In this document: piece by piece, positions 1 to 64,000 of the stretch | Layout: each line of letters starts with the position of its first letter | How positions within the stretch are numbered: position 1 is the first letter of the stretch | Assembly (NCBI GenBank): GCA_937124965.1 | Contig: CAKZLB010000049.1 | Coordinates: forward strand, 1-64,000 | Length of the DNA: 64,000 nucleotides | Direction: 5' to 3' | DNA from: an uncultured Bacteroidota bacterium | Lineage (GTDB): Bacteria > Bacteroidota > Bacteroidia > NS11-12g > UBA9320 | The notes under the pieces: model-generated | What the model was told of the DNA's origin: nothing | Database searches by the model: none | Seen by the model: only the letters and a program-made list of their open reading frames with translations | Position numbers and translations under genes: made by a program

Positions 1-303
1 ATCACGGAGTAATCCTTAAAAATCCACCAAACATTAAACAGAAACCAGCCAAACCGCGCAGCGGAGCTTTTGTCTCGGAATTCGGAGCCTTACAGGATCA
101 CGGAGTAATCCTTAAAAATCCGCCAAACATTAAACAGAAACCAGCCAAACCGCACAGCGGAGCTTTTGTCTCGAAATTCGGAGCCTTACAGGATCACGGA
201 GTAATCCTTAAAAATCCACCAAACATTAAACAGAAACCAGCCAAACCGCGCAGCGGAGCTTTTGTCTCGAAATTCGGAGCCTTACAGGATCACGGAGTAA
301 TCC
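1..303. repeat. 96-bp tandem repeat, three full copies plus a 15-bp partial
   Basis: Units begin at 1, 97, 193 and 289 with an exact 96-bp period and only a few substitutions between copies. The last copy stops after ATCACGGAGTAATCC. The array probably starts before the window. There are no variable spacers, so it is not a CRISPR array. The period is a multiple of three and one frame is open through all copies. Confidence 0.95.
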
Positions 304-317
304 AGCATGTTGTCTGA
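3..317 (+). CDS. Possible 3' end of a protein made of 32-residue repeats (5' end outside window)
   Basis: Frame 3 has no stop through the three repeats and ends at TGA 315-317. Each 32-residue unit opens with HGVILKNPP and ends with FGALQD, and is rich in Lys and Pro. The last unit is cut to HGVI followed by QHVV. The few substitutions seen are K/E, R/H and a silent proline change, which fits a coding sequence. The other five frames have stops. No family is recognised and no start codon is visible. It could equally be an intergenic minisatellite that happens to be open. Confidence 0.35.
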   Translation, partial: HGVILKNPPNIKQKPAKPRSGAFVSEFGALQDHGVILKNPPNIKQKPAKPHSGAFVSKFGALQDHGVILKNPPNIKQKPAKPRSGAFVSKFGALQDHGVIQHVV

Positions 318-384
318 ATCAGGATTTATGAATTTTGGTGATTTGCGGGTTCTTAAAGTGAACCACAGAAAAGTTTTAAATGCC

Positions 385-885
385 TCACAATGCTGGCCCC
401 CATCGCTTTCTATAATCCAACGAATAATCTATAAGTTCATTATAGAACGCACTTAAAGACTTTTCGCCATCACCTATCTCAGTAATATCCGTAAGCTCTG
501 CTCTCCAAACTCTAGGATCTTCAACATTTTCGTCCAGGTAAAAAAAATAAAACTGTTCATAACCATCCATTTCTGTAAACACCCAAATGGGGCGTTCTTG
601 TAGAACTCCATACTTTTTAAGTTTATTATTTAATTCATCGATGGAATCCGGATTCGCTAAATCGAATAACGAGAAACGTCCGGGGAATAAGTCCAATCCG
701 TAGCAAGACTCCCCAGCTAAATGTAAAAATTCCTTGTATGCGATGGGAAATTCCCAACCTATCTGTTTTTCAACCTCTTTAATATCTTTAGTTGATACTC
801 CAACCATTGGTTTAGATTTAAAAATAGACGTGTTCTTTTCTAGGGTTGTTAAATATTTAATAATCATAATTTCATTGAATCCCAT
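385..885 (-). CDS. SMI1/KNR4 (SUKH) family protein
   Basis: A 166-residue soluble protein. Residues about 33-60 carry the SUKH opening signature (DIKEVEKQIGWEFP, then AYKEFL), followed by a glycine-rich turn, the central FDLANPDSIDELN segment and the usual acidic C-terminal helix. Members of this superfamily often act as immunity proteins against contact-dependent toxins, but many have unknown roles. No toxin gene is adjacent: its upstream neighbour is a symporter and downstream is the 96-bp repeat array. A second SUKH protein is at 31055-31606. The start could also be the Met at 867. Confidence 0.75.
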   Translation of the reverse strand: MGFNEIMIIKYLTTLEKNTSIFKSKPMVGVSTKDIKEVEKQIGWEFPIAYKEFLHLAGESCYGLDLFPGRFSLFDLANPDSIDELNNKLKKYGVLQERPIWVFTEMDGYEQFYFFYLDENVEDPRVWRAELTDITEIGDGEKSLSAFYNELIDYSLDYRKRWGPAL

Positions 886-980
886 GAGGTTGGTCAGTCA
901 GATAAAACCCATATTTCAAAATGGTTTGAAGCAGTCATAAAAAGCAATAAAGCCCTTAATAATTTAGTATGAGAACTTGT

Positions 981-2660
981 TCAAGACTCCGAAACTCCAC
1001 TTGGAATTCGAATATTCTCTACAAGTTCTTGAACATCTTCTGGTGGGTCTGGAGAGAATTTAGACACCACAAGTGCAATCACAAAATTGGTTATCATGGC
1101 TACTGTTCCAAAGCCTTCTGGAGAAATTCCGAACCACCAGTCTTCTTTTGTTCCACCCCCAAACCAATCAAACTTAAATTTAGTCATGTAAAACAACATT
1201 AACAATATGCCTACTGTCATTCCAGCAATTGCTCCTTGTTTGTTCAATTTTTTATTGAATATCCCCAAGATGATTGCTGGAAAAAATGAAGCTGCCGCCA
1301 ATCCGAAGGCGAGGGCAACTGTCGCAGCAACAAAATCTGGTGGATTAATTCCAAAATATCCCGCAACACATACGGCAACAACGGCAGATAACCGTGCAAC
1401 CACTAATTCTTCTTTTTCGGAGATATCAGGTTTGATCATTTTCTTTATTAAATCATGCGAAACTGAGGAGGAAATTACCAATAATAAACCGGCTGCAGTC
1501 GACAGTGCCGCGGCCAATCCTCCTGCTGCAACCAGAGCAATCACCCAATTCGGCAATTTTGCAATTTCAGGATTAGCAAGTACCATAATATCTCGATCAA
1601 TAGTCAGTTCGTTCTTTACAGGATCACCCAGATATTGAATGCGTCCATCGTTGTTTTTATCTTCAAAGGAAATTAATTCTGTTTCTTCCCATGAGCTAAA
1701 CCATCTAGGCATTTTAACATACTCCTTATTGTTCACCGTTTCAATCAAATTTGTTCGTGCAAAGACAGCTATAGCCGGTGCTGTAGTATAAAGAATAGCA
1801 ATAAACAATAGCGCCCAACCAGCAGATTTGCGGGCATCCGATACTTTTTTTACGGTAAAAAAGCGAACGATTACGTGAGGCAATCCTGCCGTGCCAACCA
1901 TTAGAGCTGCCGTGATAAAGAAAACATCAAGCGTAGATTTACTGCCAGAAGTATATTCAGCAAAACCAAGTTGTTGATGAAGGCCATCTAATTTATCCAA
2001 GAGATAAACTCCATTTTGATCAGCTCCTCCAAACCCTAACTGAGGGATTGCATTCCCTGTCATCTGAATGGAGATAAAAATAGCAGGAACCATAAAAGCA
2101 AAAATCAAAACACAATATTGAGCTACTTGCGTGTAGGTTATTCCTTTCATTCCACCTAATACAGCATAAAAAAGAACGATAATCATTCCGATAATTACGC
2201 CAGTGTTTATGTCAACTTCCAAGAATCGAGAGAATACTAAGCCAACTCCTCGCATTTGGCCCGCTACATAAGTAAACGAAACCAATAAAGCACAGAATAC
2301 AGCTACACTTCTAGCGGTATTCGAATAATAGCGATCACCAATAAAATCCGGAACGGTGAATTTTCCGAATTTACGTAAATATGGAGCTAAGAGTAATGCC
2401 AATAGAACGTAACCACCTGTCCAGCCCATCAAATACACAGAGCCGTCATACCCGTTAAATGAAATGAGTCCTGCCATTGAAATAAAGGATGCTGCCGACA
2501 TCCAATCAGCAGCCGTAGCGAGTCCGTTTGCCAAAGGAGAAACACCACCACCGGCGACATAAAATTCTTTTGTTGAGCCTGCCCTTGACCAAATAGCTAT
2601 GCCAATGTACAATGCAAATGTGATTCCGACCAAAATCCATGTCCAAGTTTGAATATCCAT
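981..2660 (-). CDS. Sodium:solute symporter, large subunit (acetate permease-like, VC_2705 type)
   Basis: A 559-residue protein with about 13 membrane segments and the SSS-family fold. The N-terminal region has the family-typical YVAGGGVSPLANGLATAADW stretch (residues about 33-52), and an ADWMSAASFI sequence follows. A hydrophilic insert at about residues 310-355 includes an acidic DKNNDGR patch. It is preceded after 3 bp by a DUF4212 small subunit, the normal partner of this SSS subfamily, so the two should form one transporter in the inner membrane. Acetate or another short carboxylate is the likely substrate by family; this is not shown by the sequence. Confidence 0.9.
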   Translation of the reverse strand: MDIQTWTWILVGITFALYIGIAIWSRAGSTKEFYVAGGGVSPLANGLATAADWMSAASFISMAGLISFNGYDGSVYLMGWTGGYVLLALLLAPYLRKFGKFTVPDFIGDRYYSNTARSVAVFCALLVSFTYVAGQMRGVGLVFSRFLEVDINTGVIIGMIIVLFYAVLGGMKGITYTQVAQYCVLIFAFMVPAIFISIQMTGNAIPQLGFGGADQNGVYLLDKLDGLHQQLGFAEYTSGSKSTLDVFFITAALMVGTAGLPHVIVRFFTVKKVSDARKSAGWALLFIAILYTTAPAIAVFARTNLIETVNNKEYVKMPRWFSSWEETELISFEDKNNDGRIQYLGDPVKNELTIDRDIMVLANPEIAKLPNWVIALVAAGGLAAALSTAAGLLLVISSSVSHDLIKKMIKPDISEKEELVVARLSAVVAVCVAGYFGINPPDFVAATVALAFGLAAASFFPAIILGIFNKKLNKQGAIAGMTVGILLMLFYMTKFKFDWFGGGTKEDWWFGISPEGFGTVAMITNFVIALVVSKFSPDPPEDVQELVENIRIPSGVSES

Positions 2661-2663
2661 GTT

Positions 2664-2918
2664 CTAATCGTTTAAATTGTGTTTCTTATCCAAATTATTC
2701 ATCAAGCGTATATAGACAAAAATGAGAATTACAAAGACATAAATGGAACCTTGTTGTGCAAACCAGAATCCAAGTTTAAACCCTCCCATTCGAATTACGT
2801 TAAGTTCATCGACCAAAAGAATTCCAAATACAAAAGACACCAAAAACCATATTGCCAAAAGAATGGTCAGATATTTTAGGTTGGTTTTCCAATAGGCTAT
2901 GTGACTTTTATTTTCCAT
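2664..2918 (-). CDS. DUF4212 sodium:solute symporter small subunit
   Basis: An 84-residue protein with two membrane segments (about residues 14-35 and 49-70) joined by a short loop containing LGFWFAQQGSIYVF, the typical DUF4212 signature. It is the first gene of a two-gene operon with the symporter at 981-2660 and probably stabilises or assembles it. The spacing of 3 bp implies translational coupling. Confidence 0.88.
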   Translation of the reverse strand: MENKSHIAYWKTNLKYLTILLAIWFLVSFVFGILLVDELNVIRMGGFKLGFWFAQQGSIYVFVILIFVYIRLMNNLDKKHNLND

Positions 2919-3334
2919 AGAATTACTCTTTTAGATTCTGCAACATACAAATTGTCTTGTATTTTTTCTAAACATGTAATACACATGAGCAGCTATTAAT
3001 ATTATCTCATTTAATCACACAGATTTCCTGCATACTGTCGGCATCAGCCATTAAAATTTAGAGATACACTTCAGCTTACAAGCCAAGTGTGCCAGCCTTT
3101 AAGTGCCTTATGTCGAATCCGATGAAAGTCGGGTAGGTCTTGATCGGCGATAGACAGGCTATTTTTTTAAATATGTTTGTCTAGTAATCAGTTATTAATT
3201 TTATTAGGGTGCAAATTTTATGAAAACTGTTTTCGCACGGTTACAAAGAACTTTCATGCATTTTCTATTGTCTTATCCGTCACTAGTTTCCTAAGTATTT
3301 GTGAAAAATTGGCAGGAATTGGTCGTTCTATAAC
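2919..3334. other. Gene-free stretch upstream of the symporter operon
   Basis: No open frame with a recognisable product. It must contain the symporter promoter near 2920-3000, but no clear TAnnTTTG element was found on the minus strand. The MITE-like element starts at its right edge. Confidence 0.5.
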
Positions 3335-3772
3335 AACCTGAGTTCGATTATTATTTATGGTTTAGAACGCTAGGAAATAGTGATTGTCAACTAAAATTTA
3401 TGCAGTAATAGCGGGCTATTTCAAATAATTTTTAGGAAGAGAAGCGCTTTTTCCTAGTGGAATAAGTATATGTTGTTCCATAAAACCCAATATACTTCGT
3501 TGGATTTGATTGATTAAACCCGAATTGTGTATTAGTACTTCGTAGTGAGAGTTAAAAGCCCAATAAAATCAAGGCTTTTGTCGATTTTAGCATAGTTACC
3601 ACTATGGTGAATGAGAAAAAGCCAGAGCAACGTTTGATTTTGCAGGGATTTTCTCTCGTAATAGATTTACTAATGCATAATTTGGGTTCAACCCGCTAAA
3701 TCTTCTCAAAACCGCCTTGTCTATTGACTTTTATGAAATTCTAAACCTATAAAGAAGAATCGAACTCAGGTT
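3335..3772. mobile_element. MITE-like element, copy A (about 438 bp)
   Basis: The ends are inverted repeats: AACCTGAGTTCGATT at 3335 and its complement AATCGAACTCAGGTT at 3758-3772. The similarity continues inward to TATGGTTTAGA on the left and TTCTAAACCTAT on the right. A shorter second copy lies at 26037-26292 and lacks about 180 bp of the middle. No transposase frame was seen inside. It includes a hairpin with AGAAGCGCTTTTTCCTA. Both copies are preceded by TAAC; a target duplication was not proven. The rest of 3773-3846 holds nothing recognised. Confidence 0.8.
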
Positions 3773-3846
3773 AACAGCTTATCACGCGTATTTTAGTCAA
3801 AACTGTTTAAGTCAAATCTGCACTAAATCGGAGAATTTCCTACTTT

Positions 3847-5217
3847 CTACTCTAAGTCATATTTAATAATTTCCCAAGCTGTCCATTGTTCTTTATCTCC
3901 TTTAAATTTTGCACTAAGATTATTTTTGATCGCAGCATACAGATTTTCGTTATCACTTCCCAAACAAAGGCTAACACCATTGTACCTATTTTCAGTTAGA
4001 GGTTTGGTAGTAGTTTCTACTCCCAGCATTTCAATTCCTGTAGCAGTAAGCTTGCGAATTTTGATTGTAGCTTCTTCTGTAGCGTATCCAAAAATCAAGT
4101 CCCCGCGATAACAAGCATAGCTTAAAATATTTTCTTCCGGCAAGAAACCAAAATCTTTAACTTCACCTGTACTCGAAATTCTTAGTGCTCCTTTTTTAAG
4201 GTTCGAAGAATAAATCAAAAAACTAAAATCATCAGTTTTTATAATTTGATTGAGTTCAAAACCATTTGGTAAAGAATAAATTGACGTTAAATTATCTTTA
4301 AAATTCCCAAAATAAATAACATGTTCTAACACCACCGCAAAATTGTCGCCTATTGTAATAAGATCGTGTGAAGAAGGTTCGTGATCATCTGAGATAAAAA
4401 ATGGGGTTGAAATATAATCAATACTATCCTTGCTATTCCGTTTTTTAGCTGCCAAACATCCATACTTTCGTCTGCTGCTTCCTCCTTTTTCAAGTGCCGT
4501 AAACGTAGCAAAGTGCACCATTGTTTTTTCACCGTCCAAATTCGCAAAATCAAAATGCCCTAACTCAGTTTCCACAGCACCAGCTGTACCATTACTTATA
4601 TAGTCTAAATCTATTTTCTCCTGAATCATTGATTTAGACAAACCTTCAACCCAACCATAAGTATCTGTATCCTGCATTACACCCATAAGGGATGTTTTTC
4701 TTCCGGAGACATAATAGTTCAATTGTGCATAGTGTTCTCCCTCAAAAAAAAGGTGATTATACAGTGGGTTGTATGAGTACCTCGTGTCTTTAAGTTTTTT
4801 TATATTATCTGGGACAGTTGGGTTAGAAAATGGATAGTTTTCAGATTGTTGCAACGGCCCAATGGCTTTTGTATCGTCTTTAACGGCTTTGTTTCCTTCA
4901 ATACTTGTATAACTAAGTGTTTTAAATCGATATCCTGAAGTATTAAGAAAATGACTGTATGTAAGGAAAATTGGAGTGTTTTGATAAACATGGGAAATAG
5001 CATATTCATGTTCGTAATAAAAACTGGTAAAAGGTTGACCTGAGAATACTTGGTCATCATACGCAACTGTCGACCAACCAGAGTTTTCAACTAATTGAGA
5101 TGTATAGGAATCAGTAGGCGTCGGATTACTAATTTCACCGTCATCCTCTTTACAACTACAGATAAGTAATGTGAAGAACAGTAATACGTTGAAGGGTTTA
5201 TTGAACAACTTTCTCAT
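3847..5217 (-). CDS. Predicted lipoprotein of unknown function
   Basis: A 456-residue protein with a hydrophobic leader (residues 8-21) ending in the lipobox-like LICSC, so Cys22 is the likely lipidation site. It is followed by an acidic, Thr/Pro-rich linker and then a beta-rich region with repeating short strands. The later part has several segments of about 45 residues reminiscent of a propeller, but no named family is recognised. It stands alone, between the MITE-like element and a gene on the other strand. Probably attached to the outer membrane, as is usual for Bacteroidota lipoproteins. Confidence 0.75.
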   Translation of the reverse strand: MRKLFNKPFNVLLFFTLLICSCKEDDGEISNPTPTDSYTSQLVENSGWSTVAYDDQVFSGQPFTSFYYEHEYAISHVYQNTPIFLTYSHFLNTSGYRFKTLSYTSIEGNKAVKDDTKAIGPLQQSENYPFSNPTVPDNIKKLKDTRYSYNPLYNHLFFEGEHYAQLNYYVSGRKTSLMGVMQDTDTYGWVEGLSKSMIQEKIDLDYISNGTAGAVETELGHFDFANLDGEKTMVHFATFTALEKGGSSRRKYGCLAAKKRNSKDSIDYISTPFFISDDHEPSSHDLITIGDNFAVVLEHVIYFGNFKDNLTSIYSLPNGFELNQIIKTDDFSFLIYSSNLKKGALRISSTGEVKDFGFLPEENILSYACYRGDLIFGYATEEATIKIRKLTATGIEMLGVETTTKPLTENRYNGVSLCLGSDNENLYAAIKNNLSAKFKGDKEQWTAWEIIKYDLE

Positions 5218-5569
5218 TGCTAAAAATTTTTAAATTTAAGTATTTTACTTCTTGCGGTAAATTTATAAAGGATAAATAATATTCCAATGGCACTTCATTT
5301 TTTCGACGTGTAACACCATTTTGCTTGCTTCTGCTTGACCGTCCATTTACATATCTTTTAATTAAAATTTATCCAGTCCTTCAAAATCGACTTTTAATTC
5401 AAGCTTTATCCGTTTTAAAGATTTTTAAGTTACTTCGAAAATTCATTAACTTTACTTCTGGTGAAACCAAAAATAAGAATGTAAATAATAATTGTGGAGA
5501 TCAATTGCTATTCGTGGTGTTCTTTAAAATCCATTTCATTCTTAAAATAACCCTACCTTAGTCTCAAGA
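5218..5569. other. Gene-free AT-rich stretch between divergent genes
   Basis: Very AT-rich. Short frames exist but none resembles a protein. It should hold the promoters of the flanking divergent genes; no consensus element was clear. Confidence 0.4.
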
Positions 5570-5944
5570 ATGAAAAAGGCAGCTATCGTTTATCTTGTAC
5601 TTTTTTTCCTCTGTATAGTTTCGTTTTTCTTTACTCAGGAATATGCGACTTCTGTTGTACCTGGATGGCATGTTACCATTTATCCTCCGTATTTTATTCT
5701 TCACGTAATTCTTGTCGCTTACTTATTGGTGTTAGCGGCAGTCTATTGGAAACTGCATTCTAAAATACGGATAAAACCATCGATGCTAGTTGTTCATTTT
5801 ATTACCACAATGCAGGTATATTTAGTACTAGAAATGAACACAAATCTGGGAATTCTCACTCCCATCTCGCTTGCTATTTTTGGAGTTACTCAGGTCTTAC
5901 TTTTTGCGAATTTCTATTATTCACATTCAAAATATAAAAAATAA
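5570..5944 (+). CDS. Small integral membrane protein, unknown
   Basis: A 124-residue protein with about four hydrophobic segments (residues about 4-22, 36-58, 68-85 and 91-112) and a short basic tail ending KYKK. The layout is that of a small four-helix inner-membrane protein. No family is recognised. Monocistronic: the next gene has its own promoter. Confidence 0.65.
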   Translation: MKKAAIVYLVLFFLCIVSFFFTQEYATSVVPGWHVTIYPPYFILHVILVAYLLVLAAVYWKLHSKIRIKPSMLVVHFITTMQVYLVLEMNTNLGILTPISLAIFGVTQVLLFANFYYSHSKYKK

Positions 5945-6003
5945 CTCCGGCACTTTTAGAAATATATTAATCTGGCTTCACGCAACATTTTTTAAAGAGT
6001 CTT

Positions 6004-6033
6004 TTGATTTTGTTCGACTACATCATACATTAG
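6004..6033 (+). promoter_or_regulatory. Candidate Bacteroidota promoter for the gene at 6044
   Basis: TTG at 6004-6006, a 19-bp spacer, then TACATTAG at 6026-6033. This matches the Bacteroidota sigma factor consensus (TTG, about 19 bp, TAnnTTTG) at 7 of 8 positions in the -7 box. The ATG follows at 6044. Confidence 0.5.
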
Positions 6034-6043
6034 CAGATAATCT

Positions 6044-6466
6044 ATGAACGATTTTTTACATACGTGTAAACTAGCAACGTTTAATACGGCAAAAAGTCCG
6101 CTATTAGAACAAGAACTCAATCCAATCATTCCGACTAATGACGACATTGAGGCATTTTTTGAGTTGTTAGATTCGTTGTTGTCGAAAACTGAAGACAGGT
6201 TTGTGATGATTACAAACTGTTCTATTGTACAATGGAAGTCACTTCGACTAATCCTTAAGTTTTTTAAACAAGTTCGTCAGCTTAACTGTAAGTACAAAAC
6301 CAAGCACGCCAAAATATACATCTATGGATTAAAGCCACGTGGATATTGGATTGTCCCTGCTCTAAACTTAATCTCAAGCTCCAAGGTGGAATGTGTTTAT
6401 GTAAAAACTAAACTCGACGCGATAGATTCCGCATCATTAGAAATGAAAATACCGTTTTATGATTAA
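6044..6466 (+). CDS. STAS/SEC14-like hypothetical protein, paralogue 1
   Basis: A 140-residue soluble protein in an alpha/beta pattern: a strand near residue 8-12, a helix region, a strand DRFVMITNCS (about 51-60), a basic helix with LRLILKFFKQVRQL, a strand AKIYIYGL, and a C-terminal motif ASLEMKIPFYD. The same plan and the same closing motif occur in the genes at 6591-7010 and 48168-48599. This resembles the STAS-like proteins often annotated in Flavobacteriia. The function is unknown. It is in tandem with paralogue 2 but 124 bp apart. Confidence 0.65.
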   Translation: MNDFLHTCKLATFNTAKSPLLEQELNPIIPTNDDIEAFFELLDSLLSKTEDRFVMITNCSIVQWKSLRLILKFFKQVRQLNCKYKTKHAKIYIYGLKPRGYWIVPALNLISSSKVECVYVKTKLDAIDSASLEMKIPFYD

Positions 6467-6590
6467 GCGTTAAGTAGTGCGATCAATTTAGTTTAGACGC
6501 AGAAAAGTTTTAGTTCTCGAGCACATAAATCCACCCGTAGCAACTTTTCACTGCAAAAAGCCTATATTGTAGACCTTTTCAAGGTGTGTA

Positions 6591-7010
6591 ATGAGTGATT
6601 CAATAAAAGAGTGTGATTTTGCTACAATTGATTTTTCAAAACAATCGCTAATTATTCAAACTCTAAAATCCATCCGCCCAAATGAAGCTCAAGTATCCGA
6701 ATATCTGCGATTATTAGATCACGCTATGGCCTCAATGAATGGAGATTTTGTCTTAATGTCTGTTGGTTCAGATGTTTCGTTCGATACCTTCAAAACTACA
6801 ATTAGATTTTTCAAAGGAATACGAAAAATCGAACGCAAATATGCACAATCATATCGAAAAGCTTTTGTGGTAGACATTGCAATTCGTGACAGATTGTTGC
6901 TTCCAATATTTAACATTTTTGCTCGTCCAATTGCACCGCGTGTGTATGTTGACACAGTAGAAGAAGGAATCGATTTAGCTTCGATTGAAATGGGAATTCC
7001 ATTTTACTAA
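6591..7010 (+). CDS. STAS/SEC14-like hypothetical protein, paralogue 2
   Basis: A 139-residue paralogue of the gene at 6044-6466. Shared features are the opening strand (CDFATIDFSKQ), the GDFVLMSVGSD strand, the basic FFKGIRKIERKY helix, the hydrophobic LLPIFNIFARP helix and the end ASIEMGIPFY. Its stop overlaps the stop of the convergent DtxR-family gene by 4 bp. The function is unknown. Confidence 0.68.
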   Translation: MSDSIKECDFATIDFSKQSLIIQTLKSIRPNEAQVSEYLRLLDHAMASMNGDFVLMSVGSDVSFDTFKTTIRFFKGIRKIERKYAQSYRKAFVVDIAIRDRLLLPIFNIFARPIAPRVYVDTVEEGIDLASIEMGIPFY

Positions 7011-7666
7011 ATGAAAGCCTCTACCAATAAACACTGGCTTACACTATGAGATAGATTCACTACATTTCCATTTTCTAACTTTAACTCAAAACTTTTATCA
7101 AAGTCCTCAATATCTAGAACTGTAAAAACAGTACCCAGCTTGATTTGCTTTTTATTTAAATATATCAACAAATCTTTAGAACTGCTGGTTAAACCACGTA
7201 ACTGAATCTTTTGTCCAACGCTAACAGAAAGTAAATTTTGAAAATTTGTTGGGGTGATTTTTCCATTTTTATCAGGAATTGGCGAGCCATGAGGATCCTT
7301 TGTAGGAAAACCCAAAATTTCATCCATTCGATCAAACAACGATTTTGATTTCAGGTGCTCAATCTCTTCAGCAATATCATGAACTTCCTCCCAACCAAAA
7401 CCCATAATTTTAGACAAAAACATCTCAGACAAACGATGCTTGCGAATGATTAATCCAGCCTCTTTTCTGCCTTTGGACGTAAGCACTAAAGGTTTATACT
7501 TCTCGTATTTTATCCAATCTTTTTCCTGCAGTTTCTTAACCATGCTATTCACAGTAGGTTTGCTAACGTTCATCGTCTCAGACAAATCTGTTATAGAAAC
7601 TCCTTCTGAATCTTTGGACAGAAATAATATTGCTTTTAAATAATTCTCTTTCGTTTGAGTGGCCAT
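7007..7666 (-). CDS. DtxR/MntR-family metal-dependent repressor
   Basis: A 219-residue regulator. Residues 1-60 form the winged helix (SKPTVNSMVKKLQEKDWI recognition region). Residues about 65-125 form the dimerisation and metal-binding domain with HRLSE and the stretch VHDIAEEIEHL. In the EEIEH motif a glutamate occupies the place of Cys102 of DtxR, as in MntR, which suggests manganese-type sensing, though this is inference. The C-terminus from about 150 is a FeoA/SH3-like domain (SVGQKIQLRGL). It is divergent from a TonB receptor gene, with a palindrome in the shared promoter, so it probably represses that receptor when metal is plentiful. Confidence 0.92.
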   Translation of the reverse strand: MATQTKENYLKAILFLSKDSEGVSITDLSETMNVSKPTVNSMVKKLQEKDWIKYEKYKPLVLTSKGRKEAGLIIRKHRLSEMFLSKIMGFGWEEVHDIAEEIEHLKSKSLFDRMDEILGFPTKDPHGSPIPDKNGKITPTNFQNLLSVSVGQKIQLRGLTSSSKDLLIYLNKKQIKLGTVFTVLDIEDFDKSFELKLENGNVVNLSHSVSQCLLVEAFI

Positions 7667-7708
7667 ATTAAGCGAAAGGTCAAAAATAGAATAATTCGAT
7701 AAGTTATT

Positions 7709-7738
7709 TTGTTAGACTAGTCTAACTTATTAGATTTG
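7709..7738 (+). promoter_or_regulatory. Promoter of the TonB receptor with embedded DtxR-type operator
   Basis: TTG at 7709-7711, exactly 19 bp, then TAGATTTG at 7731-7738: a full Bacteroidota promoter. The perfect 16-bp palindrome GTTAGACTAGTCTAAC at 7711-7726 fills the spacer. It resembles DtxR/IdeR/MntR boxes (core TTAGnCTAnnCTAA). A bound repressor would cover the -33/-7 spacer. The ATG at 7757 lies about 12 bases from the expected start of transcription. Confidence 0.8.
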
Positions 7739-7756
7739 CACTACCTAATAATTTTT

Positions 7757-10078
7757 ATGTTAAAACGCTTCCATTCATATTTCTTTTGTGCGATACTGCT
7801 TTTGAGTGTCGTACCATCTTATGGACAAGTTGGATCAATTCGGGGCACAATTATGCTATCTGAAAACCCAGCGGAGGCAGCAACTGTAACGGTTTCTACA
7901 AAACCTGTGTCAGGGACAGAAACAAACGCTGATGGTGAATATACTATTGAAGCACTACCATATGGCACTTATATCGTGGTTGCTTCTTATGTCGGATATA
8001 CTGATGCAACAAAAAAGGTTACAATAAACGCATCAACAAAAAATATTGAAATAAACTTTAGCCTAATTAAAAGTTTAAGCAACTTGGATGAAGTTGTAAT
8101 AACCGGAACAAAAACTCCAAAGAGAAAAACAGATTCTCCGGTAATTGTTAATGTACTTAATAGCAAGACACTCGACAATGTTCAGGCATGCAATTTATCC
8201 GACGGCCTAAAGTTTCAACCGGGACTGCGTGTAGAAACCGATTGCCAAACCTGTAATTACACACAGCTTCGCATGAATGGATTGGCTGGTGGTTATTCTC
8301 AAATCTTGATTAACGGTAGACCTATCTTCAGCCCATTAACGGGCCTTTACGGATTAGAACAACTGCCCACCAACATGATTGATCGGATAGAAATTATACG
8401 TGGTGGCGGCTCCTCTCTTTATGGCTCAAGTGCCATTGGAGGAACGGTAAATGTGATTACCAAACTACCGAAAAAAAATAGTTACGAACTAAACACCTTC
8501 GCTCAGCGAATTAATGGTGGTAGCAATGACCTTATTTCGAGTGGAAACATTTCATTACTTTCAGAAAATAAAAAGTCTGGAGCTTCTTTCTTTTTTAATA
8601 ATCGAGAACGAGAATGGTATGACCACAACAGTGACAATTTTTCAGAGTTACCGGCGCTGAAAAACAACTCATTTGGTACGAACCTATTTTTCTTACCATC
8701 GAAAAATCAAAAACTAGAAATCAGTTTATCGAACCTAAATGAATATCGATTTGGGGGAGAAATGAAGGAAATTCCAGCATATCTCACCCAACAATCGGAA
8801 GAACGAAGTCATAATGTTTGGATGGGAAGTGCCGACTATCAGGTGAATTATAACGACAATACGACGCTTATCCTTTATGCAGCATGGCAAAATACGAAGC
8901 GAAAACATTATACAGGAATACTCCCTGATGATTCGACTGAAATCGCTATTCACAACAGTTTACCGCCTTACGGAAGATCTAATACAACTACACTCAACAG
9001 TGGTTTTCAATTAAACCATAAACTCAACAAGTTTATAAAAGGAACAAACGTCATTACCCTTGGAGGTGAGTATATGTACGACGATGTTTTCGATCAAATA
9101 GAAACATACAATTACACCATAGATCAAACCACGGAAGACATCGGGGTATTTATTCAAAGTGATTGGTCCATATCGCCGAAATTAACGTTGTTGTCTGGCG
9201 TACGAATGGATAAACACAACCTAATCGAAGGTGTGGTATTTAGTCCAAGAGCCTCATTACTATACAAATACAAGCCTAAAACACAGTTTAGATTTAGCTA
9301 TGGAACTGGATTTAGAGCACCTCAAGCGTTTGATACAGATTTACACATAGCCTTTGCTGGTGGTGGTGTTTCCCGTGTGCAACTGTCTCCAAATCTATCT
9401 CCAGAAAAATCGAGGAGTTATAGTGCGTCCATGAACTACGACAAACCATTTAAAACGAAAATAGTAGGTTTTACAGTGGAAGGATTTTACACGCGATTAA
9501 ACGAAGCGTTCTTCCTTCAACCTATTGGAGCTGACAATTTTGGTGAAGTTTTTGAGAAACAAAATGGCCAAGGTGCTACGGTTCAAGGAGTTACAACCGA
9601 AGTCCGTGCAAACTTTAATCAGAAGCTACAGATTGAAGGTGGTTTTACTATTCAAGAAAGTGTTTTCGACGAGAATGTTGAATACATTACTGAGGTAGAA
9701 GGAATTACTGAATTTATTCGAACACCAACATCGTACGGTTTTGCAACTTTTTCAATTCTTCCAACAGACAACATATCGGTCAACCTAAATTATTTGTATA
9801 CTGGAACGATGATTATTCCACACTTTGCAGGTGCTCCGAATCAAACAATGGATGAAATGGTAACTACTCCTACCTTTTCGGAAGTAAGCATCAAGCTTGG
9901 ATATAAAGTATCACTGAAAAAAATGAAATCAGCGATTGAGTTTTATGGAGGCATTAAAAACATACTTAATGCCTACCAAAACAGCTTTGACATTGGTAAA
10001 AACCGTGATAGTAATTTCATTTATGGTCCAGCACAACCTAGGACTGTGTTTTTTGGGTTAAAGCTTTTGTCGATTTAG
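7757..10078 (+). CDS. TonB-dependent outer-membrane receptor
   Basis: A 773-residue receptor when started at ATG 7757; an in-frame TTG at 7736 overlaps the -7 box and is unlikely. Residues 1-24 are a signal peptide ending PSYGQ. Residues about 27-110 are a carboxypeptidase-regulatory-like beta-sandwich. The plug domain follows (KTPKRKTDSPVIVNVL, then VIEIIRGGGSSLYGSSAIGG-type motif as RIEIIRGGGSSLYGSSAIGG). The rest is the beta-barrel, ending RTVFFGLKLLSI. The plug has a CQTCN motif (residues about 164-168). The DtxR-type operator in the promoter implies uptake of a metal or metallophore, iron or manganese. Confidence 0.92.
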   Translation: MLKRFHSYFFCAILLLSVVPSYGQVGSIRGTIMLSENPAEAATVTVSTKPVSGTETNADGEYTIEALPYGTYIVVASYVGYTDATKKVTINASTKNIEINFSLIKSLSNLDEVVITGTKTPKRKTDSPVIVNVLNSKTLDNVQACNLSDGLKFQPGLRVETDCQTCNYTQLRMNGLAGGYSQILINGRPIFSPLTGLYGLEQLPTNMIDRIEIIRGGGSSLYGSSAIGGTVNVITKLPKKNSYELNTFAQRINGGSNDLISSGNISLLSENKKSGASFFFNNREREWYDHNSDNFSELPALKNNSFGTNLFFLPSKNQKLEISLSNLNEYRFGGEMKEIPAYLTQQSEERSHNVWMGSADYQVNYNDNTTLILYAAWQNTKRKHYTGILPDDSTEIAIHNSLPPYGRSNTTTLNSGFQLNHKLNKFIKGTNVITLGGEYMYDDVFDQIETYNYTIDQTTEDIGVFIQSDWSISPKLTLLSGVRMDKHNLIEGVVFSPRASLLYKYKPKTQFRFSYGTGFRAPQAFDTDLHIAFAGGGVSRVQLSPNLSPEKSRSYSASMNYDKPFKTKIVGFTVEGFYTRLNEAFFLQPIGADNFGEVFEKQNGQGATVQGVTTEVRANFNQKLQIEGGFTIQESVFDENVEYITEVEGITEFIRTPTSYGFATFSILPTDNISVNLNYLYTGTMIIPHFAGAPNQTMDEMVTTPTFSEVSIKLGYKVSLKKMKSAIEFYGGIKNILNAYQNSFDIGKNRDSNFIYGPAQPRTVFFGLKLLSI

Positions 10079-10254
10079 CGTTTAGGCTCCCCGTTGCGTT
10101 TCAATGATTCATGTATAAACTTCTTGTGATTCAAAAAAACAACCACAAGTCCAGAAGAATTGTGCGTTCGTCTTTTACCCTATTAAACGTTGAATACATG
10201 TTTGCGGTATCACATACTTTCGAAGCTGGAGGTCTTTAAACATAAGAAAGTAAG

Positions 10255-11541
10255 ATGGTACATTTAAAACACGTTGCAACAACGCTTGCACTTTTCATGA
10301 TTTCATTTACGGCAATGTGTCAGGATTCTTTAAAGCTCGAATCGGAACTAAGCATTGAGATTCGAGGTCAGCACGTATTAAAAGCATTGTCCCCTGCTCC
10401 TACTGAGTGTTTCAACTGTGGAACCCGTACCGTATCGGACAATCCGATGCACCACTTTGCCATTTTTTCAGGATTAAACTATACTGGGACTTTGCACGAA
10501 AAACACAGCTTTGAAATTGGCTTATATGCGGAAGAAAGAAGTTTTTCGGGTGGAAATAACACCATGACAAACCTCGTATTTTTCCCAAAAATGTTAATCA
10601 GTTCTTGGGACACGTTCACGGTATCAGGCAAAAAAATGAGATATAATGCAAAAGCTGGTGACTTTTGGGATGAAGACTTTTACGATATTATTCGATTTTA
10701 CAACATTGATTTTCACGGACTTCAAGCCGAGATTGGTACCCAAAAAACTAAGCTGCAGTTTAGTGTAATTGGTGATCTGTCGCAAAACATTGGTTTTGCC
10801 TTGCATGAGCTCTATAAGTTTGCCTTCATTCATAAAACAGCAAAATTCAAACACGTTAGTTCGATATCAGTAAATGAATTGTTTGATGCACCTAGAGGAA
10901 ATCATCCTGATCCGAGAGACGTCAATATTGCGCATTATTCGAGCATGCGTTTAAAAAACCAGTCGACGGTAAAAGGTCAAATTGAAATAAGGAATAACTC
11001 ATCTAATTCAGGTTCATTGGCGGCCGCAATTCAATACAAAACCGAACGAAACCGGTTGTCTATGACTCACGGTATTCGTTATTTTCAGGCTGACTTCAAT
11101 CAAGGATATCGATCATTTTTTCCGCGGTATCGCGCCGGGAACTCGTATGTCGGATCGCAACTTTATCCTTTAAAAAACTATTATCGTCCACAGAATCAAT
11201 GGGCTCTGTATACAAATTTCCAAAACGCTGATTTATTGGGTTATGAGTTCACGCTTAATTGGGACAAACAGCTTTATAAGAAACTACGATTTCTTTCTGA
11301 AGTTGATTTTAATTTGATCTACAACCTTAACAATGATGACATAAGAATATATCCTTTGTATAACGTTGGATTTCAAATTGATTTTGTTAAACGTTTCTCG
11401 ATGTTTCTAACCACAACCAACAAACATCAAAATCTAGATACGTTTTTTCAAACTGCTTATGCAAGCAAGAACCCATTATTATCGTATGGTTTTCGAATGA
11501 ATTTAGAAGAGATTAAGTTGAGGACGGTGTTTGTCCGATAA
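10255..11541 (+). CDS. Outer-membrane beta-barrel-like protein, unknown
   Basis: A 428-residue protein with a signal peptide (residues 1-22, ending TAMCQ). The remainder is rich in alternating aromatic and polar residues typical of outer-membrane strands, for example KLQFSVIGD, FNLIYNLNN and FSMFLTTTNK. A CFNCGT motif at about residues 56-61 recalls the CQTCN motif of the upstream TonB receptor. It lies 176 bp downstream of that receptor on the same strand and may serve the same uptake system. No family is recognised. Confidence 0.65.
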   Translation: MVHLKHVATTLALFMISFTAMCQDSLKLESELSIEIRGQHVLKALSPAPTECFNCGTRTVSDNPMHHFAIFSGLNYTGTLHEKHSFEIGLYAEERSFSGGNNTMTNLVFFPKMLISSWDTFTVSGKKMRYNAKAGDFWDEDFYDIIRFYNIDFHGLQAEIGTQKTKLQFSVIGDLSQNIGFALHELYKFAFIHKTAKFKHVSSISVNELFDAPRGNHPDPRDVNIAHYSSMRLKNQSTVKGQIEIRNNSSNSGSLAAAIQYKTERNRLSMTHGIRYFQADFNQGYRSFFPRYRAGNSYVGSQLYPLKNYYRPQNQWALYTNFQNADLLGYEFTLNWDKQLYKKLRFLSEVDFNLIYNLNNDDIRIYPLYNVGFQIDFVKRFSMFLTTTNKHQNLDTFFQTAYASKNPLLSYGFRMNLEEIKLRTVFVR

Positions 11542-11555
11542 TGATTCTAATCAAG

Positions 11556-14500
11556 CTAGATTTTAATCACTTTAAATATACTTTCAGTACCATCACAACT
11601 CGTAACTTTTATAAAATGAATTCCTTTGTTATGCAATTCAATTTTGAAAGTTTGAATTCCTGGTTCGATAATCCCATTCTGAATCTGCTTGCCAATGGCA
11701 TTATAGACTAAATAATGAAGCTCACCCATCTCTAAGTCACGCTCAATAGTTAGAAACCCTTCTGTTGGGTTTGGAAACAGGTGAATTAACCTCTGTGATT
11801 CACTTACAGAATCTATAGAGTTGTTTTGTTTAGTAATCGTTAAGTCAATAACAATTACACTATCACAACCATTTTGGTTGACGATGCGATCTATCCAAAT
11901 ACCGGTGGTGTCCATTGTTGCACCACTTGGTGCGATGTAATAATTAGTCGCAGAGTCAGTCAGTGTAGCTTTTGTTGTGGAGCAGACATCATATCGCCAT
12001 AGTTCTCGATTTGCATTACCATCGCTCGCAGCCAGTAAAATATAATCATCCATGAGGATAAAACTAGAAATGTCTGAACCAGAAACTCCTTCAAAAACAT
12101 CAGTAATGGCATGTGTCCCTTTTAAATATCCGTTACTTCGCCAGAGTTCAAGCCCAAGTGAATCTGAATAATTAACGAAGTAAAGATAATCTCCTTTCAT
12201 ACGTAATTGGCCCTTATATCCTAATTGGCCCATGTAATCAATGAGCGGGAATGTCCCTTCTTTACTCCCATCGCTTCTCCATAAATGATGGTGATTATCA
12301 GTGGTCCTCCCATCAAAATATAACAAGCTATCTACGACTACAAATAATCCATTGACATAGATAGAGTTAATTAATTTTATTGGAACGGTTCCAGATGAGG
12401 TACCGTCTGTTTTATACAGCCACTTTGAATGCCATGCATCTCTTGCGGTAAAATATATATCACCATCTACTTCGGTTAGATAATAGGCAAGCGAGCTATT
12501 TGAACCAACCACAATATCTGCAACCATTACTGTGCTATCCGCGGTGCCATCAGTTTTCCAAAGTTCTTTTCCATGTATACCATCGTTAGCATGAAAAAAA
12601 ACCTCATTTTTCCGGTTTAACGTAAACTCTGGAACATGAATAGATGAAGAAAGTCCTGAATTAATATCTTTTAGCAAATAAGTACCCGATTCGGTTCCAT
12701 CAGAACGCCATAACTCTTGACCATGAATTGTGTCGTATGCTGTAAACAAGATATAATCCTCTGCATTAAACAGGTGTCCCACTCCCGAGTTTTTACTTAG
12801 TCCTATATCTTTTACAATCTTTGTTCCCTCTTCACTGCCATCACTAGTCCATAACTCTGAGCCTGAACCATCATCAGCAACAAAATAAACCTTACCTTGG
12901 AAAGAAATAGGATATCTGAAACCTCCATCCGAAATACCAGGTCTAATGTCCTTTAGAAGTCGGCACTCCCATGTTTTTTTATCTATTAACCATAGCTCAA
13001 CACCATGTATTTCATCATCTAGTGCAAGATATATTGAATCTCCAATTGTTATTACCTGTTGATGTGACAACAAGGCACTTTTGATAGTGTGAGTAGAGTC
13101 GGTGATTTGAATTGTTCCTGCTGATGTTCCATCTGTATACCACAAATGTCGTTTTGGTATCGATTCATCAATTGTTTGGGCTTCAAAAATTGCAACATCA
13201 CCGCTCCTTACTAAGTCTCCGATAATGGAACCAAGTTCATCTTCACAAATGTTTTTAACCAGTTCAGTTCCTTCAAGTGTCCCGTCGGTCTTCCATAGTT
13301 CCTCCCCAGTTTGTCCATTGTCAGCTGTAAAATACAATACCCCATTGAACTCATGAAGATTTGAAATACTTGAACCTTCTGAACCCGAATTAATGTCTTT
13401 CAACATCTTTGTATTTTTTGCCAAACCATCACTTTTCCATAGTTCATCTCCGTGGGTGCTGTCATTTGCTATAAAATAGAAATAGTCGCCAACTTTTATA
13501 AAGTCATGAGGGTTATGACCATTAAATCCAAAAGACAAATTTTTAAAAGATACAGTTCCGAATTTAGTGCCATCGGATTTATATAATTCTGACTCCTTAG
13601 TCATTACGTTATGAACTATACCAAAATAAAGATTGTTTTTGAATGCAAGTGGATGAATCATTTCCGATAAAAAATCGTCCTTAATCATCATAGTTCCAGA
13701 TGTGGTTCCATTCGTTATCCAAAGTTCATATTGTAAGAAATTGTTTTTACGTTTTTCACTCAATCTATTAAACAATAGGCTCCCTTTAAATGAGGTCAAG
13801 TTACCTGGACTGTGTTGATAAATATCATCAGAGAAGTCTGTCACTTTTTGAGTGGTCGCTGGTGTACCTCGTGTTTTCCATATTTCATTTCTAGAACCAG
13901 AATCTGTTGCCGTAAAAAACATCGTTTCACCAATAGCATTAAAGTTATTAATTGCCGAATAAGAAATTCCTGGATGAATGTCTGCAACAAGAGAAGTTCC
14001 TGAATTTTTTCCGTTAGATCTCCAAACTTCTCTCCCGTGTATACCATCAATTGCACTGAAATAAATATAGCCGTTCGCAACCGTCAAATGCCATGGTTCA
14101 GAGCTACTTTTACCAGGCAATATGTCTTTTACCACAGAAAATTTGCCACTGCCAGTATTGTACGTCCAAAGTTCAATGCCTAAATCCCTATGATTAACTG
14201 TAAAATATAACGCACCATTTAATTCTATCAAATTGGCAGGTACGGTCCACTTACTTTGATGTTCAGTTATAAGTTGAAATGTCCCTTCATAGGTACCATT
14301 GCTCTGCCATATTGTGTGGCCTACAGTATAATACAAAATACTATCAATGTATACCAAATTTCTAGGTTCTGTGTTGTGTGATTTTATCGCAAATGTTCCT
14401 TCTTCTGTTCCATTCGTTCTGTATAATGCATAATAAGTCGTTCGATTTCTTGCAACAAAAAATAGCAGACTGTCTCCATTAGTTAACTCCCTAATATCTG

Positions 14501-14642
14501 CACCACGTTTATCTTTGGTCGTGTTAATATTTTTCACCAAACTAACTTGACCGAGCAAGCCTAACGGAAAAATCAAAAACAACCAAATTATGGTTCTCTT
14601 TGATAAAGTCTTTTTGAAACTAAGAGGTGGTTTATAGGTCAT
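11556..14642 (-). CDS. ELWxxDGT-repeat protein with T9SS C-terminal sorting domain
   Basis: A 1028-residue secreted protein. After a basic N-terminus and hydrophobic signal (about residues 16-32) it has more than a dozen repeats of about 45-50 residues with the core ELW(K/R)(S/T)DGT and a following GT, a beta-propeller-like repeat known from Bacteroidota surface proteins. A short linker (about 930-955) is followed by a type A sorting domain beginning LFPNPTEG and ending IFKVIKI, which directs export through the type IX secretion system and cleavage or anchoring at the cell surface. Its ligand is unknown. Confidence 0.93.
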   Translation of the reverse strand: MTYKPPLSFKKTLSKRTIIWLFLIFPLGLLGQVSLVKNINTTKDKRGADIRELTNGDSLLFFVARNRTTYYALYRTNGTEEGTFAIKSHNTEPRNLVYIDSILYYTVGHTIWQSNGTYEGTFQLITEHQSKWTVPANLIELNGALYFTVNHRDLGIELWTYNTGSGKFSVVKDILPGKSSSEPWHLTVANGYIYFSAIDGIHGREVWRSNGKNSGTSLVADIHPGISYSAINNFNAIGETMFFTATDSGSRNEIWKTRGTPATTQKVTDFSDDIYQHSPGNLTSFKGSLLFNRLSEKRKNNFLQYELWITNGTTSGTMMIKDDFLSEMIHPLAFKNNLYFGIVHNVMTKESELYKSDGTKFGTVSFKNLSFGFNGHNPHDFIKVGDYFYFIANDSTHGDELWKSDGLAKNTKMLKDINSGSEGSSISNLHEFNGVLYFTADNGQTGEELWKTDGTLEGTELVKNICEDELGSIIGDLVRSGDVAIFEAQTIDESIPKRHLWYTDGTSAGTIQITDSTHTIKSALLSHQQVITIGDSIYLALDDEIHGVELWLIDKKTWECRLLKDIRPGISDGGFRYPISFQGKVYFVADDGSGSELWTSDGSEEGTKIVKDIGLSKNSGVGHLFNAEDYILFTAYDTIHGQELWRSDGTESGTYLLKDINSGLSSSIHVPEFTLNRKNEVFFHANDGIHGKELWKTDGTADSTVMVADIVVGSNSSLAYYLTEVDGDIYFTARDAWHSKWLYKTDGTSSGTVPIKLINSIYVNGLFVVVDSLLYFDGRTTDNHHHLWRSDGSKEGTFPLIDYMGQLGYKGQLRMKGDYLYFVNYSDSLGLELWRSNGYLKGTHAITDVFEGVSGSDISSFILMDDYILLAASDGNANRELWRYDVCSTTKATLTDSATNYYIAPSGATMDTTGIWIDRIVNQNGCDSVIVIDLTITKQNNSIDSVSESQRLIHLFPNPTEGFLTIERDLEMGELHYLVYNAIGKQIQNGIIEPGIQTFKIELHNKGIHFIKVTSCDGTESIFKVIKI

Positions 14643-14735
14643 TTGGTTTTTGGATAATTGCGATTCAGGAACATATCAAAAATATGATTTATAAGTTGAA
14701 GTCTAAAATACAACGATACACATTTCCTCATTCCC

Positions 14736-15797
14736 TCAATAACGCCGACGATTCGCAAACGCCACCAGCGACAACATAACTGGCACTTCAATTAAAACGC
14801 CGACAACAGTCGTTAACGAGGCTCCAGAGTTTAACCCAAACAACGCAATGGCAACTGCAACCGCAAGCTCGAAGAAATTACTCGCGCCAATCATGGCTGA
14901 TGGTGCACAGATGGCATGTTTTAGTTTTAAAAACTTCCCAGCAAACCAGCTGATGAAAAAGATGAAATACGTTTGAAGCGTTAATGGAATCGCGATCAAT
15001 AAAATGGCAATCGGATTTTGAATAATCTTATCACCTTGAAACGCGAAAATTAACACCAAGGTTGACAATAACGCAATAATTGAAATGGGTTTTAAGCGCT
15101 TTAAAAACACATTGTTAAACCACTCCTCCCCTTTCTGCTTGCGCAGATAGACGTTCGACAAGTAACCTGTTACTAATGGTATTACCACAAAAACCACAAC
15201 CGACGTAACCAATGTTTTATATGGAATTCCAATAGATTGTTCGCCTGATGCACTCGTAAAATCAATACCAAAAACCGTGAATAAAAATCCGACAATTGGT
15301 ATAAACGCAACGAGTAAAATGAGATCGTTCACAGAAACCTGAACCAGCGTATAGTTCGCATCACCTTTGGTTAAATACGACCACACAAAAACCATGGCTG
15401 TGCATGGTGCCGCACCCAATAAAATTGCTCCTGCCAAATATTGTTCGGCGTCGCCGGGTGTAACCCATGCTGCATAGATGTGATAAAAGAAAATATAGCT
15501 AAAAACCGACATGGTAAACGGTTTTATCAGCCAATTGACAACCACGGTAAGTCCTAATCCTTTGGCATTTTGGGAGACTTTCCGAATCGATGAAAAGTCA
15601 ATTTGCACCATCATCGGGTAAATCATCAACCAGACCAAAATAGCCACAGGGACATTAACGGTCCCAATATTCCAATCGCTTAAAACGGTAATGGAATCAC
15701 CGGCGGTAAACCCTACACCAATGCCAACTGCGATACATAGCAGTACCCAAACGGTGAGATACTTTTCAAAAAAACCTATGGTACTATCGTTGCTCAT
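14736..15797 (-). CDS. acr3: Arsenite efflux permease, ACR3 family
   Basis: A 353-residue, ten-helix membrane protein. It shows the ACR3 motif LLGAAPCTAMVFVWSYL, whose conserved cysteine is needed for transport, and APSAMIGASNFFELAVA near the C-terminus. It exports As(III), and perhaps Sb(III), across the inner membrane using proton motive force. It is the last gene of a four-gene minus-strand operon, starting directly after the arsC stop. Confidence 0.96.
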   Translation of the reverse strand: MSNDSTIGFFEKYLTVWVLLCIAVGIGVGFTAGDSITVLSDWNIGTVNVPVAILVWLMIYPMMVQIDFSSIRKVSQNAKGLGLTVVVNWLIKPFTMSVFSYIFFYHIYAAWVTPGDAEQYLAGAILLGAAPCTAMVFVWSYLTKGDANYTLVQVSVNDLILLVAFIPIVGFLFTVFGIDFTSASGEQSIGIPYKTLVTSVVVFVVIPLVTGYLSNVYLRKQKGEEWFNNVFLKRLKPISIIALLSTLVLIFAFQGDKIIQNPIAILLIAIPLTLQTYFIFFISWFAGKFLKLKHAICAPSAMIGASNFFELAVAVAIALFGLNSGASLTTVVGVLIEVPVMLSLVAFANRRRY

Positions 15798-16400
15798 TTA
15801 TTTAATTTTAGAAAATATATACATCATTTCCGAAGCTATTTCAAACGAACGACAATCGTACATTGCTGCTTCCAGTGGACTGTCGTCGAAGTGTTTTGGA
15901 TCGTTGTATCGAATGGGAATTCGAATTTCTGCACCCGGTATAAACGGGCAGTTTTCGTCGGCATGCGAACATGTCATAATTGCTGCAAAATTTTCTGATG
16001 GATTGGAATCGTCGTCGAACAACTTAGAAAATAATTGAAGTCCCTTATTTGACGAATCCCAATCAACCGAAACTATCGGATTATCACTTCCCGAAGTTTC
16101 AACCTTAAAACCAAACCGTTCCAACGATTTAATGGCGCGTTCGTTACAAGCCGTTACCTCTACCCCACCCGAAAAACTGTTTATTTCGACTGAGTAATAA
16201 TCTGCTGCAACCTGTGCCCATACTTGCGAAAACTGACTTCGTCGAGAGTTGTGCGTACAGATAAAGTTGAGATTAATTGCTTGATTGGCTGACTTCTTCT
16301 GTTGAATAAAATCAACAAGTACCTGAAGTTCTGTTTTCCTGTACTCAGGAATTACGTCGTAATCGATTTTATCGATGATTGTTTGAATGGTATGATACAT
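15798..16400 (-). CDS. arsC: Arsenate reductase, low-molecular-weight phosphatase type
   Basis: A 200-residue protein with the P-loop CTHNSRRS (about residues 49-56), where Cys is the nucleophile of LMW phosphatase-fold arsenate reductases. Further cysteines are present (CNERA at about 84, CSHADENC at about 143-150, YDCRSF at about 182-186) that could relay the disulfide. It reduces As(V) to As(III) for export by the neighbouring ACR3. The N-terminal extension of about 45 residues is longer than in short ArsC proteins but common in Bacteroidota versions. Confidence 0.92.
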   Translation of the reverse strand: MYHTIQTIIDKIDYDVIPEYRKTELQVLVDFIQQKKSANQAINLNFICTHNSRRSQFSQVWAQVAADYYSVEINSFSGGVEVTACNERAIKSLERFGFKVETSGSDNPIVSVDWDSSNKGLQLFSKLFDDDSNPSENFAAIMTCSHADENCPFIPGAEIRIPIRYNDPKHFDDSPLEAAMYDCRSFEIASEMMYIFSKIK

Positions 16401-16412
16401 ATAATCGTTTTG

Positions 16413-16880
16413 TTAACAACAACCTCCACCAGGAGTACAACATGATTCTGACGATAAAGAAGCAAGTGACAACTTCTCTTTTACCGTGTCGATACCACAA
16501 TTATCTTTTGCCAAGCAATCGGTTTGTTTTGAGGTAAGAAGAAAAGCAGTTCCATCAAAGTCAAGACCGTACTTTCCGATGGTTTCCCCTTGATATTCCA
16601 CTTCTACTTGTTCGTCGGATAATCCAAGCTTCGATTCGCTAAGCGCGATGATATTAAGAAGTTTCTCTGCTTTTAAACGGTGGTGAAAATCGATAGAACT
16701 CCACAGCTGCAGGCTGACTACATTTTCATTTCGCAAGGTTCCACCGCAATCGATAAAACGTTTATTGATAGCGCCAATTTCGGTGACATGAAAATGTTTT
16801 GGAACTGGCTTTCCGTTTGGCAATTCGAAGGTTATCGAACCCAGCGTTGAGAGGTGTGATTTTAATTCTGAAAGTGTCAT
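16413..16880 (-). CDS. DUF6428 protein of the ars operon, cysteine-rich tail
   Basis: A 155-residue protein if started at ATG 16880 (MTLSEL); the longer frame would overlap arsR. The body is an alpha/beta domain seen in Bacteroidota arsenic operons. It ends SSESCCTPGGGCC, two Cys pairs separated by a flexible loop, and has an internal CLAKDNC pair. The upstream arsR also ends with two Cys pairs. This suggests a thiol role with As(III), for example as a chaperone, but that is inference. Confidence 0.82.
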   Translation of the reverse strand: MTLSELKSHLSTLGSITFELPNGKPVPKHFHVTEIGAINKRFIDCGGTLRNENVVSLQLWSSIDFHHRLKAEKLLNIIALSESKLGLSDEQVEVEYQGETIGKYGLDFDGTAFLLTSKQTDCLAKDNCGIDTVKEKLSLASLSSESCCTPGGGCC

Positions 16881-16918
16881 AGTATTCGCTTTTAAGATGT
16901 GTTTTTGTTTAAAAGGTT

Positions 16919-17254
16919 TTAACAACAAGAATTATCTGAGCAGCAATCCAATTGATCAAAAAAGCCGTTGAGCGTTTGTTGAATTTCTGACCATTTTGTT
17001 TGGTTGACGCAGTAATTCATTGAAGTACCGGCAATAGTTCCTTGAATAATTCCCATTGCTTTTAGCTCTTTAAGGTGTTGACTAATGGTTGCTTGCGCGA
17101 GGCCAAGTTCGCTGACCAAATCCGAGTTGATGCATTCATTTGCTTTTACAAGATGTTGTAAAATTGCCACACGAGCTGGATGACCAAAAGCCTTAGCGAT
17201 GATAGCAATAGCGTTTTGCTCTTCGGTAAATAAATCTGTTTTCGTTAATCCCAT
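16919..17254 (-). CDS. arsR: ArsR-family arsenic-responsive repressor
   Basis: A 111-residue winged-helix protein when started at MGLTKTDLF (ATG 17254). The recognition helix region is LAQATISQHLKELKAMGII. The classic CVCDLC sensor motif is absent; here it reads NECINSDL. Instead the C-terminus is DCCSDNSCC, which offers vicinal thiols for As(III). It leads the operon arsR-DUF6428-arsC-acr3 and should repress it. A diverged, truncated copy is at 18977-19246. Confidence 0.92.
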   Translation of the reverse strand: MGLTKTDLFTEEQNAIAIIAKAFGHPARVAILQHLVKANECINSDLVSELGLAQATISQHLKELKAMGIIQGTIAGTSMNYCVNQTKWSEIQQTLNGFFDQLDCCSDNSCC

Positions 17255-17328
17255 ATTTGTACATTGCAATATTACGATTAATAACAAATACAAACCAAGA
17301 AAAGGGGGGATTTTATTTTTGAGGAAGG
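17009..17328. repeat. Direct duplication of arsR 5' region and promoter, copy 1
   Basis: This segment (most of arsR plus its promoter) aligns without gaps over 246 bp of coding sequence to 19001-19246, and the similarity continues upstream to about 19319. The upstream 50 bp are almost identical, while the coding part shows many third-position changes. The two copies are in the same orientation and enclose the AbiE genes. Confidence 0.9.
17263..17278 (-). promoter_or_regulatory. Candidate arsR promoter/operator
   Basis: On the minus strand this reads ATCGTAATATTGCAAT, an imperfect palindrome (6 of 8 pairs) centred on AATATT. It contains TAATATTG, 7 of 8 matches to the -7 box TAnnTTTG. It lies 9 bp upstream of the arsR ATG and is repeated exactly at 19255-19270. 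Confidence 0.5.
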
Positions 17329-17378
17329 TGGAGGATCTAATACGATGGGGAATTTATCTCACTAGACCACTCACATGT

Positions 17379-17407
17379 TGTCCCAAATATTTACTACATT
17401 TGGGACA
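17379..17407 (+). promoter_or_regulatory. AbiE promoter with perfect 9-bp inverted repeat
   Basis: TGTCCCAAA at 17379-17387 and TTTGGGACA at 17399-17407 are perfect complements separated by 11 bp. The right arm overlaps a consensus -7 box, TACATTTG, at 17395-17402. The AbiEi ATG is at 17419. AbiEi antitoxins are known to repress their own operon by binding inverted repeats in the promoter, so this is the probable AbiEi operator. Confidence 0.72.
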
Positions 17408-17418
17408 TAAAGTACTGA

Positions 17419-18018
17419 ATGATACACTCTATTCAACAAGAAATTGAAAACAAAATCAAATCGTTAAAAAGAGGGAGCATCCTATTCCCGTCGACATTTG
17501 ACGACTTAGGCAATGTTGAAGTAATAAAAAAGTCATTATTACGATTAACGAATAAGAAGTTCTTAGTTAGACTGGCACATGGTATTTATTTATATCCCAA
17601 ACAAGACCCTGTCTTAGGTAATTTATATCCCACAATAGAAGATGTCGCTGCGGCAATAGCAGATCGCGATAAAGCTCGAATTATTCCAACTGGAACGACT
17701 GCCCTTAATAAACTGGGCTTGTCGACTCAAGTTCCAATGAATATTGTATTCTTAACAGACGGAGCCTCCAGAAGTATTGTCGTAGGAAAAAGGACTATAA
17801 AATTTAAGCGGACAACGCCGAAAAACTTAGCCGTAAAAGGAAAAGTCAGTAGTTTGGTGGTTCAAGCTCTAAAAGAAATAGGAAAAGATAACGCCACAGA
17901 TGAGCAATTAAAACTCATTCGCAAGCACCTTAGGTTTGAAAAAAGAGAGAATTTACAACATGATGCAAAGTTGGCTCCGGCTTGGATAGCCAAAATTATT
18001 AAGAGTATTATTCAATGA
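17419..18018 (+). CDS. abiEi: AbiEi-like antitoxin / DUF6088 protein
   Basis: A 199-residue protein. Residues about 10-60 form a winged helix (RGSILFPSTFDDLG, then LVRLAHGIYLYPK, the typical antitoxin wing). The C-terminal domain runs from about 65, with IIPTGTTALNKLGLSTQVP. It is the antitoxin of a type IV system in which toxin and antitoxin do not bind each other, and it should also autoregulate. Its stop overlaps the start of the toxin gene (ATGA), so the two are translationally coupled. Confidence 0.9.
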   Translation: MIHSIQQEIENKIKSLKRGSILFPSTFDDLGNVEVIKKSLLRLTNKKFLVRLAHGIYLYPKQDPVLGNLYPTIEDVAAAIADRDKARIIPTGTTALNKLGLSTQVPMNIVFLTDGASRSIVVGKRTIKFKRTTPKNLAVKGKVSSLVVQALKEIGKDNATDEQLKLIRKHLRFEKRENLQHDAKLAPAWIAKIIKSIIQ

Positions 18019-19007
18019 AAAACTTTATCGAACTTAGTGAAACTGATAAATTAAATGTCTTCAATCAAACCAGTGAGCGTGCAGGGTTACCGACTTCTGC
18101 GATTGAAAAAGATTGGTGGGTAACATTGGCTTTGCATGTTATATTTTCGTTACCCTATGCAGACAAATTGGTCTTTAAAGGGGGAACTTCATTAAGTAAA
18201 GCTTGGAACTTAATCGAACGATTTTCGGAAGATATTGATTTAGCAATAGACCGACAACATCTTGGTTTTAAAGGCAAACTGAGTAAAACACAAGTTGGAA
18301 AATTGAGAAAAGCATCGTGTTCATTTATTGGAAATGACTTTTATAATGATCTCATTACCCAACTGACAAGACTAGGTATAAAAAATCATGAACTAGTTGT
18401 TCAAGAAACAGCAAACACTGACACTGATCCTTTGGTTATTGAATTAAGATACAAGTCAATAACGGAAGAGTCTGAATATTTAAGACCTAAGGTTTTGATA
18501 GAAGTTGGAGCCAGATCCTTAATGGTGCCAACAGATAATAAACCAATTCGATCTATGGTTTCTAGTCAATTCAGTGATTTACCATTTGCAGATAAAGAAA
18601 TAACAATTCCGGTAGTGTCACCAAAGCGAACATTTTTGGAAAAAATATTTTTGTTGCATGAAGAGTTTCAAAAAGAAACAAAATTTATTCGGGTAGAAAG
18701 AATGAGTCGTCATCTTTATGATTTAGAAAAGCTCATGGATACAAGTCACGGTACTGATGCACTGAACGATTTGGATTTATACAACACAATTGTATCGCAT
18801 AGAATGCATTTTAATGCAATACGAGGAATTGATTACTCAAACCATTCCCCTCGTTCCATCAATATTGTTCCCTCAGATGAAACAGTTAAGAATTGGGAAA
18901 AAGATTATAAAACCATGCAAGAAAGTATGTTTTATGGTTCTACATTAAGTTTTAAAAAACTAATGCTCCGTATAACTCAATTGAATGAGCGGATAAATGA
19001 ACAATAG
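18015..19007 (+). CDS. abiEii: AbiEii-like nucleotidyltransferase toxin
   Basis: A 330-residue protein of the DNA polymerase beta-like nucleotidyltransferase superfamily. Motif I is LVFKGGTSLSKAW (about residues 54-66) and the acidic pair is FSEDIDLAID (about 72-81), both standard for AbiEii/MenT toxins. A further basic VSPKRTFLEKIFLLHEE stretch is also family-typical. Such toxins modify tRNA or other RNA and cause phage-induced growth arrest. The stop codon (19005-19007) lies inside the duplicated arsR sequence, so the last residues may have been set by the insertion junction. Confidence 0.92.
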   Translation: MKNFIELSETDKLNVFNQTSERAGLPTSAIEKDWWVTLALHVIFSLPYADKLVFKGGTSLSKAWNLIERFSEDIDLAIDRQHLGFKGKLSKTQVGKLRKASCSFIGNDFYNDLITQLTRLGIKNHELVVQETANTDTDPLVIELRYKSITEESEYLRPKVLIEVGARSLMVPTDNKPIRSMVSSQFSDLPFADKEITIPVVSPKRTFLEKIFLLHEEFQKETKFIRVERMSRHLYDLEKLMDTSHGTDALNDLDLYNTIVSHRMHFNAIRGIDYSNHSPRSINIVPSDETVKNWEKDYKTMQESMFYGSTLSFKKLMLRITQLNERINEQ

Positions 19008-19246
19008 CTCATGGCCGTTCCGGAAATCGTTCCTTGAATGATGTCCATACTTTTCAATTCTTTTAGATGCTGACTGATAGTGGCCTGCGCAAGCCCAAAT
19101 TCAGCGACTAAAGTAGAATTGATGCAAACATTTGTTTTAATAAGATGCTGCAAGATTGCCACACGCGCTGGATGACCAAAAGCCATAGCGATGATTGCAA
19201 TAGCGTTTTGCTCTTCGGTAAATAAATTTGTTTTCGTTAATCCCAT
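18977..19246 (-). pseudogene. Truncated second arsR copy
   Basis: Reads MGLTKTNLF at 19246 and follows ArsR through the recognition helix to MSYC, then diverges into SFIRSFN and stops inside the antisense of abiEii. It keeps the DNA-binding region (89 residues) but lacks the last 28 residues of the intact copy, including the C-terminal Cys pairs. Many silent differences from the intact arsR point to an origin in another strain rather than a recent tandem duplication. It could still bind the operator, or be inert. Confidence 0.88.
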
Positions 19247-19319
19247 ATTTATACATTGCAATATTACGATTAATAACAAATACAAAACAAGAAAAGGGGG
19301 AATATATTTCTGAGGAAGG
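19001..19319. repeat. Direct duplication of arsR 5' region and promoter, copy 2
   Basis: Partner of 17009-17328, same orientation. Similarity starts within the last codons of abiEii and ends about 70 bp upstream of the arsR-copy start at GAGGAAGG. Recombination between the copies would remove the AbiE genes and leave a single ars promoter. Confidence 0.9.
19255..19270 (-). promoter_or_regulatory. Second copy of the arsR promoter/operator
   Basis: Identical 16 bp to 17263-17278. If active it would transcribe the truncated arsR and run antisense into the 3' end of abiEii. Confidence 0.45.
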
Positions 19320-19521
19320 AGATTGGTTGGGTGCGAGTTAGTTATACCCATATTCTACACATGTTGAATAAACCTCAAATTGCTTGTTTATTTTTGGGGG
19401 ATAAGCACAAGTAACTATGACAAACCGAAAGTTAACCTTTTCATTTAACCTTGGAATGAGGTTGTTTATCAGTAATTTTCAGTCGGATAGTCTTTAGTTT
19501 AGGCGCAATTTGAAGAAAACT

Positions 19522-20238
19522 ATGACCAAAAAGGAACAGATTGACAATAACAGACAAGACCTAATTGCGGCAATTGGAAAATCTATTGTTGGAGCTATTC
19601 CATTTGCAGGGCCCTTGTTAACCGAGATAATAGGAGCTGTTATTCCTAATCAAAGAGTTGACAGACTTACTAAGTACATAAAAACACTTGAAGACAAGAT
19701 TTCCCAAATTCCGAAAGACACGATTGAAAACTTAAAAGAAAATGAACACTTCATTGATCTTGTGGAAGAAGGATTTGTGCAGGCTTCTCGAGCTATAACT
19801 GATGAAAGAAGAAACTATATTGCTTCAATTTTAGCAAATGGAATAACAGATGATTCAATTGCGATAGAAGAATCCAAGTCTTTATTAAAGATTTTACAGG
19901 AACTGAATGATGTGGAAATTATTTGGTTAAGATTTTATCAAGTCTCAACAATTAATGGTGATGAAGAATTTAGAAAGCAGCATGAAAACGTATTAACACC
20001 AATTAGAGCCTACATGGAGGCTGACAAGGAGACGTTGCAAAAAGCTGCTCTTCAAGATAACTACAAAAAACACCTTGAAAGACTTGGACTAATCAAAAAC
20101 CATATAAGAACTGACTCAAAAACAAATATGCCTGAATTTGATAGATTTACGGGACAACCAAAAGTCTCTTATTCAGACATTACCCAACTCGGAAAAATGC
20201 TTTTAGAGCAGATAGGAATGGCCGGAGAAAATGAATAG
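19522..20238 (+). CDS. Accessory protein with amphipathic N-terminal GxxPFAGP segment (cassette 1)
   Basis: A 238-residue protein, taking ATG 19522 over an in-frame TTG at 19510. Residues about 15-45 form a glycine-rich hydrophobic stretch (SIVGAIPFAGPLLTEIIGAV) that could enter a membrane, then a coiled-coil region (LTKYIKTLEDKISQ), helices, and a C-terminal winged-helix-like part (LERLGLIKNHIRT). No named family is assigned. The combination of a possible pore segment with a soluble sensor-like region is common among defence and toxin effectors, but the role is inferred only. It is followed by attC-like site 1. Confidence 0.6.
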   Translation: MTKKEQIDNNRQDLIAAIGKSIVGAIPFAGPLLTEIIGAVIPNQRVDRLTKYIKTLEDKISQIPKDTIENLKENEHFIDLVEEGFVQASRAITDERRNYIASILANGITDDSIAIEESKSLLKILQELNDVEIIWLRFYQVSTINGDEEFRKQHENVLTPIRAYMEADKETLQKAALQDNYKKHLERLGLIKNHIRTDSKTNMPEFDRFTGQPKVSYSDITQLGKMLLEQIGMAGENE

Positions 20239-20245
20239 AAACTGC

Positions 20246-20375
20246 GCCTAACAATACATATAGCTTATGGCGGGTGAACGGCTTCCAGCAAGGTTTTCGC
20301 TCCGTAGCCAGCTTTGGTTTCGGTGGACAGGAAAGTGCTTCTAAACCGCCACAAGCTAAATGCAAACCGTTGTGC
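20246..20375 (+). other. attC-like site 1 (130 bp, long type)
   Basis: Starts with GCCTAAC (consensus RYYYAAC) at 20246-20252 and ends with GTTGTGC (consensus GTTRRRY, one mismatch) at 20369-20375. Inside, TAGCTTATGGCGG on the left is complemented by CCGCCACAAGCTA on the right. It is the same length and closely related in sequence to site 3 and related to site 10. The 5' end of its cassette, TTAGGCGCA at 19499-19507, is the exact complement of TGCGCCTAA at the cassette's 3' end. Confidence 0.72.
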
Positions 20376-20400
20376 GTGATTTGAAAAAACAATACAGTTA

Positions 20401-22317
20401 ATGAATCGAATTATTTCACATGAGCTTTCAAAATTTGGAAAAATTGATATCGCACTGCATGCGAAATCGACTGTTTTCTATAATCAGCTTGAAGCTGATG
20501 GACTCATTGACTATTTAAAAAACCTTGACCACCTTGGGTTTATTTCAAAATCCAATCCCGGAAATAACCATAAGCGTTGGGATTATGTAATGCTTCAATT
20601 CTATGTTCTACACAAACTAAAAGATGAAGTATTCAGAACAGGACTAAGCAGTAGTCATAGAATTGATAATCATAATCAGACTTCAGGATTAGTCATTTTA
20701 CAAATCGCTATCCTTTTCGCGAACATTGGTCATTTGAAAGGGACGTTATCTTCGGAAATTGCGTTGTTAAATTTTTTTGAAAACAATGGTCAACAAAAAA
20801 ATGAGTTCTTCAGTGAAATTGATAATTCACCAAGATGGAGGCCATTTGCTGAGAATATTCTGAACACAAAGGATTACTACAAAGTAAAATATCTCGTAGC
20901 CTTAAACTATTTGTTAAAAAACAATAACGACCCTTTAGTAGAAGAAATAATCTATTCATTTTTCAAAAATTCACTGATAGATGATGATCCAAAACTCCGA
21001 AAGCTTAAATGGATATTTCATAAAGTAAGGCAAATCAGTTTTGTTTATTTAGACAGCTTTAATAGTGACTTTCCCTTTCTCATAGATATTACCAAAATCC
21101 TCCTAAATACGGGAAATTATAAACCAGTATTCAATCCAAATTCTTTCGATTTCGAAGGATTCTATGATGCTGCTGAAACGACTTTGACTAAAAAGCTTTA
21201 TATATCTGAGTACGCCTCTAAGCTTTTGGAACACAACAAATTGACTTTTGCTGATTTTTTAAATAGAGAAATTTTAAGAACAGGGAATAACAAATTAGTT
21301 TTTGAAAATTTCGTTTGTAGCTTATATAGTAGGAATGTCAAGGCATTTGAAATAACAAATCCTCCCGAACAAATTTGTTTACAATTCTACTTATCAAAAG
21401 AAGACATAGAGTTCTTTGGTGTAAAACAAGAGTTGTTCAACTATCAAAATGCGATTCTTTCCAATTATCAAAGAGAAGCCGGACTAAACACTCTATTAAA
21501 CCGAAATCTGACCCACAAGAACCATAGAGTTTCTTTAATTCATGATGGTCGTAAATCAATATTTTTTAATAACCTAATAATTAGAAAAGATGAGTTATTG
21601 GAATCCGATCAAAGTCAATTTCTACTCAATTACTTCATACTACACAAAAAATATCTAGAAATATTTGAATACATAGGGCCGATACAAAACTTGAAGACAA
21701 TAGCGACAACATTTTTGGTAAAACACTATTCAAGAAAAGTCTTTTTACAAGTGTGTAAAGTTCTTTTTGATTTTGAACATAAACTAAGTGCCTATATCAA
21801 ATTTGATAATCAGCAACTGATTCATGAATTAACTAAAGTAAATCCTTCATTTTCGCCTACGGGATTTATTAAATCCAAACCAAATCTTATTGAATTAATA
21901 AATGGTTACTTAAACCTACCCAGCATACCAAATGACATTAAAAATAACTTTGGAATAGCTAAACACATTGTAGAGAATGTCACAGGAGTTAAGAGATATT
22001 TTAACGCATTTTTTTGCTTATTCCCAATTGAGCTTGACAAATACAACTTAGACCCTACAAAACTATATTTACAACAAAACCCTGAAACCGTAAAAACCAT
22101 TACTGATATTGACTTTCTTCTCGTGCTCTTTAATGAAAGTAACTTTGAGTTTTACATAATCGAAGGGAAAGATCAGGATAATGGGTTCGAAAGAGCGGTA
22201 AGAGACGATTTTAATAATCGAATTATACCTAATTTGAGATTCTCAAACTCCGTGTCGGCAATTCAGATTGTAAACCTTCCTCAAGCAAAAGGTGGATATG
22301 TAACAATAAAAAATTAA
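20401..22317 (+). CDS. Large cassette-borne protein: HD-like N-terminus, PD-(D/E)XK-like C-terminus (cassette 2)
   Basis: A 638-residue protein of no recognised family. Residues about 55-111 suggest a degenerate HD hydrolase core: NNHKRWDYVML supplies a histidine, but the expected HD pair reads AN in FANIGH. The middle is helical. The C-terminus has a nuclease-like pattern: acidic DID at 569-571, a hydrophobic strand, then YIIEGKD (Glu588 and Lys590) followed by a helix, as in PD-(D/E)XK enzymes. It sits alone between attC-like sites 1 and 2. A defence or DNA-processing role is inferred from the C-terminal motif. Very long for an integron cassette gene. Confidence 0.62.
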   Translation: MNRIISHELSKFGKIDIALHAKSTVFYNQLEADGLIDYLKNLDHLGFISKSNPGNNHKRWDYVMLQFYVLHKLKDEVFRTGLSSSHRIDNHNQTSGLVILQIAILFANIGHLKGTLSSEIALLNFFENNGQQKNEFFSEIDNSPRWRPFAENILNTKDYYKVKYLVALNYLLKNNNDPLVEEIIYSFFKNSLIDDDPKLRKLKWIFHKVRQISFVYLDSFNSDFPFLIDITKILLNTGNYKPVFNPNSFDFEGFYDAAETTLTKKLYISEYASKLLEHNKLTFADFLNREILRTGNNKLVFENFVCSLYSRNVKAFEITNPPEQICLQFYLSKEDIEFFGVKQELFNYQNAILSNYQREAGLNTLLNRNLTHKNHRVSLIHDGRKSIFFNNLIIRKDELLESDQSQFLLNYFILHKKYLEIFEYIGPIQNLKTIATTFLVKHYSRKVFLQVCKVLFDFEHKLSAYIKFDNQQLIHELTKVNPSFSPTGFIKSKPNLIELINGYLNLPSIPNDIKNNFGIAKHIVENVTGVKRYFNAFFCLFPIELDKYNLDPTKLYLQQNPETVKTITDIDFLLVLFNESNFEFYIIEGKDQDNGFERAVRDDFNNRIIPNLRFSNSVSAIQIVNLPQAKGGYVTIKN

Positions 22318-22328
22318 AGAAAAACCAC

Positions 22329-22388
22329 TTACAACATTGTATTTAGTGCATGCCCTGCGGGATACGCACCATATGCGAGACGTTAGCT
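22329..22388 (+). other. attC-like site 2 (60 bp, short type)
   Basis: Left core TTACAAC at 22329-22335, right core GTTAGCT at 22382-22388. The middle folds as GTGCATGCCC against GGGATACGCAC. The left arm CACTTACAAC complements the start of its own cassette, GTTGTGCGTG (20369-20378), at 8 of 10 positions. Confidence 0.68.
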
Positions 22389-22395
22389 AGAACCT

Positions 22396-23355
22396 ATGAC
22401 GACATACCAAGACATATCAACCATAACAAATAATGCATATAGACTTGCCGACCTTATCACTGGTGGGCACTATAGCAACATTTTGTATTATGAATTTCAC
22501 GAAGTAGTAGACCCAACAGGAATTTTTAATTGCTTAGAGGGTTTGAAAGCGTTTTCAGAACGTTCAGAAGACTTTTATAAAATATTTCTTTCATATGGTT
22601 TTGTTGACGAAGAACCTGCAATCATACACGTTGCAGTTAAGTTAGCAAACGACTGGTTTATTGCTCACGACTGCGGTTCTAACTATTATCTTGGTTATGG
22701 ACCGACTGGTATATTAAAACTTCGAGAAGCTTGTGCGAGCAAGAATATTGCTGGTTTTATAAGTGACGACAAATTTGAAAAATGGCTAAAACTAAAATTT
22801 GGAAGTCCGAAAAAGCAATTAAAATCGGATAAAAAAAGCATAGAACAACTTCAATTTAAGAGGTTAATTAAATCGATTCAATTTTTGACAAATGACATGC
22901 AAAGAAGACCTGAAGAATATCAGGGATTAAATGAGGAAAGTATTCGTAACCGCATGTTGTTACCAATAAACGTAACCTTTAAAGGACGAGGAAATGCGGA
23001 AGCTAAAAATTGCAAAGGAAAAACGGACATACTAGTTAAGACAAAAGATGGTTTAAACGAACATATTTTTGAATTAAAAGTATGGGACGGAATTGACACA
23101 CTTACAAAGGCAATTAAGCAATTGCGAGGCTATTTAAGTTGGCACAACAACTTCTGTGGTATTATTATGATCTGTTACAAATCTGACTTTACAAGTATCT
23201 TAAAAAAAGCTGAGAAACATTTGACAGACAATTTCAACTTTGACAACAGAGAAAGGTATATACGAAACGAATTTCGCTTTAAGCTTCATCATCCAACAGA
23301 CAAATTCAAACATATTGAAACACATTTGACATTTATAAATCTTAAAACAACTTGA
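22396..23355 (+). CDS. Cassette-borne PD-(D/E)XK nuclease-like protein (cassette 3)
   Basis: A 319-residue protein. The C-terminal half has a clear PD-(D/E)XK layout: a helix with EESIRNRMLLP (about 180-190), GKTDI with Asp211, then HIFELKVWDG with Glu226-x-Lys228, and a following QLRGY that matches the QxxxY motif of Cas4/RecB-type nucleases (Gln242, Tyr246). The N-terminal half (1-150) is alpha/beta and unrecognised. Probably a DNA-cutting accessory or defence protein. It starts 8 bp after attC-like site 2, and its cassette ends match perfectly (GTTAGCT and AGCTAAC). Confidence 0.7.
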   Translation: MTTYQDISTITNNAYRLADLITGGHYSNILYYEFHEVVDPTGIFNCLEGLKAFSERSEDFYKIFLSYGFVDEEPAIIHVAVKLANDWFIAHDCGSNYYLGYGPTGILKLREACASKNIAGFISDDKFEKWLKLKFGSPKKQLKSDKKSIEQLQFKRLIKSIQFLTNDMQRRPEEYQGLNEESIRNRMLLPINVTFKGRGNAEAKNCKGKTDILVKTKDGLNEHIFELKVWDGIDTLTKAIKQLRGYLSWHNNFCGIIMICYKSDFTSILKKAEKHLTDNFNFDNRERYIRNEFRFKLHHPTDKFKHIETHLTFINLKTT

Positions 23356-23374
23356 CGAAAGAACGAAAGGTAAC

Positions 23375-23504
23375 AGCTAACACGGCATATATCTTATGGC
23401 GGGTAAACGCCTGCCAAGAAGATTTTCGCTTTTTAGCTAGCTTTGGTTTGGGTGGACAGGTAAGTACTTCGAAACCGACACGAGCCTTAGCCAAACCGTT
23501 GTGT
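23375..23504 (+). other. attC-like site 3 (130 bp, long type)
   Basis: Left core AGCTAAC at 23375-23381, right core GTTGTGT at 23498-23504. It shares with site 1 the blocks CTTATGGCGGGT, TTTTCGCT, GCTTTGGTTT, GGTGGACAGG and CAAACCGTTGTG and has the same total length. Left core and the start of its own cassette (22382-22388) are perfectly complementary over 7 bases. Confidence 0.75.
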
Positions 23505-23525
23505 ACTATACTAAAGAATTAATAA

Positions 23526-24107
23526 ATGGTGCAAGTTTTCCTGATTTTAACCAAATTTATGGTCGCCGGAATATTCTCGATGGTGTCTATCATATTTCTT
23601 ATTTCTACTATCATAAAATGGAAAAAGAAAAACAGCTTCAGATTGTCTTTTGGTCTATTTATGGCTTTTGGATTATTTGCACTACTGACTTTTAATATTG
23701 ACTTGACTTCGGCAGAATTTACAACAAGAGAGGACTCTATTGGAGCATTCAAGGATAATTTTGGATTTGAACCGCCCGAAACAGTTGAAAATATAAAACA
23801 TAAGAACTTCGCTTTATATGATGCTTCAGCTCATTGGATGTCATTCACTTACGATTCAATTGTTTTTGAAAAAATTCGTCTCCAAGATCAGCCGCTGTCA
23901 ATTGCCGATCCCAATACAAATGAACATTCCCAAATAATTAATGAGTTTAGCCGTGAGAACCCGAATGCCCCTGAATGGTGGATATCACCAACTTCAATTA
24001 CAGGTACAATCTATTATAAAAAAGATTTTTTAAACCACACTTTTAGCGAATACTATTTATATCGGTCAGGGGACATGATTCATCTGATGGTTCATTATTT
24101 TGATTAA
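23526..24107 (+). CDS. Two-helix membrane protein, unknown (cassette 4)
   Basis: A 193-residue protein with two hydrophobic segments (about residues 3-27 and 39-57) and a soluble C-terminal domain from about 62 with GFEPPETVENI and a hydrophobic end (YLYRSGDMIHLMVHYFD). The start could also be Met12 or Met19. Its cassette ends match: GTTGTGTACTATA at 23498 against TACAGTATACAAC at 24108-24120 (11 of 13). No family is recognised. Confidence 0.6.
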   Translation: MVQVFLILTKFMVAGIFSMVSIIFLISTIIKWKKKNSFRLSFGLFMAFGLFALLTFNIDLTSAEFTTREDSIGAFKDNFGFEPPETVENIKHKNFALYDASAHWMSFTYDSIVFEKIRLQDQPLSIADPNTNEHSQIINEFSRENPNAPEWWISPTSITGTIYYKKDFLNHTFSEYYLYRSGDMIHLMVHYFD

Positions 24108-24113
24108 TACAGT

Positions 24114-24198
24114 ATACAACAACGCCTATGACCAATGCTTACCTTCAGCAATCAAAAAATGTTAATGCGTTAGCCAATGTAATATGGCTATGTTGTAA
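24114..24198 (+). other. attC-like site 4 (85 bp)
   Basis: Left core ATACAAC ending at 24120, right core GTTGTAA at 24192-24198. The left part ACAACAACGCCTATGACC pairs imperfectly with the right part ATATGGCTATGTTGT. Confidence 0.62.
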
Positions 24199-24210
24199 CT
24201 TAGCTTCCTT

Positions 24211-24348
24211 ATGAAAATCCAACTAATAAACCCCGCTCTGCTCATAGCCAAACAAATTCAAACAAATCTCTCAAAGAATACCAAAAAACTACCAAAGCTC
24301 ACAAGTTCATTTCATTGGGTTACGAGGATGTTTTCAACAGGTTGCTAA
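24211..24348 (+). CDS. Possible 45-residue peptide in cassette 5
   Basis: ATG at 24211 opens a frame of 45 codons ending TAA at 24348, beginning MKIQLINPALLIAKQ and basic overall. It starts 13 bp after attC-like site 4, the usual place for a cassette gene, but the coding potential is weak and the cassette may carry no functional gene. Confidence 0.25.
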   Translation: MKIQLINPALLIAKQIQTNLSKNTKKLPKLTSSFHWVTRMFSTGC

Positions 24349-24413
24349 ATCTTTAATTGTGATAGATTATTTTTGATGGAAGTAGTACAATCAACTTGAT
24401 TATAACCGAATAA
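24328..24413 (+). repeat. Leader repeat, copy 1
   Basis: Begins ATGTTTTCAACAG and ends ACCGAATAA. It aligns over its whole length to 25072-25154, sharing GATTATTTTTG (which contains TATTTTTG, a -7 box), TGGAA, TAG, ACAA and CAAC blocks. Here it is not followed directly by a gene. Confidence 0.7.
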
Positions 24414-24484
24414 AACCAATGTCTACAATCACCCTTTACAGAGTAGTTAACAGAATGTTTTGTTCTGATAGGTTTTAGTTGTAA
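24400..24484 (+). other. attC-like site 5 (degenerate, tentative)
   Basis: Right core GTTGTAA at 24478-24484 is supported because it complements the far end of cassette 6. The left core TTATAAC (24400-24406) is only a guess. ATAAAACC and GGTTTTAGTT could pair inside. Confidence 0.4.
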
Positions 24485-24489
24485 AACGT

Positions 24490-24978
24490 ATGAAAATCGC
24501 AATAAAGATAATTTTTACAATAGCAATTGCTGGACTGTTTCAGCAATGCAATTTGATCACCTCTAAAAAACATGATCGAATTTTAAAATATTACTCAAAA
24601 GATAAACCAACTACAGAATTAAAATTTGAGTTAACAATTACTAAAATTGACAGTGGTTATAGTTATAAATACTCCGACCCTTTGCGTGAAGAACCAAGTT
24701 TTGAGTACATAAAATCTGGAGAATTTATATATGATGGTGGAATAAAATTTGAAACAATAAAATTTGGAGACTACAACTTTAAAAAAGACAACGAAAACGA
24801 GTTTGATCTATATATTGCCGTTGGGAATTATTTGGATGGACCTGGACCACTTCTGTTTAACGACAAATATGGAGTTCTAAACGCTTCAAATGCTTGGGGC
24901 AATAATGTTCTCTTTACACCTGAAAAAGGAAAATCTATAATTGAACGAATGGTCCTGAAAAACATTAAAAACAAATAA
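24490..24978 (+). CDS. Exported protein or lipoprotein, unknown (cassette 6)
   Basis: A 162-residue protein with a signal sequence (residues 3-18) ending GLFQQC. Cys20 may be lipidated although the preceding residues are not a classical lipobox. The mature part is charged and beta-rich (KFELTITKIDSGYSYKY). Its cassette ends match: GTTGTAAAACGTAT at 24478 against ATACGTACTTCAAC at 24978-24991 (11 of 14). The stop codon lies inside the cassette end. No family is recognised. Confidence 0.6.
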   Translation: MKIAIKIIFTIAIAGLFQQCNLITSKKHDRILKYYSKDKPTTELKFELTITKIDSGYSYKYSDPLREEPSFEYIKSGEFIYDGGIKFETIKFGDYNFKKDNENEFDLYIAVGNYLDGPGPLLFNDKYGVLNASNAWGNNVLFTPEKGKSIIERMVLKNIKNK

Positions 24979-24984
24979 TACGTA

Positions 24985-25064
24985 CTTCAACATTGGGTAT
25001 AAGTCATAGCCGCACAAAGCCTGCGCACCTTCCAAGCTACGCCTCGTACCCGTTACCGTTAGAT
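24985..25064 (+). other. attC-like site 6 (80 bp)
   Basis: Left core CTTCAAC at 24985-24991. The right core is either GTTAGAT at 25058-25064, a perfect GTTRRRY, or GTTACCG six bases earlier, which fits the related site 9 better. The arm CAACATTGGGTA pairs with TACCCGTTACCGTT. It shares CACAAAGCCTGCGCACCTTC-type sequence with site 9. Confidence 0.6.
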
Positions 25065-25071
25065 TACTAGT

Positions 25072-25154
25072 ATGTTTTCAACAGAAGACTACATCTTAGA
25101 TGGTGATCGATTATTTTTGGTGGAAATAGAACAAACAACGTTAGAAACCGAATA
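25072..25154 (+). repeat. Leader repeat, copy 2, upstream of the gene at 25155
   Basis: Homologous to 24328-24413. It abuts the ATG of the gene at 25155 and contains TATTTTTG, so it is probably a mobile cassette promoter or leader. Confidence 0.7.
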
Positions 25155-25970
25155 ATGAAAAAAATATTTTTTATTACCCTTACGACTAGTTTCGCTGTCT
25201 TCTGTCGGGGAGAAGTGAATTTAAGCACAAAAGCCTCATGTAATTCAATCATCTGGTTGAATCAGAGTTCGACTCAGTGTTTTATGTCTACAAGTTCAGA
25301 AAAGCATATTTATTTCAATAGCAACGTACTGAATGGTATAAATGAATCCTCCGATGCTATTTCAAGCACACATCTGTTAAATGGTAATCACCTTTTTTCT
25401 GAATTAACATTTAAACCAAAAAGAACCTTTCTAAAAACTGGGGAATTAACTACGAAATCAGATCATTCCATCTTTTTGGAAATAGGCGGAAGCTCACCTT
25501 TTTTTTCAGTAAATTATGAATACAACATAGCAACATTATCGAAGGGCTCAATTGTTTCTAGCATCGGTATTCATCATCCTGCCGGAATATCAATAGAAGA
25601 CAGAGGAGTGATACAATCTAATGGAACGATCAAACGAAAACGTGTACTTACCGATGTCATTATTCCATTTCGCCTAAGCTGGATATCGCATAACGGACGT
25701 AAACATCACGCTGAGATTGGTGTAGGATTGACCTATTACACCATACCGTTCGTTGTACGATCTTACGATATGGTTAAACCAATATACTTCGGAAAAAACA
25801 GGGGCAATCGAGGCATTTTTTTTATTCCAACTACAGGATACAGATTTACCGCATCCAATGGGACTATCGTCCGACTAACATTAACCCCGTACATAAATCA
25901 ATATACCGATCCTATCGTGCAACTTTATGGAGGAGTTTCTTTTGGCTATCAATTTCGTAAAAAAACCTAA
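25155..25970 (+). CDS. Predicted outer-membrane beta-barrel protein (cassette 7)
   Basis: A 271-residue protein with a signal peptide (residues 1-16). From about residue 95 it has alternating strands with GGSSPFFSVNYEYNIA, SSIGIHHPAG, HAEIGVGLTYYTIP and a C-terminal strand YGGVSFGYQFRKKT, typical of small eight- to ten-stranded barrels. Its function is unknown. The attC-like site expected downstream is interrupted by a MITE-like element. Confidence 0.62.
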   Translation: MKKIFFITLTTSFAVFCRGEVNLSTKASCNSIIWLNQSSTQCFMSTSSEKHIYFNSNVLNGINESSDAISSTHLLNGNHLFSELTFKPKRTFLKTGELTTKSDHSIFLEIGGSSPFFSVNYEYNIATLSKGSIVSSIGIHHPAGISIEDRGVIQSNGTIKRKRVLTDVIIPFRLSWISHNGRKHHAEIGVGLTYYTIPFVVRSYDMVKPIYFGKNRGNRGIFFIPTTGYRFTASNGTIVRLTLTPYINQYTDPIVQLYGGVSFGYQFRKKT

Positions 25971-26023
25971 AAGGAAGTTTGTATTAAAAAGCTTCTCTCA
26001 CTGTGGCCATTGCTTTAGACATA

Positions 26024-26036
26024 GGCGATAACTAAC
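26024..26036 (+). other. Left half of disrupted attC-like site 7
   Basis: GGCGATAAC (26024-26032) or AACTAAC (26030-26036) is the candidate left core. The MITE-like element begins at 26037. The matching right half, CCCGTTTGCAG with the core G at 26539, appears about 500 bp later, after the element and the transposase remnant. Confidence 0.42.
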
Positions 26037-26292
26037 AACCTGAGTTCGATTATTATTTATGGTTTAGACCGCTTGGAAATAGTGATTGTCAACTAAAATT
26101 TATGCAGTAATAGCGGGCTATTTCAAATAATTTTTAGGAAGAGAAGCGCTTTTTCCTAGTGAAATAAGTATGTGTTGTTCCATAAAACCCAATATACTTC
26201 GTTGGATTTAATCCGCTAAATCTTCACAAAACCGCCTTGTCTATTGACTTTTATGAAATTCTAAACCTATGAAGAAGAATCGAACTCAGGTT
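26037..26292. mobile_element. MITE-like element, copy B (256 bp)
   Basis: Same terminal inverted repeats as copy A (AACCTGAGTTCGATT and AATCGAACTCAGGTT). Almost identical to copy A at both ends, but the middle 182 bp between GGATTT and CGCTAAATCTTC are missing. It lies inside attC-like site 7 and directly abuts the IS1182-type remnant. Confidence 0.82.
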
Positions 26293-26549
26293 TAAACAAT
26301 AAAGCACGACTTTACCAAAACAAAACACTTAACTCCCAAGGAAACCTGCCCTATCATCCATCGGAATTACTCAAACTCTATTTGTATAGATATCAAAGTG
26401 GTGTTCGAAGTAGTCCTAAACTGGCACATTGTTGTCGAACCAATGTTGAAGTGATGTGGCTTTTAGGAGGACTACACCCGCAAACCACTTTTATGCTATT
26501 TTCGAATAAACTAAAAAATGGTTGTTGCACAGACTCCCGTTTGCAGTAA
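26289..26549 (+). pseudogene. Fragment of an IS1182-family transposase
   Basis: One frame reads LPYHPSELLKLYLYRYQSG and then SSPKLAHCCRTNVEVMWLLG (26346-26489), the conserved N-terminal signature of IS1182-type DDE transposases (YHPxxLLKLYLYGY, SSRKLE, NVExMWLLGG). Nothing before 26346 matches, nor does the sequence after GLHPQTT. The catalytic part is gone. The frame runs into the cassette boundary at 26539 and stops at 26549. Confidence 0.82.
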
Positions 26550-26560
26550 TTGACAGATAA

Positions 26561-27169
26561 ATGGAATTCAAATACTACGTATATCTTATTGGTGGTGTTC
26601 TCATCGTGTTAATGGCGATATACACACTCTTGACTTACATATTCCCATCAATAAGTCTTAATAAACAGGTCATAGATGTTGAATTTTCGGAGACTCTTGT
26701 AATCCCTGAATTTGCAGAATTAGGCGAATTTACATACAGTAATTATGACGAAAAGTTACTAAATGAAATTGTTATTCCATTTTGGAAGGATTTTAAAGTT
26801 GACCTAGATGATGAGGCTTCCGAATTTGAGTTAAATTTTGATTCGAATGATAAAAAAATAAATGACCAACAAAGAGCAGGATACAAATCAATTGTTAATT
26901 ATTCAGGTCATGACTGGCAGAATATTCTTATTGAAATCTTGGTGTATTACAGAGAACTCTATTCGGACTATTAAGAATTTGATGCCCCTATTATTAAAAA
27001 CACTGAAGATTTGAGAAGATCAATCGAACTTAATAGTATATCCATTCATCGATCAGGCATCGTTGGCATGTCGTTCAATTGCACTTGGGATGAAGAACAT
27101 GGCCTGGGAGTAAGAATTGATAAAAACAAAAATATTAATGTTGGCGGAGCATCAGAGGCATATTATTAA
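26561..27169 (+). pseudogene. DUF6985-like membrane-anchored protein broken by an in-frame stop (cassette 8)
   Basis: The frame from ATG 26561 codes 137 residues (one membrane segment at about 5-28, then an acidic soluble domain) and stops at TAA 26972-26974. The same frame then stays open for 64 more codons and gives a typical family ending: GIVGMSFNCTWDEEHGLGV, then INVGGASEAYY and TAA at 27167-27169. The whole gene would be 202 residues. A single nonsense change therefore splits it. Cassette ends match: GTTTGCAGTA at 26539 against TACTGCTATC at 27174-27183 (8 of 10). Confidence 0.78.
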
Positions 27170-27176
27170 AAGATAC

Positions 27177-27291
27177 TGCTATCGTCCGCTACGCATAGCT
27201 CGCGTTTTCGTCACGCGAAATCAATCATGGGTTAACAAATCAATTCTTATCTTCGGGGCAAACAACTTTGGTAGTAATCCGCACGTTGTGT
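27177..27291 (+). other. attC-like site 8 (115 bp)
   Basis: Left core TGCTATC at 27177-27183, right core GTTGTGT at 27285-27291, the same right core as site 3. Outer arms (CTATCGTCCGCTACG and GTAGTAATCCGCACG) pair imperfectly; CGCGTTTTCGTCACGCG forms an internal hairpin. Confidence 0.5.
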
Positions 27292-27296
27292 AGCTG

Positions 27297-27872
27297 ATGA
27301 CCATTAGTCAAAATTTAAAAAGAATGACATCAATATACTGCTCAAATAAACTAGAAAAACTAATTGGCACCGCGCTTTTTGAATCCAATGACGAGTCGTA
27401 CGAATCCGATTTTGGTGATTGGTTTGCTCATTATAAATCCTTCAGAAGAAAGAAGTGCCTTTTTCTGATTCATGTTCCTACATATTACACCATTGTATTT
27501 GCCGATTTCAAGAAAAAAGACATTGTGAATCTCCAAAATGACTTTTACCAATTGTTGGAATCAAGACTCATTAATGACTTGATTATCAAAAGCAATCATA
27601 ACCTGGATTTAGGAAAGTTGATCGGTGGCATCAATTTCCATAAATCCAACAACGACAAAAAAACCATAGCCACGCTGAATCAACGGATTTATGACTTTGA
27701 AATTCATCTTGACTGGCATAACTTATCCTTCGAGGAAAAAGACATGTTATATATGAATGCCTTGCTCAATAAGAGTTTGAGTAAATCTAGGTATGGCAAA
27801 AGAAATGACTATATAAACCCTGTAACGGAAATGAAAGAGAAAATTAAAAATTACACCCAACAAAACAAATAA
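27297..27872 (+). CDS. DUF6933-family protein (cassette 9)
   Basis: A 191-residue protein, or 182 from Met10 (MTSIYCSNKL, ATG 27324), which fits the family better. It has the DUF6933 features YCSNKLEKLIG, KCLFLIHVPTYYTIVFADFKKKD and a C-terminal NDKKTIATLNQRIYDFE. The role is unknown; relatives are scattered in accessory DNA. It starts 5 bp after attC-like site 8. No matching right cassette end was found. Confidence 0.72.
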   Translation: MTISQNLKRMTSIYCSNKLEKLIGTALFESNDESYESDFGDWFAHYKSFRRKKCLFLIHVPTYYTIVFADFKKKDIVNLQNDFYQLLESRLINDLIIKSNHNLDLGKLIGGINFHKSNNDKKTIATLNQRIYDFEIHLDWHNLSFEEKDMLYMNALLNKSLSKSRYGKRNDYINPVTEMKEKIKNYTQQNK

Positions 27873-27977
27873 CAAATGCACTTTGGGATACTACGTTTAG
27901 GCAAACTTTTGTGATTAAGTATGACCTATTCAGTTTTAAAGACTTACCCGAAAAAAACAACAAACCTTAGATATAAT

Positions 27978-28016
27978 ACCATATGGTTTCATATATTTGT
28001 AAAACCAAAAGGTTTT
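27978..28016 (+). promoter_or_regulatory. Promoter with twin ACC-N4-GGT operators
   Basis: ACCATATGGT at 27978-27987 and AAAACCAAAAGGTTTT at 28001-28016 are both symmetric and share ACC-N4-GGT. Their centres are exactly 26 bp apart and bracket the consensus -7 box TATATTTG at 27992-27999. The following ArsR-type regulator (28440-28757) is the likely ligand. The same 26-bp layout occurs at 41315-41359. Confidence 0.6.
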
Positions 28017-28024
28017 ATACTTTA

Positions 28025-28447
28025 ATGAAAAATACAATTCAATTCAGGATTACATATGACCACACCTTAGCGGATGTATGGAAAGCCATAACAGACAAAG
28101 AGGCCATGAGCGAATGGCTAATGCCGTGCAATATTGAACCAGTAGTCGGTCACAAATTTCAGTTCAAGACTAAACCCTTCCCGGGTTTTAATGGCACAAT
28201 CGACTGTGAGGTATTGGAAGTAATAGAAAACAAGCTACTATCATTCAGCTGGAGTGGAGGTCCGTTAAAACAAACCAGAGTCAGTTTTAGACTCGAAAAA
28301 GCAGAAGACAAAACTATCCTCAATTTTGAACATAGCGGTTTTGACGGCTTTCTAAATAAGCTCATTGTCCAAAAGATTTTATCCAATGGTTGGAAAACCA
28401 AAATACTCCCGGTTCTTTTACTAAAATACCTCAATAAAAATGGGTGA
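28025..28447 (+). CDS. SRPBCC / AHSA1-like protein
   Basis: A 140-residue protein from ATG 28025 (the longer frame from 27983 crosses the promoter). The START-like fold is marked by TYDHTLADVWKAITDKEAMSE near the N-terminus, GHKFQFKTKPFPGF, and the C-terminal helix SNGWKTKILPVLLLKYL. Such proteins bind hydrophobic ligands or act as co-chaperone-like factors. It overlaps the ArsR-type gene by 8 bp, a frequent pairing in which the regulator controls its own SRPBCC partner. Confidence 0.85.
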   Translation: MKNTIQFRITYDHTLADVWKAITDKEAMSEWLMPCNIEPVVGHKFQFKTKPFPGFNGTIDCEVLEVIENKLLSFSWSGGPLKQTRVSFRLEKAEDKTILNFEHSGFDGFLNKLIVQKILSNGWKTKILPVLLLKYLNKNG

Positions 28448-28757
28448 TGTATTTAAAGCATTATCAGATTCAACGAGAAGGGAAATATTGCTTATGCTCA
28501 TTGAAGAATCAAGCAGCATTGGTGAGATCGCTGAAAATTTCAATATGTCAAGGCCAGCAATTGCGAAGCATGTTAAAATACTGCAACGAGCAGATTTACT
28601 TACCATTGAAACCGATCTAACAGATGGTAGACAGCGAAACTGTGTTGCCCAACTAGAAGCCCTTAAAGAAGTGCAGGATTATATTTGTAAATTGGAAAAA
28701 TTCTGGAATGCGAAAATCAATAACCTCGAAAAATACCTCTCAAAAAAGAACACGTAA
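28440..28757 (+). CDS. ArsR-family winged-helix regulator paired with SRPBCC protein
   Basis: A 105-residue regulator: MGDVFKALSDSTRREILLML at the start, then FNMSRPAIAKHVKIL as recognition helix and a C-terminal dimerisation helix. There is no cysteine metal-sensor motif, which suggests the SdpR-like, non-metal subgroup. The start overlaps the SRPBCC gene. It probably binds the twin operators at 27978-28016. A second pair, in the order regulator then SRPBCC, is at 41363-42135. Confidence 0.88.
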   Translation: MGDVFKALSDSTRREILLMLIEESSSIGEIAENFNMSRPAIAKHVKILQRADLLTIETDLTDGRQRNCVAQLEALKEVQDYICKLEKFWNAKINNLEKYLSKKNT

Positions 28758-28759
28758 AA

Positions 28760-28832
28760 TATACCAAGCGAATAAAGCCTGCGTCGTTTTTCTTTTGCGT
28801 TTGGGTAATACATTGTAGTATTATTTGGTATA
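28760..28832. repeat. Inverted repeat downstream of the ArsR-type gene
   Basis: TATACCAA at 28760-28767 and TTGGTATA at 28825-28832 are perfect complements. Inside, AATACATTGTAGTATT forms a second palindrome. It sits where a cassette recombination site would be expected but lacks clear AAC/GTT cores. It could be a decayed attC or a weak terminator. Confidence 0.45.
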
Positions 28833-28880
28833 AATTGTAGTAATAAGCTATTTAAAAATGACCGACAGTAAAAGAACAAA

Positions 28881-29534
28881 ATGTTAAGACGAAAATTACA
28901 ATCATATTTTGACAGAGTATATCCACACTCCAAAATTGAATCCGAACACACGCTAGGTGGACAAGTTCATATTCGCTTTGAACTTGGTGGAGATAAAGAA
29001 AATGGCACAACTGATAGAGTTAATCAGTCGACAAAAAGAGCTTCGACAATTTTCAAAGAAACATTTACTGACCTCACACACGAAATTTTTATTCTAATTT
29101 ATGAATACCAAAGAGAAAACATTTTCAACGCCACTAACAACTATTTACACAATCAGTTTCCTGACGATAGATTCAAGAAATTTCATAATCAATTGGAATC
29201 AGTTAATACTTGCTACGGCACTATAAACGAAAATGGGAATTATATCTTAGAAAACGAAGAAGTAAGAATTATAATAGGAAAACTACCTGTTACGGTCATA
29301 AACGTAGAAAATATTCTGAACGGAATTGCGAACACGGAAATGGGTTTTGCGCCAGGGATAGCCCAAAGTATTTTCTTTTTCGACCCAAAAACAGACAGAG
29401 CTTTTCATATGTATGATGATAGGGGTTGTTATGTTTGGAGCAACAAAGCAGACAAAATTCGAGACATTTACCTAAAACGCAATAACTGGATTGTTGAATA
29501 TCACAGACCGGAAATTGAAGAGTATTTTGAATAA
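28881..29534 (+). CDS. DUF3885-family protein
   Basis: A 217-residue soluble protein. The C-terminal part has the family ending FHMYDDRGCYVW, then KADKIRDIYLKRNNWIVEY and a closing acidic YFE. The N-terminal part includes HIRFELGG. DUF3885 proteins are of unknown function and often occur in toxin-immunity or accessory regions. The stop is directly followed by attC-like site 9. Confidence 0.8.
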   Translation: MLRRKLQSYFDRVYPHSKIESEHTLGGQVHIRFELGGDKENGTTDRVNQSTKRASTIFKETFTDLTHEIFILIYEYQRENIFNATNNYLHNQFPDDRFKKFHNQLESVNTCYGTINENGNYILENEEVRIIIGKLPVTVINVENILNGIANTEMGFAPGIAQSIFFFDPKTDRAFHMYDDRGCYVWSNKADKIRDIYLKRNNWIVEYHRPEIEEYFE

Positions 29535-29617
29535 TTATAACGACTTATAGCAATGCCGATATGCATTAGCAGCACAACGCCTACGCACATTCCAAACTAC
29601 GCCTCAACCCGTTATCG
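29535..29617 (+). other. attC-like site 9 (83 bp)
   Basis: Left core TTATAAC at 29535-29541, right core GTTATCG at 29611-29617 in the context CAACCCGTTATCG. It shares GCACAACGCCTACGCAC, TTCCAAACTACGCCTC and CCCGTTA with site 6 and is almost the same length. No matching start was found for its cassette. Confidence 0.58.
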
Positions 29618-29635
29618 CTGGCAGCAATTTAAAAA

Positions 29636-30142
29636 ATGAAAAAAGGACTGACAATCATATTGACTTTAGCACTCGGATTCGGACTCGGATGGTGGTTAAA
29701 TGAAATGAACCGATTTGCTGAAGCTGTGGCCACTGACACTGAAAATCCTGACGTACATTCAAACGACTCAGTAATTGTTTTGGAGAACTCGGAAATTGGA
29801 AAAGAAGATTTTGACGAGTTCTTTTACAAATTCATGATTGAACCTGATTTTCAAAAATCAAGGATAAAATTCCCACTTGAATTCGTAGGTTTCAAAGTTG
29901 GATCTCGAGGTGTAGAAACTGACACAATTTACTTGAAAAAAGACCAGTGGGAACACAACCTTTACTATCTCAACGAATCAGCTATTCCTGTTATCTATGA
30001 CAATAACGAAATGCAATTAAAGGATACAGATGAACGAGTTTTTGTTTGGTCGGGTGTTGAAAATGGAACTTACGTCACTTCATATTTTAGACGAATCGTT
30101 GGAAAGTGGTTCCTAGTTAAAGAAGAAGATTTATCGACTTGA
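29636..30142 (+). CDS. DUF4348-like membrane-anchored protein (cassette 10)
   Basis: A 168-residue protein with an N-terminal membrane anchor or signal (residues 3-21, LTIILTLALGFGLGWWL). The domain from about 55 has EDFDEFFYKFMIEPDFQKSR, KFPLEFVGF and the ending FRRIVGKWFLVKEED, typical of DUF4348. The function is unknown. It starts 19 bp after attC-like site 9. Confidence 0.72.
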   Translation: MKKGLTIILTLALGFGLGWWLNEMNRFAEAVATDTENPDVHSNDSVIVLENSEIGKEDFDEFFYKFMIEPDFQKSRIKFPLEFVGFKVGSRGVETDTIYLKKDQWEHNLYYLNESAIPVIYDNNEMQLKDTDERVFVWSGVENGTYVTSYFRRIVGKWFLVKEEDLST

Positions 30143-30158
30143 AAATTAAAAAGCTTAC

Positions 30159-30292
30159 CTACAACAACGCATATATCTTGTGGGAATTGAACGGCTATCA
30201 GCAGGGCCGACAGGTGGTATTTTCGGTTCGCAACCAGCCTTGGTTTCGGCGGAAAAGAAAGTACTTCGAAATCGCTATAAGTAATTTGCAAA
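30159..30292 (+). other. attC-like site 10 (long type, right core lost)
   Basis: Left core CTACAAC at 30159-30165, then AACGCATATATCTTGTGGG, an inner block with GCCTTGGTTTCGGCGGA, and AATTTGCAAACC, all colinear with sites 1 and 3. Where those end CCGTTGTG this one reads CCTTTAAC, so the GTT core has been lost and the site is probably dead. Confidence 0.6.
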
Positions 30293-30306
30293 CCTTTAAC
30301 CTCAAC

Positions 30307-31050
30307 ATGTATCACCTTTTTAAACTCACAGTCTTAATACTCTTATTTTCTTGTTCAAATATCAAGGAACATAAACCACCTGAGCAATCTCAACCGAAGC
30401 CTTACAAGGAAAATCATGTAGATATTGACACGATACTTGAGCGTAATGCTCCTGCCCTACTCGACCTTACCAAACACCAACTTTTTATCGATACAACACG
30501 AAGTTCAACGTTTTACAAAGAAATATTGGATTGGAAACCAAATGAGTTTGATGATCAAGCCGTACAATACTATTGTAACGAAATATCGAAAACAATTGAT
30601 TTAAGGAAAGTCGACTTAAAGCAATTCCCTCGTGACTGGATATTGCTTCATTCCATAAACAACCAATTTGTCGCCTATAATCCCATAAATGGCATTGACT
30701 GGAGATTTCGTCTGACGGATAATTCAGTTAACGAATATTCGATTGAGGCAGATGCTGACAAGATCTCTAAGGTCATTTCGCTGAAACCAGATGAACTAGT
30801 CTTGGAACTAAGAACTATTCCCAAAAAGAGTACGGCTCATGTTATGTATCTCAGAATTAAAAAAACAAAAATTGCATATCTATACAGTCTTCAAAAGTCA
30901 TATACGTTAGATTTTGAGACAACCAATGAAATTAAATTAATCACTCCGTTAGAAAACCTAACTAAGTTTGACCTTGTTGTGAATCATTCTCCAGTGCTTA
31001 TAAACTCAAGAGTCAGGTTCGACAGCATTAAAAGAACAATGTTAGAATAG
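30307..31050 (+). CDS. Predicted lipoprotein, unknown
   Basis: A 247-residue protein from ATG 30307, with a lipoprotein signal ending LLFSC (Cys16). An upstream in-frame ATG at 30139 would add 56 residues that are simply the translation of attC-like site 10, so it is rejected. The mature part has DTILERNAPALLDLTKH and a C-terminal beta-rich region. No family is recognised. It lies 4 bp before the SUKH gene and may be co-transcribed with it. Confidence 0.7.
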   Translation: MYHLFKLTVLILLFSCSNIKEHKPPEQSQPKPYKENHVDIDTILERNAPALLDLTKHQLFIDTTRSSTFYKEILDWKPNEFDDQAVQYYCNEISKTIDLRKVDLKQFPRDWILLHSINNQFVAYNPINGIDWRFRLTDNSVNEYSIEADADKISKVISLKPDELVLELRTIPKKSTAHVMYLRIKKTKIAYLYSLQKSYTLDFETTNEIKLITPLENLTKFDLVVNHSPVLINSRVRFDSIKRTMLE

Positions 31051-31054
31051 AAGT

Positions 31055-31606
31055 GTGATGAAACACTGGACATCCTTTAAAAATGTTTCCGAAAACAAGT
31101 TTAAATCGTTAACCATTCAACAATGTTGGGGATTTCAAATTCAAAAAAACACCAAATGGAATGTGGGTTTATCGACTGACGAAATAAACAAAATGGAAAC
31201 TGAATTCGGGTTTGAGTTTCCTAATGATTATGTTCATATGCTTGAGTCGATTAACGGGTTTAACACTCCACATATATCTATAGATCCAGAAGGTAATGAA
31301 CCAGACGAATTCGAAAGGAGGTGTTATCAATATCCAAACGATTTAAATAAAACCCAATGGCTAATTGATGAAGTTAATCAGTACAAAAACTTTGCAATTG
31401 TTTGTCTGAACGAATCCAGTTTTAATACATCCTCCATTGAAGGATTTGTTCCGTTATACGGACATAGAGCTCTAGTTGTTTTGCAAGATAAAACCAAATC
31501 ACCAGTGCTTTCGATTTGGGGAAACGACATTATTGTTTTTGGCAAATCACTTCTTGATTATTGGTGTAATGAATTAGAATTAAATATTCAATGCATAAAA
31601 CCTTAA
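31055..31606 (+). CDS. SMI1/KNR4 (SUKH) family protein
   Basis: A 183-residue protein. The SUKH core begins at about residue 40: STDEINKMETEFGFEFPNDY, then LESINGFNTP and a Glu/Asp-rich loop, with FVPLYGHRALVVL (about 129-141) near the middle of the C-terminal half. The family includes immunity proteins to bacterial toxins. It follows a lipoprotein gene by 4 bp and precedes an SRPBCC gene by 16 bp, probably one operon. No cognate toxin is visible. Confidence 0.85.
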   Translation: MMKHWTSFKNVSENKFKSLTIQQCWGFQIQKNTKWNVGLSTDEINKMETEFGFEFPNDYVHMLESINGFNTPHISIDPEGNEPDEFERRCYQYPNDLNKTQWLIDEVNQYKNFAIVCLNESSFNTSSIEGFVPLYGHRALVVLQDKTKSPVLSIWGNDIIVFGKSLLDYWCNELELNIQCIKP

Positions 31607-31622
31607 ATTACGATACAATCTC

Positions 31623-32117
31623 ATGAACAACTTCAATTGGACATCTTTCACCAAAAAAATTGCCATCAAAGCAGAACTTTCAGACCTATACGACGCTTGG
31701 ACTATTCCACGGGAACTTGAAAAATGGTTTCTGAATAAAGCGGTTTATTATAGTCATGATGGAACGCAAGTTCCACGAAACGAGAACATTAAACAAAACG
31801 ATGTTTATGAATGGTCATGGTTTTTATTTGACGTTGTTGAAAAGGGAAAAGTGATTCAAGCCAATGGGAAAGACCAATTGCAATTCTCCTTTGCTGGTAA
31901 TTGTATTGTTGAAGTAAAACTGACTCAACACGATGAAAATGTTATCGTTGAGCTCTCTCAAAGTCATATTCCAACCGATGATCAATCTAAAAGAAACATT
32001 CGTCTCGGCTGCGATTCTGGATGGTCGTTTTTCTTAGTCAATCTGAAATCTGTTTATGAAGGCGGATTGGACTTGAGAAATAAAGATGAAATGCTGAAAG
32101 GGATGTTAAATAATTGA
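31623..32117 (+). CDS. SRPBCC / AHSA1-like protein
   Basis: A 164-residue protein with the START-like opening KIAIKAELSDLYDAWTIPRELEKWF, a VYEWSWFLFDVVEKGKVI central strand pair, and the C-terminal helix GWSFFLVNLKSVYEGG. It has no adjacent ArsR-type regulator, unlike the SRPBCC proteins at 28025 and 41683. Confidence 0.83.
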   Translation: MNNFNWTSFTKKIAIKAELSDLYDAWTIPRELEKWFLNKAVYYSHDGTQVPRNENIKQNDVYEWSWFLFDVVEKGKVIQANGKDQLQFSFAGNCIVEVKLTQHDENVIVELSQSHIPTDDQSKRNIRLGCDSGWSFFLVNLKSVYEGGLDLRNKDEMLKGMLNN

Positions 32118-32243
32118 CTTTTGGTCAATTACTAAACTGTAAGACTAAACAACAAGTTTGTTAAATATACCAATGGTGAGTATTTAGTGACACTGTATCT
32201 TTATGCATTTGATTTAAACTAAATCATTTAAATAAACACGGTT

Positions 32244-32537
32244 GTGTGTCATATCACATTTACTAGAACAGCGTATATTGAAATTGGAAAATGCGATTCT
32301 GATAAAATACACAGCAACATTAAAGAAACAAGCCAATATGTTTTGTATCTGCATGCTATCGAAAACGAAAAACAACCATTTAAAAGAGAAATAATACGAT
32401 TAAACTGCGGCGAATGAATAACTGCGTTTGGATATCCAATTCATCAAAGTAAAACAGTATTAGCAATATTTGCCTTTGATAAGACCAAACTAACACCAAT
32501 ACAATACCTAATTCTAAGACAAATCAATATGAATTAA
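32244..32537 (+). pseudogene. Remnant of an unrecognised gene with an internal stop
   Basis: From a possible GTG at 32244 one frame gives a plausible protein (AYIEIGKCDSDKIHSNIKET, then RLNCGE), stops at TGA 32415-32417, and continues in the same frame with ITAFGYPIHQSKTVLAIFAF to TAA at 32535-32537. The sense on both sides of the stop suggests a decayed gene of about 97 codons. The family is unknown. The remaining parts of 32118-32549 hold nothing recognised. Confidence 0.4.
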
Positions 32538-32549
32538 TCTATCCAAAAT

Positions 32550-33007
32550 ATGCCCAGCACATACTCCCAACTTTATATACAAATTGTATTTGCAGTAAAA
32601 CACAGACAAAATCTCTTACAGAAACCTTGGAGAGATGAAGTCTTTAAATATATGGCTGGAATCATTAAAGAGAAAAATCAAAAACCAATAATCATTAATG
32701 GTGTCGAAGATCATGTTCATGTGTTTGTTGGCTTAAGACCTTCAATGGCTATATCTGATTTAGTGCGAGATATAAAGAATAACTCTACAAATTTTATTAA
32801 CAAGCGTCGGTTTATAAAAACTAAGTTTCAGTGGCAAGAAGGATTCGGCGCTTTCTCGTATGCCATTCACAAATTGAAAACGTATATCGTTATATCGCCA
32901 ACCAGGAAGAACATCAACGTAAAAAGTCATTTAAAGAAGAGTACATTACCCAACTTAGGAAATTTGAAATTGAGTACAACGAAAAGTACTTGTTCAGTTG
33001 GTTATGA
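32550..33007 (+). pseudogene. REP-associated (IS200-like) tyrosine transposase, frameshifted
   Basis: The start (MPSTYSQLYIQIVFAVKHRQ) and the catalytic HVHVFVGLRP with the HUH-type His-hydrophobic-His motif are intact, as is the WQEGFGAFSY motif. After about residue 112 the frame leaves the family; the +1-shifted frame then resumes as ENVYRYIANQEEHQRKKSF and ends KYLFSWL at TGA 33005-33007. One base is missing near 32877-32883. Without the shift the frame runs on to 33095 through REP sequence. The catalytic tyrosine, normally in the ANQ-side helix, is in the shifted part. Confidence 0.88.
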
Positions 33008-33021
33008 CAATTGCTTCTATG

Positions 33022-33175
33022 TCACCCCTTTGGGGTTAGAGCCATTCCACCCCTTTGGGGTTAGAGTCATGCCACACCTTCGGGGTTTATGTTGATTGGT
33101 CCGTGGAGTCAACCCCGGAGGGGTGCAATGACTAAACATTTCTCTTTACAAAGTTTTAACCCCGAAGGGGTGGCA
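33022..33175. repeat. Cluster of five REP-like palindromes
   Basis: Three units in one orientation (CACCCCTTTGGGGTTA at 33023, CCACCCCTTTGGGGTTAG at 33047-33064, CACACCTTCGGGGTTTA at 33073) and two inverted (AACCCCGGAGGGGTG at 33111-33125, TTAACCCCGAAGGGGTGGC at 33156). They follow the REP-associated transposase directly, the usual arrangement for these systems. The remaining DNA to 33363 holds no gene. Confidence 0.85.
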
Positions 33176-33363
33176 TATGTACATAGGTTGGAGCAAATTC
33201 CTCCACGATGAAAACTCATAATGGGCGTAGGTATTTTTATGCTTCGTGTAACAAAATAATGAACGAAAAAATGGTGAAGGTTTAAATCTATTCAAAAAAA
33301 AAATTTCACAAGCTAGCCAAGTGAACACCTATTTCCTGTAAACATATTTTAACTCACAACCTC

Positions 33364-34776
33364 TCACTCAATCTTATAAACCACATAATCCTCGTCATCC
33401 AATAGTGGCTGATAGGAGAATTCGCGATATTCACCGGCGTGCTTGTCGATAATGAGGTACTTTGCTCCCTCCTCTCCTAACGACTCTATAAAACCATCTG
33501 TTTGCAAATCGTTATTGTCGCAAACCCAGCCTCTGCGGTGCGCGAAATACATGTTCACTGGGTTGCTTCCACCATTAATCACCACTAACCCATCATCTGG
33601 TAACACGTTGTTTAACTTACTTTCTAATTCCAATTTATACACTTGAGACTCGCGTAAGAAAAAATCATGTTGGTGGTTTCCAATACTTTCGGCGGTAATG
33701 ATAACCAAAAGAATCGTTGCATATTTTGTCGGTATTTTTTGAATAAAATATCCAGCAACTAACGCCATAACTGGTGCAAATGGAACGATGTAATATCCAT
33801 GAGTTGCAAATACAAATCCTGTTTTTGCAATAAAAAAACCAAATACGATGGTAACAGATGTTAAAGCTAATTGCAACATTCTGTTTTTGGATTTAATTAA
33901 ATAATACAGCCCCAATACGAAGCATCCAAAAGCAACAAAAGACTTCAACCCATCAAAATAAAACTTCTCAAAAAATTGGGGGAGCAAGCCTAACACCTCA
34001 TAAAATCCTTCCTTTAAGGATCGTGGAAAATAAAGATGGTAATGGTAGTGGTCAAAAATATAAGGCACCCAATAGAAATACCACACACAGACCAATCCGA
34101 AGCCAATCACTCCAGATACTCCCAGCCAAACCTTCCTTTTGAGAGGTGTTTCTTTTAAGAATGGGACCACAATTAGGCAACTCATCAAACTGAGCGCTGG
34201 AATCTTGCTCAGTACACCCAAGGTACAGAACAGAAAAAACGAGAGCAGATATAGCCACTTTCCGTCTTTTAAATAAACATACGCACCATATAATCCAATA
34301 AATACAAGAGAAACACTAAATGTGTCGGGCATAATTTTGCGCGAGTATTGCAACCACAGCGATGTAATCGCCACAAGCGTTGCATAAAGTGCAAGTTTTG
34401 AATTGATTGTTTTGGCAATGAGTTTATAGAAATAGTAAAGACCAAACGACGATACCACTAAATTTATCCATCTACCATTCCAATGATTAAAACCAACCAC
34501 CTTTGAAACCAAAAAAATCAGGTAATTGTAAAGTGGAAATTCGGATGTTGTAATTCCTGAATTTGCGCCAGCTAGATCGATACGTGTATATAGAATGTTG
34601 GGTGATATTTCGTAGAAGTTACGAGCAATCATATTGGTTAGTGCTTGTCGCCAGCTGTGTCCACCTTCCAATGGTGGATTGGTTATTCCAATCAAACGAA
34701 TCAGAAAAAACACCAACAACCAGAACCGAATATCGGAAAATAAAGGTTTAATGTGTGTATTGTAACTCAATTTCAT
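33364..34776 (-). CDS. Glycosyltransferase family 39-like membrane protein (PMT_2 type)
   Basis: A 470-residue protein from ATG 34776 (MKLSYNT). It has about 11 membrane segments. The first loop carries GGHSWRQALT preceded by acidic NPPLEGG, and a following loop has the IDLAGANSGITTSEFPLYNY pattern, as in ArnT/PMT-type polyprenyl-sugar transferases. The C-terminal 90 residues form a soluble domain with GLVVINGGSNPVNMYF. It probably moves a sugar from a lipid carrier to a protein or glycan outside the inner membrane. Monocistronic. Confidence 0.82.
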   Translation of the reverse strand: MKLSYNTHIKPLFSDIRFWLLVFFLIRLIGITNPPLEGGHSWRQALTNMIARNFYEISPNILYTRIDLAGANSGITTSEFPLYNYLIFLVSKVVGFNHWNGRWINLVVSSFGLYYFYKLIAKTINSKLALYATLVAITSLWLQYSRKIMPDTFSVSLVFIGLYGAYVYLKDGKWLYLLSFFLFCTLGVLSKIPALSLMSCLIVVPFLKETPLKRKVWLGVSGVIGFGLVCVWYFYWVPYIFDHYHYHLYFPRSLKEGFYEVLGLLPQFFEKFYFDGLKSFVAFGCFVLGLYYLIKSKNRMLQLALTSVTIVFGFFIAKTGFVFATHGYYIVPFAPVMALVAGYFIQKIPTKYATILLVIITAESIGNHQHDFFLRESQVYKLELESKLNNVLPDDGLVVINGGSNPVNMYFAHRRGWVCDNNDLQTDGFIESLGEEGAKYLIIDKHAGEYREFSYQPLLDDEDYVVYKIE

Positions 34777-34925
34777 TGTACCGTAACACGGGTTAAATCC
34801 CTGACCGCACAAATATATTCATTAAGGGATTACGTATATCTTAAATTCGTAATGATCATTAACCGCAGATATGGAGACCAAAGCGTGAGGATATACAAAA
34901 ACGATAGGAGATTGCTGATTGCATA

Positions 34926-35126
34926 TTGGAGGTTTGGTATATGTCTGAATGTGTTGACATGTTTACGTTGACAAAAACCAGTAGAAACGAAATGATTGAA
35001 GAAGTTAAGAAGTATGCGAAACAAAAAAATCGCAACGTATCTGCTATCATCGAGAATTATCTAAAAATGCTTAAAACGATGAACATCGAAAAGCAGATAG
35101 GTGGATGCACTAAATTCTGGTTTTAA
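34926..35126 (+). pseudogene. Remnant of a DUF6364-like antitoxin
   Basis: A 66-residue frame whose middle (SRNEMIEEVKKYAKQKNRNV, then SAIIENYLKML) resembles the ribbon-helix-helix antitoxins of DUF6364, which usually begin with a short beta strand and pair with PIN-domain toxins. Here the start is unclear, the C-terminus is odd (GGCTKFWF) and no toxin follows. Probably a broken toxin-antitoxin locus. Confidence 0.45.
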
Positions 35127-35189
35127 CGAATCTAAGAAAAGAGATTTGGCTATAAATAACGCCTGTAAGCGTATTTGAAATGGTTGGAG

Positions 35190-35210
35190 TATATTTGATA
35201 TCAATTGATA
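35190..35210 (+). promoter_or_regulatory. Promoter of the Crp/Fnr gene with 12-bp palindrome
   Basis: TATATTTG at 35190-35197 is a consensus -7 box. The perfect palindrome TATCAATTGATA at 35199-35210 lies over the expected transcription start, and AATTGATAT repeats half of it. It may be an autoregulatory site of the Crp/Fnr protein. Confidence 0.5.
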
Positions 35211-35211
35211 A

Positions 35212-35880
35212 TTGATATACAACCAAAGCGTAACGATATTTGCCAAAACACTTCCCACTTTGGAATTAAACGACATTATTGAATTCAAACCGTCTCCACA
35301 GATTCGTGAACGATTAACTGATTTTGGGTTTACCAAAACCTTTACGGAAGGACAAGTTATTTTAAATGAGAATGCCTACATCAAAGCAATTCCAATTGTT
35401 ATGTCTGGAAGCATACGGGTTATGCGAGCAGATGAAGATGGTAGAGAGCTCCTCCTCTATTATATCAATGCCGGCGAGAGTTGTATCATGTCGTTTTTAG
35501 GTGGAATGCATCAAGATACCAGTAAGGTAACTGCCATTGCAGAGCAAGAAACAAGCATCCTGTTTATACCGATTGACAAAGTCAGCCTACTCATAAAGGA
35601 GTTCCCAGAGTGGTTAGATTATATCTTCCGATTATATCATAAACGTTTTGAAGAATTGTTAGATGTGGTTAACGCGATTACGTTTAAAAAGCTCGACGAA
35701 CGGTTGCTCAACTACATCAAAAAGAAGTGCGCATTAACCAACACAAGAACATTAACGGTAACCCATGAGCAATTGGCCAACGAATTAGGTTCAGCCCGTG
35801 TTGTAGTGTCAAGATTGTTAAAACAAATGGAAGAAGATGGCCTTGTATCTTTAAGCAGAAATAAAATTTCATTGAAATAG
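35212..35880 (+). CDS. Crp/Fnr-family transcriptional regulator
   Basis: A 222-residue protein. The cyclic-nucleotide-binding-like fold spans about residues 25-135 (FTEGQVILNENAYIKAIPIV, then INAGESCIMSF). The helix-turn-helix is at about 170-210 (LTVTHEQLANELGSARVVVS). There is no N-terminal Cys cluster, so no Fnr-type iron-sulfur centre. No ATG is available before the domain; TTG at 35212 is the likely start, close to the transcription start. Two rhodanese genes follow, which points to a sulfur, sulfide or redox response. Confidence 0.87.
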   Translation: MIYNQSVTIFAKTLPTLELNDIIEFKPSPQIRERLTDFGFTKTFTEGQVILNENAYIKAIPIVMSGSIRVMRADEDGRELLLYYINAGESCIMSFLGGMHQDTSKVTAIAEQETSILFIPIDKVSLLIKEFPEWLDYIFRLYHKRFEELLDVVNAITFKKLDERLLNYIKKKCALTNTRTLTVTHEQLANELGSARVVVSRLLKQMEEDGLVSLSRNKISLK

Positions 35881-36013
35881 CCTCATTGTCTCATTCCATC
35901 ATTATCTCATTCTATCATTGCCTCTTTGTACCAATAAAAATCCCTTGTGTAACATAAGTAGCAAACTTCAAAGAATCGTATCCTGTTCTTTGCACTATCA
36001 AATTGCAAACAAA

Positions 36014-36298
36014 ATGAACGTAGAACAAATTATTAAATCAAAACAAGGTACTATTGTAGACGTGCGAACTCCTGCAGAATTTCAGGGTGGAAATGCACAT
36101 GGTTCAATCAATATTCCATTAAACGAAGTTGATCAACGAATCGAAGAATTAAAAAACATGGAGCAACCATTAGTATTGTGTTGTGCGAGTGGCGGACGAA
36201 GTGGTCAGGCGACACAATTTTTACAACAGTTTGGTATCGATTGTTGCAACGGTGGTTCGTGGTTAGATGTAAACTATTACCAATCTCAAACAGCGTAA
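36014..36298 (+). CDS. Single-domain rhodanese
   Basis: A 94-residue sulfurtransferase from ATG 36014. It has GTIVDVRTPAEFQGG near the N-terminus and the active-site loop LCCASGGRSG, where the loop Cys carries the persulfide. It is followed after 3 bp by a second rhodanese and lies downstream of the Crp/Fnr gene. The 130 bp between the Crp gene and this start contain degenerate TCTCATT/ATCATT repeats. Confidence 0.9.
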   Translation: MNVEQIIKSKQGTIVDVRTPAEFQGGNAHGSINIPLNEVDQRIEELKNMEQPLVLCCASGGRSGQATQFLQQFGIDCCNGGSWLDVNYYQSQTA

Positions 36299-36301
36299 CA
36301 T

Positions 36302-36613
36302 ATGATTAACGCACTAAAGACTTTATTTGGCATCGGTCCAAAAGTAGATTATGCTCAGCTTGTAAAAGAAGGAGCTACAATTGTTGATGTACGAACTAAA
36401 GGCGAATATAAAAGCGGCCACATTAAGGGTTCGATAAATATTCCATTGGATACACTTGGCAATAATTTAAAAAAATTAAAAAAAGACAAAGCAATTATAA
36501 CCTGTTGTGCAAGTGGAATGCGCAGTGGGTCTGCAAAGTCTATGTTAAAATCAAACGGTTTCTCTGAAGTCCACAATGGTGGCGGTTGGATGAGTTTGAA
36601 TAACAAAATATAA
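36302..36613 (+). CDS. Single-domain rhodanese, second copy
   Basis: A 103-residue sulfurtransferase with EGATIVDVRTKGEYKSGHIK and the active-site loop TCCASGMRSGSA. It is a diverged tandem relative of the preceding gene (both end in NGG-W), probably produced by duplication, and co-transcribed with it. Confidence 0.9.
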   Translation: MINALKTLFGIGPKVDYAQLVKEGATIVDVRTKGEYKSGHIKGSINIPLDTLGNNLKKLKKDKAIITCCASGMRSGSAKSMLKSNGFSEVHNGGGWMSLNNKI

Positions 36614-36676
36614 TTACCTGAATACGTCTTTTCGATAACAGTAGCAAACGACGTGGTTTAAAGTCCCTATTCGAAA

Positions 36677-36910
36677 ATGATACGAAATATTAAAAACCGA
36701 ATATTATACAACTGGACATTCTCGCGAATCCTATACTTAGGTATTGGTCTGTTTGTGGTTTTTCAATCCATTCATTCAGCACAATGGTTTGGAGTAATTT
36801 TCGGTGGTTACTTTGCCGCAATGGGTTTGTTTTCATTTGGTTGTGCTTCTGGCAACTGTGTTGGAGGCCATTGCGAAACTGAGATAGAAGAGAAAAACAT
36901 CAGCAACTAG
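36677..36910 (+). CDS. Small membrane protein with C-terminal Cys/His cluster
   Basis: A 77-residue protein with two membrane segments (about residues 17-33 and 36-55) resembling DUF2892-type proteins found beside rhodaneses, followed by GCASGNCVGGHCETE. The three cysteines and histidine could bind a metal or carry sulfur. It belongs to the Crp/rhodanese cluster. Confidence 0.75.
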   Translation: MIRNIKNRILYNWTFSRILYLGIGLFVVFQSIHSAQWFGVIFGGYFAAMGLFSFGCASGNCVGGHCETEIEEKNISN

Positions 36911-37142
36911 CTTGCTGAAGTAAAAACACTTGAATGCACAATTCAATCGTAAAGGTTGTTTGTGCATTCATTATTTCAATACATTCACTTTGACTCTTAG
37001 TGTGATGGTTTAGCGCTGCTAAAAATCATGTTTTTAAATCTACTCAACTGATTATTCTCGTTTCTGTTGGCACTTGATTAACGTATTTTCGAAACCTTGC
37101 AACTTACCTGCAAATCAATAACAAGCAAGTCACAGAAAATAA

Positions 37143-38234
37143 ATGAAGAACTTAATCTACGCGTTGGTTTTACTTTCAATTACTGCATGTTCAACGAATA
37201 ATGAATCAAATCGCATTCAACCAAAGCGCACAGATATTGTTGAGACGGTCTACGCTTCAGTTAAAGTTGTTCCATCAATATCGTACTCACCTCAGCCATT
37301 AACCTCAGGTATTATCAAAGAGATTTTGGTGAAAGAAGGTGATCAGGTTACCGAAGATCAAACACTGTTTAGCATTGAAATTCCTGCAAATGCCAAAAAT
37401 CGGCAGTCTACTGCAGACCTTAATCTTCAAGAGGCAAAAGCAAACTACCTTGGGTCTAGTAGTTTGTTGCGCAGCATCGAAGCTGAGATACATACTGCCC
37501 AACAGCAACTGACTCTAGACTCGATGAATTTTAAACAACAAGAGCGACTATGGAATCAGAATATTGGAAAAAAGAATGACTACGATCGCGCTAAGCTTGC
37601 CTATACAAACACACAAAATCAAGTAAAAATACTTCGACAGAAAAAGCAACAAACGCTCATAAGTCTAAAAAATGCCTATCAGAAAGCGTTAAATATGAGT
37701 AACGTAGAAAAAAGTCAGGTTGGAGACTATACAGTTCGTTCGGAAATTAATGGAATAGTATTTAGCATCAATAAAGAGCCTGGAGACTTTATCACTACGC
37801 AAGAGCGATTCGGAGAAATTGGTACCTCCGATGCGTATATCATTCAAATGGATATTGACGAAGTTGATATTACAAAAGTTGCAGTTGGAGATTCGATTTT
37901 AATCAGTTTAGATGCCTATAATGACCAAGTTCTATTTGCTAATGTTACCAAGATTTATCCAAAAAAGGAAGAAGCCACTCAAACCTTTCGGGTTGAAGGG
38001 AAGTTTATTCCACCACTTCCAAAATTATACAACGGGTTTTCTGGCGAAGCAAATATTTTAGTTGATAAACGCATCAACACCTTGGTAATTCCATCAAACT
38101 ACTTGTTGCCTCAAAACAAAGTATTAACCAACGATGGAGAACTTACAGTTAAAGTTGGAATTAAAAACTTAAAGTACGTTGAGATTCTTGAAGGAGTTGA
38201 CACAAACACAGTACTCTTAAAACCAGCCGAATAA
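37143..38234 (+). CDS. HlyD/MacA-like periplasmic adaptor, lipoprotein
   Basis: A 363-residue adaptor with lipobox ITAC (Cys16). The biotinyl-lipoyl-like half LTSGIIKEILVKEGDQVTED (about 57-76) and second half (TVRSEINGIVFSINKEPGDF) flank a coiled-coil hairpin (about 100-185). The beta-barrel domain follows. It should link the permease/ATPase pair encoded next to an outer-membrane channel in a MacAB-TolC-like exporter. It is 5 bp before the permease gene. Confidence 0.9.
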   Translation: MKNLIYALVLLSITACSTNNESNRIQPKRTDIVETVYASVKVVPSISYSPQPLTSGIIKEILVKEGDQVTEDQTLFSIEIPANAKNRQSTADLNLQEAKANYLGSSSLLRSIEAEIHTAQQQLTLDSMNFKQQERLWNQNIGKKNDYDRAKLAYTNTQNQVKILRQKKQQTLISLKNAYQKALNMSNVEKSQVGDYTVRSEINGIVFSINKEPGDFITTQERFGEIGTSDAYIIQMDIDEVDITKVAVGDSILISLDAYNDQVLFANVTKIYPKKEEATQTFRVEGKFIPPLPKLYNGFSGEANILVDKRINTLVIPSNYLLPQNKVLTNDGELTVKVGIKNLKYVEILEGVDTNTVLLKPAE

Positions 38235-38239
38235 CTGAT

Positions 38240-39496
38240 ATGTTCAAACATATAATAGACATATCCAAAACACATTTGCTGTCTAAAAAAAAGCAAACTA
38301 TCATCGCATCGCTTGGCGTAACATTTGGCATTAGTATGTTCATCGTTATGATGAGTTTTATGACGGGCCTCAACCAATTGTTGGATGGTTTAGTGTTAAA
38401 TAGAACCCCTCACATTCAGATTTATAACAAAACCGAAGCATCAGAAACACAGCCAGTAGATCGATTCTTAGACGCATCCGATCAGCTGAGTCATACACAC
38501 TCCATAAGGCCAAAACGTAGGCTTTTGCGTATTCACAATGCTTTACCCATTATATCAGAATTGCGCGCAAACGAAAAAGTGAAAGGTGCCACTCCTCAAG
38601 CAACAAGCAAGGTATTTTATTTGGCCGGATCCAATAACTTAAATGGAATAATAAATGGTATAGAAGTTCAAGAGGAAGTTCGTCTTTTTAACTTCAAAGA
38701 CTACATTGTAGAAGGCGATGTAAATTGTTTACTAAAGAAGAAAAATAACACACTCATTGGGTCAGGAATTGCAAAGAAACTGTCGCTATCGCTGGGCGAC
38801 AAAGTGCAAGTGATGAACACTGAAGGTACAATATTCACGTTGGAGATTGGTGGAATATTCCAAAGTGGTTTGGCTGATGTGGATGACGTCCAAAGTTACG
38901 TCAGCTTAAAAATGGCTCAACAATTATTGGGTGCAGGTACCAACTATATAAGCCGTATTCATGTCAAACTTCACGACATAGAAGATGCGGTGCCTGTGTC
39001 GGAACTCATTGAAAATTTGTACGATGTAAAAGCATTGGATATCAATACCGCAAACGCTCAATTCGATACGGGTTCAGATATCCGAACGCTTATTTCATAT
39101 GCCGTTTCCATAACCTTGCTAATCGTTGCTGCATTTGGTATTTATAATATTTTGAACATGTTCATTTATGAAAAAATGAATGACATTGCGATATTAAAAG
39201 CTACAGGATTTACAGGTCAAGACGTCATGTACATCTTTATTTTTCAGGCATTAATGATTGGTTTGATAGGCGGAATATTGGGATTGGGCGTCGGGTACGG
39301 TATTTCTGCAATTATTGACAATGTTCCTTTTAATACAGAAGCCTTACCTACGATTAAAACGTACCCTATAAACTATGATCCCTACTTTTATATTGGGGGG
39401 ATTTCCTTTGCCTTAATTACGACCTTTTTAGCCGGTTACCTCCCTGCTAAAAAAGCTCAAAATATTGATCCTGTAGAAATCATAAGAGGCCAATAA
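38240..39496 (+). CDS. ABC transporter permease, MacB/LolC type
   Basis: A 418-residue protein with the four-segment plan: one N-terminal membrane helix (about 20-42), a large periplasmic domain, then three helices carrying FtsX-like features (ILNMFIYEKMNDIAILKATG at about 305-324, and the final FLAGYLPAKKAQNIDPVEII). It works with the ATPase at 39504 and the adaptor at 37143. Confidence 0.92.
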   Translation: MFKHIIDISKTHLLSKKKQTIIASLGVTFGISMFIVMMSFMTGLNQLLDGLVLNRTPHIQIYNKTEASETQPVDRFLDASDQLSHTHSIRPKRRLLRIHNALPIISELRANEKVKGATPQATSKVFYLAGSNNLNGIINGIEVQEEVRLFNFKDYIVEGDVNCLLKKKNNTLIGSGIAKKLSLSLGDKVQVMNTEGTIFTLEIGGIFQSGLADVDDVQSYVSLKMAQQLLGAGTNYISRIHVKLHDIEDAVPVSELIENLYDVKALDINTANAQFDTGSDIRTLISYAVSITLLIVAAFGIYNILNMFIYEKMNDIAILKATGFTGQDVMYIFIFQALMIGLIGGILGLGVGYGISAIIDNVPFNTEALPTIKTYPINYDPYFYIGGISFALITTFLAGYLPAKKAQNIDPVEIIRGQ

Positions 39497-39503
39497 AATA
39501 GCC

Positions 39504-40178
39504 ATGGAGAATATTCTAGAGACAAAAAATATCAATAAGTATTTCTTAGATCCAGTTAAGTTTCACGTTTTGAAAAATATCTCTATGCAGCTTAAGCATA
39601 AGGAATTTGTTTCAATAATGGGGAAGTCTGGTTGCGGAAAATCGACCCTACTCTATATCCTATCTACGATGGATAGTGATTATGACGGAGAGTTAATTAT
39701 TGACGGACAAGATATGTCGCATTTATCTAGGAATGAATTGGCTCGGGTCAGAAATGAAAAAATTGGTTTTATTTTTCAATTTCATTATTTGCTGCCTGAG
39801 TTCTCTGTGCTAAAAAACGTTATGCTTCCAGCGTTAAAACTTGGACGATATGATGAAGCCACTATTAAAAAGAAAGCATACGAAAAGTTAGAACTTCTAG
39901 ATGTGTTGGATCAAGCACATAAAAAAGCTTCGAGAATATCTGGTGGTCAAAAGCAGCGTGTTTCAATTGCCCGATCATTAATCAACGATCCGAAGGTTAT
40001 TATGGGTGATGAGCCAACAGGAAATTTAGACAGTAAAAACGCAGAAAATGTGTTTAACGTGTTGCGTGAGCTTAGCCACATTCATGAAATGTCCATGCTC
40101 ATTGTGACCCATGATTTGGACTTTGCCAAAAAAACCGATCGCATTATTGAAATGGGCGACGGATCTATTTTGTCGTAG
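39504..40178 (+). CDS. ABC transporter ATPase, MacB/LolD type
   Basis: A 224-residue ATPase with all motifs: Walker A GKSGCGKST, signature ISGGQKQR, Walker B IMGDEPTGNLD and the H-loop IVTHD. The Q-loop FIFQFHYLLPEF is that of the LolD/MacB group. It is the third gene of the adaptor-permease-ATPase operon; a TolC gene is not in the operon but one is present at 42830-44242. Confidence 0.93.
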   Translation: MENILETKNINKYFLDPVKFHVLKNISMQLKHKEFVSIMGKSGCGKSTLLYILSTMDSDYDGELIIDGQDMSHLSRNELARVRNEKIGFIFQFHYLLPEFSVLKNVMLPALKLGRYDEATIKKKAYEKLELLDVLDQAHKKASRISGGQKQRVSIARSLINDPKVIMGDEPTGNLDSKNAENVFNVLRELSHIHEMSMLIVTHDLDFAKKTDRIIEMGDGSILS

Positions 40179-40210
40179 TTAGGGATTAGTTCCAACTTCA
40201 AGTTTCTCCA

Positions 40211-40293
40211 TTCTGAAATCTGACTTCTGACTTCTGACTTCTGACTTCAAACTTCTGACTTCTGAAATCTGACTTCTCCTTCAAACTTCTGCC
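40211..40293. repeat. Degenerate 7-bp tandem repeat (CTTCTGA)
   Basis: CTTCTGA recurs about ten times with small variants (CTTCAAA, AATCTGA, CTTCTCC) in the gap between the ABC operon and the potassium channel gene. It is non-coding in the sense direction of both neighbours. It could vary in length by slippage and change spacing upstream of the channel gene. Confidence 0.85.
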
Positions 40294-40335
40294 ATCAAAA
40301 ATCTTACTATCTTCGTTAGGCGTTGAAATAAATAC

Positions 40336-41271
40336 ATGGAAGAAAACGATTCATCAAATTTAAATAACGATTTAGGCTTAGGGAGTAAAGCTACGGCTGG
40401 AAACTTCCGGACCTTAAATCACGATGGGACATTCAATGTTCGAAAGATAAACGTTCCCTTTTACGAACGTGTAAACTTCTTTCATTCTCTAATAACGATG
40501 TCGTGGCTCAGGTTTTTTGTGCTTGTAGTTTTAGGCTATTTATTTATCAATACACTATTTGCCAGCATTTATGTTGCCATTGGAGTGGAACATTTAACGG
40601 GTGTTCAAAAAGCTTCTGAGATGGGTAAGTTTATGGAGGCATTTTTTTTTAGTGCTCAAACCATTACAACACTCGGCTATGGTCGGGTAGCACCAGTGGG
40701 AATGGCAGCGAACGTAGTTGCTGCTATCGAATCTATGTTGGGCTTATTAACGTTTGCGCTCGCAACAGGTTTACTTTATGGACGATTTTCAAAACCAAAT
40801 GCTAAAATTAAATTCTCCAATCAAGCATTGGTTGCTCCTTATCGCGGTATTAATGGATTTATGTTTCGATTAATAAACCCACAAGACAACCAGCTAATGG
40901 AAGTCGAAGTGACCTTATCCGTATCAATGAAACGCGAGAATTCTACACTCAGAGATTTTCATTTATTAGATCTTGAACGAAGTAAAGTAGTGTTCTTTAC
41001 GACGGTGTGGACGGTGGTTCACCCGATTAACGAGGAGAGTCCACTATATGGTTTAACAGAAGAAACTGCACTCAAAAAAGACTTGGAATTTTTTGTCATG
41101 ATTAAGGCTTTCGACGAATCGTTTTCGCAAACCGTTTACTCAAGAACATCATACAAAGCTCAAGAAATGGAATGGGGAGAAAAGTTCTTGTACACCATCA
41201 AACAAGAAAAAAAGGGGATTATAGTCGATGTAGATCTATTAAGTCAAACAGAAAAAGCTCCACTAAATTGA
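40336..41271 (+). CDS. Inward-rectifier potassium channel (KirBac-like)
   Basis: A 311-residue channel. Membrane helix 1 is at about 58-82, the pore filter TLGYGR at 112-117 after the SAQTITT pore helix, and helix 2 at about 121-150. The cytoplasmic Kir immunoglobulin-like domain follows from about 155 (ALVAPYRGINGFMFRLINPQ) to the end. Family channels pass K+ and respond to lipids and pH. A possible -7 box TATCTTCG lies about 25 bp upstream. Confidence 0.93.
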   Translation: MEENDSSNLNNDLGLGSKATAGNFRTLNHDGTFNVRKINVPFYERVNFFHSLITMSWLRFFVLVVLGYLFINTLFASIYVAIGVEHLTGVQKASEMGKFMEAFFFSAQTITTLGYGRVAPVGMAANVVAAIESMLGLLTFALATGLLYGRFSKPNAKIKFSNQALVAPYRGINGFMFRLINPQDNQLMEVEVTLSVSMKRENSTLRDFHLLDLERSKVVFFTTVWTVVHPINEESPLYGLTEETALKKDLEFFVMIKAFDESFSQTVYSRTSYKAQEMEWGEKFLYTIKQEKKGIIVDVDLLSQTEKAPLN

Positions 41272-41314
41272 TATACTTTTTATAATTCATCAAAACATAT
41301 TTCTATTTACTAGT

Positions 41315-41359
41315 TATGTAACCAATTTGTTACATATATTTGCGTAACCGAATAGTTAC
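41315..41359 (+). promoter_or_regulatory. Promoter with twin GTAAC-N6-GTTAC operators
   Basis: TATGTAACCAATTTGTTACATA at 41315-41336 has perfect 8-bp arms; GTAACCGAATAGTTAC at 41344-41359 has perfect 5-bp arms. Their centres are 26 bp apart and the -7 box TATATTTG (41335-41342) lies between them. The ArsR-type gene starts at 41363, so autorepression is likely. Confidence 0.75.
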
Positions 41360-41362
41360 ATT

Positions 41363-41686
41363 TTGAGACGCGATATTTTTCAAGCCATAGCAGATCCTGT
41401 ACGACGAGAAATCATTGATAAATTATCAGACAGTTCTCTAAGCATAAATCAGATTGCTAAATCCTTTGATATCAGTAGACCTGCCGTTTCTAAACATGTA
41501 AAAATTCTTGAAGAATCTGGCGTTATAACCATAGAGCAACTTGGTCGCGAACGAATCTGTTCTATTAATCCAAAAGAGCTCGTACCAGCATTTTTATGGG
41601 TTAAACAGTACCATCGACTATGGGAAGAAAGAATCGATTCTTTTGAAGATTACTTGAATACAATAACAAAAAATAAAACGAAATGA
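41363..41686 (+). CDS. ArsR-family winged-helix regulator paired with SRPBCC protein
   Basis: A 107-residue regulator starting with TTG at 41363 (RRDIFQAIADPVRREII is the standard opening of this group). The recognition helix is SFDISRPAVSKHVKIL; the C-terminal helix is FLWVKQYHRLWEERIDSF. It lacks metal-binding cysteines. It overlaps the SRPBCC gene by 4 bp. Twin operators immediately upstream suggest it represses its own operon. Confidence 0.92.
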   Translation: MRRDIFQAIADPVRREIIDKLSDSSLSINQIAKSFDISRPAVSKHVKILEESGVITIEQLGRERICSINPKELVPAFLWVKQYHRLWEERIDSFEDYLNTITKNKTK

Positions 41687-42135
41687 GTTTACCTAAAAAC
41701 AGAACTTTAACCATTAACAAATTATTTGACGCACCACTATCAGTGGTTTGGAACGCTTGGACAGACCCTAAACATCTAGTCAAATGGTGGGCACCAAAAG
41801 GAATGGATGTTACCATTATTGAACACAATTTTTCAGTTGGTGGTGTTTGGAAATATTCAATGCCAATGCCCAATGGCGATAGTTTCATTTCTGAAGGAAC
41901 ATACCTTGAAATAATTCCAAATGAAAAAATTGTCACCACAGCAGACTTTAAACCCATGACCACTAATGTTGAAATTCATGTACTTTTTGAGGAAGATGGA
42001 GATAAAACAAAATTTACGTTTAGTGTTTTACACGAAACTGAAGAATATTGCAAACAGCAAGAAGAAATGGGGTTCTATAACGGTTGGGGAAGCACATTGG
42101 ACCGTTTTGCTGAAACGTTGCAATCGTTTTTGTAA
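41683..42135 (+). CDS. SRPBCC / AHSA1-like protein
   Basis: A 150-residue START-like protein: INKLFDAPLSVVWNAWTDPK, the signature KHLVKWWAPKGM, and the C-terminal GFYNGWGSTLDRFAETL. It probably binds a hydrophobic molecule. It is coupled (ATGA overlap) to the ArsR-type regulator, equivalent to the pair at 28025-28757 but in the opposite gene order. Confidence 0.92.
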   Translation: MSLPKNRTLTINKLFDAPLSVVWNAWTDPKHLVKWWAPKGMDVTIIEHNFSVGGVWKYSMPMPNGDSFISEGTYLEIIPNEKIVTTADFKPMTTNVEIHVLFEEDGDKTKFTFSVLHETEEYCKQQEEMGFYNGWGSTLDRFAETLQSFL

Positions 42136-42225
42136 GACAAAACTCTGGTCTGTTCATTATAAATATTTTTTAGTCTAAGGATTTTAGAGTATCATGCTTC
42201 CGTGAAACTTTAATCAAATTAAACC

Positions 42226-42840
42226 ATGATAATTTACGGAAGCAGACCCGTGCACATCAAAACTGTTGAGTGCAATCATATTACTTGTCAAAATTGCGAT
42301 ACTAAAGGTCCAATCTTGCTGAGCATTTTTAGAAAACATGCCCATGTATTTTGGATTCCTTTATTCCCAATCGGTAAGACTGGTGGGTCGGAGTGTATGA
42401 ATTGTAAAAACGTTCTTGAGCCAAAGGAAATGCCTCAGGATTTAAGGCAAGAATATGATCTGTTAAAAGCAGATGCACGAGGCCCCATTTGGCAATTTTC
42501 TGGTTTACTTTTGATATTAGTTGTGATCATTTGGGCCAATTTTCAAAGTGCTGCAGACACAAAAGAAGAACGCGAATATCTCGCAAACCCGCAGATAGGT
42601 GACGTTTATCAAACCAAAAGTGAATCGAACAACTATTCAACGATGATAATCACCGACATAGACGCTGACACGATTTACATGTGCTTCAATGATTACGAAA
42701 CAAATAAGGTTACAGGAATATATAAGATTGATATACCGGAGAATTATCCAGACTCTTCCTTCGGAATGTTACATGCAGATATTGTTGCATTGTACGACGA
42801 AGACAAAATAATTGACATTAAACGTCATTCTACTCCGTAA
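42226..42840 (+). CDS. Zinc-ribbon membrane protein, unknown
   Basis: A 204-residue protein. An N-terminal zinc ribbon has two CxxC pairs, CQNC (about 21-24) and CMNC (about 60-63). One membrane helix (about 90-108, IWQFSGLLLILVVIIWANF) is followed by a C-terminal domain with GDVYQTKSESNNYSTMIITD. The function is unknown. Its 3' end overlaps the convergent TolC gene by 11 bp. Confidence 0.75.
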   Translation: MIIYGSRPVHIKTVECNHITCQNCDTKGPILLSIFRKHAHVFWIPLFPIGKTGGSECMNCKNVLEPKEMPQDLRQEYDLLKADARGPIWQFSGLLLILVVIIWANFQSAADTKEEREYLANPQIGDVYQTKSESNNYSTMIITDIDADTIYMCFNDYETNKVTGIYKIDIPENYPDSSFGMLHADIVALYDEDKIIDIKRHSTP

Positions 42841-44242
42841 ACAAAACACCCGACGACCAGTAAAACCCTGCTCTAGATATTTCATATTTTGACACTAACT
42901 CCGCAAATTTAATTTGTGTATTAATTAGGTACACCTCACGAGAGTTAATTAAGAAAAGTGAACTTTCACCTGAGTTAAACTTCTGTCTTTCAGCAATTAA
43001 AAGCCTATTGGTATTGACAACTGTTTGACTAACTAGCCCAACCTGGCTCTGTAATGTTATGTGTTCATTGTAATACCGTTTCACTTTGTTGGTCACTTCA
43101 AGTGATTTCTGCTGTTGCTCAAGGGTTGTGTTTGAAATTTTCAAATCGGCTAATTGTAAATCTCCCCTCTGTTTTCGTAAAAAAATTGGGAAACTAAAGT
43201 CTACTCCAATTTTGTTGTTCTGGCCTGATATTCCAGCAAGCACATCATTTCCAATTGGCTCGTTTAACACATTATATTCAACATTCAAAGTAGGTTTTAA
43301 CATTTCAGATTTTAACCGACGATCGATACTCAAAGATGCCAATTTGTTTTCATATAACTGTAAATCTGGATGTGTATTAGGAAGTTGCTGTAACATGGTG
43401 TAGAACGAATCCAATGCAACACTGTTTGACAATGTTAATGTATCAAGAATTGGTGGACGAAGGCTATCAGTCACCACCAATGGAGTATTATTTTCAAACC
43501 ATAAATAGTTCGATAAATCTGCTGTAATATTCTGATAATTTAACAAAAGTTGGTTGCGCATTAATTGGCGGTTTTGCACTTGTATAAATGCCTCTAACGT
43601 GTCTATGGCAGGTTTATCTCCAAACTTAAAACTTTGCTTTACCGCTCTAAAACGTTCCTCCGCTAAACCAACAGATTGATTGTAGATGTTGTACTGATTA
43701 TATGCTTCGAACCACTTCCAATACTGTTTGATCGCATCAAAATACAAGTCGTTCATCATTTTCTGACGCTCAAAGAATGACGCTTCTGCAAATAGTTTTG
43801 CTTGTTTAAGCGTTGCTCGTCGCTTGTCAATAAATAACCCTTGTCCAAGAGTCACAGATAGTCCAGCATTCCACAAGCCATTTACTGGAACACTTTGTTC
43901 AGGATTAAGGAAAACACCATTATTTTGATCGTAACTGGTTTTTAGCTCCACGCCATACCACGTTGGAACTTTTAACCCTCCATTAAAAATACTGTAATAA
44001 TCCTTCCCCTTAAATTCCTTTCTATCGTACGTACTAAAAACATAAGGGTCGAAGTTTCCACGAGAACGCAGCACGGTACTCTCTCCAATGTCAAGTAACA
44101 AACGACTTTGTACTGATAGCGGATGGTAGGAATACACCAACCACAAGAATTTGTCTTTTGTTAAAACATCATCTAGATTTTGAGCCATTGAACTTGGTGG
44201 AATCAAAATCGTTAGTAAAACAAGTTTTAGTATCCACTTCAT
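42830..44242 (-). CDS. TolC-family outer-membrane channel
   Basis: A 470-residue protein with a signal peptide (residues 1-20) and the repeated helical pairs of the TolC fold (for example KLFAEASFFERQKMMNDLYF and VGLVSQTVVNTNRLLIAERQ). It is the last gene of the operon TetR-ABC-HlyD-TolC and overlaps the HlyD gene by 4 bp. It forms the exit duct of the exporter. Confidence 0.9.
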   Translation of the reverse strand: MKWILKLVLLTILIPPSSMAQNLDDVLTKDKFLWLVYSYHPLSVQSRLLLDIGESTVLRSRGNFDPYVFSTYDRKEFKGKDYYSIFNGGLKVPTWYGVELKTSYDQNNGVFLNPEQSVPVNGLWNAGLSVTLGQGLFIDKRRATLKQAKLFAEASFFERQKMMNDLYFDAIKQYWKWFEAYNQYNIYNQSVGLAEERFRAVKQSFKFGDKPAIDTLEAFIQVQNRQLMRNQLLLNYQNITADLSNYLWFENNTPLVVTDSLRPPILDTLTLSNSVALDSFYTMLQQLPNTHPDLQLYENKLASLSIDRRLKSEMLKPTLNVEYNVLNEPIGNDVLAGISGQNNKIGVDFSFPIFLRKQRGDLQLADLKISNTTLEQQQKSLEVTNKVKRYYNEHITLQSQVGLVSQTVVNTNRLLIAERQKFNSGESSLFLINSREVYLINTQIKFAELVSKYEISRAGFYWSSGVLFTE

Positions 44243-45600
44243 TTTTTCTTATCCTCTTTCATTTGTTCGTTCTTGGTTTTCGTTTTGTAGTAATCAGGCG
44301 GAAAGCCATTAAAACGTCGCCACAATTCGTACCAAATCGGTACATCTTTTAATAATGCAATCCCATTTGCTCCAGATCCCACACGCAATCCATCGGGCCA
44401 CTCAACATCATCTGCATCTGGCGAAACCAAAATTCTATATTTACCATTTGGGCTAATAAAATTATCAATGGCAACTACCTTTCCTCCAAACGTTCCGTAG
44501 GATAAGTTGGGCCAACCACTAAAAATTACAGAAGGCCAACCGTCAAACATAAAACGTACAGACTGACCTTTTTCCATCAGTGGCAAATCCATTGGTTCGA
44601 TATACATGGAAACCGCAAGGTCGTAAACTGCAGGCATAATCGTCATAAGCTCCTCCCCTTCTTTTACAGTTTCGCCAATACCCGAACGTATAGTTTGCGT
44701 AATATAGCCATCCTGAGGGGCCGTTATGTAATACATTCCTTGTCGAACAGAATAGTTCATATATTGATTCTGCATCTTTGTTACGATCGCTTCAGCGTCA
44801 TACATGCTTGATAGGGATGCATACTTCTCTGATTCTGCTTTTGCCAGTTTATCCTTAAACTGATTATCAATTGAACCCAATTCAACCTGAGCATTAATCA
44901 ATTTGTTCTGACTTTCTAGCAACTTATTTTCTGCAGATATTTTCTTTGCTTGAGTTTCTTGAAGTTTTAACTTCTTCGTTTCAAGATCTGTTAAGGATTT
45001 CAATCCATCCTCATATAATTGTTGTGTTCGAGCAACTTGTTTTTCTGCGATGCTTAAATTTGTCTTTGCAGCTTCAAAATCAATACTATCCGATTGAATC
45101 TGAAGGATTGCCTGTTTCACGTAATTTCTAGCTTGTTCAAGTTTTAACTTTCTGGTGTTAATCAATGCGTCGATTTGATTATCCAACGCCTTAACCTTTT
45201 CCATATAAGAATTCACTGTAAGCTCTTTTGATTTAATCTGATCTTCGGTTCTACTCAACAACTGTGGGTCAAAATATTCATCTTTTATTTCCGAAATAAA
45301 CATGATGGTATCTCCTTTGTCAACGTAGTTTCCTTCACGAACAAACCATTTCTCAATTCTGCCTGCAATTATTGAGTTTACAGTTTGAGGTCGCTGATTT
45401 GGTTGTAAGGTTGTAACATATCCTTTAGATTGAATATTTTGAGTCCATGGTAAAAATACTAGTATCAATATAATGATAAAGGAAATTATTAAAAGTCGAG
45501 CCATAATTTTACCCGCTCTAAAATCCTTTACCATTCCAAACGACTTATATAAACTCTTGTTTACTTTTTCGTCTATTCGATTTGTGCTTAAATTCAACAT
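44239..45600 (-). CDS. HlyD-family adaptor of type I-like exporter
   Basis: A 453-residue adaptor with one N-terminal membrane helix (about 36-53), a lipoyl-like half (NSIIAGRIEKWFVREGNYVD), a long coiled-coil region (about 105-270) and a second half with YYITAPQDGYITQTIRSGIG. It bridges the inner-membrane ABC protein (45604-47322) and TolC. It is part of the operon with 3-bp spacing to the ABC gene. Confidence 0.9.
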   Translation of the reverse strand: MLNLSTNRIDEKVNKSLYKSFGMVKDFRAGKIMARLLIISFIIILILVFLPWTQNIQSKGYVTTLQPNQRPQTVNSIIAGRIEKWFVREGNYVDKGDTIMFISEIKDEYFDPQLLSRTEDQIKSKELTVNSYMEKVKALDNQIDALINTRKLKLEQARNYVKQAILQIQSDSIDFEAAKTNLSIAEKQVARTQQLYEDGLKSLTDLETKKLKLQETQAKKISAENKLLESQNKLINAQVELGSIDNQFKDKLAKAESEKYASLSSMYDAEAIVTKMQNQYMNYSVRQGMYYITAPQDGYITQTIRSGIGETVKEGEELMTIMPAVYDLAVSMYIEPMDLPLMEKGQSVRFMFDGWPSVIFSGWPNLSYGTFGGKVVAIDNFISPNGKYRILVSPDADDVEWPDGLRVGSGANGIALLKDVPIWYELWRRFNGFPPDYYKTKTKNEQMKEDKKK

Positions 45601-45603
45601 GGT

Positions 45604-47322
45604 TTATCTATTTTGAAATACTTCGTGGAACCATACTTGACTTTTTATTACAGAAAATTCGTTTTCTGCTATAATCTCCCCGTCTTTCAGCACAATTGTT
45701 CTATCGAATTGCTGTGCAATAGTTGGGTCGTTGGAAATTGCTACAACGGTTGCATTGCTTGCTAATAAATAATCCATGAACCGTTTTTTATCAATGTCAT
45801 GGAGCTGATTGAAGCTGCTTTCTAACAATATGACCTTTGGGCTTCCAGCAAGGCATCGAGCGAGTATAATTCGTAATCGTACGCTTTTGGGCAAATTCTT
45901 ACCTTCAGGAATTAATTCTTCATTATACCCTTCCGACAAACTTCCTACAAACGATTTCAACCCAACAATTTCAACAAGACCTTGAACCTCTTTTATTGTG
46001 ATATTGGGTTTACCCAATGTGATGTTTTCTAACAGACTTCCTTTAAAAATTTCCTCTTTCATCAGGTTGTCTCCAATCACCTCATGAATGTCTTCTCTAC
46101 ACCAATTTCCTAGAGGCATTCCATTGTATGTTAAAGATCCACCAAATTCATCGTACAAACCAGCCAACATTTGCAACAGCAACGATTTTCCAGAACCATT
46201 AAAACCCGACAAACAGATTTTATCTCCTGCCTGAGCGTTGATGTTAATTTTTTTCAAAAAGTCATTTGGCCTTCCAATAAACCGATATGAGAAATCCGTG
46301 AGTTGTACCGACAATCCTTCTTCTCCTTCTAAGTTTATTTTTGAACCATTATCGCGATCCAGTGGGATATCTGTTACGTTTCCAATCTTTTCCAAAGACG
46401 TAAGAACATCATAAATAGTTTCCATGCTCAGAATAAGCTTTTCTATCGATCCAATGATTAGAATAATAATAATTTCTGAGGCTACAAATTGGCCAATGTT
46501 CATCTGTTGATTAATAACCAACATGCCACCAATCAACAACAAACCCGCAACAATCACAACCTTAAATGCAACTAAGTTTACATATTGTACGAGTAACGTT
46601 TTGAAGTGCGCTTTCCTAGAATTAAGATACCCTTCCACTACAGTATCAGTTTTTTCCATCGGCAATGGGGAATTTCCAGCGAGCTTAAACGTTTCCATTG
46701 CCCTTGCCACTTCTTCCAACCAACTTGCAACTTCATATTTGTATTTAGACTCTTTTATGCTGGTCTTTAAACCTTGCGGTGATGTAAATCTAAATATCAG
46801 GTATGCTATTACAACTAACAAAAAGCTAAATAAAATGAAGAATGGGTGATACATCGATAAGAGAATCAAGCCAAATATGACTTGAAGAGATGCACTAGAA
46901 AAATCCATTAATATTTTGGACAAGCCCTTTTGCACCGATAATGTATCGAAAAAACGATTGACCAGTTCCGGCAGATATGCCTTATCAATGGCCTCTAATT
47001 TCATTCTTGGAATACGATACGCAAACTCGAATGCAGACCGTGTAAATATTTTTTGTTGTAAGTTCTCTGAGATGGTTAACTGCATAATCTGCATTATACC
47101 TGTTAATGCAACTCCAGATATCACAAAAACAACTAGTAAAATCCAGGAAGTACTTACTTGTCCACTTCCAATCAGGTTTATAATTGCTTGAATTCCCAGT
47201 GGTAGCGAGAGACTTACGATTCCATGAAACAAAGCATAAACGTATATGCTAGCTATTTCTTGCTTATCGACCTTTAGAAGGTTTATAAATCGTGCGATTG
47301 GGGTAATAGGATTTGAGCTCAT
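45604..47322 (-). CDS. ABC half-transporter with degenerate ATPase motifs
   Basis: A 572-residue protein with six membrane helices (residues about 20-300) and a nucleotide-binding domain (about 335-560). Walker A is intact (GFNGSGKS, 373-380). The signature LSGGQ is replaced by LPKSV (477-481); Walker B reads KVILLESS (496-503) with no Asp-Glu pair; the H-loop His is replaced in AISNDPT (528-534). There is no C39 peptidase domain. The operon context (HlyD, TolC) marks it as the inner-membrane part of a type I-like exporter, but ATP hydrolysis at consensus sites looks unlikely. Confidence 0.88.
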   Translation of the reverse strand: MSSNPITPIARFINLLKVDKQEIASIYVYALFHGIVSLSLPLGIQAIINLIGSGQVSTSWILLVVFVISGVALTGIMQIMQLTISENLQQKIFTRSAFEFAYRIPRMKLEAIDKAYLPELVNRFFDTLSVQKGLSKILMDFSSASLQVIFGLILLSMYHPFFILFSFLLVVIAYLIFRFTSPQGLKTSIKESKYKYEVASWLEEVARAMETFKLAGNSPLPMEKTDTVVEGYLNSRKAHFKTLLVQYVNLVAFKVVIVAGLLLIGGMLVINQQMNIGQFVASEIIIILIIGSIEKLILSMETIYDVLTSLEKIGNVTDIPLDRDNGSKINLEGEEGLSVQLTDFSYRFIGRPNDFLKKININAQAGDKICLSGFNGSGKSLLLQMLAGLYDEFGGSLTYNGMPLGNWCREDIHEVIGDNLMKEEIFKGSLLENITLGKPNITIKEVQGLVEIVGLKSFVGSLSEGYNEELIPEGKNLPKSVRLRIILARCLAGSPKVILLESSFNQLHDIDKKRFMDYLLASNATVVAISNDPTIAQQFDRTIVLKDGEIIAENEFSVIKSQVWFHEVFQNR

Positions 47323-48026
47323 TTATCTAATACGGATAACGCCATTTGAGTGTAGAAGTTGGCTAAATTTTCGGATTTTTTATTAATATCGGTTAATGAC
47401 GGTAAATGCTGGGCAAAGTACTTTTGGTGGTGAATTCCTTCTATAATCGTGGTAGTAAGCGTATGCGAAAAACAAAAAGTCGGATTCGCTTCTGTCATAA
47501 TATCAGAAACCCTTTTCACCACGCGTTTGTATCCACTATAAAATCCAACTTTGTTCGCATCGTCAACTTCTTTGGTTAAATATGCTTTCGACGATTCAGA
47601 GATTACAATACGATTTAATAAAGCCACATTCATTACACCAAAAGTTTCTTCTGATGTAACATCTTGAGCCAGCACATTGATTGCAACTTCTAGTCTTTTT
47701 TTTGGGTCGGAAATATTTGTGGTAGCAAATACCAACTGATACTCTAACCATCCCCAGTACCAAGATGTTAGGTATAATAATAGCTTAAACTTACTTTCAA
47801 AATAACGATAGATGGAACTTTCCGTAGTTTCCAATCGCTTAGCTAACTTCCTAAAAGTTAGACTCTCTAAGCCTATTTCGTCAATCAGTATTAATCCTTC
47901 TTGCACGATTCGCTTCCCCAATTCTGAGGAATTTGGATCCTTGAGATAGAGTTTCTCATTGACCTGAATCTGCATTGTTCCGAACAAATTATTCATAATT
48001 CTTCTTGCAAAACATCTACTAACCAA
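47319..48026 (-). CDS. TetR/AcrR-family regulator of the exporter operon
   Basis: A 235-residue protein, perhaps shorter (Met11 or Met18 may be the start). The HTH is in LTFRKLAKRLETTESSIYRYFESK (about 58-81), typical of TetR. The C-terminal ligand domain is unrecognised. Its stop overlaps the ABC gene start (ATGA), so it is the first gene of the exporter operon and probably its regulator. Confidence 0.87.
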   Translation of the reverse strand: MVSRCFARRIMNNLFGTMQIQVNEKLYLKDPNSSELGKRIVQEGLILIDEIGLESLTFRKLAKRLETTESSIYRYFESKFKLLLYLTSWYWGWLEYQLVFATTNISDPKKRLEVAINVLAQDVTSEETFGVMNVALLNRIVISESSKAYLTKEVDDANKVGFYSGYKRVVKRVSDIMTEANPTFCFSHTLTTTIIEGIHHQKYFAQHLPSLTDINKKSENLANFYTQMALSVLDK

Positions 48027-48150
48027 AAAAGTTCATTTACTTTTTTAAAAGAACAAATTTAATGCACATTTAAGAGTATTACTACTAATAATCCTTTTAA
48101 GAAGAAAAAGCAAAACGAAACAATCAGTACATATGATTACATATTAGTTG

Positions 48151-48158
48151 TAGATTTG
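48151..48158 (+). promoter_or_regulatory. -7 box of the third STAS-like gene
   Basis: TAGATTTG, a perfect TAnnTTTG. It overlaps an in-frame TTG (48156), which therefore cannot be the start of translation; GTG at 48168 is preferred. Confidence 0.55.
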
Positions 48159-48167
48159 ATAGAATCT

Positions 48168-48599
48168 GTGAATACATTTAATTCGAATATATACGAAAGC
48201 GCAGTAGCAAAAGTTGACGTAAAACGCCTTCCACTGGTAATTCAAACGGTAAAAAATGTCAATCCTACTATAGAGCAAATGAGTGCTCATATTCATTTGG
48301 TCGAACAGATTTTGGAGGATACAACAGGATCTTTGACAGTAATCTCAGATATACAAGCACTTCAATGGGCTCGAATTAAATCAATAGTTTACTTAGGTAA
48401 AGAAATGAATAGGGTTGACAGAGTGAATAAAGACCGCATTAAACTTCACATCATCGTATCAAAAATAAAAATTCTACGAATCGCCATTCCAATATTTAAT
48501 CTCTTTGCCCGATTGGATGCCAGCCATGTAGTTTTTAGGACTATGAACGAAGCAATAGATCATGCATCGTTAGAGAATGGAATACCATTTTACGAATAA
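48168..48599 (+). CDS. STAS/SEC14-like hypothetical protein, paralogue 3
   Basis: A 143-residue protein from GTG 48168. It shares the plan of the genes at 6044 and 6591: KVDVKRLPLVIQTVKNVNPT opening, GSLTVISDIQ strand, IVYLGKEMNRVDRVNKDRIK helix, ILRIAIPIFNLFARLDASHV and the ending HASLENGIPFYE. Almost leaderless transcript judging from the -7 box. The function is unknown. Confidence 0.68.
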   Translation: MNTFNSNIYESAVAKVDVKRLPLVIQTVKNVNPTIEQMSAHIHLVEQILEDTTGSLTVISDIQALQWARIKSIVYLGKEMNRVDRVNKDRIKLHIIVSKIKILRIAIPIFNLFARLDASHVVFRTMNEAIDHASLENGIPFYE

Positions 48600-48601
48600 A
48601 A

Positions 48602-48624
48602 AGGCTGAGAAAAAATCCCAGCCT
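48602..48624. terminator. Hairpin terminator between convergent genes
   Basis: AGGCTG and CAGCCT form a stem extended past one mismatch by GA/TC, with an A-rich loop. The preceding A-run and following ATAATCTT are compatible with bidirectional action between the STAS-like gene and the convergent surface-repeat gene. Confidence 0.65.
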
Positions 48625-48649
48625 ATAATCTTGACAAATCTTCTGTGTT

Positions 48650-49858
48650 CTAAATTCTAATACCTGCATGGAATCCAGGGTACATAATCCAATTTACATC
48701 ACCGTTTCCACCTCTATATTTTGTTGAATACAAATAGTCGTGCATCGGTTCTTCACGTTGACTAACCCACATATTAAACGACACTCCAGCAAACAATTCA
48801 ACATGAGAACCTAAACCTTTAGCGAAAGACAGTTTCAATTTGTTCAACGACTCCCATTCGTTCTCTTCAAAGTTATCAGGCAAAACAGCGTAGCTATTCA
48901 ATTCGGCGTTCATAGAAAATTGGTTTCCAAACTCCTTACGTGTACCGATTCCATATCCAAACGCCCATACTGGATCATTTTGGTTCCAATGTGCTGCAAC
49001 AGAAAACACATTGTAAAACATATTAGTTCCTGTTTTAAAGGATAGGTTTGTTTGAAATGTTTCATTTGCACTTACTTCAAATTGGTGATACCCATTTTTT
49101 GCGTAACTGAAGAAACCAACGGCAACTCCATCCAACGAATCAGCGACATTTATAAAGCCTAACTGTGCTCCTTTTAACTTTCGAGCAAAATTGACAAACC
49201 CTGATACTTGCAAGCCCTCGCTCACGCCAGTGCTCACGTTAACAAACCCAGCAATTTGATTTCCCTTCATTTCACCAATATTGGTGTTGACAAAACCAGC
49301 CACTTGTGCACCAGCTAGACCCATCGAATAATTTACAAAACCAGCTCCTTGAAATCCTTCAACGCTGCCAATCGCCGTGTTAACAAAACCACCTACCTGA
49401 GCACCTTGCAACGAACTGCCTGTATAATTAGCAAAGCCCGCAATTTGTGCTCCGTCATGATTTTTTAACGATGTATTCGTAAAACCACCAACCTGCAACC
49501 CTTCAAAGTCTTTCCGAACAACATTTGAAAATCCCGCAATCTGTAATCCTTTAAAAGTATCGGCTACAACATTTACGAAACCAGATACTTGAGCACCTGT
49601 TACGGCTCCTTTGGTAAAACCAGCAAACCCCGAAAACTCGACTCCATCGACGCCACCAGTTAATCCTGCAAAAATATTGACCGAGACATCATATGTCTGG
49701 TAAGCTGCATCCGCTCCTCCAGAACCAATTGGATATATTAAAGAAACTTGTACGTTTGGATTAAGTTCAGCCGAATCTGATTCGACTTGTGCTTTGAGGG
49801 TCAAATAAGATAAACTTAAAGCAGCTAATACGATGATGTTTTTCATAATGATTTTCAT
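48650..49858 (-). CDS. Surface-repeat protein with GxQVAGFxN repeats (LA_2272-like)
   Basis: A 402-residue protein with a signal peptide (ends LKAQ, about residue 24). Residues about 60-250 are tandem repeats of about 16 residues with core G(A/L)Q(V/I)(A/G)GF(V/A)N. A C-terminal domain of about 130 residues has AHWNQNDPVWAFGYGIGTRK. It is related to the C-terminal half of the upstream gene 49914-51764, with which it shares both repeats and the closing domain. Probably an outer-membrane or surface beta-solenoid. Confidence 0.78.
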   Translation of the reverse strand: MKIIMKNIIVLAALSLSYLTLKAQVESDSAELNPNVQVSLIYPIGSGGADAAYQTYDVSVNIFAGLTGGVDGVEFSGFAGFTKGAVTGAQVSGFVNVVADTFKGLQIAGFSNVVRKDFEGLQVGGFTNTSLKNHDGAQIAGFANYTGSSLQGAQVGGFVNTAIGSVEGFQGAGFVNYSMGLAGAQVAGFVNTNIGEMKGNQIAGFVNVSTGVSEGLQVSGFVNFARKLKGAQLGFINVADSLDGVAVGFFSYAKNGYHQFEVSANETFQTNLSFKTGTNMFYNVFSVAAHWNQNDPVWAFGYGIGTRKEFGNQFSMNAELNSYAVLPDNFEENEWESLNKLKLSFAKGLGSHVELFAGVSFNMWVSQREEPMHDYLYSTKYRGGNGDVNWIMYPGFHAGIRI

Positions 49859-49913
49859 TTTATATCACTATGACAACCCAACTACTTTCTACCCCTATAA
49901 CAATTGACAAAAA

Positions 49914-51764
49914 TTAAAAAGCGATACCAACTCTATATCCAATAGACATTTTCACGTTTCCGTCGATTGTAGTTTCATCGTAAAATGCGTTGTTTAAAAT
50001 TGGATGTCCGTAGGTCTGACTATCTGGATTAAACTGGCTGTAATATACATTTAAGACTGGTCCACCCGTGAGTGTAATTTCACCCCAATTCATGCCAAAG
50101 TAGGGTACAAAGTGACCTAAGACGTTTAAAGGGCCATCCTCCTTTTTTTCGGTCAACACTAAGTTTGCTTGCACTTCTGCTCCAGTCATAAAACCAGATT
50201 TAAACTTTTTTCGAGATCCTATTCCATAGCCTACAGAATATATTGGTAAATCAAAATGATAACCAAGAGCCAAAATGTTGTAAAAGTAATTTGTTCCAGT
50301 TTTGAAAAGCAAATTGGCGGGCATAACGTCAGAAGTGTGAAGTTGAAGGTCGTGAATTCCAGATCGGATAAAATTCAATAAGCCAATGCTCACTCCTGAC
50401 TCTAACGTATCGCAAATATTTATTAGCCCAATTTGCCCTCCTGTAACTCTATTCCCAATATTAAAAATACCAGCTATTTGGCCACCAATGACTTCTTTCG
50501 TCGAGAAGTTCATAAACCCTGCAAACTGTCCACCCGTAACGCGGCTTGCAGTATTTAAAAAACCGGCTACCTGAGCACCTCGAATTTTTTTCAATGAAAT
50601 ATTCATAAAGCCGGCAACCTGTGCGCCATCATTTTGGCTCGACAAATTCATAAATCCAGCAACTTGAAAAGCATGAGAATTAACCCATGCACTATTCATA
50701 AATCCAGCGACCTGCAGTCCATGAGCATTAGGTGCTATATTTATAAATCCCGCAGCTTGTGCACCAATAAATCTGCGTTTAGATGTATTCATAAACCCAG
50801 CAAACTGAATCCCACGAACGTCCATTTTATTTAAATTCGAGAAACCTGCGATTTGAATACCTAAAGTTCTACCCCCGACCAAATTTGACACTCCTGCAAA
50901 TTGTAAACCTCTAACATGATAACGCTCAACATTGGCAATACCGCCAAACTCGATTCCATTTAAGGAATGAGCATATCCCGCTAATAAGTTGAATGAAAAA
51001 ACGTTGGACGTTTTTCCGCTCATTGAACCATTCGTTCCCAACGATGGTAAGAATGAGAACTGTCCAAGCTTTTTATCTTCCAACAGCAAATTAGACGTAT
51101 GTAAGTAGGCTCGGTCTGACACCAGAATTTGAACTAAAACTTGGGTGTCAATTGCACTTGAACGCTCACTCTGAAGTAAATTTGAATCTAATGGTTGTAA
51201 CTTAATTACCAAGTTTTTCACTTCTTCTTGCCGTAATCGAAGTAAGGTATCACGGTAGTTTTCTTTTGAAACCAACACCTCAATGTAGTCGCTCTTGTCT
51301 TTTACATTCAGAGCATAATCTCCATTTTTTGACGACAACGATACTTTAGAACCATTGACTTCATAAATGGATGCATTCGATATGGAGTTTCCGGATTTTG
51401 CATCAATAAGTTGCCCTGAAAACTCATATCGCTTTTTCTCACTTTTCGATTTTCGCTTTTCCTGAATGATGATATAGCTACCTCTTTCTTTATAGCGAAG
51501 ATTATTGCCTAAAATAGGTTGTAATACCTCATCTAAACTTGCATTGTTCTTATGAAGTGTTGTAGGTTTATCAACCTCAAGAATTTCCGTTGGGTATGAA
51601 AAAACGTACCCAGATGCCAATTCTATTTCATCCAACACAGTTTCTAACGGAAGATTGTCGGCATGAACTGTGATATTCGTTTTGTTCAGTTGCTGACTAA
51701 ATCCATAACTGGTCATTAAAACTAGAATGGCCGAAACAAAGTACTTTGATTTATTCCTCACCAT
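49914..51764 (-). CDS. STN domain + beta-sandwich + GxQVAGFxN surface-repeat protein
   Basis: A 616-residue protein from ATG 51764 (MVRNKSKYF), overlapping the FecR gene end by 14 bp. It has a signal peptide, a secretin/TonB short N-terminal (STN) domain (NLPLETVLDEIELASGYVFS), and a carboxypeptidase-regulatory-like domain (FSGQLIDAKSGNSISNASIY). About a dozen repeats such as GLQVAGFMN and GAQVAGFLN follow, then a C-terminal domain. STN plus beta-sandwich normally head TonB receptors that signal to FecR; here they head a repeat protein instead of a barrel. Confidence 0.83.
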   Translation of the reverse strand: MVRNKSKYFVSAILVLMTSYGFSQQLNKTNITVHADNLPLETVLDEIELASGYVFSYPTEILEVDKPTTLHKNNASLDEVLQPILGNNLRYKERGSYIIIQEKRKSKSEKKRYEFSGQLIDAKSGNSISNASIYEVNGSKVSLSSKNGDYALNVKDKSDYIEVLVSKENYRDTLLRLRQEEVKNLVIKLQPLDSNLLQSERSSAIDTQVLVQILVSDRAYLHTSNLLLEDKKLGQFSFLPSLGTNGSMSGKTSNVFSFNLLAGYAHSLNGIEFGGIANVERYHVRGLQFAGVSNLVGGRTLGIQIAGFSNLNKMDVRGIQFAGFMNTSKRRFIGAQAAGFINIAPNAHGLQVAGFMNSAWVNSHAFQVAGFMNLSSQNDGAQVAGFMNISLKKIRGAQVAGFLNTASRVTGGQFAGFMNFSTKEVIGGQIAGIFNIGNRVTGGQIGLINICDTLESGVSIGLLNFIRSGIHDLQLHTSDVMPANLLFKTGTNYFYNILALGYHFDLPIYSVGYGIGSRKKFKSGFMTGAEVQANLVLTEKKEDGPLNVLGHFVPYFGMNWGEITLTGGPVLNVYYSQFNPDSQTYGHPILNNAFYDETTIDGNVKMSIGYRVGIAF

Positions 51765-52746
51765 TATGAATAATAAATTCATCGTCTTTAACTTTCTCAA
51801 CCTCCAAATTAAGTGTGTTTGCTAATATGTCTAAAATTAGCTCAATGTCTTGATCCTCAAACTTAACCGTCGTTTTCCTGTCCATTTGAATTGTACTATC
51901 CATGGAGATATTTACATCATAAAGCTTGTTGAGTGTTTTAACAATACTTTCAAGTTGAGTTCTTTTAAACGTTAACTTACGATTTCTCCAAAACTGGCTT
52001 GCAACAACTGTTACTTCTTTTTTGATTAAACGACCTGTGTTTTTATAATACAATCCGGTTTCACCTTCTTTTAGTGTAATCTTCATTTTTTCGTACATCA
52101 ACTCCACAACTCCAGACTCTACGTGGACTTCCACACTATCTGGATTGGCAGAATTAACGTTAAAACGTGTTCCCAACACTTTAATTTCAATATCATTGGT
52201 GGCGATAATAAATGGTTTAAGCGTATCACGATTTATATCAAAAAATGCTTCACCTTTTAGTTGCACCCGGCGCTCATTGTCCGAAAAGCCATCCACAAAG
52301 GTTATGCTCGATTTGGTGTTCAGTTCAACATTTGAACCATCCTCTAAGTTTATTTCCTTTCGTTCGTCTTGTGCTCCAATCTCAACAAATTCCTCGGATG
52401 GGTTTAGCCGATTTGTTATAAAAAATAGTACACCAATTGCAATAACAAATACAGCCGCTAATTGGATTATCCTCTGAAAGTTTATAACCTTGGCCTTCTT
52501 TATTTCCGTGCGATGCACAACGTTTTTCCACGCAGCATCAACGTCAATATGTTCAGGTGAATTGGATTCAAAATGGTCTTCTTGCGACTCTATCCAAGCC
52601 ATTTTAGCAAGAGCAAACGACGTTGCATTATCGTCAGACAAACCAATCCACTTCTCCAACTCAAGTCTCTGAGTGGCAGTCGCTTCTCCGTTAAGATAGC
52701 GTGCAATTAATTCGTTGTATTTCTCCTCCGATTCGTGCAAATCCAT
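51751..52746 (-). CDS. FecR-family anti-sigma factor
   Basis: A 331-residue protein. A cytoplasmic N-terminal part (about 1-85), one membrane helix (IIQLAAVFVIAIGVLFFI), and the periplasmic FecR domain with KEINLEDGSNVELNTKSSI, GEAFFDI and a DUF4974-like C-terminus (RNRKLTFKRTQLESIVKTLN). It should hold the sigma factor at 52787 until a signal is received from the STN domain of the next gene product. Confidence 0.93.
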   Translation of the reverse strand: MDLHESEEKYNELIARYLNGEATATQRLELEKWIGLSDDNATSFALAKMAWIESQEDHFESNSPEHIDVDAAWKNVVHRTEIKKAKVINFQRIIQLAAVFVIAIGVLFFITNRLNPSEEFVEIGAQDERKEINLEDGSNVELNTKSSITFVDGFSDNERRVQLKGEAFFDINRDTLKPFIIATNDIEIKVLGTRFNVNSANPDSVEVHVESGVVELMYEKMKITLKEGETGLYYKNTGRLIKKEVTVVASQFWRNRKLTFKRTQLESIVKTLNKLYDVNISMDSTIQMDRKTTVKFEDQDIELILDILANTLNLEVEKVKDDEFIIHNGEE

Positions 52747-52786
52747 TTTTCTCCTATTCTATAGACAATCTAATTTACGTTTACCC

Positions 52787-53365
52787 TTATTGCTTGTTTA
52801 TTATTTCATCCCAGATCAACAAAGCCAATGGCAAATATGAACCAAGTTCTCTCCTTAAAATTTTCAATGCTTTTCCCATGTGTATTTCCACAGTTTTAAT
52901 AGAAATACCCAGCTCTTCCGCAATTTCTCTATACTTCTTATGGTGAAACCTACTCAACTCAAAAACCTTTTTACACTTTTCTGGAAGTAACTCCAATGAA
53001 GAGTCAATTTTGTTTTGCAATTCTTTTAACTCAACCCCCATGCTAGAATCTGGTGAATAACTATCTCCCAGCGTTGCATGTTGCTGATATTTGTCGACTA
53101 CTTTTTGATGTTTGAAATAGTTAAACGCTGCATTTCGAACGGCAGAATATAAGTACGATTTGAGGTTTGTTTGAATGTTTAAGCTCTCTACTTTATCCCA
53201 AAACGAACAAAACAGGTCCTGCACCATTTCTTCCGCCAAATCCATGTCTTGCAGGTATTTGTTTGCAAAACCTACAAGCTCAGGATAGTATTGCTTAAAC
53301 ACCTGTTCAAAGGCATCTGAGTCTTTCGCTTTTAGTTTTACAAATATGTCTTCGGCGATTTGCAT
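52787..53365 (-). CDS. ECF RNA polymerase sigma factor, FecI-like
   Basis: A 192-residue sigma-70 family factor from ATG 53365. Region 2 is at about residues 20-85 (KQYYPELVGFANKYLQDMDL, AEEMVQDLFCSFW); region 4 includes ELPEKC-type and FHHKKYREIAEELGISIKTV. A TTG further upstream overlaps the -7 box and is rejected. It is paired with FecR and probably directs transcription of the surface-repeat genes. Confidence 0.92.
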   Translation of the reverse strand: MQIAEDIFVKLKAKDSDAFEQVFKQYYPELVGFANKYLQDMDLAEEMVQDLFCSFWDKVESLNIQTNLKSYLYSAVRNAAFNYFKHQKVVDKYQQHATLGDSYSPDSSMGVELKELQNKIDSSLELLPEKCKKVFELSRFHHKKYREIAEELGISIKTVEIHMGKALKILRRELGSYLPLALLIWDEIINKQ

Positions 53366-53377
53366 CAATCTTCGTGA

Positions 53378-53385
53378 CAAATATA
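53378..53385 (-). promoter_or_regulatory. -7 box of the ECF sigma gene
   Basis: Reads TATATTTG on the minus strand, a perfect TAnnTTTG, 12 bases before the ATG at 53365. No TTG was found at the usual -33 spacing. Confidence 0.5.
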
Positions 53386-53446
53386 GCGGCTAATTTTATG
53401 AAAGCTTTTCTGAAAGTGTGGCCAAAGAAAATGTTACTGTGTGATT

Positions 53447-54583
53447 CTATTTTTCGTAAGTCAGTCTTTCTATTTCTTGCTTTGTCTTTTTCATGATAAT
53501 CCCAAAGTGATGCTCTTCCTCGGGATCAATAAATGAAATAGCCATTCCAGGTTCTCCAGCACGACCGGTTCTACCTATTCGATGAACATAATCTTTTGGC
53601 GATCTTGGTAATTCATAATTTATTACCATTGGTAGGTGCTTAATATCAATACCACGACCTAGCAAATCAGTTGCAACTAACACGCGTATTTTTCCTGCCT
53701 TAAACAACGCTAACGCCTCTGTCCGAGCACCTTGCGACTTCTTTCCATGGATTGCAGTTGCTGGAATATTATTCTTTCTAAGTTTATCGGCGACATGATC
53801 AGCTTTATAAATCGATGAGGTAAATATCAACACTTGCATATCCTTTGCATCATTGAGTATTTGTCGTAAAAGTGGTCCTTTGTCTGCAGATTTTACACGG
53901 TATGCCTTTTGGGTAATTGGTGGTAATTCTTCTACAATTTCTGAGAGATTAATGACTTCTGGTTGATTTAAAACGAGCTCATTAATTGCTTTTACATCCT
54001 TGTTTAACGTTGCAGAAAACAACAAATTTTGACGCATCAAAGGAATAAGGTTAAGAATAGCTTTCATTTCATCTTGAAAACCTAGGTTTAGTAATTTGTC
54101 GGCTTCATCAATAACAAGTGTGTTAACATCATCGAGTTTTAATGCATTACATTCTATTAAATCTAATAATCGTCCTGGGGTCGCCACTACAACCTGACAA
54201 CCTTGTAGAGCAATCATCTGAGGATTGACTGAAACGCCGCCGTACAATGCAATGGTTTTTATTTTTTGAGGAAGTCCTGAGCTTAATTGTGTAAAAACTG
54301 CTTTCACCTGATCTGCAAGTTCTCGGGTTGGCACCATCACTAAAACATGTGGATAGCGATTTCTTGAGTTCAAGGTATCCGTGTTTAACAGTTTGGCTAA
54401 GATAGGTAAAGCAAAGCTGGCTGTTTTTCCCGATCCTGTTGGAGCTATTCCAAGTACGTCGCGGTTTCCCATTACAACTGGAATCACTTTCTCTTGAATC
54501 AAATAAGGCGAAGGATATCCAATTCGTTCGAGATTTTTTGTGAGAAAATCCGGCAAACCTAACGATGAGAAAGTTTTTTTCAT
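53447..54583 (-). CDS. DEAD-box RNA helicase
   Basis: A 378-residue helicase with Q-motif (LGLPDFLTKNLERIGYPSPY, then PYLIQEK), motif I APTGSGKT, Ia PTRELA, II DEAD (VIDEADKLL), III SAT and VI HRIGRTGRAG. It is short, with almost no C-terminal tail, like RhlE-type core helicases. It unwinds RNA in ribosome assembly or decay. Monocistronic. Confidence 0.95.
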   Translation of the reverse strand: MKKTFSSLGLPDFLTKNLERIGYPSPYLIQEKVIPVVMGNRDVLGIAPTGSGKTASFALPILAKLLNTDTLNSRNRYPHVLVMVPTRELADQVKAVFTQLSSGLPQKIKTIALYGGVSVNPQMIALQGCQVVVATPGRLLDLIECNALKLDDVNTLVIDEADKLLNLGFQDEMKAILNLIPLMRQNLLFSATLNKDVKAINELVLNQPEVINLSEIVEELPPITQKAYRVKSADKGPLLRQILNDAKDMQVLIFTSSIYKADHVADKLRKNNIPATAIHGKKSQGARTEALALFKAGKIRVLVATDLLGRGIDIKHLPMVINYELPRSPKDYVHRIGRTGRAGEPGMAISFIDPEEEHHFGIIMKKTKQEIERLTYEK

Positions 54584-54732
54584 TAAAGCGTTTTAAAGCT
54601 TCGAAGGTAAAACTATGTCACAATATCAAGCCTACAACTATTCCATTGTTTTTAAGAACTTCATTAAGCAACGTTGTCACATGACTTTTCGTCACCAAAC
54701 TAGATTGGCTCAATAATAGCCATAGACAAGGC

Positions 54733-56475
54733 ATGAGTAAAAAGAAAGTTTCTTTTTCCTGGGCAATCAAAGAATATGTCTGGCCAAGAAAAAATATCAT
54801 TTTTATCGGTTTAGGCTTAATTATCTTGAAGAGTCTGGCAGGTTTAGTATTACCCTATGCGAGTAAAAGTTTGTTAGATGTAGTTGTGCCATCCAAAGAT
54901 ACTGCGGCACTAAATCAATTGCTCGTTTTTGTAGGATTAGCCATTCTAGTACAAGCTGTTACGTCATTCGCGCTCACGCGCGTTTTAAGTGTAGAAGCGC
55001 AACGATTGATATCGGTATTACGTGCACAAGTTCAACGCAAACTGTTGACACTTCCGATTAGCTTTTTTGATAATAACAAATCTGGAGCACTTGTATCCAG
55101 AGTGATGACAGATGTAGAAGGAGTTCGAAATTTGGTTGGGACAGGCTTCGTTCAACTTATTGGCGGAAGTATCACTGCGATTATTTCTTTGGTTATTCTA
55201 ATTAAAATCAATGCCATGATGACACTTTTTGTCTTAGTTCCTGTGGCAATTTTTGCGGTAATTGCGCTCAAAGCGTTTCAATACATTCGTCCTATTTTCA
55301 GAGATAGAGGTAAGATTCAAGCAGATGTTACTGGCCGACTGACAGAAACATTGAATGGTGTACGTGTTATAAAAGGATTTAATGCCGAGGAGCAAGAAAG
55401 TAAAACATTCGAAGCTGGTGTTGAACGTTTGTTTCTAAACGTCAAAAAGAGTTTGACATCGACAGCACTAATGACAAGTTCCTCTACCTTTCTACTAGGG
55501 ATGGCCTCTGCCGGAATCATGGGAATTGGTGGTTATTTTATGATGGGTGTTGGCGGTGAAATGACGTTTGGAGAATTTGTTTCATTTACGCTTTTCCTCG
55601 GATTTATGATTGCTCCAATTGTTCAAATGAGCAATATAGGTTCACAGCTTACGGAAGCTCTTGCGGGTTTGGATAGAACTCAAGAATTAATGAACATGTC
55701 GGAAGAAGATGATCCAGAAACACGAAAAATCACTATCAACGAAATAACAGGAGATATCGTTTTTGACGATGTTTCTTTTAGTTATGAAGAAAGCAAAGAG
55801 GTGCTTCATAATATATCATTTGAAGCGAAAGCTGGAAGTGTTACCGCACTTGTAGGATCTTCTGGATCCGGTAAGTCGACCATTGCAAGTTTAGCTGCAA
55901 CTTTTCTTACCCCTGCAAGTGGTGTGGTAAGTTTAGATGGAGTTGACTTGTCTAAAGTTAATCTTAGTAGTTACCGCAGCAACCTTGGTGTTGTGCTCCA
56001 AGATGACTTTTTATACGAAGGCACTATTCGTGAAAATATACTTTTTCCAAGACCAGATGCCACTGAAGCGCAACTCTTAGCTGCGGTAGAGGGTGCTTAT
56101 GTCAATGAATTTACCGATAGGTTTGACGATGGGTTGGATACAGTAATCGGAGAAAGAGGTGTAAAACTATCAGGTGGCCAACGTCAACGTATTTCTATTG
56201 CTCGTGCATTACTTGCCGATCCAAAAATTATAATTCTTGACGAAGCGACATCAAACTTGGATACTGAAAGTGAATCGTACATTCAAGAGAGTTTAAGTAT
56301 GCTGATGAAAAATCGAACAACCTTTGTAATTGCGCACAGATTAAGTACAATTCAACAGGCTGACCAGATTTTAGTAATAGAAGAAGGTAATATTGTGGAA
56401 CGTGGAAACCATCAAGAATTATTAGATGCAAAAGGTCGATATTATAAATTGTATACGTATCAAAGTAGAATTTAA
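54733..56475 (+). CDS. MsbA-like ABC exporter (half-transporter)
   Basis: A 580-residue protein with six membrane helices (about 15-320) and an ATPase domain. Walker A is GSSGSGKST, signature LSGGQRQR, Walker B IIILDEATSNLD, H-loop IAHRLS. All catalytic residues are intact, unlike the ABC protein at 45604. A homodimeric exporter of lipids or drugs. Confidence 0.93.
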   Translation: MSKKKVSFSWAIKEYVWPRKNIIFIGLGLIILKSLAGLVLPYASKSLLDVVVPSKDTAALNQLLVFVGLAILVQAVTSFALTRVLSVEAQRLISVLRAQVQRKLLTLPISFFDNNKSGALVSRVMTDVEGVRNLVGTGFVQLIGGSITAIISLVILIKINAMMTLFVLVPVAIFAVIALKAFQYIRPIFRDRGKIQADVTGRLTETLNGVRVIKGFNAEEQESKTFEAGVERLFLNVKKSLTSTALMTSSSTFLLGMASAGIMGIGGYFMMGVGGEMTFGEFVSFTLFLGFMIAPIVQMSNIGSQLTEALAGLDRTQELMNMSEEDDPETRKITINEITGDIVFDDVSFSYEESKEVLHNISFEAKAGSVTALVGSSGSGKSTIASLAATFLTPASGVVSLDGVDLSKVNLSSYRSNLGVVLQDDFLYEGTIRENILFPRPDATEAQLLAAVEGAYVNEFTDRFDDGLDTVIGERGVKLSGGQRQRISIARALLADPKIIILDEATSNLDTESESYIQESLSMLMKNRTTFVIAHRLSTIQQADQILVIEEGNIVERGNHQELLDAKGRYYKLYTYQSRI

Positions 56476-56510
56476 GAATATGTTAATTTTTGTAAAAGAC
56501 AACTAGTAAA

Positions 56511-57761
56511 ATGAAAAAACTAAATCACTTTTTATACGACTATTTAACATCCTTTGGTTTTGCAGAAACCACAGCCAAATACTTAAATATGCTGATTATG
56601 GCAGTCGGTATTTTGGTGATCTTATTGCTCATTGATTATTTATTAAGACGAGGATTAATTGTTTTTTTTGGAAGATTAGCTGCCAAGTCCAAAACACATT
56701 TTGATGATTTTTTAGTAAAGAATAAAGTCCCTCGTAACCTAGCTCACATTGTTCCATTAATGTTGGCTTTTAAATCAATTCCGCACGTCTTTATAGATTT
56801 CCCAGTATATGCGAATGCGGCAACAACAACTATTCAGGTACTTGTTGTAATTCTAATATTAGTTCTTGTCCGAGCAGTCTTAAAAACGTTGGAAGACTTC
56901 TTTAAAACAATTCCATCCTTGCAAGACAAACCGATTGACAGTTATATTCAAGTGTTTATGATCTTTGCATGGATTATAGGCATTATGTCCGTTTTCGCAG
57001 TGATTACCGGCATTTCCTTTGTAAAATTTGCAACTACTCTGGGTGCTGCATCTGCAATTATTCTATTAATCTTCAAGGATACTATTTTAGGCTTTGTCGC
57101 AAGTATTCAAGTATCAATTAATGACATGGTTCGAATTGGTGATTGGATAACCTTCGAAAAATACGGTGCAGACGGTGATGTAATTGAAATCAATTTAGCA
57201 ACCGTAAAAGTTCAAAACTTCGACAAAACCATTACAACGATTCCAACATATGCGCTTATATCCGATTCTTTTAAAAACTGGCGAGGCATGACTGAAAGTC
57301 CAGGACGAAGAATCAAAAGATCCGTAAAAATTAAACAGGATAGTGTTCGATTTTTAGGTACAGAGGATATTGAAAAGATGAAAAGTATACAGCTGATTAC
57401 AAACTACATCAATCAGCGTGAGGCAGACATCGAGCGACACAATACTACTCAAGAAGTTAATAAGTCGTTGTTGGTAAATGGACGAAACTTAACCAATATC
57501 GGACTCTTTAGGAAGTATTTGGAAATGTACCTAAAGAATCATCCAGCAATAAATAAGGAAATGACACTTATGGTTCGCCAGTTAGAGCCTACTTCTCAAG
57601 GTTGGCCAATAGAAATTTATGCTTTTAGTTCTGATAAGCGCTGGGAAAATTATGAGCACATTATGGCGGATATATTCGACCATGTGGTTTCATCCGTTGG
57701 CTTTTTTGAACTAGAATTGTTTGAATTCCCGAATAAAAACTTTGCGGGTGTTACAGGTTAA
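56511..57761 (+). CDS. MscS-family mechanosensitive channel
   Basis: A 416-residue membrane protein with five hydrophobic segments in the first 210 residues and the MscS beta domain with VSINDMVRIGDWITFEKYGA (about 203-222), then VIEINLATVKVQNFDKTITT. The C-terminal domain is larger than in E. coli MscS, as in the YbdG-like group. It protects against osmotic shock or modulates membrane tension responses. Confidence 0.9.
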   Translation: MKKLNHFLYDYLTSFGFAETTAKYLNMLIMAVGILVILLLIDYLLRRGLIVFFGRLAAKSKTHFDDFLVKNKVPRNLAHIVPLMLAFKSIPHVFIDFPVYANAATTTIQVLVVILILVLVRAVLKTLEDFFKTIPSLQDKPIDSYIQVFMIFAWIIGIMSVFAVITGISFVKFATTLGAASAIILLIFKDTILGFVASIQVSINDMVRIGDWITFEKYGADGDVIEINLATVKVQNFDKTITTIPTYALISDSFKNWRGMTESPGRRIKRSVKIKQDSVRFLGTEDIEKMKSIQLITNYINQREADIERHNTTQEVNKSLLVNGRNLTNIGLFRKYLEMYLKNHPAINKEMTLMVRQLEPTSQGWPIEIYAFSSDKRWENYEHIMADIFDHVVSSVGFFELELFEFPNKNFAGVTG

Positions 57762-57787
57762 CTGCTAGTGAATATTAGTAGAAGAAT

Positions 57788-57795
57788 TATATTTG
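57788..57795 (+). promoter_or_regulatory. -7 box of the gene at 57817
   Basis: TATATTTG, a perfect TAnnTTTG. It overlaps an in-frame TTG (57793), which rules that TTG out as the start. Confidence 0.5.
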
Positions 57796-57816
57796 ACATC
57801 GGTAAAAAGAAACGTT

Positions 57817-58092
57817 ATGTCACTGATAGAATCTCTCACATCGTATTTTTCTAAATCTAAGGATGTTTCTCAAAATGAAGTACCTGAAGGGTTATGTCCA
57901 AACTGTTGGGGAAACCAAAAGTACGACAATGTTATTCGAGAAATGTATGTTGACAAACAAGTGGACGTTAACAACAAAGAAGCCAACCATGCCTTTATAA
58001 AAGACTTTGTTGTAAAACATGTAGACGGAATACAGCTTAAAAAAGGGAATACTGGGCTTGAGTGTCCAACCTGTCACATTGTTCAATCCTAA
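57817..58092 (+). CDS. Small protein with two CxxC motifs
   Basis: A 91-residue soluble protein from ATG 57817. CPNC at about 27-30 and CPTC at about 83-86 could form one zinc site at the two ends of the domain. The middle is charged and helical. The family is common in Flavobacteriia but unnamed to me. The next gene starts 5 bp after its stop. Confidence 0.7.
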   Translation: MSLIESLTSYFSKSKDVSQNEVPEGLCPNCWGNQKYDNVIREMYVDKQVDVNNKEANHAFIKDFVVKHVDGIQLKKGNTGLECPTCHIVQS

Positions 58093-58097
58093 CTCAA

Positions 58098-58784
58098 GTG
58101 GCACGTCAATTAAAACGAATATTAAAGTATGGAATTGGTGAAATTCTATTAGTAACAGTTGGGATATTAGTTGCTCTTCAAATCAATAACTGGAACGACC
58201 AACGTAAAAGTCGTCAGGAGTTAAAAACTATATTAGCCACAGTGCAAAACGACCTCACTACCAATATGGTAGAGTGTGATGCACTTATTGAGCATTTTAA
58301 CGATGAAATCAAAAAGCTAAATTTAGTTTTCGATTCTACAACCAACGAAGACACCTTAAGGAATTGCATCGAATGTTATACCGCAAATGTTGGCTTTGCT
58401 GACCTGGTGATAAAAACAAGAGGTTTAGAGATGTTACATGATTTCAAATCACAACACTCAGTTGCAAGTGACAGCTTGATCCTGTTGATAGATGCATTTT
58501 ATACCAATCTTTTGCGCTACAATTCAACCATGTCTGATTTAATAAATAAGGACGTCCTCGATAACCTTAAGTATTATAGAGACAATTATTCTTGGTATGA
58601 ACAGTTAATCGCTGGCAATTTAACCGATGAGATTCGTTCTGAAATTAGGAGCAACGTGTTTACTAGAAATCGCATGTACCACTATCGGGTATTGGTTCAA
58701 TCTAATTACTTGCGTTTACTTAACTCATTTAAATCTCAAGGGCAAATAATTCTAGATAGATTAGAGGACTTAGATAAAAAGTAA
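58098..58784 (+). CDS. DUF6090-family membrane-anchored protein
   Basis: A 228-residue protein from GTG 58098. The N-terminus has the family signature: ARQLKRILKYGIGEILLVTVG, a membrane helix, then ALQINNWNDQRKSRQELKTIL. The rest is helical and periplasmic. The function is unknown. An upstream in-frame ATG at 58062 lies inside the preceding gene and is less likely. Confidence 0.85.
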   Translation: MARQLKRILKYGIGEILLVTVGILVALQINNWNDQRKSRQELKTILATVQNDLTTNMVECDALIEHFNDEIKKLNLVFDSTTNEDTLRNCIECYTANVGFADLVIKTRGLEMLHDFKSQHSVASDSLILLIDAFYTNLLRYNSTMSDLINKDVLDNLKYYRDNYSWYEQLIAGNLTDEIRSEIRSNVFTRNRMYHYRVLVQSNYLRLLNSFKSQGQIILDRLEDLDKK

Positions 58785-58787
58785 TAC

Positions 58788-59318
58788 GTGCATCTCTCTG
58801 AAAAAGACCAGTTTCGAAACGACATTAAAGATACCTTTCATCAAAATGCTTGGAAGACAATTGCAAATGCCGCGTTAAATAATACAACATTAATTGACTG
58901 GCTTTTTGAATTTATGCTTGAAGGTAAAGATACGTTGGCCCGGACAAGTTCTGAAATTATTCGACATATCTCGGATAAAGATCCAAACATCGTACAACCG
59001 TACATTGATGAATTAATTGAAGCATTGGAGAAACCCTATCATGCTGGCATTAAGCGCTGTATTTTTAGAATGTTTCAAAAAGCAGAGTTTAATAATGACC
59101 AATCTGGCAAGTTGTTAGATATTAGTTTTCGATATTTACAGAACCGGTCCAACCCTATTGCACCGCGGGTTTTTGCAATGACCACGATATACAATATCAG
59201 TAAGAAATTTCCAGAATTACTTCCTGAGTTAGACGCAACCATCTCTGATAACTTGTCGCAAGAAAGTGCTGGTTTTCAAAATAGAGCCAAAAAAATATTG
59301 AACCGAACATGGAAATAA
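58788..59318 (+). CDS. HEAT-like helical repeat protein
   Basis: A 176-residue protein starting with GTG 58788, 3 bp after the DUF6090 stop. It consists of paired helices of HEAT/ARM type (NALNNTTLIDWLFEF-like, LARTSSEIIRHISDKDPNIV, ALEKPYHAGIKRCIFRMFQK). Probably a protein-binding scaffold. It overlaps the next gene by 10 bp. Confidence 0.7.
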   Translation: MHLSEKDQFRNDIKDTFHQNAWKTIANAALNNTTLIDWLFEFMLEGKDTLARTSSEIIRHISDKDPNIVQPYIDELIEALEKPYHAGIKRCIFRMFQKAEFNNDQSGKLLDISFRYLQNRSNPIAPRVFAMTTIYNISKKFPELLPELDATISDNLSQESAGFQNRAKKILNRTWK

Positions 59319-60445
59319 GAACCACCCTTTCCAAACTAGTAGTATTCTTTAGTTTACTGCTTGTGAGCCATCAAGGGTTTTCACAAAACATTTTTATAAA
59401 ATACTTGAAGTACACCTTAATGGATACTAGTCCGCCAGGCAAACTTAAGTTTATTGCCTACCCCACCTTGGCATTCGCTCCCGAAACAAGCTGGGAAATT
59501 GGACTAAGCGGATTAATGGTGTATCGTGCAAAACAGGATACAACCAACAGGCTATCTGAGCTAAAAACGTTTTCATTCGCGACCTTGGAAGCACAGTATG
59601 GTTCAGTGCTTGAGCACGCGTTGTACACAGACAAAAACAAATACTTCTTTTTAGGTGAAGTCCGATTTCAAAACTTCCCCATCAACTATTATGGCGTTGG
59701 GCCTTATACCGACGCAGACGTTAATGTTGTTGTAAAAACATCTGAATTTAGGTTTAGAGAACGAATTCTAAGGCAGATAAAACCGTCCATTTTTACTGGG
59801 TTTGAAGTTGACTTCAACCGATTAACCCAGGTGCATTTTGACGATGAAGATTCTCCTGTAATTCCTCGTCCACTAGGACATGAAGGGTCAACAAACCTAT
59901 CGTTGGGTTGGGGGCTGTTATTTGATGATTTACACAATGTTTTAAATCCTCGAGAAGGTAAATACCTTGAAGTTGCCTATTTAGGTAGTAATACTGCCTG
60001 GGGAAGTACGTTTTCATTTAACACAGTGTTTACTGACTTTCGTTTTTACACTCCAATCAATGAACGTAACGTATTGGCTACACAGCTTTTTGGACAATTC
60101 AATGAAGGCGATGTACCGTTTAACAAATTAGCTTTAATGGGCGGCGAGCGATTGATGCGCGGGTACTATTTAGGCAGATACCGTGACAACAATCTTATCG
60201 GTGGTCAAATAGAATATCGATTGCTTCCTTTCAAATTTGCAGAGCGCTGGGGGGGAAGTATTTTCGCAGCTGGAGGAAGTGTTTTCCCTGATTTAAAATC
60301 CTATACCTTGAAAGAAGTCAAATGGGCAGTGGGATTTGGTCCACGGTTTTTACTTTTTCCGAGAAAAGACGTGTATACCCGTCTGGATGTTGCTTTTACA
60401 GAAGAAGGAAATGGGTTCTATTTCCACATTGGCGAAGCTTTTTAA
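59309..60445 (+). CDS. Omp85/BamA-like outer-membrane barrel without POTRA domains
   Basis: A 378-residue protein with a signal peptide (ends GFSQ, about residue 26). The rest is a surface-antigen (D15)-type barrel: [20 protein letters not shown], the conserved loop-6 motif in [18 protein letters not shown] (RGY) and [13 protein letters not shown]. No POTRA domain precedes the barrel. The role in outer-membrane assembly or lipid transport is uncertain. Confidence 0.85.
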
Positions 60446-61095
60446 ACCAATAGTGAGCCATCTTTCATCACAATTTTTCTGTCGGCGCTATCAGCCAATT
60501 GATTATTGTGAGTTACAATGACAAAGGTTTGATTGAACTCGTCTCTCAAATCAAAAAAGAGTTTATGCAATTCATTTGCGTTTTCTGTGTCTAAGTTCCC
60601 AGAAGGTTCGTCAGCCAGTATCACTAATGGCTTGTTCATCAATGCTCTAGCAACTGCTACTCGCTGCTGTTCCCCCCCACTTAAAGCATTAGGTTTGTGA
60701 TTTATCCGATGACCTACGCCTAAAAAATCTAATAACTCTTTTGCTCTTTTTTCGCTTTCAGATTTACCATTACCACCTATGTACGCTGGAATACAAACGT
60801 TTTCTAATGCACTAAATTCTGGTAGCAAATGGTGAAACTGAAAAATGAAACCAATATTCTGATTTCTAAATTGAGATAAGCGTTTTGATGACATCTTAGA
60901 CACTGCTTGATCTTGATAAAAGACCGTGCCTTCATCCGGTTTGTCTAAGGTTCCAATGATTTGAAGTAATGTAGTTTTTCCAGCTCCCGAAGCCCCAACA
61001 ATACTCATTACTTCAGCGTCTTTGACTTCTAAGTCAATTCCGTTTAAGACATTAACAGCTCCAAAACTCTTGCGAATATTGTGTAGTCGAATCAT
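60442..61095 (-). CDS. lolD: LolD-like ABC transporter ATPase
   Basis: A 217-residue ATPase: Walker [11 protein letters not shown]-loop [17 protein letters not shown], signature LSGGEQQR, Walker [12 protein letters not shown]-loop IVTHN. The [10 protein letters not shown] segment is characteristic of LolD, which releases lipoproteins from the inner membrane. The permease is not adjacent in this window. Its 3' end overlaps the convergent Omp85-like gene by 4 bp. Confidence 0.92.
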
Positions 61096-61097
61096 TT

Positions 61098-64000
61098 TTA
61101 AAATGCCCGATTTACTCCAAATACATAACGCATTTGAACATACTCCGTTTGAGATTCAGGTATTCTATTCAAAAACAATGGCAAGTCAATTCTGATATTT
61201 AACGGTTTTGTTGATGACCATTTGCGATTGAATAAAATTGCAAAGTTTGCACCAACTCCAGCATCCATGCGTAAGCCACTATTATTTCCCGACTGCAACC
61301 CTAATACTCCAACATCCGAGAATAAATATGGATTGATTTGTAGTGTTCTTCCTAACTTTTTAAGTTTAGGGTTGATGTAATTTCCGAAATCAAGCTCTGC
61401 ATTGATTGCTGCACCACTATTCCCAGCATAACTAAAAAATGTATCTGTATTATTGGTATTTGTAACCGCAACTCCAGAGTATCCTCTTAAATTTAATCCT
61501 CCACCTTGGTGAACGTTATTTCCTTCAGATGAATGGGTTAAAGCGTCAGGTGTTAACCATCCGATCGCTCTTGAATATCGATTATCCATAAGTTGATATG
61601 TATTTGCTCCGCTTAATTGCAGCATTGCCTCTGGGGCAATCGAATTGCCTGTCATGTATTGAGCAAAAGCCCGTGTTCGTAATAGCATTTTCTTTAAACT
61701 CTGATTATTTGTAAGCTCTGCTGACATGCTTGCATACGAATATTGAGATTCAATGATTGATGCTTGAGACTGAAGTTTCAACTTACCATTACCGTTCAAC
61801 TGTTTATAATTTCTTGTGAAAGCAAGGTTTACCCAATTATCAATACCACTATTCGCAAATTCAGGATAAAGAAGATACGATGCATTTTTTCTATCTGCAC
61901 TTGCAAAATCAAGTTCAAACAAACCTTTGGGAGTAGATCTATCGATTCCTGCTCTGTGGTACATCCATCCTGCCATCCAACGAGACTCAAGGTCTAAATC
62001 TGTATGCTTTGCTAAGCGGGTTCTATACGACAACTCGTACGAAAATAAGTCCCTATTTTCCACTACGCTTTCACTCTGACCGGAAAAAGCAAGTCCCGTA
62101 TTGTATAATAAACGTGCATCAATTTTATGTTTTGTATTGAAATAGTTTCCGCTAAACTTCCCTCCTATTTTTATACCGTCAACAGCATTGTACCACATGT
62201 CTGCACGGTACTTTGCAACGTAGCTTCTAAATGTTACTGGGCCATATCTAAGTTTATCATAGGTCCAATAAATTGGCATCTTTTTCGAATTGTCTAATCG
62301 GTTGACGTCCGCCAATCTACCCGAGCGATCAATAATTACGTTTTTAATACCTCCTGGAATTTTCACTTCAGCGGTGTAGGTTTGATTCACTAGATCCCAA
62401 CCAGTCCATTTTGGAAGGACCGTTGCTTCAGTCTTTTTAACAAAATAGTTATTTGGAATATGGAAACGGTATCCAGCATTGTTTTTATCTACTACAGTAA
62501 AATCAATTGGCATTTGATCGCCTTTACGTTCAAATGTAATTAGGTAGGTATCCCCTTCTCCTTTTTTAACACTTTTAATTGAGTAATCTATGTATGAATT
62601 GTTCTCAATCCATTCATCAAAAAACCAATTCAAATCAACTTTTGTGTATTGAATTATTGAAGTTCTAAAATCCTCCCAGTAAGGGTGACAGATTTTCCAT
62701 TGGTTAAAATAGTTCTGAAATGCTTCCGCAAATAATTCATCTCCTAAGATATACTGAAGATTATACAACATGGTTGCAGTTTTGTAATATACTTGACCGT
62801 ATCCTCCACCATGTCGAGCTGCAGAGTTAAAATGATCAGAGTGTATGTTTAACCGAGCAGTATTGTCGCCGGTTACATGAGCCATATAACCGTAATATAC
62901 TGTTTGGTCATCGCGATAATTCGGACTGTAATTCACACCGTCTATGGCTTTCATTGACATGGCAGTCAGAAACTGTGTAAATCCTTCATCTAACGACGCT
63001 CTGTATGTTTCGTTATTTCCAATCATTCCAAAAAACCAATTGTGCCCAACCTCGTGAGCAATAAGACCTTTATGACCCGGAAAGGAACCACCGTCAAGTG
63101 TCAACATTGGGTACTCCATTCCATCACGTGCGTCAGCAGCAATCATTTTTGGGTAAGCAAACATCCCAACCTTCTCGCTGTATGTTTTCACAACGTCTGC
63201 AACAAACTGAGCCGATGGTTGCCAATTGTGTGCGTGTTCTTCTTGAGCTAGTGCAATACAGCTAACGCCATTCCAAATCACTTCACCAATTCGATACGTT
63301 GGATCTGCTGTAAAGGCAAAATCATGTACATTAATTGCTTTAAACTTCCATGTTTTAGTAGAGCCATCAGGTGTTATTGGGTTTGAATAAGTCGTTCGAG
63401 CTTCTTTAAAGTTTTTTATATCCAACTTTTCTCTCAGATCGCCTGGATAAACCTCATTCTTATTCTGTAACTCTCCAGTAGCTTCAACTACATATTGGTT
63501 TGGAAACGAAATGTCTACTTCAAACACACCATAGTCTCCATAAAATTCTTTACCCAAGTGTTGATCAGTAGTCCATCCAAACTTGCGGTCATAAACAGAA
63601 ATACGCGGATACCAGTGCACTCCATCAAAGTGTAAAAACTCCTTATCGTCTATACCACCATGACGGAAAGTTTTCATTCGTCTCCGAATATTTCCACCAT
63701 CATCTTTGTCCCAAAAAGTCTTAAAGTTTATGTTGATAGTCAACCCTGAATTTGGTAGCAGTGGTTCGCTTAGGTCAATATACATAATCGAATTGTCGAT
63801 TGTATAAGTAACAGACTTACCATTTATTTTAATTGAATTAATGATGGTGTTAACACCTTTAGCTTCATGCACTCCGTAGACACTTTTTATTTTATCAGCC
63901 TTCCGCATAGAAGCCAAATACGACTCAGGAGTAAAGGCATTTTGATATAAGTGAAAATAAACGCGATTCAGTTCATCAGGAGAATTGTTCCAATACGTTA
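61098..64000 (-). CDS. M1-family zinc metallopeptidase (5' end outside window)
   Basis: The frame is open to the window edge: upstream of the TTG at 63917 it continues with [20 protein letters not shown], a normal M1 N-terminal stretch, so the true start lies beyond 64000. The zinc motif HEVGHNW with the second glutamate in LDEGFTQF lies near 63000-63060. The substrate motif reads GMEYPML in place of GAMEN, as in the Bacteroidota M1 subgroup. Behind the catalytic part is a long C-terminal region (about 450 residues) with outer-membrane-like strands, ending YVFGVNRAF. It lies 2 bp upstream of lolD. Confidence 0.9.

Follow-up and report, generated by a model that had tools for sequence, protein, structure and literature searches.

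An AbiE cassette between two copies of arsR

The window, the whole 64,000-nt stretch of DNA analyzed here, comes from a 4.09-Mb draft genome in 79 contigs (completeness 100, contamination 0.41). It carries an ars operon in the order arsR-DUF6428-arsC-like-acr3, reading leftward, and an abiEi-abiEii pair reading rightward, away from the ars operon. A 1.67-kb AbiE segment (17329-19001) is enclosed by two copies of a 318-nt piece of arsR. The features of the locus and its right flank are as follows.

14736-15797, minus strand: acr3, ars operon (TIGR00832, above cut-off)
15798-16400, minus strand: arsC-like (arsenate-reductase-like) phosphatase gene, ars operon (below curated cut-offs)
16413-16928, minus strand: DUF6428 gene, ars operon (PF20001)
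16919-17254, minus strand: arsR_L, intact ArsR/SmtB repressor of 111 aa, first gene of the ars operon
17010-17328: left copy of the direct repeat, arsR codons 1-81 plus ~75 nt of promoter
17163: change point of identity between the arsR copies under a one-break model, 71% to the left and 95% to the right
17263-17278, minus strand: ArsR operator-like palindrome ATCGTAATATTGCAAT, left copy
17379-17407, plus strand: perfect 10-nt inverted repeat TGTCCCAAAT-N9-ATTTGGGACA, candidate AbiEi operator, 11 nt before abiEi
17419-18018, plus strand: abiEi, antitoxin/autorepressor, DUF6088 (PF19570, E=8e-76; PADLOC AbiEi, E=2e-73)
18015-19007, plus strand: abiEii, nucleotidyltransferase toxin (PF08843, E=5e-37; PADLOC AbiEii)
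19002-19319: right copy of the direct repeat
19002-19246, minus strand: arsR_R, 3'-truncated diverged arsR, codons 1-81, by homology to arsR_L
19255-19270, minus strand: ArsR operator-like palindrome, right copy, same sequence as the left
19320-23355, plus strand: right flank as a whole
19510-20238, plus strand: Abi_alpha-like ORF (below cut-off)
20401-22317, plus strand: ORF of 638 aa without assigned family
22396-23355, plus strand: PDC-S54-like ORF (weak PD-(D/E)XK match)

As the original prediction had it, arsR at 16919-17254 is an intact 111-aa ORF, both arsR copies lie in the same orientation (minus strand), and abiEi-abiEii (17419-19007, plus strand) sits between them. The second copy, which had been placed at 18977-19246, is indeed truncated, but the final 24 nt of that interval (18977-19000) are merely abiEii read in antisense. 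The arsR_R ORF spans 18977-19246 or starts at an upstream ATG at 19351, and its homology to arsR stops at about 19001/19002 (codons 81-82), where abiEii ends. The abiEii stop codon (19005-19007) does fall inside the second arsR copy, by a few bases of the homologous block. The truncated ArsR product is probably non-functional.

The gene order and operator match many of the Bacteroidota ars loci examined; unlike the 103 other loci, the window has an additional truncated arsR with an intact promoter and operator upstream of the operon. No second arsR copy of at least 100 nt was found in those 103 loci, which are not all independent (some genomes are in twice, e.g., L062 and L153) and of which 92 have at least 2.3 kb of upstream sequence. 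In L066 a second ArsR lies ~5 kb away and is 35% identical. A 55-nt repeat of the arsR start in L114 (7820-8029) brackets a run of Ns and reflects scaffold overlap, not biology; a 78-nt repeat in L131 is intergenic and was ruled out as a duplicated arsR. The remaining repeat matches are 18-44 nt long.

Allowing up to 2 mismatches, the palindrome ATYGYAATATTRCRAT precedes arsR by no more than 60 nt in 111 of 116 distinct genes, compared with 0.04% of shuffles. It is a candidate ArsR operator, conserved across Bacteroidota in the same 111 of 116 distinct arsR loci. In the window it occurs at two sites only, one before each arsR copy, both with 0 mismatches. This perfect operator before the right copy suggests that the second arsR promoter, aimed antisense into abiEii, probably still responds to arsenite. 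No terminator-like sites were found between 16800 and 19600.

The window's Acr3 (14736-15797) is 80-82% like those of L101, L102, and L106 (L101 and L106 are labelled Crocinitomicaceae/Crocinitomix), compared with 33-35% for the four genus mates, whose single-arsR operons are on other contigs. The ars operon was therefore probably acquired laterally. A DUF6428 match was present in 51 of 97 genomes, the window's own counted. Further along, genome G002 preserves the neighbourhood of a gene at 33364 and of the transporter genes at 37143-40178; in the ~18-19 kb next to the 33364 gene, toward ars, no window ORFs of at least 100 aa were found at 35% identity or above in G001 or G002. Together with the location of the genus-mate ars operons on other contigs, this gene content assigns the ars-AbiE stretch to a variable region of the genome, without an orthologous empty site in the four genus mates. 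An IS200-like Y1 transposase gene (PF01797; 32550-33095) lies where the variable stretch gives way to the conserved block that starts at 33364.

The AbiE genes and a candidate AbiEi operator

The two AbiE genes overlap by 4 nt (18015-18018). AbiEii contains the motif GG-x15-DID at residues 56-75, with GGTSLSKAWNLIERFSEDID at residue 56, and AbiEi matches the NCBIfam TAA_AbiEi model only weakly (27.9 of 150 bits). To judge from the available sections of a study of AbiE type IV systems from Streptococcus agalactiae and Lactococcus (PMC3985639), the bicistronic abiEi-abiEii order, the 4-nt overlap, and inverted repeats at the promoter are shared with the window, as is the hGG-x15-DhD motif of the DUF1814 toxin. 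In contrast, the window antitoxin is of the DUF6088 type, and a single perfect 10-nt palindrome with a 9-nt spacer stands in place of the two 23-nt repeats given in that part of the streptococcal study (PMC3985639). The same sections describe motif IV, +DxxD, as a family motif of AbiEii (PMC3985639); the window protein has RHLYD at residue 232 instead, keeping the last D and replacing the first with H. An AbiEii homologue in L083 also has RHLYD. Since +DxxD is absent, we place the pair, by its Pfam and PADLOC matches, among AbiE-family variants and do not equate it with the streptococcal type. No solved structure matched AbiEi or AbiEii by sequence at E below 0.2, and AbiEii relatives in the plasmid and phage collections are solely below 60% identity.

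Upstream of abiEi, a perfect 9-nt inverted repeat is found within 70 nt in 28 of 42 abiE loci, a set that includes the window and L247, whose contig begins at the gene; the same was true of 1.3% of shuffles. The arms are mostly GTCNCAAA or near-identical to it. Inverted repeats of the TGTCNCAAAT-N9-ATTTGNGACA type are thus conserved before DUF6088-type abiEi, among the window and 41 other loci, and likely represent the AbiEi operator in Bacteroidota. Such repeats, the one at 17379-17407 included, overlap a TAnnTTTG-like promoter element. Streptococcal AbiEi is autorepressing and has inverted repeats at its promoter, according to the accessible text of PMC3985639, and by analogy the repeat before the window's abiEi matches this mode of control. 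By these features the window AbiE is an ordinary AbiE-family unit, DUF6088 plus AbiEii, with its own predicted palindromic operator. The position of that operator sets the cassette's left joint between 17328 and 17379.

A mosaic of identity between the arsR copies

The direct repeat (17010-17309 and 19002-19301) is 83% identical over 300 nt and continues to 17328 and 19319. In the one-break model, with the break at 17163, none of 10,000 permutations was as strong. From codon 30 through the promoter, 140 of 147 positions are identical (95%), compared with 109 of 153 (71%) over codons 31-81; the shortness of these intervals, 147 and 153 nt, limits any finer reading. By segment, identity is 92% in the upstream 60 nt, 96% in codons 1-30, and 71% in codons 31-80. 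The description of the copies as having near-identical promoters and diverged coding parts thus fits the promoters and codons 31-80 but not the first 30 codons, which are near-identical as well. Third codon positions follow the same step, being equal in 28 of 30 codons up to codon 30 and in 22 of 50 over codons 31-80 (Fisher p = 9e-6). Among 4,095 pairs drawn from 91 arsR genes, both window copies included, the step is largest for arsR_L and arsR_R, whether measured by total identity or at third positions.

The similarity of the copies exceeds chance and ordinary arsR conservation. The promoters (upstream 60 nt) of 89 other arsR genes average about 32% identity to the left copy, so constraint does not account for the 95% block, and we rule out mere constraint as the source of the promoter identity. 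On the pattern of identity, the mosaic was left by diverged alleles that recombined. The copies align in register and without indels over 17010-17300, and the runs they share unchanged are 18-35 nt long. An assembly artefact, in which the ars loci of two strains were fused in this draft of 79 contigs, is highly improbable: with a longest identical run of 35 nt and many differing sites, an assembler would be expected neither to merge the copies nor to misjoin them, and completeness (100) and contamination (0.41) argue in the same direction.

Over codons 31-81, arsR_L and arsR_R differ at 22 codons synonymously and at 11 non-synonymously, with dN at 0.14 and dS saturated. With differences mostly synonymous, the truncated arsR, judged by its substitutions, diverged mostly as a working gene and not as a decaying duplicate; a simple decayed duplicate is ruled out for the right copy by the same saturation. 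Three residues conserved in at least 85% of 117 distinct arsR genes, K21, D45, and G68, are lost in the right copy and kept in the left, and at position 75 both copies depart from the conserved residue in this set. The right-copy changes at K21, D45, and G68 would fit recent loss of function after truncation.

The source of the diverged segment was sought in the class genomes and in a plasmid collection. The best outside match to the right arsR copy is 75% at the amino acid level (395 class genomes), and the plasmid collection gave two arsR matches at 67-74% nucleotide identity; the scan of genome contigs speaks to the matches listed, and closer arsR alleles may exist. In a tree of the short arsR 3' stretch, the two copies lie near each other with support below 0.8, a value at which the origin of the 3' segments is not assignable. 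The right 3' segment resembles the arsR of the genus mates no more closely than the left one does.

Possible origins of the arrangement

Taken together, we think it reasonably probable that AbiE was captured beside the ars operon, that the 5' part of arsR was duplicated in the process, and that two diverged arsR alleles were involved. An ordinary AbiE type IV cassette would have been captured next to the operon, leaving the duplicated arsR piece around it. The 95% tract would mark the site of strand exchange between alleles or else stem from the original duplication; the 71% tract would mark a second arsR allele, either incoming or an old resident. We infer the order of these events; neither an empty site in the four genus mates nor a donor among the 395 class genomes was found. 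Insertion through ars promoter homology with a foreign arsR piece had been proposed for this locus. Recombination through the promoter and 5' end agrees with the mosaic, as does the involvement of two diverged alleles, but the truncated copy may equally be an old resident relic beside an imported left operon.

Two accounts of the capture are tentative, and we give them equal weight. In one, an incoming molecule with abiE joined to part of a foreign arsR recombined once with the locus, through homology at the promoter and 5' end, making the right 3' segment (~19002-19155) foreign and the left one resident. This fits the geometry, and only a few bases separate the end of the homology from the abiEii stop; that the right copy alone departs from K21, D45, and G68 is also consistent with a foreign segment. 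However, a single crossover cannot by itself make a 95% tract beside a 71% one, so that a mosaic donor or added conversion is required, and the 75% match found for the right copy in the class genomes falls well short of a donor.

In the other, which we consider possible to the same degree, AbiE inserted at a resident arsR with a long target duplication, and the left arsR from codon 31 onward, with its operon, was later replaced by an imported ars operon, leaving the right copy as the old relic. The 95% tract would then be the original duplication with drift, and its sharp break the border of the replacement; the likeness of the left operon's Acr3 to those of L101, L102, and L106 rather than to those of the genus mates points to such an import. 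Against it, two events are required, the right 3' segment shows no closer kinship with genus-mate arsR, and the 31 other AbiE loci with at least 1 kb on each side showed no clear duplication of a resident target.

Insertion of restriction-modification units with long target duplication was reportedly described by Kobayashi and colleagues in 2000. In the portions of PMC3874152 and PMC3031569 available, such duplications for restriction-modification gene units are long and variable, and the outcome resembles the window: a small addictive two-gene unit enclosed by long direct copies of part of the gene next to it. Here too the insert is flanked by a long direct repeat of resident sequence, the 318-nt arsR repeat, but unlike those cases its copies are 71% alike over half their length, which excludes a plain duplication. 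Identity of the copies at insertion could hold for half of the repeat, unless one allele was later replaced.

Direct repeats of at least 100 nt surround AbiE in 4 of the 32 loci (of the 42, window included in both counts) that have at least 1 kb on each side: the window, L083, L251, and L260. In L083 (G015:C7; 7441-11279), an HTH gene and AbiE lie between two full-length direct copies of a 208-aa gene (676 nt, 84% identical). That gene is absent from all 37 other genomes searched, suggesting that it is accessory and part of the acquired stretch. L251 (3811-8546) has dispersed repeats of ~170-590 nt with no clear gene, and L260 a weak repeat (65% over 219 nt). Among 384 random control positions in 96 loci, repeats of at least 200 nt occurred at 2, both in L083 itself. 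The 31 other loci contained no second clear case of AbiE in a duplicated resident target, and on these comparisons a general habit of AbiE in long duplications is unproven. We regard it as quite improbable that AbiE units are self-mobile like some restriction-modification units, inserting with a long duplication of the target's promoter end and here setting a second ArsR-controlled promoter antisense into the toxin gene. If they are, arsenite would turn up the ars genes and at the same time turn down the toxin, and a cell that lost AbiE would regain a clean arsR.

Gene conversion between tandem homologues occurs. It could have kept the promoter ends alike if the locus once held tandem ars operons, AbiE having entered or been joined by deletion while the right operon lost its downstream genes and left the arsR 5' end. 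No foreign arsR piece is required for this course of events; we nevertheless consider it unlikely, as the 103 ars loci hold no second nucleotide-level arsR of 100 nt or more and the second ArsR in L066 is both distant in sequence and ~5 kb off.

Whichever way AbiE was captured, its clean excision by recombination between the copies, also part of the original prediction, is correct as arithmetic: scripted crossovers at 17180, 17240, and 17300 all leave a full-length intact arsR frame without AbiE. Excision through the repeats is therefore possible on paper. The repeats would permit RecA-type deletion of AbiE, restoring one working arsR. AbiEi would act on the palindrome at 17379-17407 to repress its own promoter, AbiEii would act as a growth-arresting nucleotidyltransferase, and the pair would select against cells that delete it.

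No earlier report of AbiE between a whole and a truncated arsR was found in the literature searched, which covered few subscription papers and included the available parts of PMC3874152, PMC3031569, and PMC2654758. The locus is a tidy illustration of how toxin-antitoxin genes become established in chromosomes; the system itself is of a known kind. Recombinase-free entry of chromosomal toxin-antitoxin pairs is seldom visible; here the right joint can be placed within a few bases and the left one within ~50, and the mosaic preserves a record of two arsR alleles having recombined. The shared ArsR and DUF6088-type AbiEi operators in Bacteroidota are testable predictions. Beyond the right copy, the three ORFs in 19510-23355 carry defence-like hints, which suggests that a small cluster of defence genes adjoins the ars operon.

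Follow-up and report, generated by a model that had tools for sequence, protein, structure and literature searches.

An eroded, integrase-less cassette array in a Bacteroidota genome and its probable kinship with a chromosomal integron headed by a XerA-like recombinase

It is very probable that the gene-bearing segments described below are integron cassettes, that a XerA-like recombinase heading an array on another contig (C13) of the same genome acts on attC and attI sites of their kind, and that the array in the window (the whole 64-kb stretch of DNA that was analysed, contig C49 of a 4.09-Mb genome in 79 contigs) is an older one that has no integrase. More broadly, the Bacteroidota probably hold a widespread, separate integron lineage with XerA-like integrases that lack the IntI-specific domain and attC sites that lack extrahelical bases. 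The features of the window array are as follows, where CM R1 is an attC covariance model (CM) and own ends are scored as the number of complementary bases between the start and end of the same cassette.

19483-19499, + strand: left boundary resembling a degenerate attI, TCGGATAGTCTTTAGTT, suggestive only
19499-20252, + strand: cassette 1, ORF 19510-20238, own ends 7/7
20242-20378, + strand: attC site 1, CM R1 75.9 bits, in the training set
20369-22335, + strand: cassette 2, 638-aa ORF 20401-22317, own ends 5/7
22325-22391, + strand: attC site 2, short type, CM R1 29.1 bits, E 1.4e-5, in the training set
22382-23381, + strand: cassette 3, 319-aa ORF 22396-23355, own ends 4/7
23371-23507, + strand: attC site 3, CM R1 65.9 bits, in the training set
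23498-24120, + strand: cassette 4, ORF 23526-24107, own ends 6/7
24110-24264, + strand: attC site 4, CM R1 19.6 bits, E 0.006, outside the training set
24478-24991, + strand: cassette 5, lipoprotein-like ORF 24490-24978, own ends 4/7
24981-25067, + strand: attC site 5, CM R1 56.5 bits, in the training set
25058-25970, + strand: remnant of cassette 6, ORF 25155-25970, with attC site 5 ending at its left core
26037-26292, no strand: inverted repeat, 29-nt arms (83% complementary) around about 200 nt
26539-27183, + strand: cassette 7-like segment, ORF 26561-26974, own ends 6/7

The sequence-only reading had proposed that in six segments the start and end of the same segment are complementary while adjacent segments are not, as in integron cassettes, and that own pairs should outscore swapped ones; the core words it quoted for all six lie where it placed them. 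When end pairing was scored at positions 4-10, excluding the near-invariant GTT/AAC, the six cassettes gave 7, 5, 4, 6, 4 and 6 of 7 in order, and the own pairs proved the best of all 720 pairings, with a mean of 5.33/7 versus 1.80/7 for swapped pairs, and the five junctions between adjacent segments matched little (3, 0, 2, 4 and 0 of 7). The true order was reached by 137 of 100,000 random permutations, as 1/720 predicts, and a p of about 0.0014 is as strong a result as the six cassettes of the window alone can give. The same shuffled-pairing check was passed by a far wider margin elsewhere in the genome, where 20 cassettes outside the window scored 6.65/7 with their own ends versus 2.46 when swapped (0 of 100,000 permutations) and 57 cassettes scored 6.07/7 against a permuted mean of 2.61 and maximum of 3.54 (20,000 permutations), most of the 57 having a perfect own pair over ten bases. 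That such pairing is a known property of integron cassettes also holds, given that an exact 10-base own pair is found in the classical sat2 cassette of an E. coli plasmid that also bears dfrA1 and aadA1. The interpretation of the window segments as integron cassettes is thus supported by the own-versus-swapped tests. Within the six, the left end of cassette 1, GTTTAGGCGCA, has one T beyond what its own right end predicts, and the pair at 26539 and 27174 is the weakest, its right core reading ATC instead of AAC; no attC model match was obtained for this pair in the covariance model search of the window. The segment from 25058 to 26539 has a good left core and IS-like debris inside, and no right end matching that core was seen.

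The window array, with five CM hits and no integrase nearby, counts as a CALIN, a cluster of attC sites lacking an integron integrase (two or more sites with none close by), and is read as an eroded, CALIN-like satellite of a large chromosomal integron, older and decaying, because no trace of an integrase was found in the 64-kb window by tblastn, pairing is weaker, the right core of attC site 4 is lost (AAACAAAT in place of the expected GTT) and the array is interrupted by the inverted repeat at 26037-26292 and by downstream debris, which we take to be IS1182-like. Of the cassette genes, ORF 19510-20238 encodes an Abi_alpha-like protein (Pfam PF14337, E 1.7e-5, sub-threshold) and ORF 22396-23355 a PDC-S54 candidate defence protein (PADLOC PDLC05036, E 4e-35), while the 638-aa ORF of cassette 2 was assigned to no family by Pfam or PADLOC. 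Homologues of attC site 1 occur on contigs C44, C36 and C49, and no Rfam match was obtained in the window. The array is directly preceded by an AbiEi/AbiEii type toxin-antitoxin pair (17419-19007) and directly followed by a DUF6933 protein (27297-27872) that matches the PADLOC candidate PDC-S63. A dispersed repeat of about 90 nt, about 77% identical, lies upstream of cassette genes at 24322-24412 and 25066-25154 and also occurs on contig C16 (G000:C16:299472 and 301412).

How the window array originated is a question within this reading. The attI-like match at its left boundary hints that the array may once have been complete, and it could then have been an independent integron that lost its integrase rather than a set of main-array cassettes that spilled over into a secondary site. 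The pattern TCGNATAN6AGTT, derived from the attI-like sites of the own C13 array and of genomes G004 and G002, occurs 13 times in the 4.09-Mb genome, once exactly at the expected boundary (19483). The match is partial, however (TCGNATA and AGTT, not AAAC), and the window carries no integrase trace, so that an independent origin is to be regarded as possible, if somewhat doubtful.

The genome as a whole contains a large chromosomal integron with about 60-70 attC sites. A CM built from 27 sites gave 75 hits, mostly on array contigs: arrays are located on C44, C15, C9, C64 and C8, at the 3' end of C13, at the end of C72 and at the start of C59, and C44 is filled with attC sites of this type, which are also found at contig ends. 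The assembly breaks at these repeats, and it is through shared attC types that C44, C15, C9, C64, C8 and C72 are linked to the array head on C13. The cassettes stand in tandem; each has a complementary start and end, and each is closed by an imperfectly palindromic attC whose arms covary. The clearest case is a family of ORF-less cassettes about 285 nt long, whose 13 homologous members have five different end arms (GTTAGGCGGC, GTTACAGCAC, GTTACATGGC, GTTGTAGGGC and GTTATAGCAC), in which the far end is altered to match each time: pairs 4-9 have changed on both sides in a compensatory manner, with 0 broken pairs. Ends hundreds of bases apart thus change together, as expected if they are joined in an excised circle.

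The 285-nt family (L020:5145-5428 and 12 copies on C44, C15, C9, C64 and C72, 70-99% identical) has two near-invariant internal helices, GCTGGCC/GGCCAGC and GCCGAGC/GCTCGGC, and possibly represents a structured RNA; no Rfam match was found for it, the Rfam scan of the arrays returned only a tRNA, and an ORF-less cassette searched against a phage collection gave no match. A second ORF-less cassette, of 130 nt (L019:18593-18722), has ten further copies on C44, C15, C9, C64 and C8 that are 91-100% identical, one copy being the first cassette after attI and three standing in tandem on C15, and its end mismatches are bottom-strand wobbles. By analogy with the promoter cassette reported for Vibrio (PMC11014356), it may be a promoter cassette. 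Lone attC sites distant from the arrays were observed on C74, C67 and C13 (position 87314), and another (G000:C36:1894-2030, L021) beside a protein gene that appears TIR-like by eye.

The attC sites differ from the classical type in that their R cores keep only GTTR/YAAC and not GTTRRRY/RYYYAAC; among 20 distinct R' cores a single one conforms to GTTRRRY, and all retain GTTR. In the own-genome sites, judged by pairing only, the L arms align over 15+15 bases with no bulge, and extrahelical bases were not seen in them. Imperfections in the L arms comprise 66 A.C against 7 G.T, an excess that favours the bottom strand, since A.C becomes a T.G wobble on that strand only, and DNA folding energies make the bottom strand the stabler in 24 of 28 sites, although p-values for this strand bias overstate independence because the sites are related. 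This asymmetry and the folding energies are consistent with recombination of the bottom strand, as far as sequence can indicate. IntI recombines the folded bottom strand of attC (PMC8946536, PMC3053210), and the alpha-I2 helix of IntIA contacts an extrahelical base in trans (PMC3053210). The absent extrahelical base is in keeping with the absence of the IntI helix described below, and the two may be linked.

The C13 array is headed by a 395-aa tyrosine recombinase (G000:C13:654319-655506, L019 17320-18507), which is followed in a single direction by a stretch of about 85 nt that contains an attI-like site and then by cassettes. Its catalytic residues are complete (R, K, HxxR, H, Y). It scores 235.7 against the XerA-like model NF040815 (cut-off 220), whose NCBI product name is 'site-specific tyrosine recombinase/integron integrase', and 196 bits against the IntI model TIGR02249, under the cut-off of 265. 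Compared with 2A3V and IntI1, it lacks the IntI-specific insert, about 42 aa around patch III, as do all aligned relatives, whereas IntI1 and the IntIs found in other genomes of this phylum have the insert. The C13-type integrase also carries an N-terminal extension of about 70-110 aa, which has no Pfam match and for which folding in isolation produced a poor model (pLDDT 59). In a tree that leaves the root and the precise sister group uncertain, IntI is monophyletic (100/100) and the C13 integrase family falls outside it. Separate genes for a XerC-like and a XerD-like protein are also found in the genome. An integrase of the same genus (L052 13065-14200, genome G004) has HxxH for HxxR, yet has attI and cassettes; to judge from this substitution, it may be inactive. 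Relatives of the integrase core also occur in viral contigs (L207-L286), in most of which the N-terminal part was not matched.

This arrangement recurs in other Bacteroidota. Members of the C13-type integrase family occur in 28 of the 108 genomes from the order, and at most tested order-level loci a conserved attI-like site, roughly TATAAACNA|GTTR, is located 3' of the stop codon of the integrase gene; many genomes have a G|TT site within about 200 nt past that stop, and a cassette follows the attI-like site downstream of most family members. An exact 10-base own pair in the first cassette was found at 10 of 26 order loci (against a mean of 0.46 and a maximum of 3 for control words) and at 17 of 37 loci in the collection of named genomes (control mean 0.79, maximum 4); exact words were used because a test allowing one mismatch gave 17/26 against a control mean of 10.8, which is too high. 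Own pairs of nine or ten bases occur, among others, in Algoriphagus ornithinivorans, Cyclobacterium, Winogradskyella, Seonamhaeicola, Flavobacterium aciduliphilum, Aquiflexum, Rufibacter and Pontibacter. The first cassette encodes an NB-ARC/TPR protein in Algoriphagus (L127 7108-9822) and a cytosine methylase with a HaeII-type endonuclease in F. aciduliphilum (L142 7131-9306), and a Chryseobacterium oryzae plasmid carries the integrase, attI and one cassette-like unit with a VOC-family gene and an imperfect right end. Among 58 genomes, 15 had both integrase and attC, 6 and 8 had one only and 29 neither (p 3e-4, the genomes being related to one another); thus some genomes have CM hits and no C13-type integrase, or the reverse. 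At most loci the integrase is directed into the array and not divergent from it as in classical integrons; a divergent arrangement is found in G030.

Given that canonical IntI scores above cut-off in 105 of the 395 genomes sampled from the phylum and that the own assembly is split into 79 contigs, the arrays might instead have been built by a canonical IntI, either missing from the assembly or recently lost, with the XerA-like gene a chance neighbour. This is highly unlikely for several reasons: the own genome, rated 100% complete, has no canonical IntI above cut-off; only G094 among the genomes listed with IntI belongs to the own class; the XerA-like gene, attI and first cassette recur together in many Bacteroidota; and the attC cores misfit the IntI consensus. 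The separate proposition that canonical IntI is absent from the phylum was rejected, since it is common in other classes. Finally, the idea that these are ordinary genes between dispersed, REP/BIME-like palindromic repeats with ends that match by chance draws on the commonness of palindromic intergenic repeats and on the dispersed repeat in the window, but has next to nothing left to recommend it, being refuted by the own-versus-swapped tests and the compensatory end changes and failing to predict cassette-specific complementarity of ends 0.13-2 kb apart, compensatory end variation or the single orientation shared by 30 of 32 coding cassettes.

It is therefore the integron reading, with a XerA-like integrase, that is preferred here. 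In this model, the start and end of each cassette would be the R' and R'' halves of one attC, joined in the excised circle; the C13 recombinase would bind the folded bottom strand of attC, exchange one strand at G|TT with attI and so insert cassettes beside the 3' end of its own gene, and the window would hold an older, integrase-less array of C13-type cassettes. That a C13-type enzyme carries out cassette recombination is what we infer.

Integron integrases are by general agreement recognized by the IntI-specific insert, on which the standard search tool also relies (PMC9668308, PMC9024848); by this criterion IntegronFinder 2.0 found just a single complete integron among the Bacteroidetes, that of Salinibacter (PMC9024848). 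IntI-based tools would miss Bacteroidota integrons of the C13 type, of which no earlier description was found in the open-access papers that the search covered. If the present reading is true, environmental Bacteroidota harbour a large pool of mobile cassettes, including restriction-modification and NB-ARC genes in first position and one case on a plasmid, that has been classed as integrase-less or overlooked, and single-strand cassette recombination either can do without the IntI-specific domain or arose repeatedly. How a folded strand is recognized and polarity set with neither the IntI helix nor extrahelical bases thereby becomes a testable mechanistic question.

In comparison with known systems, the Bacteroidota arrays resemble IntI integrons (sedentary chromosomal ones, such as the Vibrio superintegron) in having an integrase, attI, tandem cassettes and palindromic attC sites, and they share with the Vibrio-type superintegron the own-end complementarity, the bottom-strand bias, the dozens of cassettes and the many ORF-less and toxin-antitoxin-like cassettes. 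They differ from IntI integrons in that the integrase has the N-terminal extension and no IntI-specific insert, in that the array lies 3' of the integrase and co-directional with it, and in the reduced R cores and unbulged L arms. The window array is like a CALIN in having several attC sites with no integrase nearby and unlike one in that these sites are of the Bacteroidota type. The C13 recombinase resembles XerA/XerC-like recombinases (NF040815) in scoring above their cut-off, with a catalytic fold that a relative shares, but unlike XerA/XerC it has the N-terminal extension, adjoins attI and an attC array, and gives no hint of a role in chromosome dimer resolution. The model of an Algoriphagus relative finds its best structural match in IntIA of Vibrio cholerae on VCR (PDB 2A3V), followed by XerA, and it is from this IntIA that the C13-type integrase departs in the loss of the residues around patch III.
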